Notes under the pieces: generated by a model
Databases searched by the model: none
What the model was told of the DNA's origin: nothing
Seen by the model: the letters and a program-made list of their open reading frames with translations, nothing else
DNA from: Candidatus Woesearchaeota archaeon
Lineage (GTDB): Archaea; Nanobdellota; Nanobdellia; Woesearchaeales; ARS49
NCBI GenBank assembly: GCA_016203395.1
Contig: JACQMV010000008.1
Span: 1-44,975 of the forward strand
DNA: 44,975 nt
Direction: 5' to 3'
Program-made: the position numbers and the translations under genes
Part shown: positions 1 through 44,975 of the stretch, one piece after another
Position numbering within the stretch: the first letter of the stretch is position 1
Layout of the letters: each line of letters begins with the position of its first letter

Positions 1-325
1 ATCTCAATTTAACAAGATTATGCAATATCGAATTACGCTGCCTTTGGTGGTTTTTCGCAATTGTATCTATATCTAGGTTGCTCTTATATTCTTTTTCTAA
101 CTGAGACAGTTCACTATCAGTCCATGGAGTACTATGTTTTCCAGGAACATCAGGATAATCTGCAAATCCAATTATACCTGCCCTAATCAGCCTATGTACT
201 ATTGCGTCCTGTTCTCTCTTTAGTTCTTGTGAAATAACATTAATCGATTTCCCTTGAAAGAATAATCTTCTCAACATTTCTTCTTCACGAAATGACCATT
301 TTTGACCTGTTCGGCTGTATCTCAT
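1..325 (-). CDS. Putative DNA-binding protein with two Myb/SANT- or HTH-like repeats, C-terminus truncated by window edge
   Basis: Open reading on the minus strand from ATG at 325 to the window edge: MRYSRTGQKWSFREEEMLRRLFFQGKSINVISQELKREQDAIVHRLIRAGIIGFADYPDVPGKHSTPWTDSELSQLEKEYKSNLDIDTIAKNHQRQRNSILHNLVKLR. Two W-[ST]-x2-E-x2-L repeats. Not in ORF track because it is incomplete. Confidence 0.6.
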   Translation of the reverse strand, partial: MRYSRTGQKWSFREEEMLRRLFFQGKSINVISQELKREQDAIVHRLIRAGIIGFADYPDVPGKHSTPWTDSELSQLEKEYKSNLDIDTIAKNHQRQRNSILHNLVKLR

Positions 326-334
326 AGTTTCATC

Positions 335-502
335 TCATTTAAAGTATTCCTTTTCTTTTAGGTTTTTAGGTTTAATATCAATACTAAAATGTTTAATCAT
401 CGCTTTTATAGCATCCTGTTTTGTTTTAAGTCTATTCACTAGCTTATAAACATCAACAATCTTGTCTTCTTCCTCGGATAAGTCCATTTGAATTTTAACC
501 AT
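335..502 (-). CDS. Small DUF2683-like protein (55 aa), possible antitoxin/regulator
   Basis: Translation MVKIQMDLSEEEDKIVDVYKLVNRLKTKQDAIKAMIKHFSIDIKPKNLKEKEYFK*; ends 9 nt before the next ATG at 325; below the size cutoff of the ORF track. Confidence 0.55.
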   Translation of the reverse strand: MVKIQMDLSEEEDKIVDVYKLVNRLKTKQDAIKAMIKHFSIDIKPKNLKEKEYFK

Positions 503-708
503 ATATATCTTCACAATACATAGTAATACATGGACATATGTAAATCTTTCTATTTTGATTGAATTAGGTCATTAGAACGGAACTCTCCCTAACGACTTAA
601 CTAAACGACTAACTGGACGAAATGTCCCCTCAATTTTTGTTCTTGAAGTATCGCTTTGCTCACTTGATAGAATTCTCTCTTTCTCGACTCTGCGGACGCA
701 GTTTTATC

Positions 709-926
709 CCGCAGCCCTTGCTAAAAATACGCTAAACAAATGACATATTTGCCCTACAGTCCTTGTGCTCTGACTGTGAACTTTAATGTGCTCAACTGTT
801 TATTTGTCTTGAGCAATACCATTTGTTGCAGCCGGTTGCAAGCACAGTGCAAGCACATGGTAAGGGCTTGGTGTGACAACAAAACAAGACACTTCCAAAT
901 CATGAGTCAAGCCACAAGGGCTGCGG
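709..926 (-). mobile_element. Repeat family B copy 1: MITE-like element with 12-bp perfect terminal inverted repeats
   Basis: CCGCAGCCCTTG at 709-720 and CAAGGGCTGCGG at 915-926; interior matches copies near 14.4, 17.3, 22.8 and 41.1 kb; similarity continues outward to about 1000. Confidence 0.7.
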
Positions 927-1085
927 AAACGTAGTATCATCTTACACTCTTATTTTTTTGAGAGTGCTGTAGGAAAATAACAACACTTTCTCTGAGAAGT
1001 ATCAGCAGTGTGGGGGTAACGAAACATTTGTAGCGCATTATTAGTTTTTGTTTGTTGGCAGATTCTGACTCTAATTTATATACCT

Positions 1086-1691
1086 GTGAGCATTATTGAG
1101 TGCATGAAGCTTTCAGAGCTTGTTGAGCAGATTAAAAGGTTGCCTCCTGAAAAGAGAGTTGAAGCATTAAAACAATTACGTATTTTCCTGAAAAAGAGAG
1201 AAGAACAAACAAAGCAGGGTGAAGAAGCTGCTATAGACCTTCTTGAGGAAGCTGAACTCGAGCAAGCTGCTATTGAGAAGATAACTGTTCCTCAGCAGAA
1301 AAAGGTTGATTTAGAGGAGTTATTCAAAGAAAAAAAGGATTCTGAACAGATAGAGAGAAAGATTAATATTGAACGTGAAGAGGAAGTGAAAAGGTTTGCT
1401 GAGCGAACTACTCAGGAGAATTTTTTGCGCGCGCAGGAATTACGTCGTGAACAAACTCCCAGTTATGAGCAAAAGCGCGAGCTTTATGATATTGCTGCTG
1501 GTGAAGAACTTAAAAGAATTCGCGGCTACGAGGATAATGAGCAATCACGCAAGCAGCTTGAAAAGATGGAAGAAGGAAATATGCGAAAATATGCCAGAAC
1601 TATTGCTGAAGAGGTTCTTGAGCATGACCATAAGTATGCGAGATCTCAGTCAGAGGAAATCACAGGACAAAATAAAGCGTATAGAGGATAA
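1086..1691 (+). CDS. Hypothetical charged coiled-coil protein
   Basis: 201-aa ORF rich in E/K/R/Q with heptad-like spacing; directly upstream of the 682-aa ORF on the same strand. Confidence 0.6.
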   Translation: MSIIECMKLSELVEQIKRLPPEKRVEALKQLRIFLKKREEQTKQGEEAAIDLLEEAELEQAAIEKITVPQQKKVDLEELFKEKKDSEQIERKINIEREEEVKRFAERTTQENFLRAQELRREQTPSYEQKRELYDIAAGEELKRIRGYEDNEQSRKQLEKMEEGNMRKYARTIAEEVLEHDHKYARSQSEEITGQNKAYRG

Positions 1692-1761
1692 TGTTAAACA
1701 CTTCAGGTAGAAACAACACATAAAACACATACTCCTTATTTATATATGTAGGGATATTATT

Positions 1762-3810
1762 ATGATTATGACCTACGAACCTCGTAGTGCAATGGATCGC
1801 GGCTATATTCCTGTTGCAGATATTTCTCCAAAGGACGCTCTTGAAAAGCCGATTCTTTCTTTTAATCAGATAGGACAAACTGTTGTTGAAACAGATCAGA
1901 TGACAGGCAGGAATATTTTGCAGAATGTTCAGGCAGCTATCAGGGGTGGTGCTGGCACTATTCAGCTGGTTATGATGACTTCAAGAAAGCAGCCGCTTGG
2001 TGGTGGTGCTAAAGCAATTGGTAAAGATCTTCAGCAGGCATTGCGTGAAGTTGCTCTTGCTAACCAAGTTAATATTACTGGTTTGGAATTGCCTACTGGT
2101 GCTACTAATAATCTTTCTGGTTGGGATCCTCAGGGTAGGAGGATTGACAAGCAGGCACAGAATGAGAGTATTAAAGAGGTTCATGATGCTATTCAGTTTG
2201 CTGCTTCTTTAGGAGGGGGTGAAGTTGATCTTGTCAGTTTTGAATTTCCTCGTGCATTGTATGAACAGGACTGGAATAAAAAGAGTTTTGGGAAGAAAGT
2301 TGTTGAGGTTGGTGGCGAAAGGAAGGTTAAGGAACGGAAAATGTTTGAAATTCCTGATGAGGATGTTCATGAAGAATTGCGTTTTGTTGATGCAGAAACA
2401 GGTAGTGTGAGTGCATTGTCAAGGCGACGTCTTCCTAATCCTTTTTTTGATGAAAAGCTAAGAAAGCTTTCTGAGGAAGGCAAATCTTATGAGTCATTGT
2501 CTGGCGAGGAAAAACTTATTTTTGATAGGGAAAGATACATTTCTTGGGATGATTATTTGAAAAGGTTTACTAATAGCAATGAATTCAGGGAAAAGTTTCC
2601 TGAGGGTATGGACAAAGCAGACCAGATTAAGGTCAGGGCTGTTGCCTTTGAAAAGATTGGTCAGGAGATTTTTAAGAGAGAAATTTCTAGTGCTAATGCT
2701 CAGATTGCTCGTACGCAGGATTTTATGGAGAATGACGAAACAAGAAGGACTCAGACAAAAGCAGAGATAGAAATGCTTGAAAATAAGAATCGCGCTGTTG
2801 AACTTTTCAGGCAGCAGGAAGGCATGCTTCGTCAGGCAGGTATGTCTGAGCGGGAGATTGAGTTTCGCAGGCGACAGGCAGAACGTGTTCAGAACATGCC
2901 TGAAACAGAAGCAAGAGAAGCGCTTGCTGATGCTAAGCAAAAAGATGCAGTGTTTGCAGAAAGGATTGGTTCTTATGCTAATGAGATTGAGGAGCAAAGA
3001 AGGGCTAAGGCAGAGTATGAGCGCAGGAAGAAAAATTTAAAGTATTTTGAGGATTTTGCGCGTGAGCAATCAGTTGATGGTTACAAGCAAGCAGGTATTA
3101 TTGCTTGGCAAGAATCTAAAATTCATGCTAAGGACTTGAAAAAGCCGTTGGAGATTGGTCCTGAAATTGGCTGGCCTCAGTATTATGGAGGTCATCCTCA
3201 GGAATTTATTGATTTGATTGATAAGGCAAGGCATAAAATGTCTGCAGAGCTCCAGAAAAGTCATGGTTTGTCTGAGAATGATGCTGAAGAAGCTGCGAAA
3301 AAGCATATTAAGGGGATTTTTGATACAGGTCATTTGGGTATGTGGCTGGAGTATTTCAGACCTGAACTTCCGTGGGATGAGCGTGTTAAGGAATTCAAAA
3401 AATGGTATATGGAGCAGGTGAAAAAGATTTCTGATGGTGACTATGTTTCTGGGATTCAGGCAGTTGATTCTGCTACAGGAGCGCATGCTCACCTTCCTCC
3501 CGGTCAGGGCATTCTTCCTGTTGTTGAAGCAGTTAAGGAGTTTAAAAAAAATGGTTTTGATGGTTTTGTTGTGAGTGAGGGTCATGAAGAAGAAAAGCTT
3601 GGCCAAGGACGTATCTTGTGGAAGGCGTGGCAGGCGTTTGATCCTAAGTTGAAAACTGCTTCCTATCTTCCTTCTGTGGCTTGGAGCTCAGTGCATAATT
3701 CTTACATGGGCAGATTATACAGTCCGAGATACATGGTTAGTTCTACTGCGCCTATTTTTGGAGAATACCGTCCTTGGGCAGGTGGAGACAACCCGATTCC
3801 GTTTGAGTAA
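1762..3810 (+). CDS. Xylose-isomerase-like TIM-barrel protein with a large internal coiled-coil insertion (putative)
   Basis: 682-aa ORF; C-terminal half has DTGHLGMW and HAHLPPGQGILPVVEAVKEF...GFDGFVVSEGHEEE, resembling metal-binding motifs of xylose-isomerase-like TIM barrels; middle region is E/R/K/Q-rich coiled coil. Confidence 0.5.
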   Translation: MIMTYEPRSAMDRGYIPVADISPKDALEKPILSFNQIGQTVVETDQMTGRNILQNVQAAIRGGAGTIQLVMMTSRKQPLGGGAKAIGKDLQQALREVALANQVNITGLELPTGATNNLSGWDPQGRRIDKQAQNESIKEVHDAIQFAASLGGGEVDLVSFEFPRALYEQDWNKKSFGKKVVEVGGERKVKERKMFEIPDEDVHEELRFVDAETGSVSALSRRRLPNPFFDEKLRKLSEEGKSYESLSGEEKLIFDRERYISWDDYLKRFTNSNEFREKFPEGMDKADQIKVRAVAFEKIGQEIFKREISSANAQIARTQDFMENDETRRTQTKAEIEMLENKNRAVELFRQQEGMLRQAGMSEREIEFRRRQAERVQNMPETEAREALADAKQKDAVFAERIGSYANEIEEQRRAKAEYERRKKNLKYFEDFAREQSVDGYKQAGIIAWQESKIHAKDLKKPLEIGPEIGWPQYYGGHPQEFIDLIDKARHKMSAELQKSHGLSENDAEEAAKKHIKGIFDTGHLGMWLEYFRPELPWDERVKEFKKWYMEQVKKISDGDYVSGIQAVDSATGAHAHLPPGQGILPVVEAVKEFKKNGFDGFVVSEGHEEEKLGQGRILWKAWQAFDPKLKTASYLPSVAWSSVHNSYMGRLYSPRYMVSSTAPIFGEYRPWAGGDNPIPFE

Positions 3811-3919
3811 GAAATGCGTTGAATATTTGCGTATTTGACTGTTCTTTAGAGCATGAACTGCTGGAAAAGAATTATGAAACAGTTGCTTATTATTAGCAGT
3901 TTTGGGGAGAAATGAATAG

Positions 3920-4330
3920 TTATTCTGCAACTTTTATTTCATTCACATTAAAGAATCGTTTTATTACTGCTTCATTATGTCGTAGTGTGCTTGCGCTTTT
4001 TCCTATCAGCATTCCTCTTGTTTTGTAGTCTGGTGCTTTGAGGATTACTTTTCCGTTTTCTTCAGAAATTTCTGATATCGGGTATGGGGCAAAAACATTT
4101 TTTATGAATTGTTTGATGTCTGCATTCCATTGCACTATTTTTATTCGTTTTTTCATTATTCTTTCAATTCTTTTTGCGTTTTCGCCTTTCGCTCCTATTG
4201 CTTGTTCTATTCCGTTGTGTACTATTATTGTCAGCCATTCTTCTTGTTGTATGCAGTCTTTTATTTCTGCTCTGGTCTGTTTTTCTAAAAGGCGGATTAA
4301 TCGTAGGTCGTCTTCATTTAAAATTCTCAT
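3920..4330 (-). CDS. nusA: NusA-like KH-domain transcription factor
   Basis: 136 aa with KH-type segments (GAKGENAKRIERIMKKRIKIV; KTRGMLIGKSASTLRHNEAVIKRFF); located after rpoA'' and an L30e-like gene, the conserved archaeal order. Confidence 0.85.
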   Translation of the reverse strand: MRILNEDDLRLIRLLEKQTRAEIKDCIQQEEWLTIIVHNGIEQAIGAKGENAKRIERIMKKRIKIVQWNADIKQFIKNVFAPYPISEISEENGKVILKAPDYKTRGMLIGKSASTLRHNEAVIKRFFNVNEIKVAE

Positions 4331-4578
4331 ATTATTCCTATTACGTTGATGTTGAAGGGTTTTTTGCAGATTTCTGCAAGTATTTGGCTGTTTTCTTCAA
4401 GTTCTGTTACTGGTACGTTTAAGAGTTTTGTGTAGTGGAATATTTTTTTCTTTGTTGTTTCGTTTATGTTTTTGCTTATGAGCACTTCTTTTACCTGTTC
4501 TTTGGCAATTGCTTTAAGCACTCTTTGTTCTCCAATGATGGCTTTCTTCTGTTCTATCAGTTTTTTTATGTCAATCAT
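4327..4578 (-). CDS. rpl30e: Ribosomal protein L30e / L7Ae-family protein
   Basis: 83 aa MIDIKKLIEQKKAIIGEQRVLKAIAKEQVKEVLISKN...; conserved position between rpoA'' and nusA. Confidence 0.75.
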   Translation of the reverse strand: MIDIKKLIEQKKAIIGEQRVLKAIAKEQVKEVLISKNINETTKKKIFHYTKLLNVPVTELEENSQILAEICKKPFNINVIGII

Positions 4579-5683
4579 TTTTCACCTTTAGTTTTGGTAG
4601 TCCTGTTCCTACAGGTATTAGTTGGTTGAGCATTACGTTTTCTACTACACTGTTGAGGGAGTCTATTTCTCCTACCAGTGTTGCGTTTATCAGGTGTTTT
4701 AGTGGTGTTTCAAAGCTCGCTCTTGCCAGGACAGAGCTTTTTTCACTTACTACTCCGTATCTTGTTATGCCTTTGACTTCTCCGCTTACTGTCATCGTAT
4801 CTGCTACGAGGAGTATATGTCTTATGTCTATGTTCAGTCCTTGTGCTTCTACTACCCGCATTACTTCGTTTATGATTGCTTGTCTTGCTGCTTCTATTCC
4901 GAAGGTTTTGCTTATTTCGTATATGTCGTTTGTTGTTGTTCGTTCAGTGTCAACAAACTCTAGTTCTAGCACTTTTTTGAGGTTGCTTCCTGCAGTTATT
5001 ATTAGGAATTCTCCGTTTCTTTCTACTGTGAGCACTTGGCGTATCCCTTTTATTCCTTTTACCGGGACATCGTGTATGTTTTCTTTGAGTGCGTATAGTG
5101 CGCTTAGATCTTGATTGTCTTTTAGTTTTGCTTCTATCATGTTGTTTTCTGTTGTTATTTTTGCTTTTGTTAATTTTTCTGCTGCTTTTCCTACCTGCGA
5201 TATTGTTATTTTGAGGTTTTTCATTTTTTGTTCGTTTAGTATTATTTGGATTTTCATGTCTGCTATGTTGAGTGAGTATTCTTTGGCTATGTCTCCTATT
5301 GTTGTTTGTTTTAATTCCATTGCTAATTCTTTTACGTTCTTTCCTGTGCTGTATGGGTGTTTCAGGAATATTTCCATCATTGGTGTTGTTATTTCTTTTC
5401 TTCCGTCAAGGATTTCTATTAATCTTGGCAGTCCCATTGTTACGTTCATTTCAGCCACTCCTGCAAAGTGGAATGTGTCTAGTGTCATTTGTGTGCCTTG
5501 TTCTCCTATGCTTTCTGCGCATATTAGTCCAACTGCTTCTCCAGGATCTACTTTTGCGCTTTCGTATTCTTCTACTGTTTTTTTTGCTGCTTTTTTAAGT
5601 TTTGATTGTGGTGCGTTTTCAAGTAGCTCTTTTATTAGGTAGGCGTTCAGTTTTTCCTCGTATTCTTTTATTTCTTCTTTCAT
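4571..5683 (-). CDS. rpoA2: DNA-directed RNA polymerase subunit A''
   Basis: VDPGEAVGLICAESIGEQGTQMTLDTFHFAGVAEMNVTMGLPRLIEILDGRK is diagnostic of RpoA''. Confidence 0.97.
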   Translation of the reverse strand: MKEEIKEYEEKLNAYLIKELLENAPQSKLKKAAKKTVEEYESAKVDPGEAVGLICAESIGEQGTQMTLDTFHFAGVAEMNVTMGLPRLIEILDGRKEITTPMMEIFLKHPYSTGKNVKELAMELKQTTIGDIAKEYSLNIADMKIQIILNEQKMKNLKITISQVGKAAEKLTKAKITTENNMIEAKLKDNQDLSALYALKENIHDVPVKGIKGIRQVLTVERNGEFLIITAGSNLKKVLELEFVDTERTTTNDIYEISKTFGIEAARQAIINEVMRVVEAQGLNIDIRHILLVADTMTVSGEVKGITRYGVVSEKSSVLARASFETPLKHLINATLVGEIDSLNSVVENVMLNQLIPVGTGLPKLKVKND

Positions 5684-8310
5684 AGTTGTTTTATTATCCT
5701 CTTTACGTCTATTGTTCCTTGTTCGCTTTTGCTTACGTCAATGCAGTCTTCGCCGTACATGAATTGTATTACTCTTCCGTTTGCGTCTCTTACTGTTCCA
5801 TCATATTCTACTCTTAGGTCTTGCATTGCGTTTGCCAGTCGTCTGTATAAGTAGCCGGATTTTGGTGTTCTTAGTGCTGTGTCCATTAAGCTGTCTCTTC
5901 CTGTTATTGAGTGGAAGAAGAATTCTGTCGGGCTTAGTCCTATTTTGAAGTTTGATCTTACAAATCCTCTTGCTTCTGGTCGTAAGTCTCCTCTTTTGAA
6001 GCAGCTTAGTGTTCTTCCGTGGTATCCTTTATCTATTCTTTTTCCTCTTAGTGCTTGTTGTCCTACGCATGCTGCCATTTGTACTATGTTGAGTATGTTT
6101 CCTCTTGCTCCTGAGCTTATTATGCTTGTGCTGTTGAGTCCTTCTTTGAAGTGTTCTTTTATTGTGCTTCCGCAACTGTTTCTTGCTTTGTTCAGTATTT
6201 CAAGTATTCTTAATTCTAGTGTTTCTTCTACGGTTCTTCCCGGGAATGCTTCAAGGTTTCCTTGTTCGTATTGTTGGATTAGCGTGTTGACTTCTTCTTC
6301 TGCCTTGCTTAGTAACAAGTGCATCTTTTCTTCTGCTGGTTTTGGAAGGTCTATGTCTGAGATTGGTGCGCTTATGCCTGTGTATAGCAGGGTTTCTATT
6401 CCGAGTTTGAATATGCTGTGCAGTAATTCTATTGTTTTCTGGCTTCCGTATTGTTTTTGCAGTGCTCTTATCATTGCTCCTGCTCCTTCTCCTCCTATGC
6501 TTTTTTGGTCTATATTGCCTTTTATGAGTTTGCCGTTTTCTACTATTACTTCGTCTCCGTTTTTGCTTTTTCCGTGGAATGTGAAATCTTCAGGTAGTAG
6601 TGCGCTGAATACTTCTTTGCCTGTTATTGTTTTTTTGTTTGGAACTTTTGTGAAGTCAAATATTCCTGTGCTACATAATAGTTCTACTGCGTGGTTTCTT
6701 TCCATCTCTAAGAATTTTGTTAAAACATAATTTCCTGATATTCCATCGTGTATGCAACCAATCGCGCTTCCTCCATATCCCGGGCTTATAAGCTGTGTTT
6801 GAACTTCAAGAAGTAATTCTGCTTCTGCTCTGGCTTCTTCTGTTTGTGGGATGTGGAGGTTCATTTCGTCTCCGTCAAAGTCTGCATTGTATGGTGCGCA
6901 TACTGCCGGGTTTAATCTTAGCGTTCTTCCCGGAAGTGCTTTTACTTTGTGGCACATCATGCTCATTCTGTGCAAGCTTGGCTGTCTGTTGAATACTGCT
7001 ATGTCTCCGTCTATCAAGTGTCTTTCTACAATGTAGCCGGGTTGCATTTCTTCTAGTATCGCTTCTTTTGTTTCCTCTGTTATTTTCTTTTTCTTTCCAT
7101 CAGGTCTTATTAAGTAGTTTGCTCCGGGGTATTTGGTCGGCCCGTTTTGAACGAATTTTTTTAGGTATTCTCTGTTCCATTCGTTTATTGTTTCTGGTAT
7201 TGTGAGTTTTATTGCTACGATTATTGGTACTCCAACTTCATCTATCGCGAGCATAGTATCTGGGCTTATTACTGTTCTTGCGCAGAAGTTTGTTCTTTTT
7301 CCTGCAAGATTATGCCTTATTCGTCCTTCTTTGCTTTTTATTCTTTCGCTGATTGTTTTTAGTGGTTGTCCTGACCTGTGTCTTGCTGGCGGTAGTTGTG
7401 CTACTTCATTATCAAAAAAGGTTGTTACGTGGTATTGCAATAAGTCCCATAGGTCTTCTATGATTATTTCTGGTGCGCCTGCGTTTATGTTTTCAAACAA
7501 TCGTTGGTTTATTCTTACAATGTCTCCTAATTTGTGTGTAAGATCGTCTTCGCTTCTTTCTCCTGTTTCAAGTGTGATGCTTGGTCGCACTGTGACTGGG
7601 GGTATTGGTAGCACGGTTAGTATCATCCATTCTGGTCTTGCTGCAGCAGGGTTTAGTCCGAATAGCCAGCAGTCATCGTCAGGTATTTTTTCTAGGCGGC
7701 TTCTGGCTTCTATTGGGGTTATTCTTCTTTCTCCGCTCATGAATGTTGTTGGTTTTTCTAGTGTTACTTTTTCCTGTTTTGAGCCGCAGTGTGGGCATTT
7801 GTTTACTGTCCGCATTGCTGCTACAACATCTTTTACTCCGTCTCTTCTTGCTTCTACGCCTTCTTCTATCTCTATTTTGTCTAATTGGCTTTTTGCTTTT
7901 TTTATTTTATCCTCAGGTATAAGCACTCTTCCGCAGTCTTTGCACGTGCATTGTAGCATTGTATGTATTACTTTTATGAAGCTGATGTGCATTACTGGTC
8001 TTGCAAGTTCTATGTATCCGAAGTGTCCTATGCATTCTTTCAGTTTTGAGCCGCAGGTTTTGCATCTTAGCCCGGGATCAATTACTCCTAATCTTACGTC
8101 CATTAGTCCGCCGTCAACAGGATAGCCCTCTTTGTCATAAAGTTCAGGTGTGACTATTTTGCTTCGCGCCATTTTCTTTATCATTTTTGGGCTCAGTATG
8201 CCAAAGACTATGCTTCCTACTTTTTTGTGGACGTATCTTGTGCTTGCTTCAAACTTTTCTCTGCTTTGTTTTTCTTCTATTGCTTTTTGTTCAGGGGTTT
8301 TTTGTTCCAT
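5680..8310 (-). CDS. rpoA1: DNA-directed RNA polymerase subunit A'
   Basis: Catalytic motif NADFDGDEMNLH, N-terminal Zn motif CKTCGSKLKECIGHFGYIEL; 4-nt overlap with rpoA2. Confidence 0.98.
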   Translation of the reverse strand: MEQKTPEQKAIEEKQSREKFEASTRYVHKKVGSIVFGILSPKMIKKMARSKIVTPELYDKEGYPVDGGLMDVRLGVIDPGLRCKTCGSKLKECIGHFGYIELARPVMHISFIKVIHTMLQCTCKDCGRVLIPEDKIKKAKSQLDKIEIEEGVEARRDGVKDVVAAMRTVNKCPHCGSKQEKVTLEKPTTFMSGERRITPIEARSRLEKIPDDDCWLFGLNPAAARPEWMILTVLPIPPVTVRPSITLETGERSEDDLTHKLGDIVRINQRLFENINAGAPEIIIEDLWDLLQYHVTTFFDNEVAQLPPARHRSGQPLKTISERIKSKEGRIRHNLAGKRTNFCARTVISPDTMLAIDEVGVPIIVAIKLTIPETINEWNREYLKKFVQNGPTKYPGANYLIRPDGKKKKITEETKEAILEEMQPGYIVERHLIDGDIAVFNRQPSLHRMSMMCHKVKALPGRTLRLNPAVCAPYNADFDGDEMNLHIPQTEEARAEAELLLEVQTQLISPGYGGSAIGCIHDGISGNYVLTKFLEMERNHAVELLCSTGIFDFTKVPNKKTITGKEVFSALLPEDFTFHGKSKNGDEVIVENGKLIKGNIDQKSIGGEGAGAMIRALQKQYGSQKTIELLHSIFKLGIETLLYTGISAPISDIDLPKPAEEKMHLLLSKAEEEVNTLIQQYEQGNLEAFPGRTVEETLELRILEILNKARNSCGSTIKEHFKEGLNSTSIISSGARGNILNIVQMAACVGQQALRGKRIDKGYHGRTLSCFKRGDLRPEARGFVRSNFKIGLSPTEFFFHSITGRDSLMDTALRTPKSGYLYRRLANAMQDLRVEYDGTVRDANGRVIQFMYGEDCIDVSKSEQGTIDVKRIIKQL

Positions 8311-8311
8311 T

Positions 8312-10114
8312 TTAGTATTTGTTCACTAGTTTGAGCCGGGGATACACTCCTAAGCTTTTGAATTCGTCTAATATGAGTTTGAATGCATAGCTCATTTCAA
8401 CGTCGTTGATTTCTGCTGTTTCGCCGCATGTTGGGCACGTGCTTTTTTCTTTGAATGCATCGTATATTGCTATTACTCCACATTCTTCGCATACCGGCAC
8501 TACTGTTTTGTCTGAATCAAATCTTTCTTTCAAAAGCAATGCACTGCCGTGGGCTACGAATGTGTCTTTTTCCATCTCTCCTAATCTGAGTCCACCTTCT
8601 TTTGCTCTGCCTTCTGTTGGTTGTCTTGTAAGTAATTGTATTGGTCCTCTTGCTCTTGAGTGGATTTTGTTTGCTACCATGTGTTTTAGCTTTAGGTAAT
8701 ACATGTTTCCTACGAATATTCTGGCTTGCATTCTTCTTCCGGTTAATCCGTCATACATTGTTTCTGTGCCGTTTTCTGCAAAACCGAGTTCTAATAGTTC
8801 TTTTCTTATTTTTTCTTCTGGTTCGCAATCAAATATTGTTGCATCAACGTATCTTCCTGATATAGCGCCTACTTTTGCTCCTATGCTTTCTAAGAGGTGG
8901 GATACAGTCATTCTGCTTGGTATGCTGTGTGGGCTAAAGATTATGTCTGGGATTATTCCTGATGCAGTGAATGGCATGTCTTGTTCTGGCACTATGAGCC
9001 CTACAACTCCTTTTTGTCCGTGTCTTGAAACAAATTTGTCTCCAATTTCAGGAATTCTTTGGTCTCTTATTCTGACTTGCACTGTTTTGTTTCCTTCTTC
9101 GTTTTCGCTTATTAAGACAAAGTCTATTATGCCTTCTTCTCCGTGCTTGAGTGATACGCTGCTTTCTCTTTTTATATTGCTTGCGAGACTGTATTCTTCA
9201 AGGGATGACAGGAATCTTGGCGGGCTTACTTTTCCTATGACTACGTCTTCTTCTTTTACTTTTGCTTCTACAAATACTACTCCGTCGTTTTCAAGTAGTC
9301 GGTAGTCTTTTTCGCTTTTGTATCCTTTTACTTCTTTGTCAGGTATGCTTACTTTATCCATTAAGCCACCGCTGTATCTTAATTCTTCTACTATTACTGG
9401 TCGGAAATAAGTGCTTCTTCCTAGTCCTCTGTCAAGACTGCCTTTATTGAGTATGATTGCATCTTCTATGTTATATCCTTTATAGCTCATTATTGCAACA
9501 ATAACGTTTTGTCCTGCCGGGTGTTTGTCAAATTCTGATAAATCGTGCGCTATTGTTCTGACTATTGGGCTTTGTGGGTAATGCAGTAAGTTTACGTCCA
9601 TGTCCATTCTTACTGGGAAGTTTGCTGCGTAAAACCCTATGCTTTGTTTTTGGTTTTTTGCTCCAATGCTTAATCTTGCTCCTTGTGTGTAATTTCCATA
9701 AGGAACTAATGCAGTGACAAGCCCGAGCATTGTGAGTGGCGTGATTTCAAGGTGAGTGTGTTCGGGTGTTAGTTCTTTTTCATCAAATGCTACCAGCATG
9801 TTTTCTTCTTCAGCAGCATCCAGTAATTCTATAACTCCTTGTTTTATCATGTCTGTCCATGTTATTTCGTTTTTTTGTAATTGTTTTATGTGTTTGTCTG
9901 TGAGTAATGCCATTCCATCTCTGACTATTATCAATGGGCGTCTTACTCTGCCTTTGTCACTTTCTATTAGCACTTGATTCATTTCATGGTTGTAGTATAC
10001 ATTTACGTTTTGGCTTAATACGCCTTTTCTTCTTTCTTCTCTGACTTGTTTGGCAAATGCTTCTCCATTCTGTACTTCCCCAAAGTAGAGTCCGTTTAGG
10101 TATACATCAACCAT
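8312..10114 (-). CDS. rpoB1: DNA-directed RNA polymerase subunit B'
   Basis: SYKGYNIEDAIILNKGSLDRGLGRS, GDKFVSRHGQKGVVG, LRLGEMEKDTFVAHGSALLLKERF, C-terminal Zn ribbon CEECG...CPTCG. Confidence 0.98.
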   Translation of the reverse strand: MVDVYLNGLYFGEVQNGEAFAKQVREERRKGVLSQNVNVYYNHEMNQVLIESDKGRVRRPLIIVRDGMALLTDKHIKQLQKNEITWTDMIKQGVIELLDAAEEENMLVAFDEKELTPEHTHLEITPLTMLGLVTALVPYGNYTQGARLSIGAKNQKQSIGFYAANFPVRMDMDVNLLHYPQSPIVRTIAHDLSEFDKHPAGQNVIVAIMSYKGYNIEDAIILNKGSLDRGLGRSTYFRPVIVEELRYSGGLMDKVSIPDKEVKGYKSEKDYRLLENDGVVFVEAKVKEEDVVIGKVSPPRFLSSLEEYSLASNIKRESSVSLKHGEEGIIDFVLISENEEGNKTVQVRIRDQRIPEIGDKFVSRHGQKGVVGLIVPEQDMPFTASGIIPDIIFSPHSIPSRMTVSHLLESIGAKVGAISGRYVDATIFDCEPEEKIRKELLELGFAENGTETMYDGLTGRRMQARIFVGNMYYLKLKHMVANKIHSRARGPIQLLTRQPTEGRAKEGGLRLGEMEKDTFVAHGSALLLKERFDSDKTVVPVCEECGVIAIYDAFKEKSTCPTCGETAEINDVEMSYAFKLILDEFKSLGVYPRLKLVNKY

Positions 10115-11585
10115 TGGTCACTCCGAGATTTTTTATTATTTTTCGTACTTCGTTTATGTTAGATACTTCGCTTGTGCTTGCAAGTAATGCCAGGTTTTTT
10201 CTTAAGCCGATGTTTGTTCCTTCTGGTGTTTCTGAAGGGCATAATCTTCCAAGATGTGTTGAGTGTAGTTCTCTTGCTTCAAAATTTTCTTGGCTTGCGG
10301 ATAATGGAGACACTATTCGCTGGATGTGGCTTAAAACATTCAGATGATTTAGTCGTTGTATTCTTTGGCTGATTCCTTTTCTTCCGCCGACCCAATTGCC
10401 TGTTGCCATTGCACTGTACACTCTGCTTGTTAATAGTTTCTCTCTTATTATGACTTTTATGCTTGGGAATTTTCCTCTTTTTACTATTCTTTGGAAATTA
10501 TAAAGCATGTCATTGATGAATACTTTAAGGTTCATTCTGAAAAGGTCTGCAAGAAGGTCTCCTGACATTTTTATTCTTTTGTTTATATAATGGTCTTTGT
10601 CATCTGTCGTTATTCTTCCTTCGGCGCATTCTATGAATTTTCTTAGGTACTTGCATAGGTTGATAGCTTTTGCTAACCGGTCTTCTTTTTTCGTTCCAAC
10701 GTGTGGCAGAAGGTATCTGTCTAACAAGTCGTTCATCCTTTCCAGTCGGACATCTTTTGCTTGTGTTATTCCTATTTTTTTTGCTACATAGTCCATTGCC
10801 TGTTCTGCGTCTTTTATGCTAGCGTATTCAAATAGGTTTATGATTAGCTTGTCATAGTGTTTTTCTTTGCATACATTTTTTACTATTACTTCATCGCTCG
10901 TCATTCCGAGGGCTTTAATTATTGGGATTATTGGTACTCTTGTTACTCTTGTGAATGAAAGGTTGAACATTCCGTCCTTGAGGCATTCTATTGTATGCGG
11001 TATTTTGTAAGGACCTTGTTCAGAGAACAGTTTTCCTGTGAATTCTGATTGTCCTTTTGTTTTCTCTACGAGGAATTTATTGGGCGCAAGATCTTCTATT
11101 GATACGAGCACCCTTTCTGTTCCATTCACTATGAAGTATCCGCCTATATCATAAGGATCTTCGCCTTTTTCTATTAGTTCTTCTTTTGATAATCCTGATA
11201 ACCGGCAGTATTTGCTTTTTAGCATTATTGGTAAGCTGCCTATTTGTGTTTGGAATGTTTCTCTTTGAATCTCGTTTACGTGGCTGCTTATTTCTATGAA
11301 TATTGGTGCTGCGTAGGATAATTGTCTCAGTCGTGCTTCTTGTGGGTATATTGGTCTTTTGCTTCCGTCTGCTTCGGTTATTTCTGGTTTTGTCACCCAT
11401 ACTTTGTCTATTTTTATTTTGAATGATTCTACATTTGTTGGTATGATTGTTGGTAAGATTTCCTTGTTTTCTTCAAAAATAGCAGGAAGCTCTTTTTCAA
11501 CGAATGTGTTAAAGCTTTCTGTATCACTTTTTACAAAGCTGTTCTCCTGAAAGTATTTCGTTATCAATAGGTTTGCTGCTTTCAT
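10107..11585 (-). CDS. rpoB2: DNA-directed RNA polymerase subunit B''
   Basis: GGYFIVNGTERVLVSIEDLAPN, LHSTHLGRLCPSETPEGTNIGLRKNLAL; overlaps rpoB1. Confidence 0.98.
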   Translation of the reverse strand: MKAANLLITKYFQENSFVKSDTESFNTFVEKELPAIFEENKEILPTIIPTNVESFKIKIDKVWVTKPEITEADGSKRPIYPQEARLRQLSYAAPIFIEISSHVNEIQRETFQTQIGSLPIMLKSKYCRLSGLSKEELIEKGEDPYDIGGYFIVNGTERVLVSIEDLAPNKFLVEKTKGQSEFTGKLFSEQGPYKIPHTIECLKDGMFNLSFTRVTRVPIIPIIKALGMTSDEVIVKNVCKEKHYDKLIINLFEYASIKDAEQAMDYVAKKIGITQAKDVRLERMNDLLDRYLLPHVGTKKEDRLAKAINLCKYLRKFIECAEGRITTDDKDHYINKRIKMSGDLLADLFRMNLKVFINDMLYNFQRIVKRGKFPSIKVIIREKLLTSRVYSAMATGNWVGGRKGISQRIQRLNHLNVLSHIQRIVSPLSASQENFEARELHSTHLGRLCPSETPEGTNIGLRKNLALLASTSEVSNINEVRKIIKNLGVTNG

Positions 11586-11809
11586 GCGTTCACGACTCTT
11601 CTGTAAAACATGCTTTCCAGTGCTGTCGGGCTTGTTCTGGTTACTTTCACAACATCTCCTTCTTTTGCATCTAATTTCTGAATTGCCGGATCATTCATGA
11701 ATATTCTTGGAAGGTCTTTTGTGTCTATATTGTATTTCTCAAGTAGTTCTTTCTTCTCTTTCTCACTCAGCTTCGTATGCTTCGGCACTAATGCATGTTT
11801 GTTGTCCAT
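11582..11809 (-). CDS. rpoH: DNA-directed RNA polymerase subunit H
   Basis: 75 aa, LVPKHTKLSEKEKKELLEKYNI...LPRIFMNDPAIQKLDAKEGDVVKVTRTSPTA...YYRRVV-type RpoH sequence; first gene of the rpo operon. Confidence 0.95.
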   Translation of the reverse strand: MDNKHALVPKHTKLSEKEKKELLEKYNIDTKDLPRIFMNDPAIQKLDAKEGDVVKVTRTSPTALESMFYRRVVNA

Positions 11810-11823
11810 TTTGTGTGTAAATG

Positions 11824-11911
11824 CGGGGCGGACGGGATTTTCGTCTTTTGTTTCGAACCCGCAACCATCGGATTAAAAGTCCGATGCTCTACCAGGTTGA
11901 GCTACCGCCCC
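11824..11911 (-). tRNA. tRNA-Lys (anticodon TTT) with a predicted 14-nt intron in the T-loop (intron about 11838-11851)
   Basis: Minus strand GGGGCGGTAGCTCAACCTGGTAGAGCATCGGACTTTTAATCCGATGGTTGCGGGTTCGAA[ACAAAAGACGAAAA]TCCCGTCCGCCCCG; all four stems pair; removing 14 nt restores a canonical TTCGAAT loop. Confidence 0.88.
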
Positions 11912-12231
11912 ACTGCCACTCATACCTTTAACAGGCAGCGAATGACAATGAACAGGGTATACGGCACTCATGGCTTGAAACTATTATAATCCTAGTATTC
12001 CCTTTATAAACCTTACGGAAAACCGGGCTTAAAAGTCAAAAAAGCAAATCAGGTAAGTAAGCTCACACTAATAGTCATGTGCGAAAAACCTCCGGCATTT
12101 GCTAGTCCATGTCAAGATGCTGCAGGCAGATGTATGGCTCTTGCTAATTAACAAGAGTGACTTGCGTTAAGCTCACAGTCAGAGCACTAAATCCACAGGG
12201 CGAAACAATTAACACATTATTTGGATTATTC

Positions 12232-12324
12232 TATAGCGGAAGAAGTTAATAATCATATAAAAATAATAAATTCTTCCTCATATAGCAAACGAAACATATG
12301 CGAAAATTTACTTCGTTTGCTATA
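12232..12324 (+). repeat. Repeat family A copy 1 (double-hairpin, MITE-like)
   Basis: TATAGCGGAAGAAGTTAATAATCATATAAAAATAATAAATTCTTCC followed by TATAGCAAACGAA...TTCGTTTGCTATA (perfect stem); near-identical copies at 24.6, 35.6 and 39.8 kb. Similarity with copy 4 extends to about 12361. Confidence 0.8.
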
Positions 12325-12579
12325 TTTCGTATTAAGGACGAGCAGTTTCTGAGCATGTTCAATCCCAAGAAATACAATGCATTTCTGGGCACAGGAATTG
12401 TGCCGCAATTCCTTGTGAATCGCTCATCCAACGTTAGCAGGCGACTATTGACAAATCGCGCACTAACGCGGAGATTTAAACCTTGCGCGATTTCGTAATC
12501 CCTAGTAAAATCACTATCGCGTTCATAACTTGCCCTAAGGCACTTGCAGAATAAAACTAAATACGTACTGAAATAGCGG

Positions 12580-12831
12580 TTACTTATAGATATTCTTTCT
12601 ATGCCCGACTTTTAAGATTTGTATTATACCTTGTTCAATGGAAAAAATAATCCTGTAATCTCCGACTCTTAGTCTGAAATCCTCGCATCCTTTTAGTTTT
12701 TTTATGTCTTTGGAAAAGATGCTTTCAGATAATTCATCAATTTTTTTAAGAATTCTTCGCGAGATGATTGGTTCAAGTTTGTTTAGCGAATCATGCGCCT
12801 TTTCGTCCCAGAGAACCTTAAAGGCAGTCAT
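12580..12831 (-). CDS. RelE/ParE-family toxin
   Basis: 83 aa FKVLWDEKAHDSLNKLEPIISRRILKKIDEL...IKKLKGCEDFRLRVGDYRIIFSIEQGIIQILKVGHRKNIY, classic RelE core and C-terminus. Confidence 0.88.
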   Translation of the reverse strand: MTAFKVLWDEKAHDSLNKLEPIISRRILKKIDELSESIFSKDIKKLKGCEDFRLRVGDYRIIFSIEQGIIQILKVGHRKNIYK

Positions 12832-12952
12832 TCCACCGGCGTCCTCACTATCGGTTCGTCCACCAGCTCTATTCGGCAGTCAAGAACCGCAATGCAGCAT
12901 CGTGGTTGAATTATAATGCTTTCGTCTATTGACGGGGGATTATTGACTGGCA

Positions 12953-13171
12953 TTACACTCCCGCCATTTTTTTGACTTCCTCATGAGTTACGAATTTTCC
13001 AGCTCTTATCCTCTTTCTTGCTTCTTCTATTTCGGTTTTTGTTTTTTCATTTAACTCTAAGTCATCTTCTATCATTCTTTCAATTATGTCATTATATGTT
13101 TCTCTTTCCATCATCTTCATTCTATCTAAAACCGATTTAGTATTGTCTGAAATCTGTATTGTCGTAGGCAT
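12953..13171 (-). CDS. RHH-like antitoxin partner of the RelE toxin
   Basis: 72 aa MPTTIQISDNTKSVLDRMKMMERETYNDIIERMIEDDLELNEKTKTEIEEARKRIRAGKFVTHEEVKKMAGV; upstream of the RelE gene on the same strand. Confidence 0.78.
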   Translation of the reverse strand: MPTTIQISDNTKSVLDRMKMMERETYNDIIERMIEDDLELNEKTKTEIEEARKRIRAGKFVTHEEVKKMAGV

Positions 13172-13471
13172 CTTATAACTCCTTATAACTAATCATAGAC
13201 ACCCATATTATTAAAACCTTTCGGTTTTGCGTACGTATTTAGTGTTATTGTACTTGTCTAATAGCGCGATTTTGACAAGAGAAAGTTATGTTCCCCGCAG
13301 ATAAACGTCGCGTTAAAATCACGTCAATGATACGTACTTATACGTAGAATCACTTTCACAGCCCTGGCTCACCCTCAATAACATTCATCAGCAGACTTAA
13401 TACGTACTCTGCCCGAAAGGTTTATATACTTTAAATATATATGATATTTATACCGAGTATATAAAAGCAAA
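13172..13471. promoter_or_regulatory. Divergent promoter region of two toxin-antitoxin modules
   Basis: CCGAAAGGTTT(T/A)(A/T)A appears in both orientations (13213-13224 minus, 13413-13423 plus), resembling BRE+TATA facing each antitoxin gene. Confidence 0.55.
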
Positions 13472-13735
13472 ATGATACAAGCAATGATAGAGATTCCAAA
13501 CGAGGCAAACCAGATTTTAAACATAATCAAAGCCAGATATAACCTAAAAACCAAAAGCGAAGCTATTGCAAAAATAGTTATGGAATGCGGCGCCAACATC
13601 ATAGAACCGGAGTTGAGACCGGAGTATTTACAAAAGCTAAGAAAAATTGAAGAAGAAGGATATGGCGAAACTCTTAATTCTATCGAACAATTAAGGAAAA
13701 AGATAGAAAAGAGACAAAATGCCAGGAAAATATAA
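13472..13735 (+). CDS. DUF2683-like antitoxin
   Basis: 87 aa MIQAMIEIPNEANQILNIIKARYNLKTKSEAIAKIVMECGANIIEPELRPEYLQKLRKIEEEGYG...; overlaps the downstream RelE-like gene. Confidence 0.75.
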   Translation: MIQAMIEIPNEANQILNIIKARYNLKTKSEAIAKIVMECGANIIEPELRPEYLQKLRKIEEEGYGETLNSIEQLRKKIEKRQNARKI

Positions 13736-13994
13736 GACAAGCAAGGAATTTGACAGGATTCTTACCAAACTTCAAAAGAAAGACAAGCAGCTTTATGAAA
13801 ATCTTTTAAGCAAAATGACTGAAGTCCTGAACAATTCTGATATTGAGCATTACAAAAATTTAAGATACGATATGAAAGACTTCAAGAGGGTTCATATAGG
13901 GCATTTTGTTCTCGTCTTTAGATTCGACAAAATAAACGACACAATTTTCTTTTCGGATTTCGGTCATCACGACAACATTTACGGGAAATGCTGA
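13719..13994 (+). CDS. RelE-family toxin (second module)
   Basis: 91 aa KTSKEFDRILTKLQKKDKQLYENLLSKMTEVL...HYKNLRYDMKDFKRVHIGHFVLVFRFDKINDTIFFSDFGHHDNIYG; 17-nt overlap with the antitoxin gene. Confidence 0.82.
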   Translation: MPGKYKTSKEFDRILTKLQKKDKQLYENLLSKMTEVLNNSDIEHYKNLRYDMKDFKRVHIGHFVLVFRFDKINDTIFFSDFGHHDNIYGKC

Positions 13995-14265
13995 GAAAAT
14001 CCTGTTTCACTGTTTCCGCAACTGTTCTCTAAGGGCTTGATATAATCGTCCAAATTGTTCAAATACTTTTCAATACTCTCTATTCTCTCCAATTTTTTGG
14101 CAGAAGGGTTCTTATCCTGTTTCGCATCCTCAAGCTTCTTGCGCAACTCACTAACATAACCCTGCATCTTGGATAACTGCTTTTGCACTTGAGAAATATC
14201 ACAAATCCATTTTTTTGCAGCTCCTGCTTATAATTATTAAAAGGAGAGTTATTATTTTCCCTCAT
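13979..14265 (-). pseudogene. Small coiled-coil protein gene with an apparent frameshift at an A7 tract
   Basis: Two minus-strand frames join across CTGCAAAAAAATGG; one extra A would give MRENNNSPFNNYKQELQKKWICDISQVQKQLSKMQGYVSELRKKLEDAKQDKNPSAKKLERIESIEKYLNNLDDYIKPLENSCGNSETGFSQHFP. Confidence 0.4.
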
Positions 14266-14284
14266 CTAAAAAAGAGTAAGAGTG

Positions 14285-14517
14285 CAAGATGAGAATATCT
14301 TTCCACGCCATTGTGGCTTGATGAGTAGGTTGAAGGTATTTTGTTTTGTTGTCACACCAAGTCCTTACAATGCGCTCGCAACATGCTGCAACAAATTGTA
14401 TTGCTCAAGACAAATAAACAGTTGAGCACATTAAAGTTCACAATCAGAGCACAAGAACTGCTGATAAGTTATAACCTCATTTAAGGTAAGAATTAGCAAT
14501 GACTGCAAGACAAATGC
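14285..14517 (+). repeat. Repeat family B copy 2 (degenerate termini)
   Basis: CCATTGTGGCTTGATGAGTAGGTTGAAGGTATTTTGTTTTGTTGTCACACCAAG... to ...CTGATAAGTTATAACCTCATTTAAGGTAAGAATTAGCAATGACTGC; matches copies 4 and 5. Confidence 0.65.
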
Positions 14518-14641
14518 AGAATCAGTTAAGGTATGCTCTGGCAGGAGCAAGTTTTGCTATAGTGGAAGACGTGAATAATTTGATAAATGTTCGTTGTTAT
14601 AGGTTCACAAAGCTTAAATAAAAAAGGGGTTTTTTGTTGTT

Positions 14642-15559
14642 ATGCTTGATGCTATTCGTTCGTGGCCATTGCAGATTAAGAATGCGTTTTCTGTTTCGCT
14701 TAAGATTTCTGGCAGTCCTCTGGTTATTGCTGGTGTAGGTGGTTCTGGAATTGCAGGAGACATTATTGTCAGTGCTGTTGATAAGCTTCCGGTATTTGTT
14801 CATAAGAGTTATGGTCTTCCTGGCTGGATAAACAGTAACACGCTTGTTTTTGTTGTTTCGTATTCTGGAGATAGTGAGGAAGCAATTAGTTCTTATAAGC
14901 AGGCAAAAATGAAGAATTGCATGCTTGTGGTTTTTGCTTCTGGTGGTAAGTTAGAGCTGATGGCAATGAATGACTCTGTTGCGTTTGTTCGTTTGCCAAA
15001 AGGGCTTTCATCAAGAACTGCACTTCCGTCTATTCTTTTCAGCATGCTTTCAGTTCTTCAGTATAATAAGATAGTTGATGTTGCGCAGGATGTGAAAACG
15101 CTTTTTTCAGTTTTGCAGAGCAATGAATGGGAATTGAAAGCAAAGGAGATTGCTGATTGGCTAAAAGGAATCCCTGTCGTATATTCTGGCTCTTTGCTTG
15201 CTGGTGCTGCTTTGAGATGGCAGCATTCTTTTAATGAAAATGCAAAAATGTTCTGCCATTATAATACGGTTCCTGAAATGACGCATAACGAAATACAGGC
15301 ACTTTCCAAAGATAGTTATATAATTCTTCTCAGGACGAAAGAAGAGGAAGGTATTAAGAAACGGTTGGATTTTGTTAAGAATTTGGCAAAAGGTTCGCGC
15401 ATTCCTCTTGTTGAGATTCACATAAATGGCAGTCATTTAGTGAGTTTATGCACTGTTTTGTATCTTGGTGATTTAGTTGGTTTTTTTGTTGCAAAAGCAA
15501 AAAATATTAATCCTCTTGATTCTTCAGTTATTCAGGAGTTGAAAAAGGCGTTAAGATGA
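14642..15559 (+). CDS. Bifunctional phosphoglucose/phosphomannose isomerase
   Basis: 305 aa, GVGGSGIAGDII, VVSYSGDSEEAISSYKQAKMKN, QHSFNENAKMFCHYNTVPEMTHNEI are typical of the archaeal PGI/PMI SIS-domain family. Confidence 0.9.
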   Translation: MLDAIRSWPLQIKNAFSVSLKISGSPLVIAGVGGSGIAGDIIVSAVDKLPVFVHKSYGLPGWINSNTLVFVVSYSGDSEEAISSYKQAKMKNCMLVVFASGGKLELMAMNDSVAFVRLPKGLSSRTALPSILFSMLSVLQYNKIVDVAQDVKTLFSVLQSNEWELKAKEIADWLKGIPVVYSGSLLAGAALRWQHSFNENAKMFCHYNTVPEMTHNEIQALSKDSYIILLRTKEEEGIKKRLDFVKNLAKGSRIPLVEIHINGSHLVSLCTVLYLGDLVGFFVAKAKNINPLDSSVIQELKKALR

Positions 15560-16353
15560 ACGAGCTTATTCATTTTGTGGAAAGTGCGGTTGGTTTTGAG
15601 CTTAATGACAAACTAAAGCTTATCCTTTTTTCTTTATCCTGTAAAAAGGCGTGTTATTGCCAGTTAAGGATTAGTGCGGATAATCTTGATGAAAAACACC
15701 ATTTTGAAAAGCATCTTAAATTGCTTGGTTTTCCTTTTATTGTTTCAAAACCAAAACCGTATGAAGAAATAGTTAAGGTGAAAAAGCACTGGCTTGTTAT
15801 GGACATTAAAGGGATTTGGTATGGCTATGATGTTTTTCAGGATGATGGCGCAAAAAGGGCTTTTTTGAGGTATAAGCAGTTGCTGAAAAAAGGGCGGATT
15901 TCTTTAGCAGATCGTATTGGCGGAGGGCTTTACGGTTATCCTGTTTGTTGTACGAAAGCGTTTATTCATGGTAAGGCGGTTTTTTCTCCAAAAACAGCTT
16001 TTGTTGTTCATGGGCTATGTTCAGTGAATTGTCCTGCTTCCAAAAAGCAGAACCAAAAGAATATTTCTCTAATAAGAAAAAATGCTCCCGGATTTTACAG
16101 GGAATTTTCTAAACACCTTGTTGTTAATGCAGAGGTGGTTGTGGTTGAGAAGCTTCCTGAGAATGATTATGTTGCTTGCCTGAAAAGGATTAATGGAAAA
16201 TACGTATTGTTTCCTCTTGATGTTCGTCTTTATCCTGTTGGAACTGTACTTAAAGGTGTGTTAAGGACTAGATACAATCATGCTTCTTTTCGTCCTGAAC
16301 GGGCGTTTTTGCGCAGGATTCTTATAACCCGGCATTTGAGAGGTAGAATATGA
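15556..16353 (+). CDS. DUF483-like protein
   Basis: 265 aa with GGGLYGYPVCCTKAFIHG motif; 4-nt overlap with pgi/pmi and with the PIN gene. Confidence 0.5.
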   Translation: MNELIHFVESAVGFELNDKLKLILFSLSCKKACYCQLRISADNLDEKHHFEKHLKLLGFPFIVSKPKPYEEIVKVKKHWLVMDIKGIWYGYDVFQDDGAKRAFLRYKQLLKKGRISLADRIGGGLYGYPVCCTKAFIHGKAVFSPKTAFVVHGLCSVNCPASKKQNQKNISLIRKNAPGFYREFSKHLVVNAEVVVVEKLPENDYVACLKRINGKYVLFPLDVRLYPVGTVLKGVLRTRYNHASFRPERAFLRRILITRHLRGRI

Positions 16354-17036
16354 AGCTCGTGTTTGATGCAGGTCCGATTATTAGTCTGACTACAAATAAT
16401 CTTTTGTGGATTTTGCGGGATTTGAAAAAGCTGTTTGATGGTGATTTTTGCATTACTAAAGGAGTGCGTTATGAGCTTGTTGAAAAGCCATTGCTTACAA
16501 AGAAATTCAAGTTTGAAGCATTTCAGGTTGAAAAGCTCATTGAAGAAAGAGTTCTCAATGTGGAAACTCCTGATGTTTTATTCAGCCAGAATCTGGCAAA
16601 TATTGCGAACTCTTGTTTTTTTGCTCAGGGACATCCATTGAAGATTGTGCAGAATGGAGAAATGGAGACTCTTGCTTTTGCATTGAGAACTAACAAAATT
16701 GCTGTTGTTGACGAACGGATTACTCCTATGCTTGTTGAGGATCCTGAGCGTCTTGTCAAAATTCTTGAGAACAGGTTTCATTTTAGGATTTTTGCTGACA
16801 AAAAGGTATTGCAGCAGTTGCGTGGCTTGCTTTCAAGTCTTAAAATAATCCGGAGTGTTGAGCTTGTTGCCGTTGCTTTTGAAAAAGGAATTCTTGATGG
16901 CTATATTGTTGGCTTGCCTCACGCGAAAGAAGAGCTTCTTGATTCATTGCTGTGGGGTGTTAAGCTTCAGGGCTGTTCTGTTTCCGAGGAGGAAATAAAG
17001 AACATTGAATCTCGCGTTCTGAGTCAACACAAATAA
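16350..17036 (+). CDS. PIN-domain-like protein
   Basis: 228 aa, N-terminal LVFDAGPIISLT, then GEMETLAFALRTNKIAVVDERITPMLVED, consistent with the PIN acidic pattern. Confidence 0.6.
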   Translation: MKLVFDAGPIISLTTNNLLWILRDLKKLFDGDFCITKGVRYELVEKPLLTKKFKFEAFQVEKLIEERVLNVETPDVLFSQNLANIANSCFFAQGHPLKIVQNGEMETLAFALRTNKIAVVDERITPMLVEDPERLVKILENRFHFRIFADKKVLQQLRGLLSSLKIIRSVELVAVAFEKGILDGYIVGLPHAKEELLDSLLWGVKLQGCSVSEEEIKNIESRVLSQHK

Positions 17037-17209
17037 GCACTTGATTAAAAGACTGCACATTTCTTTCCGTGCTCTGCTAAAAATACTCTGATTATGTGAG
17101 TTAATATTTGCCTTGTAACAACTGCTAATACTGATTAAGGGGAATGTTGTTATTTTTCCACAGCCGCTAATAATAATCTTAGGGTATGGGGCTTATGCAA
17201 ATATTTTTT

Positions 17210-17435
17210 CGCAGCTCTGGTGGCTTGACTAGTGATTTGAATGCTTCTTGTCTTGTCGTTATACTTAGCCCTTACCTTTTGCTTGCACTGTGTTTGCAAT
17301 CATTTGCAACAGATTGCAACAAATGGTATTGCTCATGACAAATAATACACCGCATTGCGTTAGAGCTAACAGTCAGAGCGCATGACCTGTTGATAAATTG
17401 TGACCTCATTTAAGATACGAATTAGAAGGTCTGTT
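17210..17435 (+). repeat. Repeat family B copy 3 (degenerate)
   Basis: CGCAGCTCTGGTGGCTTGACTAGTGATTTGAATGCTTCTTGTCTTGTCGTTATACTTAGCCCTTACC ... CAGTCAGAGCGCATGACCTGTTGATAAATTGTGACCTCATTTAAG shared with the 22.8-kb copy. Confidence 0.65.
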
Positions 17436-17526
17436 TTAGTAATAGCCAGTATTTCTTAATGTAGCAGTTTCATTCTATATGTTGTTTTTAATAAAAGCTT
17501 ATAGCCAAAAAGGCAGTAGGGATTGC

Positions 17527-19542
17527 ATGCTTATTCGCCGCCTCAAGCTTAAGAATATTAGAAGTTATGTTGACTCAGAGCTTATTTTTCCTAGAAACTA
17601 TGTTTTGCTTTCTGGCGATATTGGAAGCGGTAAATCCACTGCTTTGCTTGCTATTGAATTTGCTTTGTTCGGCCTTCTTAAGGGAGAATTGACAGGTAGC
17701 GCTTTGCTTAGAAATGGCCGCCATCGTGGCGAGGTTGAGCTTGAATTTGAGATTGATCAGGAAATTGTTGTAATAAAGCGTGTGCTTAAGAGAGGTGAGA
17801 ATAGTGTTGCTCAGGAAGCGGGTGTTTTGGTTGTTAACGGGCACATGCAGGAATTCACTGCTCAGGAGCTTAAAGCAAGAATTTTTGAGCTTTTTGGCTA
17901 TCCTAAGAGCATGATTTCTAAAGGGAAACTGGTTTATCGTTATACTGTGTACACGCCTCAGGAGCACATGAAGCAGATTATTAATGAGGGTGCTGAAGAG
18001 CGTTTGAATGTTATTCGCCAGCTTTTTGACATTGATCGTTTTAAACGGATAAAGGATAATGTTTCTCTTGTAATGCGTAGTTTAAGAGAGCGGTGTCGTG
18101 AATTATTAGGCAGTATTTCTGATTTAGATGAAAAAAGGGCTTTGCTTAAGCGCCACACACAGGAATTATTAGGTCTTTCTGAATCTCTTGGTCCTGTTGA
18201 AATTAAGTTAAAAGAACTGCAGAACGATCTTGTTTTGTCTAAGAAGAAATTATTTTTTTTGGAGGGGCAGGCAGCAAGGGTTTTAGCTGCAAAAACTTCT
18301 TTTAGTATATTAGAAAATGCAGTTATTGGCATTAAGCAGAATTTGGCGCGTTTGATTTCTGAAAAGAATAATTTGTGTGATGAGGTCGCAAAACTAAGAC
18401 AGGGAGGTATTGAGATAGATGGTTCTCAACTTCTTGCTAAAAAGTCAGAGTTTTATAAGCTCCAAGAGAAGATATTTGCAGTTTCAAAAGATCTTGGCGA
18501 GAAAGAATCAATAAAAAAGATAAGTTTTGAAACCAAAAGCAAGATTATGTTTCTTGAACAATGTCCGTTATGCCGTCAGAATGTTAGTATAGAACACAAG
18601 CAATGTATTGGGAAGGAGTGCGATGAAAAAATAAAGGTCGCGAATGAGTCCTTTCGTGTTCTTTCTGAAGAGCAGAATTTATTGAAAGAACAGTTTGTTC
18701 TTTTGCGTTCTGAAATAGAGCGTTTTTCAGAACTGGTTAGTGCGCAGGAGTTGCTTAAGGATCGTGTTGAACGTGCTGAATCAAGAAAAGTATCCTGTGA
18801 AAAAGAAATTTCGTTGTTGGAAGTGCAGTTGGATGATACTGTAAAAAAGATATCCTCTTTTAAGGATATCATGACTCAGCAGGTGGATGTTGAAAGTGAA
18901 AGAAAAAAGCATGAAGATCTTGTTTCCAAACAAAATGAGCAGGCAGTGCAAGCAGCTAATATCCGCGCAAGAAAAGAAATGATTACTTCTATTAGGAATA
19001 TGCTTGATGCAGAAGTTGTTAAAAAGGAGAATTCAAAGGCGCTGTTTGATCGGCTGAATTCAAAGATTGGCTGGTTTGAGAATGAATTTTTGGAGGTTGT
19101 TGAGATTGTTGAGAAAAATATACTTGCAAGGGTTCATTCGCAATTTTCAGAACTCTTTTGTAAATGGTTTTGCATGCTTGTTGATGATCTTGAAGTGCGT
19201 CTTGATGAGGAGTTTACACCAGTTGTTATTCAGAACGGGTACGAAACTGCTCTTGACTGCTTATCAGGCGGAGAGAAAACTGCTTGCGCTTTGGCTTACC
19301 GCCTTGCATTGAACAGAGTTGTAAATGATGCATTAAGCACGATCAGGACTAAAGAGGTTCTTATTCTTGATGAACCAACTGATGGCTTCAGTAATGAACA
19401 ACTTGAGCGTCTTGGAGAGCTTTTGGCAGAGCTTGATTCTGGACAGGTTATAATAGTTAGTCATGAAGCACACATGGAAGCATTTGTTGACTCAGTAATT
19501 CGGTTAAAAAAAGACGAGCATGTCACAAGCATTGCTTATTAG
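17527..19542 (+). CDS. rad50: Rad50-like SMC-family ATPase (short coiled coil)
   Basis: Walker A SGDIGSGKSTALLAIEFALFG, zinc hook CPLC, signature CLSGGEKTACALAYRLALN, Walker B EVLILDEPTDGFS; ORF opens at 17479 but MLIRRLKLKNIRSY at 17527 is the likely start. Confidence 0.85.
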   Translation: MLIRRLKLKNIRSYVDSELIFPRNYVLLSGDIGSGKSTALLAIEFALFGLLKGELTGSALLRNGRHRGEVELEFEIDQEIVVIKRVLKRGENSVAQEAGVLVVNGHMQEFTAQELKARIFELFGYPKSMISKGKLVYRYTVYTPQEHMKQIINEGAEERLNVIRQLFDIDRFKRIKDNVSLVMRSLRERCRELLGSISDLDEKRALLKRHTQELLGLSESLGPVEIKLKELQNDLVLSKKKLFFLEGQAARVLAAKTSFSILENAVIGIKQNLARLISEKNNLCDEVAKLRQGGIEIDGSQLLAKKSEFYKLQEKIFAVSKDLGEKESIKKISFETKSKIMFLEQCPLCRQNVSIEHKQCIGKECDEKIKVANESFRVLSEEQNLLKEQFVLLRSEIERFSELVSAQELLKDRVERAESRKVSCEKEISLLEVQLDDTVKKISSFKDIMTQQVDVESERKKHEDLVSKQNEQAVQAANIRARKEMITSIRNMLDAEVVKKENSKALFDRLNSKIGWFENEFLEVVEIVEKNILARVHSQFSELFCKWFCMLVDDLEVRLDEEFTPVVIQNGYETALDCLSGGEKTACALAYRLALNRVVNDALSTIRTKEVLILDEPTDGFSNEQLERLGELLAELDSGQVIIVSHEAHMEAFVDSVIRLKKDEHVTSIAY

Positions 19543-19602
19543 TTCTTACTCAGTCGTGGCATAAGCGATACTTTTATAAACATGTATGCTTGCATCGTGG
19601 CT

Positions 19603-21003
19603 ATGAGGATTACTGCTGCTGTTTTGATTATTTTGTGCGCTTCTTTGGTATTGGCAGGAGAGCAGGCATTTACTTTTGATGCTTCGCCAAGTGAAGTAAA
19701 AATCAGGTTTAATGAAACTGCTGTTTTTAAAACAACCATAACGCACATTAGCAAGGATACAGAAACATTTGAGTTGTTTTCTAATGATGTTTTGTGGGAT
19801 TTGCGAACTTCTGAAGCATTGGTAATCCCTCCAAAGGGTGTTTCTGTTGATGTTTTTCTCAAGCCATTGTTTGCAAAGCCGGGAGTGTATGGCGTTACTT
19901 TGATTCTTAAGAGATCCAAAACAGGTGAAATGAAGCGGCATACTTTGAATGTTGAAGTGTCTTCTGATGTTGCTCAGCAGTATCTTCCTGCTGTGAGAGG
20001 CACGGCATATATTGACAAGTATGTGCGTCCTGACAGGGCAGTTGAGATTACTGTTGATTTAGAAAGCCAGAATAGTGCAGTTATTCCTAAGCTGGTTATT
20101 AAAGCAAGAAGTGCGACAATAAATGCAGACTATGAAACTTCTTTGTTGGCTTTTGAAAAAAAGACAGTCAGGTTTACTGTGCAATTGGACGGTAAAACCT
20201 TGCCTCAGGATGATATTCTTCGCACAACAATTATTGCTTTTGATGAAGAAGGTAAGAGTTATAATTTTGAATCTCCTGCTATAGATTTTCAGATTGTTGA
20301 GTATGGTGATGTGGTTAAGGATTATTCTAATGTCAAACGTTTTCTGAAAAGTCAGCTGAATTTTGTTATTACGAATGATGGCAATGTTCCGAAAGTTTTT
20401 AGGCATGATGAATTCATTGGCTATCCTGCGCTTTGGTTTACTACAAGTTCTCCTTTAGGTATTAAGGAACGTGGTCGTATTTATTGGGATATTGCTTTGA
20501 ATGTTGGTGAATCAAGAGAGTTTATTGTCGTGACTAATTATTGGGGCGGCTTTCTCGTTTTGTTGATTGCCGTTTTGATTATTATCTCTTATTACATCTT
20601 CAGAAGTCCTGTTGTTCTTAAGAAAACATCCAGAATTGTGAGCACAAGGGAAGGAGGTATCAGTGAGCTAAAAATTCTTATTTGTGCTCATAACAGAAGC
20701 AGGCGTGCTGTAAAAAACATTCGTATTATTGATCTTGTTCCGAGAATTGCAGAGTATCTGAAGCAGGTTGATCCGGGGAGTATTGAGCCGTTTTCTATTG
20801 TTACTCATGAACAGAAAGGTTCAATAATCAAGTGGCGTGTTCATTGTCTTGAACCGGGTGAAGAACGTATTATTGTGTACAGAATTAGGGCGAAATTCGC
20901 AATTATTGGAGGAGTTCGTCTTCCTATTGCTTCTTCAAGATTTGAATCCTCTATAGGGAATGAACGCACTATCAACAGCAATTCTCCAGTTATCTCATTA
21001 TGA
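19603..21003 (+). CDS. Secreted/membrane-anchored beta-domain protein
   Basis: N-terminal signal peptide (MRITAAVLIILCASLVLAGEQ), extracellular domains, TM helix FLVLLIAVLIIISYYIF near residue 320, cytoplasmic-side C-terminal domain. Confidence 0.65.
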   Translation: MRITAAVLIILCASLVLAGEQAFTFDASPSEVKIRFNETAVFKTTITHISKDTETFELFSNDVLWDLRTSEALVIPPKGVSVDVFLKPLFAKPGVYGVTLILKRSKTGEMKRHTLNVEVSSDVAQQYLPAVRGTAYIDKYVRPDRAVEITVDLESQNSAVIPKLVIKARSATINADYETSLLAFEKKTVRFTVQLDGKTLPQDDILRTTIIAFDEEGKSYNFESPAIDFQIVEYGDVVKDYSNVKRFLKSQLNFVITNDGNVPKVFRHDEFIGYPALWFTTSSPLGIKERGRIYWDIALNVGESREFIVVTNYWGGFLVLLIAVLIIISYYIFRSPVVLKKTSRIVSTREGGISELKILICAHNRSRRAVKNIRIIDLVPRIAEYLKQVDPGSIEPFSIVTHEQKGSIIKWRVHCLEPGEERIIVYRIRAKFAIIGGVRLPIASSRFESSIGNERTINSNSPVISL

Positions 21004-21019
21004 AAAAGCTAGTTTTGCA

Positions 21020-21115
21020 ATAACAACATCCTCTTTAATCAGTATTAGCAGTTGTTGCAAGCACAGGGTAAGGGGCATGTCAAACGACAAGACAGGGTGC
21101 TCAACTTTTGATTAT
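21020..21115 (-). repeat. Partial/degenerate repeat family B fragment
   Basis: AATAACAACATCCTCTTTAATCAGTATTAGCAGTTGTTGCAAGCACAGGGTAAGG...CAAACGACAAGACAGG; reverse complement matches segments of the 17.1-17.3 kb copy. Confidence 0.5.
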
Positions 21116-21213
21116 TAGTGACTGTGTAAGATCTTGAGATAGGGTAATCAAAACATAATTACTTGGTTACGAAAGTGCAAACATTTTTATAAGAGAAACC
21201 GTGCAGTCAGTTT

Positions 21214-21888
21214 ATGAAGCTGCCTTTATTTCTTGTCAATTTTAAGGCATACCCGCAAGCAACAGGCAAAAATGCAGTTTTGTTAGCAAAAAAATGCCAG
21301 CGTGTTGCCAAAAAACTGAACATTTCTATTATTCCATGTGTTCAGGCAGCAGATATATCTTTAGTTGCGCACAAAGTTTCTATTCCAGTATTTGCCCAGC
21401 ATGTTGATACTGCCCCCGGAGCACACACTGGCAATATTGTATTAACCAGCGTTATTTCAGCAGGCGCAAAAGGAACCTTGCTTAATCATGCGGAAAGAAC
21501 ACTTTCTTTTTCAACAATAAAACAAACTGTTGCTGAATGCAAAAAAATCAGGTTCCCTGTTGTGGTGTGTGCTTCAACGCCTAAGGAAGCAAAAAGAATG
21601 GCATCTTTAAAACCATTTGCTGTTGCTATTGAGCCACCTGAACTAATTGGCACAGGAATTAGCGTAAGCCGGGCAAATCCGGGGATAATAAAAAAAAGTG
21701 TGGCTTTAAAAGTTCCTGTGTTGTGCGGCGCAGGAATCTCTTCAAAAGAAGATGTTGCTAAAGCGTTAGAATTAGGAGCAAAAGGTGTTCTTGTTGCTTC
21801 TGCCGTCGTCCTGTCCGGGCATCAGGAAAAAACGATATACTTGCTTGGTTTAGGAATAAAGAATTATTCCTGCTTAACTTCTATTTGA
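21214..21888 (+). CDS. tpiA: Triosephosphate isomerase (archaeal type)
   Basis: LVNFKAYPQATG, GTLLNHAERTL, AIEPPELIGTGISVSRANP, VLCGAGISSKEDVAKALELGAKGVLVASAVV. Confidence 0.93.
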   Translation: MKLPLFLVNFKAYPQATGKNAVLLAKKCQRVAKKLNISIIPCVQAADISLVAHKVSIPVFAQHVDTAPGAHTGNIVLTSVISAGAKGTLLNHAERTLSFSTIKQTVAECKKIRFPVVVCASTPKEAKRMASLKPFAVAIEPPELIGTGISVSRANPGIIKKSVALKVPVLCGAGISSKEDVAKALELGAKGVLVASAVVLSGHQEKTIYLLGLGIKNYSCLTSI

Positions 21889-22454
21889 AGAACTCTGTCT
21901 CCATAAACAGGTGTTGATGGTGTACAGTCAATTGATTCTACAAGCCCTGTTGATGATAAAGTAACACACACGTTAAAGTAATAAGTTCCTTTTTCAACAT
22001 CATGAGGAGCTTTCAGGTATATTTTTGTGTTTGTGTTTTGATTAATATCAATACTGAGTATTTGCGCTGCAAGATTCTCTGTCCATGCTCTATGCAGCTG
22101 ATTTATTTTTGCAGGACTGGTTACTGACAACAACTGATTGTTTATTAAAGCATCATCCAGTTGTACTGTTATCTGAAAATCCTGTTTTGCAGAAAGAACA
22201 TTTCGTACGCCTATACCGAAGAAATGCTTCTGCCCTTTTTTCAGTGTTGTAGTTGAGTAAGGCATTGCTACAAGCGAGCCCTCTTCTGCAATTAAACGCT
22301 CAATCTCTGCCTCAGTCTTTTCCTGCAGCTGCTTTTCAATATCTTTTGCACCTGTAAATACGTTTCTGAGAAAAATAAGCGACAAACCAAATATCAAAAT
22401 CGTTATGATTAGAATAACTGCCATCGTGATACTAATCTCCACACCTTTTCGCAT
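21864..22454 (-). CDS. Pilin-like secreted protein with class III-type signal sequence
   Basis: MRKGVEISITMAVILIITILIFGLSLIFL followed by a beta-rich extracellular region; start chosen at the internal Met before RKG. Confidence 0.6.
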   Translation of the reverse strand: MRKGVEISITMAVILIITILIFGLSLIFLRNVFTGAKDIEKQLQEKTEAEIERLIAEEGSLVAMPYSTTTLKKGQKHFFGIGVRNVLSAKQDFQITVQLDDALINNQLLSVTSPAKINQLHRAWTENLAAQILSIDINQNTNTKIYLKAPHDVEKGTYYFNVCVTLSSTGLVESIDCTPSTPVYGDRVLQIEVKQE

Positions 22455-22599
22455 ATCTTCTGGTCGCAATTCGTATTATTTAATAGTTTCTAGTCCACAA
22501 TACTGCTAACGACAATGAAGGAACACTCATAGGGCATGTAGCGTATGCAAATATTTCCCCGCAGCTGCTAATATCTATCAAAGACTGTGTTGTTATTTT

Positions 22600-22931
22600 C
22601 CGCAGCCCTTGTGGCTTGACTCATGATTCGGTTTCTTGTTTTGTTGTCATACTCAGCCCTTACCATGTGCTTTTAACTGCTAATATCTATCAAAGAATGT
22701 GTTGTTATTTCCTAGCAGCCATTGTGGCTTGATGAGTAGTTTGAAGGTATTTTGTTTTGTTGTCACACCAAGCCCTTACCTTTTGTTTGCGTTGTGTTTG
22801 CAACCGGCTGCAACAAAGGGCATTGCTCATGACAAGCAATACACCGAATTGCGTTAGAGCTAACAGTCAGAGCGCATGACCTGTTGATAAATTGTGATCT
22901 GATTTAAGATAAGAATTAGCAAGGGCTGTGG
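22600..22931 (+). mobile_element. Repeat family B copy 4 with duplicated left end
   Basis: Terminal CCGCAGCCCTTG (22600) and CAAGGGCTGTGG (22920); the left-end segment CTGCTAATATCTATCAAAGA(C/A)TGTGTTGTTATTT...CAGCC(C/A)TTGTGGCTTGA occurs twice. Confidence 0.7.
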
Positions 22932-23023
22932 AAAAAATGCAAAATCAGTGAGGGTATGCTCTGGCAGGGGAAACATAGGTCTATCTGTTCATACTATAAA
23001 ATAGCTGCAGATTATTGTTTTGC

Positions 23024-23251
23024 CTATCTCAGGTGCTCAAATTCTTTTATGACAATCCACGAAAATAGTGCTAATGTTATTGCTCCTGCAACAAGGTAGG
23101 GTACTGATGCTTTGAAGCTGTCGGTTATGCTTACATAAAGTCCCCAGCCCATGAATGCAGTGCCTATCCATAAGAACTTATCTAGCACCATTGACATTAT
23201 TCTGAATTCTTCGTGTTCTGTCAGCACTCTTTTTCTTAGTCGCTTTGCCAT
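23024..23251 (-). CDS. Small two-TM membrane protein
   Basis: 75 aa with hydrophobic segments FLWIGTAFMGWGLYVSI and VPYLVAGAITLALFSWIVI; adjacent to a pilin-like gene on the same strand. Confidence 0.6.
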   Translation of the reverse strand: MAKRLRKRVLTEHEEFRIMSMVLDKFLWIGTAFMGWGLYVSITDSFKASVPYLVAGAITLALFSWIVIKEFEHLR

Positions 23252-23253
23252 TT

Positions 23254-23838
23254 TTATTCCACCGTTATAAAGAAGGGAATTGATGCGTATGTTGCGTAGG
23301 TAGCGCTAGCACAATCTCCCGCTGTTGTTACAGCAGTTTCTTTAGCAACATCTAACTTCATCTGGAATGTGGTTTTGCCTAAACTAGATGGAACTTGTAG
23401 TTTTGTAGGTATAACCGTCACATCATTTCCTTCAACTTGTATAGTGCTAAACAATCTTGAAAACCAAGGTTCTATCGCACCGTCGCCGCCTACAATAGTA
23501 CTAGGGCATGGTGTTACTATATCTGTGCTTTGTATGCAGTTGATTTGTATTTGAAAGCATTTTGATGCTGAATCACTATTTGAAATTCCTAGATTTAAGT
23601 CAAGTGGTTTTCCTTGTTTTACTTTAATGTCTTTTCCTGCGTCAAAACCAGCACTGATTCCTTCGCTTGCAAATGTTTCTTTAAGCGTATCTTTGACCTT
23701 TTCTAATTGCCCACTTAGCAGTGTTGTTCCTGCCCCAAATAAGCTTTTGATAAAGAATATCGCAAATCCTAATACTGTTATTGCTATTATTAAAACAACT
23801 ATTGCTGTTATTGATAGTTCTAAAGCGCCTTTTTTCAT
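23254..23838 (-). CDS. Pilin-like secreted protein with class III-type signal sequence
   Basis: MKKGALELSITAIVVLIIAITVLGFAIFFIKSLFG followed by an extracellular domain; start chosen at MKKG. Confidence 0.65.
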   Translation of the reverse strand: MKKGALELSITAIVVLIIAITVLGFAIFFIKSLFGAGTTLLSGQLEKVKDTLKETFASEGISAGFDAGKDIKVKQGKPLDLNLGISNSDSASKCFQIQINCIQSTDIVTPCPSTIVGGDGAIEPWFSRLFSTIQVEGNDVTVIPTKLQVPSSLGKTTFQMKLDVAKETAVTTAGDCASATYATYASIPFFITVE

Positions 23839-23934
23839 ATCACACCTCTTTTTAGTTATTTCAAGAACACTCATTTATATAACTTTCTGTTTTCTGACCA
23901 TTAGGTTCTTATATTGTAAAGTTTTTTTAGTTAT

Positions 23935-24543
23935 ATGGGTATAGAAAGATTTTGGGTGGTTGATGATACTGACAGACCGTTGATGACTGCTAACTGGGAT
24001 ACGATTCATAATAAGCATGCGCCATTACGCCACAGGGCTGTTGCAGTGCTGATGTATAAAACTCCTGAAAAACAAGAGCTGCTCATTTCCCGGCGTGGTG
24101 AAAAAGTCAAGTATGGTCAAGGAAAATGGCAAGCTTCTGCTGCAGGTCATGTTTCTCACCCGTTTACCTATCCTGAAGCAGCTAAGGCAGAAACATTAGA
24201 AGAACTATTTTACAACAATGTTCTTCCTGATATTAAGTTTGACTGGGTAGGCAGGGTTATTCATTCAAGTAGGACTGAGAATCTTGAGATTGTTGGTGTT
24301 TTTGAAGTGGTTTATAATGGCTCTGTGTTTTTGAACCATGATGAATCTGCTGAGGTTAGATGGAAACAGTATTCTGAGCTAAATGCAGAAATTATAGATG
24401 CTCAGCCGTGCGCTAATATGTATACTAAGACATTCGTGAATGTCATGCTTGCATATTCCAGATGGCGTGATGGAGACAATAAAGCAATACTTCCTCCTTT
24501 TAGCGAACCTGTGCTTGATGATAAACCTCCTCTAACATTTTGA
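23935..24543 (+). CDS. NUDIX hydrolase-like protein
   Basis: 202 aa; RHRAVAVLMYKTPEKQELLISRRGEKVKYGQGKWQASAAGHVSHPFTYPEAAKAETLEELF matches the NUDIX region, IPP-isomerase/YfcD-like. Confidence 0.72.
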   Translation: MGIERFWVVDDTDRPLMTANWDTIHNKHAPLRHRAVAVLMYKTPEKQELLISRRGEKVKYGQGKWQASAAGHVSHPFTYPEAAKAETLEELFYNNVLPDIKFDWVGRVIHSSRTENLEIVGVFEVVYNGSVFLNHDESAEVRWKQYSELNAEIIDAQPCANMYTKTFVNVMLAYSRWRDGDNKAILPPFSEPVLDDKPPLTF

Positions 24544-24570
24544 AGTAAGACCGTCTGATAATAAGTAATT

Positions 24571-24664
24571 TATGGCAAACGAAATAAATTTTCGCATATG
24601 TTTCGTTTGCTATATGAGGAAGAATTTACTATTTTTATACGATTATTAAATTCTTCCGCGATAG
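24571..24664 (-). repeat. Repeat family A copy 2
   Basis: TATGGCAAACGAAATAAATTTTCGCATATGTTTCGTTTGCTATATGAGGAAGAATTTACTATTTTTATACGATTATTAAATTCTTCCGCGATAG. Confidence 0.8.
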
Positions 24665-24690
24665 TCATTCACTAACGCTCAATCTGTCTA

Positions 24691-24763
24691 TGGGCCCGGC
24701 CAGGTTCGAACTGGCGACCTCATCCACGTCAAGGATGCGTCATGACCACTAGACCACGGGCCC
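24691..24763 (-). tRNA. tRNA-Val (anticodon GAC)
   Basis: Minus strand GGGCCCGTGGTCTAGTGGTCATGACGCATCCTTGACGTGGATGAGGTCGCCAGTTCGAACCTGGCCGGGCCCA; complete cloverleaf. Confidence 0.93.
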
Positions 24764-24779
24764 TTGACAGCACCCTATC

Positions 24780-25103
24780 ATGCGCAGGTTTATAAGGATA
24801 ATTATTCCTTGGCTGCTTATGAGACCATTACTGGTTAGTGGTTTGTGTGTAATTCTCGGTTGTGTTTCTCCTTCCCAAAAGAAGAGTTCTTTTACTGATT
24901 TTGTTGATTATAATAAGGATGGTAAGATGGACAGAAGAACTACGTTTGTTGAAGAAAATAAATACCTTTTGCTTCCTAAAGATGCCCGGCTTCGTGGCAG
25001 CTCTTCAGAAAGGCGTAATGTTGTCAGTAAGTATATTGAAATAATGCAGGATGATGGCAGCTATGCTCCTCAGATGCTTATATCTATTGATATTGCAGAT
25101 TAG
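24780..25103 (+). CDS. Putative lipoprotein with EF-hand-like loop
   Basis: 107 aa; hydrophobic N-terminus ending VILGC (lipobox-like) and DYNKDGKMDRRT calcium-loop-like motif. Confidence 0.55.
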   Translation: MRRFIRIIIPWLLMRPLLVSGLCVILGCVSPSQKKSSFTDFVDYNKDGKMDRRTTFVEENKYLLLPKDARLRGSSSERRNVVSKYIEIMQDDGSYAPQMLISIDIAD

Positions 25104-25113
25104 AGTGTGCATT

Positions 25114-25770
25114 TCAAGCATTTTTTATTAGCTGTTTGATTGCGTTGTATCCTGCTGTGAGGTGTTTTTCTCTTACTATAATTGTTAGTTCCGTGAATGT
25201 TGACACGAGTTCTACTATTGGTATTGATTCCCATGCTAATGTTCTTGTTGCCATGAACAAAAGCCCGACTTCGTTTATTGCTGTTGGTGGCAGTTTGATT
25301 GTTATTGATGTCAATCCTTCAATCTCGCTAAGTATCTTTTCTCCTTTAAGTGTGCTGAAGAACTGTTTTTTGTATCTTTTGTTTGAGATTATTGTTGCCT
25401 GGTGCACTCCCTGTGTTATTGTGAGGAAGTCGCCTTGATCAAAATTAACCTTATCATATAATGACTTCAGTATTTTGAATAGAGTGGATGATTTAAGTAA
25501 GGTTATTTCAAATAATTCTGATTGCAGCACTATGTCTGTGTCTTTGTCAAATCTTATTTTATCTGTAAAGCCAGTTTGTAGTTTTTCGCTTAGCCGCCTT
25601 AATGCCATTGTTATTGCTTGGTTTTTTGCGGTTTTACCTGTCTCTTGTTCAATTTCTTTTTTCATTAGTTCTGCTAAGTTTGCGTAATTGATTACTGCTT
25701 TTGAGAGCCCTTCTTGCAGGAATGGTCTTCTTCTTACAATCTCCTCAACAGCTCTTGCAATGCTTGCCAT
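25114..25770 (-). CDS. Putative ACT-domain-like regulatory protein
   Basis: 218 aa with N-terminal helical region and repeats ending ...GLTSITIKLPPTAINEVGLLFMATRTLAWESIPIVELVSTFTELTIIVREKH, ACT-like. Confidence 0.5.
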   Translation of the reverse strand: MASIARAVEEIVRRRPFLQEGLSKAVINYANLAELMKKEIEQETGKTAKNQAITMALRRLSEKLQTGFTDKIRFDKDTDIVLQSELFEITLLKSSTLFKILKSLYDKVNFDQGDFLTITQGVHQATIISNKRYKKQFFSTLKGEKILSEIEGLTSITIKLPPTAINEVGLLFMATRTLAWESIPIVELVSTFTELTIIVREKHLTAGYNAIKQLIKNA

Positions 25771-25807
25771 AACTTTTTAACAGCATTTTTGTTATTATAA
25801 TAACATC

Positions 25808-26968
25808 ATGTTAATATTCCTTTCGGTTTTTGTTATTGCTATGCAAACACACAGTTGGGAACGGATGGACAGATGCTGTCTTGTTGGGCGACAGGAGCAT
25901 CATGTTATAGAAAGTGCTATCAGAAATACGCAGTATGGTGATATTGTTTTTGAGGAATTGCGTCCTTTTCTTGAAAAGGAGCATTGTTCTATTAGTGCAG
26001 TTGTTAATGGATGCCTTCAGGCATTATCTTTCTTTACTTATGACATAGAAAGAAACAGTAGGGTGAAACCAACCAGTGAGCTTATTGCTTTTGCTGCAAC
26101 AAGGCAGTCAGCATTTGATCTTGTGGGCTATTGGAAAACACATTTCAGCCCGGTTAATGGCTGCCAGAGATTATGCAATATTCGCGTGGCTCTGGATGAC
26201 ATCTGTGGCAGTAGGTTTATTGCAGAGGCGTTGAACGCTCATGGCTTCAGGGTTGAGGCAGTTCTTCCTGATTATTTTAAGATTGGAGAACATTCTTTTT
26301 CTGTTGCAGAATATGCCTTTAATACTTCTGAACGGGATGCAGTGTTTCCTGAAAGAGATGCTTTGCTTCCAAAGATCATGAATGATGTTTTTCTGAACTC
26401 TGATGTTGTGGCTTACCCGAATGCATGGCTTAATAGCATGTGCAAAAAGCTATCTGGGGCTTTTGAGCTTAGAAGAGCAGTGTTGAATGATTCAGCCATG
26501 ATTGTTGAGTTGTTATCTCATGTTTTTCCCATTTATGGAACATGTAATCTTGCTGAAGCAATCCCTGTGATGCTGAGCAACAATAGCTCTGTTGCGCCTA
26601 TTGTTTATGTTAGTGCAGATAGAACATCAGGAAGAGTTGTTGGAACTTGTACTGTTGAGAAGTATCCTTTTGCGACAGCAGAACTTACTGATGTTGCGGT
26701 TCATCCTGACTTTAATGGTAATGGATTGGGAACTGCTTTGTGTTATCTTGCTTTGTGTGAAGCCAGATGTCATGGTGTTTTGCATTATTATTGTGATGAC
26801 GTTCCTGATTCACCTATGAATAAAGTAGCAAAGCGTTTAGGTGCTTCTCTTTGCGGGATTCATCGTTGCCATGTGAGAATCAGCACTCGCAATCTTCGTG
26901 ATGCTCTTGGCAGGGACGATGCCTATGTTGATTTAGTAGTGTGTTCTGGCTCAACGGAGTTTGTATGA
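25808..26968 (+). CDS. GNAT-family N-acetyltransferase
   Basis: C-terminal AELTDVAVHPDFNGNGLGTALCYLALCEARCHGV...MNKVAKRLGA acetyl-CoA binding motif; exact start uncertain. Confidence 0.75.
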   Translation: MLIFLSVFVIAMQTHSWERMDRCCLVGRQEHHVIESAIRNTQYGDIVFEELRPFLEKEHCSISAVVNGCLQALSFFTYDIERNSRVKPTSELIAFAATRQSAFDLVGYWKTHFSPVNGCQRLCNIRVALDDICGSRFIAEALNAHGFRVEAVLPDYFKIGEHSFSVAEYAFNTSERDAVFPERDALLPKIMNDVFLNSDVVAYPNAWLNSMCKKLSGAFELRRAVLNDSAMIVELLSHVFPIYGTCNLAEAIPVMLSNNSSVAPIVYVSADRTSGRVVGTCTVEKYPFATAELTDVAVHPDFNGNGLGTALCYLALCEARCHGVLHYYCDDVPDSPMNKVAKRLGASLCGIHRCHVRISTRNLRDALGRDDAYVDLVVCSGSTEFV

Positions 26969-27627
26969 ATACCGTTGTCACAGGTGCTGGTTCATTGTTC
27001 GGGTTTGCATTACATCCTTTTTTTGTTTTTGATTTCAGTGCTTCAAATGAGGATACTAAAAACATGAATCTTAGTGATGCTAATGTTTTTGATAGTCATG
27101 TAAAATCTATGATTAAAAAGAATAATGCCGTTGTTGGTATTGGCAAGTATGCTGAAGACAGGGTTATTTATCAAAGAAGTGCATTATTCGGAAATGAAAG
27201 AACAATTCATTTAGGTGTTGATATCATTCTTCCTGCTGGAACAGCAGTGCATTCGCCTTTTGATGGCGTTGTTCACAGTTTTGATGATAATAAGGGTTTT
27301 GGCGACTATGGCCCAACAATCATTCTTCAGCACGAGATTGATGGTTTTGTTTTTTTCACTCTTTATGGACACCTTAGCAGGGAGTCACTCATCAGTATTG
27401 CAGAAGGGCAAAGAATTGTTAAAAGTCAGATAATAGGAGAGATTGGCTCTAAAGAGATTAATGGACAGTGGTTTGAGCATCTTCATTTTCAGATAATTCT
27501 TGACATGCTCAACAAAAAAGGAGATTTTCCAGGAGTTTGCTGCAAAGATGAAAAGGATAAATGGTTGCGCCTCTGTCCTGATCCGACACAAATACTTAAA
27601 ATCCCACAGCTTTATAAAACACTTTAA
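26941..27627 (+). CDS. M23-like (lysostaphin-type) metallopeptidase-fold protein
   Basis: HLGVDIILPAGTAVHSPFDGVVHSF, LYGHLS, HLHFQI motifs; overlaps the GNAT gene. Confidence 0.75.
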   Translation: MFWLNGVCMNTVVTGAGSLFGFALHPFFVFDFSASNEDTKNMNLSDANVFDSHVKSMIKKNNAVVGIGKYAEDRVIYQRSALFGNERTIHLGVDIILPAGTAVHSPFDGVVHSFDDNKGFGDYGPTIILQHEIDGFVFFTLYGHLSRESLISIAEGQRIVKSQIIGEIGSKEINGQWFEHLHFQIILDMLNKKGDFPGVCCKDEKDKWLRLCPDPTQILKIPQLYKTL

Positions 27628-27639
27628 GTTTGTGAAGTT

Positions 27640-28611
27640 ATGCGAATACTTGTTACTGGTGCAGCAGGGTTTCTTGGCACAAACCTTTGTCTGCGATTAA
27701 TTAAAGAAGGGCACAAGGTTATCGGGGTTGATAATTTTCAGACAGGCCGGCTTGATAACATCACAATGCTTAAGGAAGCCAGCAAAAAGGACCCTATTGC
27801 TTTTTTCAATGTTGATATTACGCAAGCATTTGATTACAATAGAGAATACAATGGAAAGCTGGATTGGATTTTTCATCTTGCCTGTCCTGCTTCACCGCCA
27901 CATTATCAAAAGGATATGCGGAATACTGTTCTTGTTAATGTTCTTGGAACAGATAACGCAATACAGATGGCGAAAGCGCACAATGCAAGAATACTTCTAG
28001 CATCAACATCAGAGGTGTATGGTGATCCTTTGGAGCACCCTCAAAAAGAAACGTACTGGGGGCGCCGTAATCCTTTCGGTCCAAGATCCTGCTACGATGA
28101 AGGGAAAGCAGCAGCCGAGGCATTAATGTTTGCTGCAATTAACCAAGCAGGTGTGAAAGGTAGGATTGCAAGAATTTTCAACACCTATGGCCCGTTTATG
28201 GATGCTAATGACGGTCGTGTTGTTTCTAATTTTATTGTAAAATCATTAAAAAACGATTCTTTGGAAGTTTATGGCGATGGTTCTCAAACTAGAAGTATCT
28301 GTTTTGTTGATGATATGATTGACGGCCTGATTAAATTAATGGAATCAGATGTTCAGGAGCCAGTGAATCTTGGTAATCCTGATGAAAAAACAGTTCTGGA
28401 GCTTGCGAGAATAATACTCAAATTAACTCGCTCTTCTTCTGCAATAATTCATAAGCCATTGCCTATTGATGATCCGAAACAAAGGTGTCCGGATATTTCA
28501 AAAGCAAAAAAACTTCTAAACTGGCAGTCAAAAGTAAGCATTGAAGAAGGTATCAAAAAAACAATTCCGTATTTCAGGAAAGTATTAGAATTATCAGCAG
28601 GTAATGTATGA
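27640..28611 (+). CDS. NAD-dependent epimerase/dehydratase, UDP-glucuronate decarboxylase-like
   Basis: MRILVTGAAGFLGTNL, DWIFHLACPASPPHYQKD, STSEVYGDPLEHPQKETYWGRRNPFGPRSCYDEGKAAAEAL, RIFNTYGPFM. Confidence 0.88.
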   Translation: MRILVTGAAGFLGTNLCLRLIKEGHKVIGVDNFQTGRLDNITMLKEASKKDPIAFFNVDITQAFDYNREYNGKLDWIFHLACPASPPHYQKDMRNTVLVNVLGTDNAIQMAKAHNARILLASTSEVYGDPLEHPQKETYWGRRNPFGPRSCYDEGKAAAEALMFAAINQAGVKGRIARIFNTYGPFMDANDGRVVSNFIVKSLKNDSLEVYGDGSQTRSICFVDDMIDGLIKLMESDVQEPVNLGNPDEKTVLELARIILKLTRSSSAIIHKPLPIDDPKQRCPDISKAKKLLNWQSKVSIEEGIKKTIPYFRKVLELSAGNV

Positions 28612-29099
28612 GCTTCTACGTTATTATTCGCGGACCGTTGGGGTGTGGAAAAACAACAGTATCAAAAATTCTTTGTAGGGTATTAAACGCCGAATACGTT
28701 TCGTTTGATAATGTTCTTGAGGACAACGGGTTGGATAAAGAGAATTATGCGTTTACTGCTGAGGATTTTATTAAAGCAAACGCGATTGTACTAGATTCTG
28801 CTCAAAAGTGGCTGAATGAAAACAAGATAGTTGTTTTTGATGGATGTTTTTATTTTAAAGAGCAAATAAAACATCTTGAGGAAAATCTTTCTGGCAAGGG
28901 GTATACATTCACATTGAAATGTTCGCTAAATACATGCATAAAAAGAGATAGCAGTAGAGCAAAAGTTTATGGTGAGCAGGCAGCAAAAGAAGTTTACCTG
29001 CTTGTTTCAAAATTTGATTATGGGATCATCATTAATACCGAAGACAAAACTGAAAAAGCAGCTGCTAACGAAATACTATCGCATCTCCCGGAAAGATAA
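28608..29099 (+). CDS. P-loop kinase-like protein
   Basis: 163 aa, Walker A IIRGPLGCGKTTVSKIL; 4-nt overlap with the upstream epimerase gene. Confidence 0.7.
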   Translation: MSFYVIIRGPLGCGKTTVSKILCRVLNAEYVSFDNVLEDNGLDKENYAFTAEDFIKANAIVLDSAQKWLNENKIVVFDGCFYFKEQIKHLEENLSGKGYTFTLKCSLNTCIKRDSSRAKVYGEQAAKEVYLLVSKFDYGIIINTEDKTEKAAANEILSHLPER

Positions 29100-29159
29100 T
29101 CCGCGTCTATAAGCATTATCGTGATGGTCAAAAGCTGGAAAGTTAACAGTTATTCTTAT

Positions 29160-29975
29160 TCAAGCCATAACGGGCTCGGCAGTATGCTGTGAGTCCATCA
29201 TTTCTGCAAGAGTGAATCTTTTTGTGTTTAAACGCCAGACTTTAAGCGCATATCCCAAGCTTTTTTTCGGTTCTGGATGGATGACAAAATATTTAGCGTT
29301 TTCGTTCCATAAGCACACTCTGTTTCTGCCTGCTGTTTTGGCTAATTGCATGTTGTAATCTGCTCTCTGCGCTGCTGACTCGTATGGTTCTGCACGTTCT
29401 TTTTCCCATTTCGTTAGCCCTATAGAGATTGTTATCTCTTCGTGTGGGCTCGTTTTTATGCTTTCAGTGGCTATGAGTAATCTACACCTGTTCGCTGCAG
29501 ATAGTGCAGAATAATCGTGTTCTGTTGCAAGTATCAGCTCCATTTCTTCTCCGTGCAGATGGTATGCTTTTCTAAATTTCTTGTCGCCTACTTCTTTAAG
29601 CCGGTCTGTTTCTCTTATAGATTTTGCTAACGTGCTTACTGTAAGCCGAAGAACATTATCGCCAACCTTTTCTCCGTATATTTTGTTGAATCTGCCGAAA
29701 TAATCTATGTCTATTTTAGCAACGTAAACGCTGTTTTCTCCATTTAGCCGTCTGTTGCCTATTTTTGACAAAGATAGTCTGTTAACATCATCATCTCTCA
29801 CAGTTGAGTTATTGTGTCCACTTACAGGGTTTGTTGTTGCCAGTGTTTGTAAGTGCTCCACAACTTCTATCACTCCTTGAAGTCCTGTAGCTTTAGGATT
29901 GTGAGCCCATAATTGCTTCAGGTATTCAACAGCGTTGCGGTATTTTCCCGAGTCATAGAGCTTACTCTTTGCCAT
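29160..29975 (-). CDS. GGDEF-like domain protein
   Basis: VAKIDIDYFGRFNKIYGEKVGDNVLRLTVSTLAKSIRETDRL...AYHLHGEEMELILA...ITISIGLTKW...AQRADYNMQLAKTAGRNRV; the motif is degenerate (HGEEM). Start taken at MAKSKLY. Confidence 0.7.
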   Translation of the reverse strand: MAKSKLYDSGKYRNAVEYLKQLWAHNPKATGLQGVIEVVEHLQTLATTNPVSGHNNSTVRDDDVNRLSLSKIGNRRLNGENSVYVAKIDIDYFGRFNKIYGEKVGDNVLRLTVSTLAKSIRETDRLKEVGDKKFRKAYHLHGEEMELILATEHDYSALSAANRCRLLIATESIKTSPHEEITISIGLTKWEKERAEPYESAAQRADYNMQLAKTAGRNRVCLWNENAKYFVIHPEPKKSLGYALKVWRLNTKRFTLAEMMDSQHTAEPVMA

Positions 29976-30134
29976 TAGTATAATAAGTACTGGTTTAATT
30001 ATAAAGATGTGCAAAACTGGCGAGTTTTCTTTATTTGAATCATTCTAATGGCTTATTACTTACCAAAACAGATAAAAAAAGAAAGGTTACCATTATTGGT
30101 AACATTTATATAACTCATCTTACTTTATAGTTGT

Positions 30135-30629
30135 ATGGGTGTTCGTGAGCTTGCTTTTGAGTGCATTTCTAGTTCGGAGCATGGTGTTACTTTGCAGGAA
30201 GTCTGCTCTTTTCTTGCTCTTGAGCGTCATACTGTTGCAAAGTATTTGGATGTTTTGCGCTCGCAGGGTTTGATTAATTTTAAGCAGGCTGGCATGTCTA
30301 AGCTTTGGTTTGCTACTAAGCACCCATTTATTGAGGTTTTGAAAAATGAGGATATTTCTGATGGCATTAAGTCAATTGCTGATTCTGTTGGCCGTGTTGC
30401 TATTGTTAATAAGGATTACAAGGTTGAATGGTCTAATTCAGGGATAAAGGAAGCGCAGTGTTTTGAGGCGTTGGCTCATAGTAAGGAGAGGTGTCAGAAT
30501 TGTCCTGCAAGCCGGACTTTTAAGACAGGAAAAGTGCATGAAGCAAATATTGGTGAAACGCTTGTGATTACTCGTCCTTTGAAGGATAATAAGGGAAATG
30601 TTGTTGGGATTGTTGAGATAAGAAAATGA
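30135..30629 (+). CDS. HTH transcriptional regulator with PAS-like C-terminal domain containing a Cys cluster
   Basis: N-terminal winged-helix-like region (VTLQEVCSFLALERHTVAKYLDVLRSQGLINFKQ), C-terminal VAIVNKDYKVEWSNSGIKE...CFEALAHSKERCQNCPASRTF...GIVEIRK; first gene of the SUF cluster. Confidence 0.75.
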   Translation: MGVRELAFECISSSEHGVTLQEVCSFLALERHTVAKYLDVLRSQGLINFKQAGMSKLWFATKHPFIEVLKNEDISDGIKSIADSVGRVAIVNKDYKVEWSNSGIKEAQCFEALAHSKERCQNCPASRTFKTGKVHEANIGETLVITRPLKDNKGNVVGIVEIRK

Positions 30630-30931
30630 TTGCTATAACACAAAATGCTGAAAAGATAATTCGCTCGCAAGCAAAAAGCGGCGAGGGTTTAAGGATTAAA
30701 GTAGTTGCAGGTGGCTGCGCTGCTTACATGTATGAACTTGGTTTTAGCAAACCATTAGAAGGTGATTCTATTATTCAGCAAGGAGCCGCTCTTGTTATTG
30801 TTGATAAGGATTCTATTAGTTTTCTTAAGGGTTCTGTAGTTGATTATCGTAGTGGATTGCAGAATAATGGTTTTGTTGTCAGAAATCCTAATGTCAAACG
30901 CAGTTGTTCCTGCGGGCATAGTGTAGCATGA
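30626..30931 (+). CDS. sufA: A-type Fe-S carrier (IscA/SufA family)
   Basis: 101 aa with three cysteines in the ATC pattern (GGCAAYMYELGF ... SCSCGHS). Confidence 0.88.
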   Translation: MIAITQNAEKIIRSQAKSGEGLRIKVVAGGCAAYMYELGFSKPLEGDSIIQQGAALVIVDKDSISFLKGSVVDYRSGLQNNGFVVRNPNVKRSCSCGHSVA

Positions 30932-32316
30932 GCAAGATAGATCGTTCGGCATATGATGATCCTGTTTTGAGTAAAATAGTTTTTAAGCTACCAGATGGTT
31001 TGACAGAAGATGCTGTTCGCCTTATTTCTAAGGACAAGAATGAGCCAGAGTGGATGTTGCACCATCGTTTACATTGTTTTAAGTTGTTTGAGCAATTGAA
31101 AATGCCTGATTGGGGTCCGGATCTTGAAAAGCTTGACTTGTCTAAAATAAGTTTTTTTGCAAAACCTGATTCTGTTTCTAACGCGACCAGTTGGGATGCT
31201 GTTCCAAAGGAGATTAAGCTGACGTTTGAAAGGTTAGGTATTCCTGAAGCAGAAAGAAAATCATTAGCAGGTGTTGGTGCGCAGTATGAGTCTCAGGTTG
31301 TTTATCATAAACTGCAGGAAGACTTAGAAAATAAAGGGGTTATTTTTCTTGATATGGATGTTGCTTTGCAGAAATATCCTGAGCTGGTAAAGCAGTATTT
31401 TATGAAATGCGTGCCTCCTTCTTTGCATAAGTTTGCTGCGTTGCATGGTGCTGTTTGGAGTGGTGGCACCTTTCTCTACGTCCCTGCAAACGTCATCATT
31501 GACAAACCATTGCAGGCATATTTTAGAATGAATGCAAAAAAAATGGGGCAGTTTGAACACACTTTGATTGTTGTTGAAGAAAACGCACAGGTTCATTACA
31601 TGGAGGGCTGTTCTGCCCCTCAATATGAGCAAGCAAGTCTTCATGCTGGGTGTGTTGAGGTTTTTGTTAAAAAGAACGCGAGAACAAGATATAGTAGTGT
31701 TGAGAACTGGAGTAAGAATACGTTTAATCTTAATACAAAGCGGGCTTTGGTTGATGAGAATGCATTAATGGAGTGGATTAATGGAAACATGGGTTCTGGT
31801 GTTACAATGCTTTATCCTTGCACTGTTTTGAAAGGAAAGAATAGTTCTGCAAATTGTTTGGGTATTGCCTTTGCTGGTAAAGGTCAGAATCAGGATACTG
31901 GGATGAAAGTATATCATCTTGCTTCTAATACAACGAGTATTATTAAAAGCAAGAGCATTTCAAAGAATGGCGGGATAACAACTTATCGCGGTCTTGTAAA
32001 GATCGCTAAAGGTGCGTTTAATTCTAAGGTGAATGTTCAGTGTGATGCGTTGATGGCAGATAATTCTAGTGAATCAAATACTATTCCATATATTGAGGTT
32101 CTTGAGCCGCATTCTACAACAACTCATGAAGCAACTGTTGGAAAGATTGGTGATGACCAGATTTTTTATCTTATGAGTCGTGGCTTATCAGAAGAACAGG
32201 CAGCGCAGATGATTGTCTCTGGTTTTGTTGAGCCAGTTATTAAGCAGCTTCCTGTTGAATATGCTATTGAGCTTAATCGTCTTATAGAGCTTGAGATGGA
32301 GGGTTCGCTAGGATGA
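30928..32316 (+). CDS. sufB: Fe-S assembly protein SufB
   Basis: SAWSGGTFLYVP-type motif (AVWSGGTFLYVPANVIID), MEGCSAPQY, EATVGKIGDDQIFYLMSRGLSEEQAAQMIVSGFVEP. Confidence 0.95.
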   Translation: MSKIDRSAYDDPVLSKIVFKLPDGLTEDAVRLISKDKNEPEWMLHHRLHCFKLFEQLKMPDWGPDLEKLDLSKISFFAKPDSVSNATSWDAVPKEIKLTFERLGIPEAERKSLAGVGAQYESQVVYHKLQEDLENKGVIFLDMDVALQKYPELVKQYFMKCVPPSLHKFAALHGAVWSGGTFLYVPANVIIDKPLQAYFRMNAKKMGQFEHTLIVVEENAQVHYMEGCSAPQYEQASLHAGCVEVFVKKNARTRYSSVENWSKNTFNLNTKRALVDENALMEWINGNMGSGVTMLYPCTVLKGKNSSANCLGIAFAGKGQNQDTGMKVYHLASNTTSIIKSKSISKNGGITTYRGLVKIAKGAFNSKVNVQCDALMADNSSESNTIPYIEVLEPHSTTTHEATVGKIGDDQIFYLMSRGLSEEQAAQMIVSGFVEPVIKQLPVEYAIELNRLIELEMEGSLG

Positions 32317-33326
32317 GTTCGCAGGAATTAGCAAAGAAAAAGGCAGTTGAGGATTCTAAAGTGCTGCCAATGCCTGAATTTAAGTATGGCATAACTGTGC
32401 GTCTTAATGCTGATGAAAAGGCATTTTGTGTTCCTTCTCATGAAGAGGTTGATACAATTCCTTTTGGGATTAATATGGCGTTAAGTAAAGAGTCCTCGTT
32501 TATTCTTGAGTATGATGATAAATTGTCTGCTTTGCATGCAGGATTGCTTGGAAAGAGCATTTTTATTCATATTCCTGAGGGGTTTGTTTCAAAAACTCCT
32601 GTCATTATTTCAAATAATATTACAAAGAACGCGTGTATTGATGCAATTCGTGTTGTTGTTGAGCCAAATGCTGATGTTATTCTTATTGAAAAAAATGATT
32701 TTTGTAATGTTCGTTTTTCAAGAGTGAATATTGAAGTTAAGCATAATTCTAAGCTCACGTATGCTAGTTCTTATAGCAATAAAGTGTTATGGGTTAGAAA
32801 GAATGCTGTTGTTGGCGATAATGCTTCTCTTCAGTGGTGTGAGTGTGTAAAAAGCACTCATCTTGCTTATTCCAGAACGTTCAGTAAGCTTGATGGCAGG
32901 AATTCGTCTGTTGATAATACGTCTGTGTTTTCTGGCTGTTCTGGCCAGTTTGACATAGGTGTTACAAACGAGCACGTTGGTAGTTTTTCAAAAAGCAATC
33001 TTCTTTCTAAGGGCGTGCTTGATGGAACAGCAAAAGGGATTGCTCAAGGCACGATAATTGTGGGAGAACATGCCTTCAAAAGCGACAGTTATCAGAAAGA
33101 GGACTTGCTTTTATTAGGCGATAATTCAGAAGGGGACTCAATTCCCCAGTTGTTTATTCATAATCATGATGTTCGTTGCACGCATGGGGCGAGCGTATCA
33201 AGTATTGACGAGAATCAGCTATTCTATTTGTCTAGCAGAGGCATTTCGTTTGAGGATGCTAAGAATTTACTTGTTGACGGGTTTCTTGCGCACGCAGTTA
33301 AGAAAATGCCTAAGGAGGCGTTATGA
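32313..33326 (+). CDS. sufD: Fe-S assembly protein SufD (SufB/D family)
   Basis: NHDVRCTHGASVSSIDENQLFYLSSRGISFEDAKNLLVDGFL. Confidence 0.92.
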   Translation: MSSQELAKKKAVEDSKVLPMPEFKYGITVRLNADEKAFCVPSHEEVDTIPFGINMALSKESSFILEYDDKLSALHAGLLGKSIFIHIPEGFVSKTPVIISNNITKNACIDAIRVVVEPNADVILIEKNDFCNVRFSRVNIEVKHNSKLTYASSYSNKVLWVRKNAVVGDNASLQWCECVKSTHLAYSRTFSKLDGRNSSVDNTSVFSGCSGQFDIGVTNEHVGSFSKSNLLSKGVLDGTAKGIAQGTIIVGEHAFKSDSYQKEDLLLLGDNSEGDSIPQLFIHNHDVRCTHGASVSSIDENQLFYLSSRGISFEDAKNLLVDGFLAHAVKKMPKEAL

Positions 33327-34471
33327 GCGATTTTCCAATTCTAAAGGATATTGTTTATCTTGATAATGCTTCAACAACGCAAAAGCCATTAGTAGTGATT
33401 GAGGCAGTTAAGCAGTATTATGAAAAGTATAATGCTAACATTCATCGTGGTGTTTACAGTTTAAGTGAACATTCTACTTTATTATTTGAGAATGCTAGGA
33501 AGGCGGTTTCTGAATTCGTAAATGCAGAATGTGTTGTTTTCACAAAGAGTGCTACTGAGGGCTTGAATCTTGTTGCAAAAGGGCTTCCGTTAATAAAAGG
33601 TGATGAAGTTATTCTTACAGACATGGAGCATCATTCAAATATTCTGCCATGGCAGCAGGTTGCAAAAGAAAAAGGCATTATTTTGAAGTTTGCTCGTGTT
33701 AAGAATTTTTCTCTTGACGTGGATCATTTAGTATCTTTGTTTTCTCCTAAAACAAAGGTTGTGAGCATATGTCATGTTTCTAATGTTCTTGGTTGTGAGA
33801 ATCCGATTAAAGAGATAAGTAGAATTGCGCATTCCAATAATGCTTTGATTGTTATTGATGCGAGTCAGAGCGTTCCTCATATGACTATTGACGTAAAGGA
33901 ATTAGGTGCTGATTTTTTGGTGTTTTCAGGTCATAAAATGCTTGCGCCTATGGGTGTTGGGGTTTTGTGTGGAAAGAAGAAATGTTTGGAAATGCTTTCT
34001 CCTCTTGTTTCAGGTGGCGGCGGTATAAAGAATGTTGAGCAGCACGATTTCTCGCTTAATGATGTTCCTGACCGGCTTGAGGCAGGCACTCCTAATGTCG
34101 CGTCTGTTGTGGGACTTGCAGCAGCAATTGAGTATCTTAAAGGTATTGGCATGGAGAAGGTAACGCATCAGGTAAACTGGCTTACTGATTATGCTTTGAA
34201 GAAACTCAGTTCTAACAGGAGTATTGTTGTTTTTGGCGGCAGCAATGGCGTTATTAGTTTTGGTGTTGATGGCGTGCATTCTCATGATGTTTGCTCTATT
34301 CTTGATCAGAAGAATATTTGTGTAAGAGGAGGACATCATTGTGCTATGCTTTTGATGAAACAACTGGGCATTAAGGACTGTGTTAGAGCTTCATTTTATT
34401 TTTACAATACAAAAGATGATGTTGACAAGCTTGCTGATTCGCTCTCGCTTGTGAAGGAGGTTTTAGCATGA
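33323..34471 (+). CDS. sufS: Cysteine desulfurase SufS
   Basis: YLDNASTTQKP, HSNILPWQQ, DASQSVPHMTIDVKELGADFLVFSGHKMLAPMGVGVL, RGGHHCAMLLM. Confidence 0.95.
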   Translation: MSDFPILKDIVYLDNASTTQKPLVVIEAVKQYYEKYNANIHRGVYSLSEHSTLLFENARKAVSEFVNAECVVFTKSATEGLNLVAKGLPLIKGDEVILTDMEHHSNILPWQQVAKEKGIILKFARVKNFSLDVDHLVSLFSPKTKVVSICHVSNVLGCENPIKEISRIAHSNNALIVIDASQSVPHMTIDVKELGADFLVFSGHKMLAPMGVGVLCGKKKCLEMLSPLVSGGGGIKNVEQHDFSLNDVPDRLEAGTPNVASVVGLAAAIEYLKGIGMEKVTHQVNWLTDYALKKLSSNRSIVVFGGSNGVISFGVDGVHSHDVCSILDQKNICVRGGHHCAMLLMKQLGIKDCVRASFYFYNTKDDVDKLADSLSLVKEVLA

Positions 34472-34845
34472 ACATGTATCAGGAGAATATTCTTGAGCAT
34501 TCCAGGAATCCTAGTAATTATGGTGTTCTTGACAAATTCACTCATTCAGTATTTGATAGCAATCCTTTATGCGGTGATGAAGTGAGTATCCAATTGCTTG
34601 TTGATAGTGGCATTATCAAAAAGGTTGCTTTTTCTTCTGTAGGTTGTGTTATTTCAAGAGCGGGCTCTAGCATTATTACTGAATTTGTTATTGGTAAATC
34701 TGTTGATGACATAAAAAAGATGTCAAAAGAGGATATGCTCGGCATTCTTAATGTTGAATTAAGTGCTTCGCGTATAAAATGCGCCCTCCTCGGATTTGTA
34801 GCGCTGAAGAAATCTTTATGGGGTGTTAGTGATGTTGCAGATTAA
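34468..34845 (+). CDS. sufU: SufU/IscU-type Fe-S scaffold
   Basis: YQENILEHSRNPSNYGVL, NPLCGDEV, SVGCVISRAGSSIITE, RIKCALLGF. Confidence 0.9.
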   Translation: MNMYQENILEHSRNPSNYGVLDKFTHSVFDSNPLCGDEVSIQLLVDSGIIKKVAFSSVGCVISRAGSSIITEFVIGKSVDDIKKMSKEDMLGILNVELSASRIKCALLGFVALKKSLWGVSDVAD

Positions 34846-35545
34846 GAATCTTTCAGTTTTAGTTGGTGAAAAGCAGATTTTGAATGATATTTGTTTAGAT
34901 GTTCCTGAAGGAAAGATTACAGTTCTCATGGGCCCTAATGGTTCTGGAAAGAGCACGTTAGCAAATGTAATAATGGGTAATCCCTGCTATTCTGTTCGTA
35001 GTGGAAGTATTCTTATGGATAATGAAGAAGTGCGTTTGTTAAGTCCTTCAGAGCGAGCAAAAAAGGGGATTTTTCTTTCATTTCAGAATCCTGTAGAAAT
35101 CCCGGGTGTTTCATTGACTAATGTTTTACGAACAGCATTTATTGCAGTAAAGGGGAAGATTAGTGTTTTTGAGTTTTCAAAGATTCTTAAAGAGAAAATG
35201 TGCCTGCTTGGCATTGATGAGAGCTTTGCTTCCCGTTCATTGAACGAGGGTTTTTCAGGTGGAGAAAAAAAGAAGGCAGAAATGTTGCAGCTCGCAGTAT
35301 TGCAGCCAAAGATCGCTCTTCTTGATGAAACAGACTCTGGTGCAGATACTGATGTGCTTAGAGTGTTTGGTAAACATATTAACCTCATGAAGCAGCAAGG
35401 CATGGGTGCTTTGATAATAACGCATTATGACAGAATGTTAGACATTGTGAAGCCGGATTTTGTGCACGTGATGAAGGATGGCAGGATTGTGGAGAGCGGT
35501 TCTGAGGAATTGGCAATAAAAGTCTCTGAACATGGCTACTTATAA
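34832..35545 (+). CDS. sufC: Fe-S assembly ATPase SufC
   Basis: MGPNGSGKSTLANVIMG, FSGGEKKKAEMLQLAVLQPKIALLDETDSGADTD; ORF opens at 34823, likely start MLQIKNLSVLVG. Confidence 0.94.
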   Translation: MLQIKNLSVLVGEKQILNDICLDVPEGKITVLMGPNGSGKSTLANVIMGNPCYSVRSGSILMDNEEVRLLSPSERAKKGIFLSFQNPVEIPGVSLTNVLRTAFIAVKGKISVFEFSKILKEKMCLLGIDESFASRSLNEGFSGGEKKKAEMLQLAVLQPKIALLDETDSGADTDVLRVFGKHINLMKQQGMGALIITHYDRMLDIVKPDFVHVMKDGRIVESGSEELAIKVSEHGYL

Positions 35546-35561
35546 GATTGCTTTTCAGAAT

Positions 35562-35655
35562 TATAGCAAACAAAGTAAATTTTCGCATATGTTTCGTTCG
35601 GTATATGAGGAAGAATTTACTATTTTTATATGATTATTAATGTCAGCCGCTATAG
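35562..35655 (-). repeat. Repeat family A copy 3
   Basis: TATAGCAAACAAAGTAAATTTTCGCATATGTTTCGTTCGGTATATGAGGAAGAATTTACTATTTTTATATGATTATTAATGTCAGCCGCTATAG. Confidence 0.78.
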
Positions 35656-35818
35656 CATGAAAGAAATACTCTCTTTATAATCAATTTAGAGCGACTAAAA
35701 AACTACTTCGTTAAGATGCTGTGAAGAACTAAACAAGAGATACCTGTTCATCTCTTTCGAGCAGGACATCCAGAACATCTGGCATACTGTCAAAAGTTGC
35801 ACGGTTCTGTGCTTTCCA

Positions 35819-36082
35819 TTAAGCACCAGCCCAAGATAATTGTAAGCCAAACACTTGCATGTAATATTCAGGAGCTGCACTTATAACAACATATTTTGAG
35901 CACTTGCCATCGTGTTCCTCTTTAACCTGAATTGAATGCATTTTTGCAGACGCCATGCTTTGCAGTGAACGCACTGCTGAGCGTACGTCAACACCATTTT
36001 TGAAGTAAACTACGACTTCCGGATTACCCATAAGTTCAGGAAATACTAGACGTATATAAACCATTGCTATTATAGTAGGCAA
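35819..36082 (-). CDS. Hypothetical small protein
   Basis: 87-aa ORF with protein-like composition (VYIRLVFPELMGNPEVVVYFKNGVDVRSAVRSLQ...); no family recognised. Confidence 0.4.
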   Translation of the reverse strand: MPTIIAMVYIRLVFPELMGNPEVVVYFKNGVDVRSAVRSLQSMASAKMHSIQVKEEHDGKCSKYVVISAAPEYYMQVFGLQLSWAGA

Positions 36083-36146
36083 TAAAACGAGTTTCTTTGT
36101 CGTAATCCTATAATCGGAGATTCACAACACACGTGCGCTAACTGCA

Positions 36147-36890
36147 CTATAAACACTTTTTCGCAACCTTCCACATTTCTTCAAAAAAATTCTTATAAGA
36201 TTCATAAACATCTTTTGATATTGTTTCTATGGCAATTAACCTGTCAGTATAAAGAAAGTTTACAATCCTATAGTCATATATCAAAACAAAAGAATTAGTC
36301 CTCATATCACTAAACCTAAGATCCATGTATTTGAAATCCTTTACAACATTTTTAACTTCTCTCTCAACATCTTTATTGAAAATGATTTTAACTTTTATTC
36401 CCTGTTTGTCTCTTTGTTTATGAAAACTCGTTAGCATAAAATTAACATTTTCATTTGTTTTATCTCCAATCTGCCTTGCACCAAAAACATAGTAAGTGTC
36501 TCTTCTTTTCATCACTCTTAATAATCTATCATAAATTCCTTTAAATCCCTTAAATCCCTCGTAAACATTCGTTTGGATTCTTTCTTCATTTTCTCTTTGA
36601 GATGCTTTTAATTCAGGCAAAACTGATTCTAACTGCTTTTTCCTGTTATCCAATAACTGCACTAATTGTTCTGGTGGTGCTGCCTGAAAGTGTTTTTTGT
36701 TAGCAGCAATTACATAACTGACTAAGCCCTTTTTAATAAGATTATCCAAACAATAGTATAATGCTGAAACTTGTATCCCTGTTTCCGTAATAAGTTTCCA
36801 TGAGGTGGTTTTACCTAATTTCAAGAGGGCCAAATATACTTTTACCTCGTTCTTTGACAGTCCTATTTCTTCCAGGATTTTCTGGCTCAT
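36147..36890 (-). CDS. TrmB-family transcriptional regulator
   Basis: KILEEIGLSKNEVKVYLALLKLGKTTSWKLITETGIQVSALYYCLDNLIKKGLVSYV, TrmB-type HTH plus C-terminal domain. Confidence 0.88.
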   Translation of the reverse strand: MSQKILEEIGLSKNEVKVYLALLKLGKTTSWKLITETGIQVSALYYCLDNLIKKGLVSYVIAANKKHFQAAPPEQLVQLLDNRKKQLESVLPELKASQRENEERIQTNVYEGFKGFKGIYDRLLRVMKRRDTYYVFGARQIGDKTNENVNFMLTSFHKQRDKQGIKVKIIFNKDVEREVKNVVKDFKYMDLRFSDMRTNSFVLIYDYRIVNFLYTDRLIAIETISKDVYESYKNFFEEMWKVAKKCL

Positions 36891-36974
36891 AAATCAGAGA
36901 CGCCAAGACAGTATATAAAACTTACTATTAATTAGAAGTAAGAAGATTAATATTGTGCTCTAAATTAATTAACA

Positions 36975-37880
36975 ATGATTAAAATGGCAGACGAAATATG
37001 CGATGAAAAGTTCACACGCGAACATGGAAGATTGACTTTTATAGAATTAACCCTGACAGAAAGGACTAAAGAAAAATGCGCCGGGAAAGAACTTAATCAA
37101 GAAACTATAGAAACAATTACAGTAGGACCCTGGAAAAGAGATTACGTGTGCTCAACCAGAAAGAACCCTCCAACAACTGATAATTGCACGAGATTTCCTC
37201 AGCCCTATGAATGGACAATAAAACAAACTAGAAACGACAATGGAAAAGTTGTTGATGTCAAGGAAAAGATTGACGGGGCATTACATGGCATTTCACCTTT
37301 TGGCGTGTACGATCCCAGATTATTTGGAACAATGATAGAACCACACCCGGAATTACTTCTCGACTTATGTTACGAGCAATCATGTGGAGTAGAAGCCAGA
37401 ATTGGTATTTGGACTTTAAAGAATTTGGATAACATAGCAAGATTACTAAACAAAGGTTCTGACAAAGTCACAAATGAAGATTTGAAAATGCTTGATTTAA
37501 GAATGGGAATTTATGGTGCTAAAGAAGCATTAGCATCTCCATACAATGCGGTTTTTGTTTCACCCACCACAGTAATGCGATTATGCAACGACCCCTTATT
37601 GTTTACTGTTAGAGATTATCTTGAACTTATGAAAATCAATCTTAATGTGTTAGTGGGGAAGGATTTAGAAAATGGAAACTGGAACAACCTGATGATATTT
37701 CGCCAGAGTGATAGAACTATTGAAATTGCTTTAGAAAGAATTATAATTAATTTGAGTATTGGAAAAACTCATTTGGAAGGGTTTGCATCAGCGGCTATAG
37801 AATTAGGGTATGAAGAAACAGCAAAATACGCATCTGATTTAGTAACTGAATACAACAGCGCCATTGAAAATCTGGCATGA
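36975..37880 (+). CDS. Hypothetical protein, divergent to TrmB-type regulator
   Basis: 301-aa ORF, no family recognised. Confidence 0.6.
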   Translation: MIKMADEICDEKFTREHGRLTFIELTLTERTKEKCAGKELNQETIETITVGPWKRDYVCSTRKNPPTTDNCTRFPQPYEWTIKQTRNDNGKVVDVKEKIDGALHGISPFGVYDPRLFGTMIEPHPELLLDLCYEQSCGVEARIGIWTLKNLDNIARLLNKGSDKVTNEDLKMLDLRMGIYGAKEALASPYNAVFVSPTTVMRLCNDPLLFTVRDYLELMKINLNVLVGKDLENGNWNNLMIFRQSDRTIEIALERIIINLSIGKTHLEGFASAAIELGYEETAKYASDLVTEYNSAIENLA

Positions 37881-37926
37881 CAATGCACCTAAGATAGGGT
37901 TGTGAGCCATTCTTTGCAAAACTCAC

Positions 37927-38667
37927 TTAATACTCATCAAGCTTTGACTGGGATTTAGAGTATTCTGCAAGATATTTTGGAGGAATAACACTCACGAATG
38001 AATATCCCCAATCCTCAAGCATCTTTTTTGCATTATCAGTAATCCTCGGGGCTGCAAGAATCCCCCGTACATTTTTTAGACCTTTAGCATCCATAATCCT
38101 TTCAACATACCTTCTTAACTGCGTGACTGCAGCAAGATCAGCACAATATCGCTTGCATTCAACAACTGTCAAAATATCCTCTTTGTCAGTGCCAAGCACG
38201 TCAATAAATCCGTAAGCAGTCTGTTCTTCCTGAGAAACTGGCTTAAAACCATCTTCAATAATTTCCGGAGCCTTATAAATCATGTTAGCCATGTCTGCTT
38301 CGTTGCCCTGCAAAACAATTTTCTGGGAATCATTCAACTTATGACTGTTGAAAAAGTAAACCTTCTTCATTATAATTGTGAGAAATTCCTTCTGAACAAG
38401 ATTTTCGCACTTCAAGAACAAAAAACCATCCTCTACAAAAGAAGAATGAATTGTTCCCGATTTCATATAATTCACAGGAGCATTGCCCTGCGGCTGATGA
38501 ACAAGCAGACTATAATCTTCTTTTAGTATAATAAGTCGGTCTCCATCCCCAAGATAGCTTTCAGCCCTTCCAGAATACTTTATCTCGCACTTTGCAGCAA
38601 GAACCACGATCTCTCTTCTTGCGACAGCGTCTTTAAGCAATGAACAAACTTCTTCTTTTTTCCACAT
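37927..38667 (-). CDS. nucS: EndoMS/NucS mismatch endonuclease
   Basis: MWKKEEVCSLLKDAVARREIVVLAAKCEIKYSGRAES, AYGFIDVLGTDKEDILTVVECKRYCADLAAVTQLRRYVE RecB-like nuclease core. Confidence 0.9.
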   Translation of the reverse strand: MWKKEEVCSLLKDAVARREIVVLAAKCEIKYSGRAESYLGDGDRLIILKEDYSLLVHQPQGNAPVNYMKSGTIHSSFVEDGFLFLKCENLVQKEFLTIIMKKVYFFNSHKLNDSQKIVLQGNEADMANMIYKAPEIIEDGFKPVSQEEQTAYGFIDVLGTDKEDILTVVECKRYCADLAAVTQLRRYVERIMDAKGLKNVRGILAAPRITDNAKKMLEDWGYSFVSVIPPKYLAEYSKSQSKLDEY

Positions 38668-38668
38668 T

Positions 38669-39661
38669 TTACAATTCCTTAATTTTCCTAAGCACAACTC
38701 CTGCTTCTGAAAAAAGAGCAATGGAGGTATCATCCATTGCATACTCTTCAGTATAAACCACTTCCTTTATTCCTGCCTGAATTATCATTTTAGTGCACCA
38801 CAAACACGGCAAAAAACTCGTGTAAATAATGCTGGCTTCTGCCCTATCCCTACCTGCTTCTATTATTGCGTTTTCTTCTCCGTGAAGACACAAACATTCT
38901 CCTAGTTTAACACCTGCAGGAACATTACCACCACATCTTGCGCAGCCACCATCACTACAATTCCTAGTGCCTCTTGGTGTCCCATTATAGCCAGTTGCAA
39001 TTATCCTCCTGTTTTTTACTATTACAGCACCAACCTTTCTTGACATACAATTACTCCTTTGAGCAGCAAGTTTAGCGAGATTCATAAAATACGAGTCCCA
39101 CGAAGGCCTTATTTTTTCTTTATCAACAAGCAGGTCTACTTTTTTTTGCAACTCCTCAATCACTCCATCGTTAATTATCAACTCGTTAGCCATAGCCATA
39201 CATTCACGAATTCTCTGGTTTTCCCCCTTGCCAAATAACTCTTTTTGATCTCTCTCCAGAAAGGCATCCATTGTCTGAGGATCATTCTCCCTATTTCTTG
39301 ATTTTGCCCTCTCAAATCGCAATTGGACAGGTGCATCAACAGCAACGAGATAAAACAAAGGGCTTTTTCTCAAAACACTGACTTCTTCAGGATGACGTAT
39401 GCTATCAACAACATAATTAACCCTCCAGCATGATTTTATCTTTTCAATAATTATCTGCGAAATTGCCCCACAACCCTTTTCCCTGCGAAGATTGTTAGCA
39501 AAAACGATAAGATTGTCTCTGGTAACTTCTATGCCTTTCTCTCTAAGCATATTGCGCAGCTCATCACTATGCGAATAACTCTGAAAGCCGTATTTTTCCT
39601 TCAAATAATCAACAATCACCTGCTTTCCACAGCAGTAAGGACCTGTTAAGCCAATAATCAT
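38669..39661 (-). CDS. Fusion of P-loop nucleotide kinase-like domain and dCMP deaminase
   Basis: N-terminal IIGLTGPYCCGKQVIVDYLKEKYG kinase-like; C-terminal CLHGEENAIIEAGRDRAEASIIYTSFLPCLWCTKMIIQAGIKEVVYTEEY deaminase (HxE, PCxxC). Confidence 0.88.
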   Translation of the reverse strand: MIIGLTGPYCCGKQVIVDYLKEKYGFQSYSHSDELRNMLREKGIEVTRDNLIVFANNLRREKGCGAISQIIIEKIKSCWRVNYVVDSIRHPEEVSVLRKSPLFYLVAVDAPVQLRFERAKSRNRENDPQTMDAFLERDQKELFGKGENQRIRECMAMANELIINDGVIEELQKKVDLLVDKEKIRPSWDSYFMNLAKLAAQRSNCMSRKVGAVIVKNRRIIATGYNGTPRGTRNCSDGGCARCGGNVPAGVKLGECLCLHGEENAIIEAGRDRAEASIIYTSFLPCLWCTKMIIQAGIKEVVYTEEYAMDDTSIALFSEAGVVLRKIKEL

Positions 39662-39742
39662 GGGCTAAAACTAGTATCGGCATATAAAAACATAATTGTA
39701 CTATAATCAATATATACGAGTATGACTCATTTGAGAACAAAT

Positions 39743-39836
39743 TATAGCGGAAGAATTTAATAATCATATAAAAATAGTAAATTCTTCCTTATATAGCAAA
39801 CGAAACATATGCGAAAATTTACTTCATTTGCTATAG
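39743..39836 (+). repeat. Repeat family A copy 4
   Basis: TATAGCGGAAGAATTTAATAATCATATAAAAATAGTAAATTCTTCCTTATATAGCAAACGAAACATATGCGAAAATTTACTTCATTTGCTATAG; extended similarity with copy 1 to about 39873. Confidence 0.8.
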
Positions 39837-39911
39837 TTCGTATTAAGGAAGAGCAGTTTCTGAGCATGCTCAACAACCGCGTATATGATTCTTTAAATAG
39901 CGGTTTTTGAC

Positions 39912-39957
39912 AAGACGCAACTATTTTTATCCTATTATTTGCGTCTTCCACTATATA
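39912..39957 (-). repeat. Half-copy of repeat family A (first hairpin only) with altered but still paired stem
   Basis: Minus strand TATAGTGGAAGACGCAAATAATAGGATAAAAATAGTTGCGTCTT; AAGACGCAA pairs with TTGCGTCTT. Confidence 0.6.
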
Positions 39958-39961
39958 GTTC

Positions 39962-40264
39962 CTATTTGTATTCTCTCCAAGTGTGCTTGCATTGTTCGCA
40001 TTTGAAGAATCTTGTTTCAGGTTCGTCTCCTGCTCTTGTTTGTTTTGTCCACCAGTATGCGTGTGGGTGGTGGCATTTTGAGCATTCTGCTTCTGTCAGA
40101 GGTAAGCTTTCTTGTTCTTTTATAGCTCCTTCTTTCTTTTCAACATCTGGCTTTAGTACAGTGTGTATTATTGCTTTGTCTTTGCTGGTGTATCCGCAGC
40201 TGCATGCCATTACCTTTTTGTCAAACTTTGGCAGCAGTATTGAACCGCATTTTGGGCAGAACAT
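39962..40264 (-). CDS. tfs: Transcription factor S (TFIIS-like)
   Basis: FCPKCGSILLPKFDKKVMACSCGY and CSKCHHPHAYWWTKQTRAGDEPETRFFKCEQCKHTWREYK. Confidence 0.95.
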   Translation of the reverse strand: MFCPKCGSILLPKFDKKVMACSCGYTSKDKAIIHTVLKPDVEKKEGAIKEQESLPLTEAECSKCHHPHAYWWTKQTRAGDEPETRFFKCEQCKHTWREYK

Positions 40265-40270
40265 TTTTTT

Positions 40271-40879
40271 TTAGCAGGTTTGTGCTTTGCACACCTCCGA
40301 ATTGGTGAATAAACATATCCCCTTTATTAATCCTACTTTTAGCCAGCCGGCAAAAGGCACTCTTAATAGTGCTTTTCCAACTACTTGTTCTTTTGATGCT
40401 CTGTCCATTAATGGGTCTGGAGCATTGTTTCCATCGCCTTTTGTTATGAATTCGTCGTTTTTGGCTATTACTCGGTGTATGATTGGCTGTGAGGTGTATT
40501 TTGAGAAGAATACGATAACGTCTCCTGTTTTTGCGTTTTTAGGGCTTCCAAGCACCATTAAATCGCCTTTCCAGAATCCTCTTTTGAATGGGAATCTCAG
40601 AAAGTCCTGTTTTGTGATGTTGTATGAACTGTAGAAGTCTTCTTGTGTTCCTTTTATTGATGGGGATTGCCACCATTTTTCAAAACCTGCTTCATGGTCC
40701 ATGCTGCAGGATACTACTGCAACTATAGGGTATTGTGTTCCGAGCACGAATCCGAGCACAGGATAAACAAGGTATTTTATTATAATGAATGCTACCAGCA
40801 AGTGAACTACTGTTCCGAAAAAACTGTCATCTTCAAATGCGAGTTTGTACAACCAGTGCTCTTTCACTTTTTTAAGCAT
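40271..40879 (-). CDS. Signal peptidase I (archaeal/ER type)
   Basis: VSCSMDH catalytic Ser region, GDVIVFFS, IIHRVIA, ITKGDGNNAPDP; N-terminal TM. Confidence 0.88.
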   Translation of the reverse strand: MLKKVKEHWLYKLAFEDDSFFGTVVHLLVAFIIIKYLVYPVLGFVLGTQYPIVAVVSCSMDHEAGFEKWWQSPSIKGTQEDFYSSYNITKQDFLRFPFKRGFWKGDLMVLGSPKNAKTGDVIVFFSKYTSQPIIHRVIAKNDEFITKGDGNNAPDPLMDRASKEQVVGKALLRVPFAGWLKVGLIKGICLFTNSEVCKAQTC

Positions 40880-41053
40880 GAATCCCTTTGTTTTTGTTTG
40901 TTTTTAAGCTTTGCGCAGTCCCAATCTGCTAATAATAATCAACTGTCTTGTAATTCTTTTCCCACAGCCACTAATACTTACCAAAGAAGGCGTTGTTATT
41001 TTTCCACAGCCCTCCATAAAAAGGATAAGAATGTAAGATGATACTACAGTTCT

Positions 41054-41258
41054 GCAGCCCTTGTGGCTTGATGAGTAATTTGAAGGTATTTTGTTTTGTT
41101 GTCACACCAAGCCATTACCATGTGTTTGCAACAGGTTGCAACAAATTGTCTTGCTCAAGGCAAATAAACAGTTGATTACATTAAAGTTCCCAGTCAGAGC
41201 ACAAGGACTGTAGGGCAAATATGTCATTTGTTTAGCGCGTTTTTAGCAATGGCTGCTG
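41054..41258 (+). mobile_element. Repeat family B copy 5
   Basis: GCAGCCCTTGTGGCTTGATGAG ... TAGCAATGGCTGC; internal match to copy 1 includes ACTGTAGGGCAAATATGTCATTTGTTTAGCG; flanking related sequence from about 40925. Confidence 0.7.
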
Positions 41259-41330
41259 ATAAGTTATAACTTCATTTAAGACAAATTTACTTAACTGGCG
41301 TATTTTTAGCGCAAAAGAATTGAATTGTGC

Positions 41331-44300
41331 TTACACGAGTTCTCCCGGCGTGAATGATTGCTCAGCAGTTGTTTCTGTACCTGTTGTAGCTCCCGGCGTA
41401 AGTTCTGTTTCTTCTGTCTGCAGTGTTTGTGCAGGGCCAGTGTATTTTGTTATTGTTGTGCATAGCTGGTTTACTTCTTCTCCGTCTTGTTTTCTTATTC
41501 CTGTTGAAAACACTAAGCATACTTTTTCGTAGTTTCTTGCGCTGAATTTTTTGAGTGCGCCTGTTGCTATTGCTTGTGCGCCTTCTCCCGTGTTGAGTTT
41601 TGTGTCTAATGGATACCATGGCACAGGTATTTGGTCTGCTTCTTCGTTTGTTGGATAAAAGTATACGTTGAAGCTTAGTTCGTTTGATAGTCCGTTTGTT
41701 ACTCCGTATTCTACTTTGTAGAGTGTTTTTACAATGCCGGTTCCATCTTCCTGTGGTTCTATGAATGGTTGTCCTCTTGAAGCAGACAGGTGTGCTATGC
41801 TTCTTGCTTCTCCTTGTGGTGTTGTTGTTGCAAGTATGTCTTTTCCTTCTATTGCATCATTTGGCATGTCGCATAGTTCGCTTTTGAAGCATGCTTGTAT
41901 TCCTGCGAATGCGCAGAACTTATCTGCCATATGATTTCTCCAGTCTGTCATTTTTTTGTCGCTGAAAAATAAAGTTCCTATCTGTCCTATTCCTCTGTAT
42001 GACTCAAATGTTCTCAGGAATTTACCTGCTTGCAGTCCTCTTCCTCCGAATTTTCCAAATTCTTTGTCTCCCTGCTTTTTTAGTGCGCCTAGCTCTTGTC
42101 CAAGGGTTCTTTCAACCCACACTCCTGTTGCTTTTTGTCCTTTTTGGATTATTGCTTCTTGTGCTGCAAAAAGTGCTTCGCCTGATAAAGGTGCCGAGAT
42201 TATTGTATTAGCAGCTATTTTTCTGAATACTTGTTGTCCGTTTTCTTCTGTAACAACAATCATTTCTTCGTCAGTTTGTATTATGTTTGCTATTTTGTTG
42301 TCTTGCACAAATATGCTTCTGTCTTGTGATATTTGTAGTGCGAGTTTTCCGTCGTAATTGCTTATTTTTGCAGTCGGATTCCTTTTTATTTCATTAATTA
42401 CTTCCTGCACGAGTGCATCTGTTGTTTCTTTGTCTTGTGTATTCAGTCCTGTTGCAGTTAATAATTTAGTTACTTCCTCTTTCAGTGAAGTATCTGCATT
42501 TCTTAACTCAGTAATTTTGTTTTTTTCTGAAGAGCCTCCCAGTTCTTCTTCCGTCATTTCTCTTGCTTTTTTCTGTTGTTCTGCACTACCTACCCCTTCT
42601 TCAGCAGTAGTGACTGCTCGTATTTTAGTAGTAAGCAGTGTATTGGCTTCATCTATCGCGGTTGTAAGAGCAATATTTGCTTGTGTGATTTGGTTTTGTT
42701 GTTTTCCGACACTATTTTTTACATGAGTTAATTGTGTATTTGCTTGTTCTTGTTCGCTTGTAGCAACAAGGGCGTATTCAGTTATAAGTAGCCGTTCAGT
42801 TTCAAGCTGTTCTTTTGCGTTTGTATAACTTTCTCTTGTTGCTGGATTGAGTGTTATGTCTTTTCTGTTGAGTTCAAAATCTAAAGCGTCTATTTGTGCG
42901 GTTATGCTTTCAAGGTCTGCGTAAGCTTTTTGATGGTTTTGTGTTGCTTCTTGTGTTATCTGTTCTGCAAGTTTTTGCTTTTCTTCAAGTATTTGTTTTT
43001 CATTCTCCGCGAGTTTAGCAGTATTTACAGCATCCAAAAGCGAATTAGTTTTTGGCGAGGACTTTTCAGCAAGCAATGTATTTCTTTTCTTTAGAAGCTC
43101 TTGTATTCTCGTGCTTGGGGCTTTGTTTATTGTTTCAGCGTTTGTCATTTTATTTAAATCAAGTGTGTTTAGGTTGCTCAGAAATTCTTGTGTTTTGATT
43201 GGTTGTAGTGGTGTTGCTGTTGCTAATTTGTCAAATGGCAGCTCAGCAGCAGGTGGTATTTTAGGAGTGCTTGGAGGGGTTGCTCCTGTCATTCCCGTAC
43301 TGTGTTTTGTGCTTTGTGTTGTTTTCTCAAGTTCTGCCAATCTTTCAGTAGCAGCACCTAATTCTTTAACTGCGATACTATAGTCATATTGTAAATCTTG
43401 TAAATAAGGATCTTCTTGTTCAACATTTTTCTTGTAATATTCTATTTGAGAGGATAACATATCTGCTTTTATTTGTGCCGCTTCTTTTTCTTGTCTTGCT
43501 ATGTCTGTTTCTATCTGTGCATATGTGCGGGTTTTTTCAGGTTCAGAAGTAGCGGGCTGGGGAGGGATCATTCCGCTTGCTGCCATTCCTGGTTCTGGTG
43601 GCGTTGCACTGCTGGTAGTGCTTGTTTCATAAGGGATTATTCTCCCTTGGGAATCACGAGTGTATGTTTTTCCATAATTCTCTCCTTCTAATGCTATGAA
43701 CTTACCCTCTCCTATTGATTTGTATTTGATTCCGTTGTATTCTACTTCAGTAGATTCGCTGCTTACTACTTTCACAGGCCCTCTTAATCCGCCACCTCCG
43801 CTCATTCCTGTTCCTGTTGGTTGTGGCGATGGCGGGGTAGCTTGCGTGTCCTCACTAGTGTCTGCTTGGGGTAAGTTTTCGCTGGCAGCCATGCCTGGAG
43901 GAGGTGGCTTTAATGGATCAGGTGTAGAAATAAAATCGTTTGGATTGTAGTCAGTATCATAATATTCTCCTGTGTGTATGTCTATATCCTTTGGTATTAT
44001 TTCTTCTTGTGTTTGTGGAGTTTGTTGTGGTGTATCAAATGTTTGGGTTATATCGTGTGTGATGTCTGGTTCTAAGGTTTTTTCTTGTTTTATCATAGGT
44101 GGGAATTCGTTTGGTGCCATTTCTATCATTTCACCGTTATCAATTACATAAGGTGTTCCAGAACTATCGCCAAAAAGGTAATACGTACCATCTCCTGTTG
44201 CGGTGTAGTCGTATCCGTCATAATTAACACTAATAAGGTCATCATAATATTCGTCACCTAATCTTGGCTGTCCTGTTATACTAAATCCTGCGCTTTGTTG

Positions 44301-44975
44301 TTCTTTTGTTGGTGTTTGTGTTGTTCCTGCAATGAATGTTGTGTCATCTTCTTGAGTAGCATACCAGTCTCTTGGTCTGTTATCATCAATGTTTTCAGTT
44401 GGTATTTGGTTTTGAGCAAGTTTCGTTGCTTCTGTGCTTCTTTCTTGGCTTGCTACGTCTTCAGGGCTCATGTAGGGTGCTGTGTTTTTGTCTATTTTTG
44501 TTTGTAAATCAGTTGCTTGCTGGCGTAAGTTGGCTGCTCGTGCTGTTTCTTGGTTTATTTGTTGGATGAGTTGTTCTTGTTGTTTTAGTAATTCTTTGTC
44601 TTTATTATTAGCGCTTATTTGTATTTGTATATCTTCTAGTTGATTTTGAAATGTTGTGATTCTGGCTTCTGCAGTTGCTGCTGCTGTTTGGTACACTTTT
44701 ACTTGTGTTTCAGGTGGTGGTGTTTGCGGGTTTTGAATTGTGATGGTTTCAGGTGTTGTTGTGGTTTTTGGTGCTTCTTTACCCGTGACAAATTGCGGTG
44801 GTATATCTTGTGTTGATTTTTCAATTGTGACTGGTGAGGGGGTGATTTTTAATGGGTTTCGTTTTTCCTGAGTTGGTTCATACGTATCATAACTGTCTCT
44901 GATGTCAGTAATCGTGGGGTCTCCTGTTGAGAGTATTCCGTTGCCCATTGCTTGGGCTATTGGAAGTATTAGGAG
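41331..44975 (-). CDS. Giant secreted coiled-coil / repeat protein, N-terminus beyond window
   Basis: 1205+ aa; frame stays open to the window edge and reads LLILPIAQA-MGNGIL, resembling a signal-peptide end; T/P/Q-rich linkers, long coiled coils, C-terminal folded domain. Confidence 0.8.
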   Translation of the reverse strand, partial: LLILPIAQAMGNGILSTGDPTITDIRDSYDTYEPTQEKRNPLKITPSPVTIEKSTQDIPPQFVTGKEAPKTTTTPETITIQNPQTPPPETQVKVYQTAAATAEARITTFQNQLEDIQIQISANNKDKELLKQQEQLIQQINQETARAANLRQQATDLQTKIDKNTAPYMSPEDVASQERSTEATKLAQNQIPTENIDDNRPRDWYATQEDDTTFIAGTTQTPTKEQQSAGFSITGQPRLGDEYYDDLISVNYDGYDYTATGDGTYYLFGDSSGTPYVIDNGEMIEMAPNEFPPMIKQEKTLEPDITHDITQTFDTPQQTPQTQEEIIPKDIDIHTGEYYDTDYNPNDFISTPDPLKPPPPGMAASENLPQADTSEDTQATPPSPQPTGTGMSGGGGLRGPVKVVSSESTEVEYNGIKYKSIGEGKFIALEGENYGKTYTRDSQGRIIPYETSTTSSATPPEPGMAASGMIPPQPATSEPEKTRTYAQIETDIARQEKEAAQIKADMLSSQIEYYKKNVEQEDPYLQDLQYDYSIAVKELGAATERLAELEKTTQSTKHSTGMTGATPPSTPKIPPAAELPFDKLATATPLQPIKTQEFLSNLNTLDLNKMTNAETINKAPSTRIQELLKKRNTLLAEKSSPKTNSLLDAVNTAKLAENEKQILEEKQKLAEQITQEATQNHQKAYADLESITAQIDALDFELNRKDITLNPATRESYTNAKEQLETERLLITEYALVATSEQEQANTQLTHVKNSVGKQQNQITQANIALTTAIDEANTLLTTKIRAVTTAEEGVGSAEQQKKAREMTEEELGGSSEKNKITELRNADTSLKEEVTKLLTATGLNTQDKETTDALVQEVINEIKRNPTAKISNYDGKLALQISQDRSIFVQDNKIANIIQTDEEMIVVTEENGQQVFRKIAANTIISAPLSGEALFAAQEAIIQKGQKATGVWVERTLGQELGALKKQGDKEFGKFGGRGLQAGKFLRTFESYRGIGQIGTLFFSDKKMTDWRNHMADKFCAFAGIQACFKSELCDMPNDAIEGKDILATTTPQGEARSIAHLSASRGQPFIEPQEDGTGIVKTLYKVEYGVTNGLSNELSFNVYFYPTNEEADQIPVPWYPLDTKLNTGEGAQAIATGALKKFSARNYEKVCLVFSTGIRKQDGEEVNQLCTTITKYTGPAQTLQTEETELTPGATTGTETTAEQSFTPGELV

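Follow-up and report, generated by a model that had tools for sequence, protein, structure and literature searches.

The tRNA-Lys(TTT) gene upstream of rpoH in this Candidatus Woesearchaeota genome carries fourteen extra bases in its T-loop, which raises the question of whether they are an intron, an expansion kept in the mature tRNA or a sign of decay. The complete gene occupies 88 nt of the minus strand, 11911..11824 of the window (the whole stretch of DNA analysed, 44,975 nucleotides), with exact ends, discriminator base included, as read directly from the sequence. In minus-strand order it consists of GGGGCGG, TA, GCTC..GAGC, A, TCGGA, CTTTTAA, TCCGA, TGGTT, GCGGG, TTCGAAACAAAAGACGAAAAT, CCCGT, CCGCCCC and G. 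A sequence-only reading of this DNA had claimed that all stems of the tRNA pair and that the T-loop is too long by 14 nt. Direct reading bears this out: the acceptor stem pairs 7/7, and the D stem (4 pairs), anticodon stem (5) and T stem (5, one of them G-T) are intact, while the T-loop TTCGAAACAAAAGACGAAAAT measures 21 nt, that is, 7 + 14. The anticodon loop CTTTTAA is uninterrupted, so that there is no intron at the canonical position 37/38, one base 3' of the anticodon, and the exons follow each other in normal order within the 88 nt, which does not fit a permuted or split tRNA.

On the minus strand the gene is divided into a 5' exon (11852..11911; tRNA positions 1-59, comprising the 5' half of the acceptor stem, the D-arm, the anticodon arm with CTTTTAA, the 5' half of the T-stem and TTCGAA), a predicted 14-nt intron ACAAAAGACGAAAA at position 59/60 (11838..11851), and a 3' exon (11824..11837) running from T60 through CCCGT and CCGCCCC to the discriminator G73. 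Excision of ACAAAAGACGAAAA (11851..11838) yields the T-loop TTCGAAT, as the same reading had stated, and a 74-nt tRNA that ARAGORN calls tRNA-Lys(ttt). ARAGORN made no call on the unspliced gene and reported tRNA-Val alone within the whole window; the Rfam tRNA model at its cut-off likewise missed the gene and recovered only tRNA-Val in the window. A genome search with RF00005 gave a partial match to the 5' exon, at 11854-11911, with 28.5 bits against a cut-off of 29. Intron-bearing tRNA genes of this kind are missed or mis-read by ARAGORN and Rfam, and essential tRNAs therefore seem absent from such genomes.

The unconstrained minimum free energy (MFE) fold of the 88-nt precursor contains the cloverleaf stems, with TTCG:CGAA stacked on the T-stem and an AAT bulge (z = -3.1 versus shuffles). 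The exon half of this 4-bp central helix is TTCG (T54 T55 C56 G57; minus strand, 11854..11857) and the intron half CGAA (11840..11843, minus). The 3' bulge AAT (11837..11839, minus) has its predicted cut between 11838 and 11837; AAA on the opposite strand (11851..11853, minus) has its predicted cut between 11852 and 11851, and cutting each of the two 3-nt elements after the second base restores the mature tRNA. The helix and the AAT bulge had been proposed from the letters of this gene and recur in the fold; AAA, proposed as the 5' bulge, is instead part of a 10-nt loop open to the intron. The interior of the intron is unpaired in the MFE fold, the inner helix h' of a strict hBHBh' bulge-helix-bulge (BHB) motif is absent from the window copy, and its motif is a relaxed one, hBH plus loop. 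An inner stem is visible by eye in the inserts of some relatives (e.g. L042, L044 and L053). The archaeal BHB intron class is taken to include relaxed hBH forms (PMC6379350). Pairing of the intronic AAAAG with CTTTT of the anticodon loop, to which it is antisense, was no better for a gene's own intron than for swapped ones among 47 genes and was put down to chance.

The site was compared across relatives by scanning upstream of rpoB in the family genomes and 80 named genomes, which gave 69 distinct tRNA-Lys(TTT) genes beside rpoH, the window's included. An insert occupies the same site in 47 of them, and the other 22 have a plain 7-nt T-loop. Insert length ranges from 13 to 122 nt, with twelve inserts of 13-15 nt. 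The edges of the insert are conserved: AA follows TTCR in 47/47 genes, the 5' bulge reads AAN in 47/47, the final T-loop base T60 is present in 47/47, and the 3' bulge keeps the 3-nt form NNT, the two bases before T being variable. Exon TTCR and intronic YGAA are paired in 182 of 188 cells (97%), compared with 23-59% when one strand is slid by 1 to 4 bases. With insertion point and pairing recurring in 47 distinct genes, the pattern goes beyond chance.

Base 57 co-varies with its partner: G-C occurs in 27 of the 47 genes, A-T in 14 and G-T in 3, the remaining 3 (all G) are unpaired, and A-C is never found. This association has a Fisher p of 6e-9 with kinship ignored; a kinship-aware count yields 4 independent pairs, nearly all agreeing, with p = 0.125, which is not significant alone. 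When T-stem and central helix are taken together over 29 distinct rows, 98.1% of cells are paired (32-57% when slid), two-sided changes number 18 versus 4.8 in shuffles (12 in the T-stem, 6 at base 57), and the covariation score was equalled by 0/500 shuffles. An RpoB tree with 42 rows bearing the insert and 19 lacking it requires at least 13 changes, and the predicted intron is one that is repeatedly lost or gained at one point. Class-wide, a pattern requiring an uninterrupted anticodon gave 79 tRNA-Lys matches in 378 genomes, of which 22 have the insert, eight of them in other orders, with 83/88 cells of the central helix paired.

Many relatives' tRNA-Lys(TTT) genes have a second insert in the D-loop besides that in the T-loop, and some a third at 37/38 (L037, L045, L068, L089, L095, L113, L126, L132, L138, L140 and others). 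Just upstream of tRNA-Lys, what is apparently tRNA-Asp(GTC) is in many cases itself interrupted by a T-loop insert and an anticodon-loop intron (L076, L107, L111 and others).

Taken together, the fourteen bases are very probably a short intron of the archaeal type, interrupting at position 59/60 a tRNA-Lys(UUU) that is expressed and functional. The comparative data agree with the identity, position and length proposed earlier and with cuts after the second base of each bulge. In the transcribed precursor, exon T54-T55-C56-G57 would form the central helix with the CGAA that lies close to the intron's 3' end, and AAA and AAT would be the bulges at the two cut sites; EndA would cut each bulge after its second base, and RtcB would ligate A59 to T60 to give TTCGAAT. 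Unusual tRNAs exist, but retention of the extra bases as an expanded T-loop in the mature tRNA is very unlikely: length (13-122 nt) and interior of the insert are unconstrained, yet the 7-nt exon loop and the edge pairing are kept, and the insert is precisely absent in other lineages. From established tRNA structure, a 21-nt T-loop is moreover expected to break the elbow formed by D-loop and T-loop.

The silence of the standard finders could also be taken to mean that the gene is a pseudogene or a decaying copy. Every stem is intact, however, and the same locus is conserved across many genera. The search for a second tRNA-Lys(TTT) that the sequence-only reading had called for found none in the assembly, which is 88.6% complete, and the only other tRNA-Lys there has the anticodon CTT and an anticodon-loop intron of 11 nt; a second TTT copy may lie outside the assembly. 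Lysine codons in eight genes of the window are 259 AAA versus 81 AAG, so that AAA is used three times as often as AAG in the sampled genes. With no second tRNA-Lys(TTT) found and AAA as the main lysine codon, decay is extremely improbable; since CTT is the only other tRNA-Lys found and AAA outnumbers AAG, the gene is probably essential. A variant of the intron reading places the cut elsewhere, at TTCGA/AT or TTCG/AAT, as the A runs flanking the junction allow. All three frames give TTCGAAT and are indistinguishable in this one sequence, but both the BHB rule and the NN/T 3' ends of the relatives (final T in 47/47, the two preceding bases variable) favour a 3' cut just before T60, and there is hardly any likelihood that the cut is shifted.

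An intron at 59/60 of tRNA-Lys(TTT) is a further case of an established archaeal type, and position 59/60 is listed among the known intron sites of archaea (PMC4090602). The non-canonical BHB introns described there share with it the 59/60 position, the 4-bp central helix, the 3-nt bulges, a helix whose exon half lies in the T-loop and, for some of the relatives studied here, further introns in the same tRNA. Their descriptions come chiefly from Crenarchaeota, Thaumarchaeota, N. equitans and ARMAN, whose endonucleases are for the most part heteromeric or carry a loop (PMC4090602), whereas the present ones are from Woesearchaeota, with a single alpha-type EndA found. A 59/60 junction with a BHB motif is also found in the T-loop permuted tRNAs of Thermofilum pendens and Cyanidioschyzon merolae, including tRNA-Lys(UUU) of C. 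merolae, but in those genes the 3' half comes first, while the Woesearchaeota gene has the normal order with an intron (PMC3218864). No publication on tRNA introns in this Woesearchaeota lineage came up in a literature search.

At least one further intron away from the anticodon is apparently processed in this genome. tRNA-Val(TAC) (L015 1501-1604; G000:C46:4792-4895, minus) has a 31-nt D-loop BHB intron with a GTGG:CCAC helix and 3-nt bulges; with the insert excised ARAGORN calls Val(tac), while the unspliced gene is called Val(cac) with an anticodon-stem intron. A motif search in 27 family genomes with splice-then-call tests showed that relatives have T-loop introns like that of tRNA-Lys in ordinary tRNAs as well, among them those for Ala, Ile(TAT), Met, Glu, Gly and Phe. 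In the window's own genome the pattern for further T-loop introns matched tRNA-Lys plus one site without a surrounding tRNA. TTCR is nearly universal among tRNA T-loops, so that any insert with a 3'-terminal YGAANN can form the motif, and within this lineage the T-loop would offer introns a general landing site.

The genes for the two enzymes of this scheme are present. RtcB ligase is encoded in the genome, as is one alpha-type EndA (L033, 165 aa, both Pfam domains). The heteromeric splicing endonuclease suggested as a check by the earlier reading was not recovered: no beta subunit or second PF01974 gene was found in the genome even at E 10, and the 23 family genomes that gave a PF01974 match, this one included, have one such gene apiece. 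Broad-specificity EndAs, (alpha-beta)2 or epsilon2, have a second subunit gene or a fused unit and as a rule carry an ASL/CSL loop. A beta subunit may be very divergent or may be located in the missing 11% of the genome. In sequence the EndA is nearest to 3IEY_A (N. equitans EndA alpha; E 3e-27), with the alpha4 EndA of Methanocaldococcus jannaschii (1A79) at E 3e-20. It resembles both in its two domains and in the Y, H and K residues, which are kept in an alignment to these and other EndAs; the same alignment has no obvious insertion of ASL/CSL size. N. equitans has a second (beta) EndA gene, in contrast to the Woesearchaeota genome, in which none was found. The N. equitans endonuclease is (alpha-beta)2 and broad, and the beta gene was likewise not found in the nanoarchaeon Nst1 (PMC3655853).

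Endonucleases of the alpha4 and alpha'2 types have been described as narrow (PMC6379350, PMC4033280). A single alpha-type EndA is thus the less expected element here and, like the missing inner helix, speaks against the intron reading. Reviews hold that alpha4/alpha2 enzymes cut canonical BHBs only, and they see non-canonical introns as having co-evolved with enzymes that are heteromeric or bear a loop (PMC4033280, PMC6379350, PMC12397907). The Woesearchaeota lineage is a direct test of this view, since off-anticodon introns are common in it, yet each genome yielded only a single alpha-type gene, without the loop. It is proposed tentatively, at somewhat less than even likelihood, that a single-gene alpha4 EndA without an ASL/CSL loop processes the T- and D-loop introns of Woesearchaeota, even those with a relaxed BHB that lacks the inner helix, with the universal TTCR as general landing site. 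If true, the processing of such introns by a loop-less alpha4 enzyme would break the accepted association of non-canonical introns with an EndA that is heteromeric or bears a loop. The lineage-wide occurrence of the introns together with a single loop-less EndA is the part that specialists would want tested.

In the assembly, an 884-kb genome in 60 contigs, the window corresponds to contig C50; the closest named relatives by RpoB are Candidatus Woesearchaeota, at 81% identity. Downstream of tRNA-Lys(TTT), rpoH (11582..11809, minus; RNA polymerase Rpb5 C-terminal domain, Pfam PF01191, E 4e-27) starts after 14 nt and is followed by split rpoB and rpoA genes; tRNA-Lys lies upstream of rpoH in most related loci. 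RF00005 found no tRNA for Ala, Asp, Glu or Met in any contig of the 88.6% complete assembly, and these are either unassembled or too disrupted for detection. A search of the same genome for disrupted copies with a T-arm pattern yielded nothing but one truncated tRNA at the end of a contig, a duplicate of a tRNA-Ile tail and two sites with no tRNA around them. The duplicated tail, at C55:11353 (L190), copies the 3' end of tRNA-Ile(GAT), whose intact gene (C55:10534-10608) lies about 0.75 kb upstream; the copy is possibly the attachment-site duplicate of an integrated element. Another locus (L018, C21:4531-4626) is apparently a tRNA-Ile(TAT) with a canonical intron, its anticodon read by eye and given by ARAGORN as '???'. 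The TAT anticodon is rare in archaea, AUA usually being decoded by a modified CAT tRNA.

The motif search in the family genomes also turned up a multi-copy family of type-II genes resembling tRNA-Ser, found in relatives (L223-L236, L238-L255 and L258-L264, in G001, G003, G010, G011, G016, G017, G019, G020 and G021) and not in the genome of the window. It reaches about ten copies per genome with very variable anticodons (GAA, GAG, GAT, GTC, CTC, CAG and others); Rfam did not recognise it in a sample of scanned loci, and a literature search found no paper on it. The T-loop insert of these genes is 27-40 nt long, with a conserved CTTTCGGT-like start and the pairing TTCA:TGAA, and is antisense to the anticodon arm of its own gene. 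The mean duplex energy is -13.4 kcal/mol, versus -10.4 (sd 0.44) when inserts are swapped among genes; the own-gene value was reached in 0/2000 swaps, and in 0/5000 when swaps are made within the genome.
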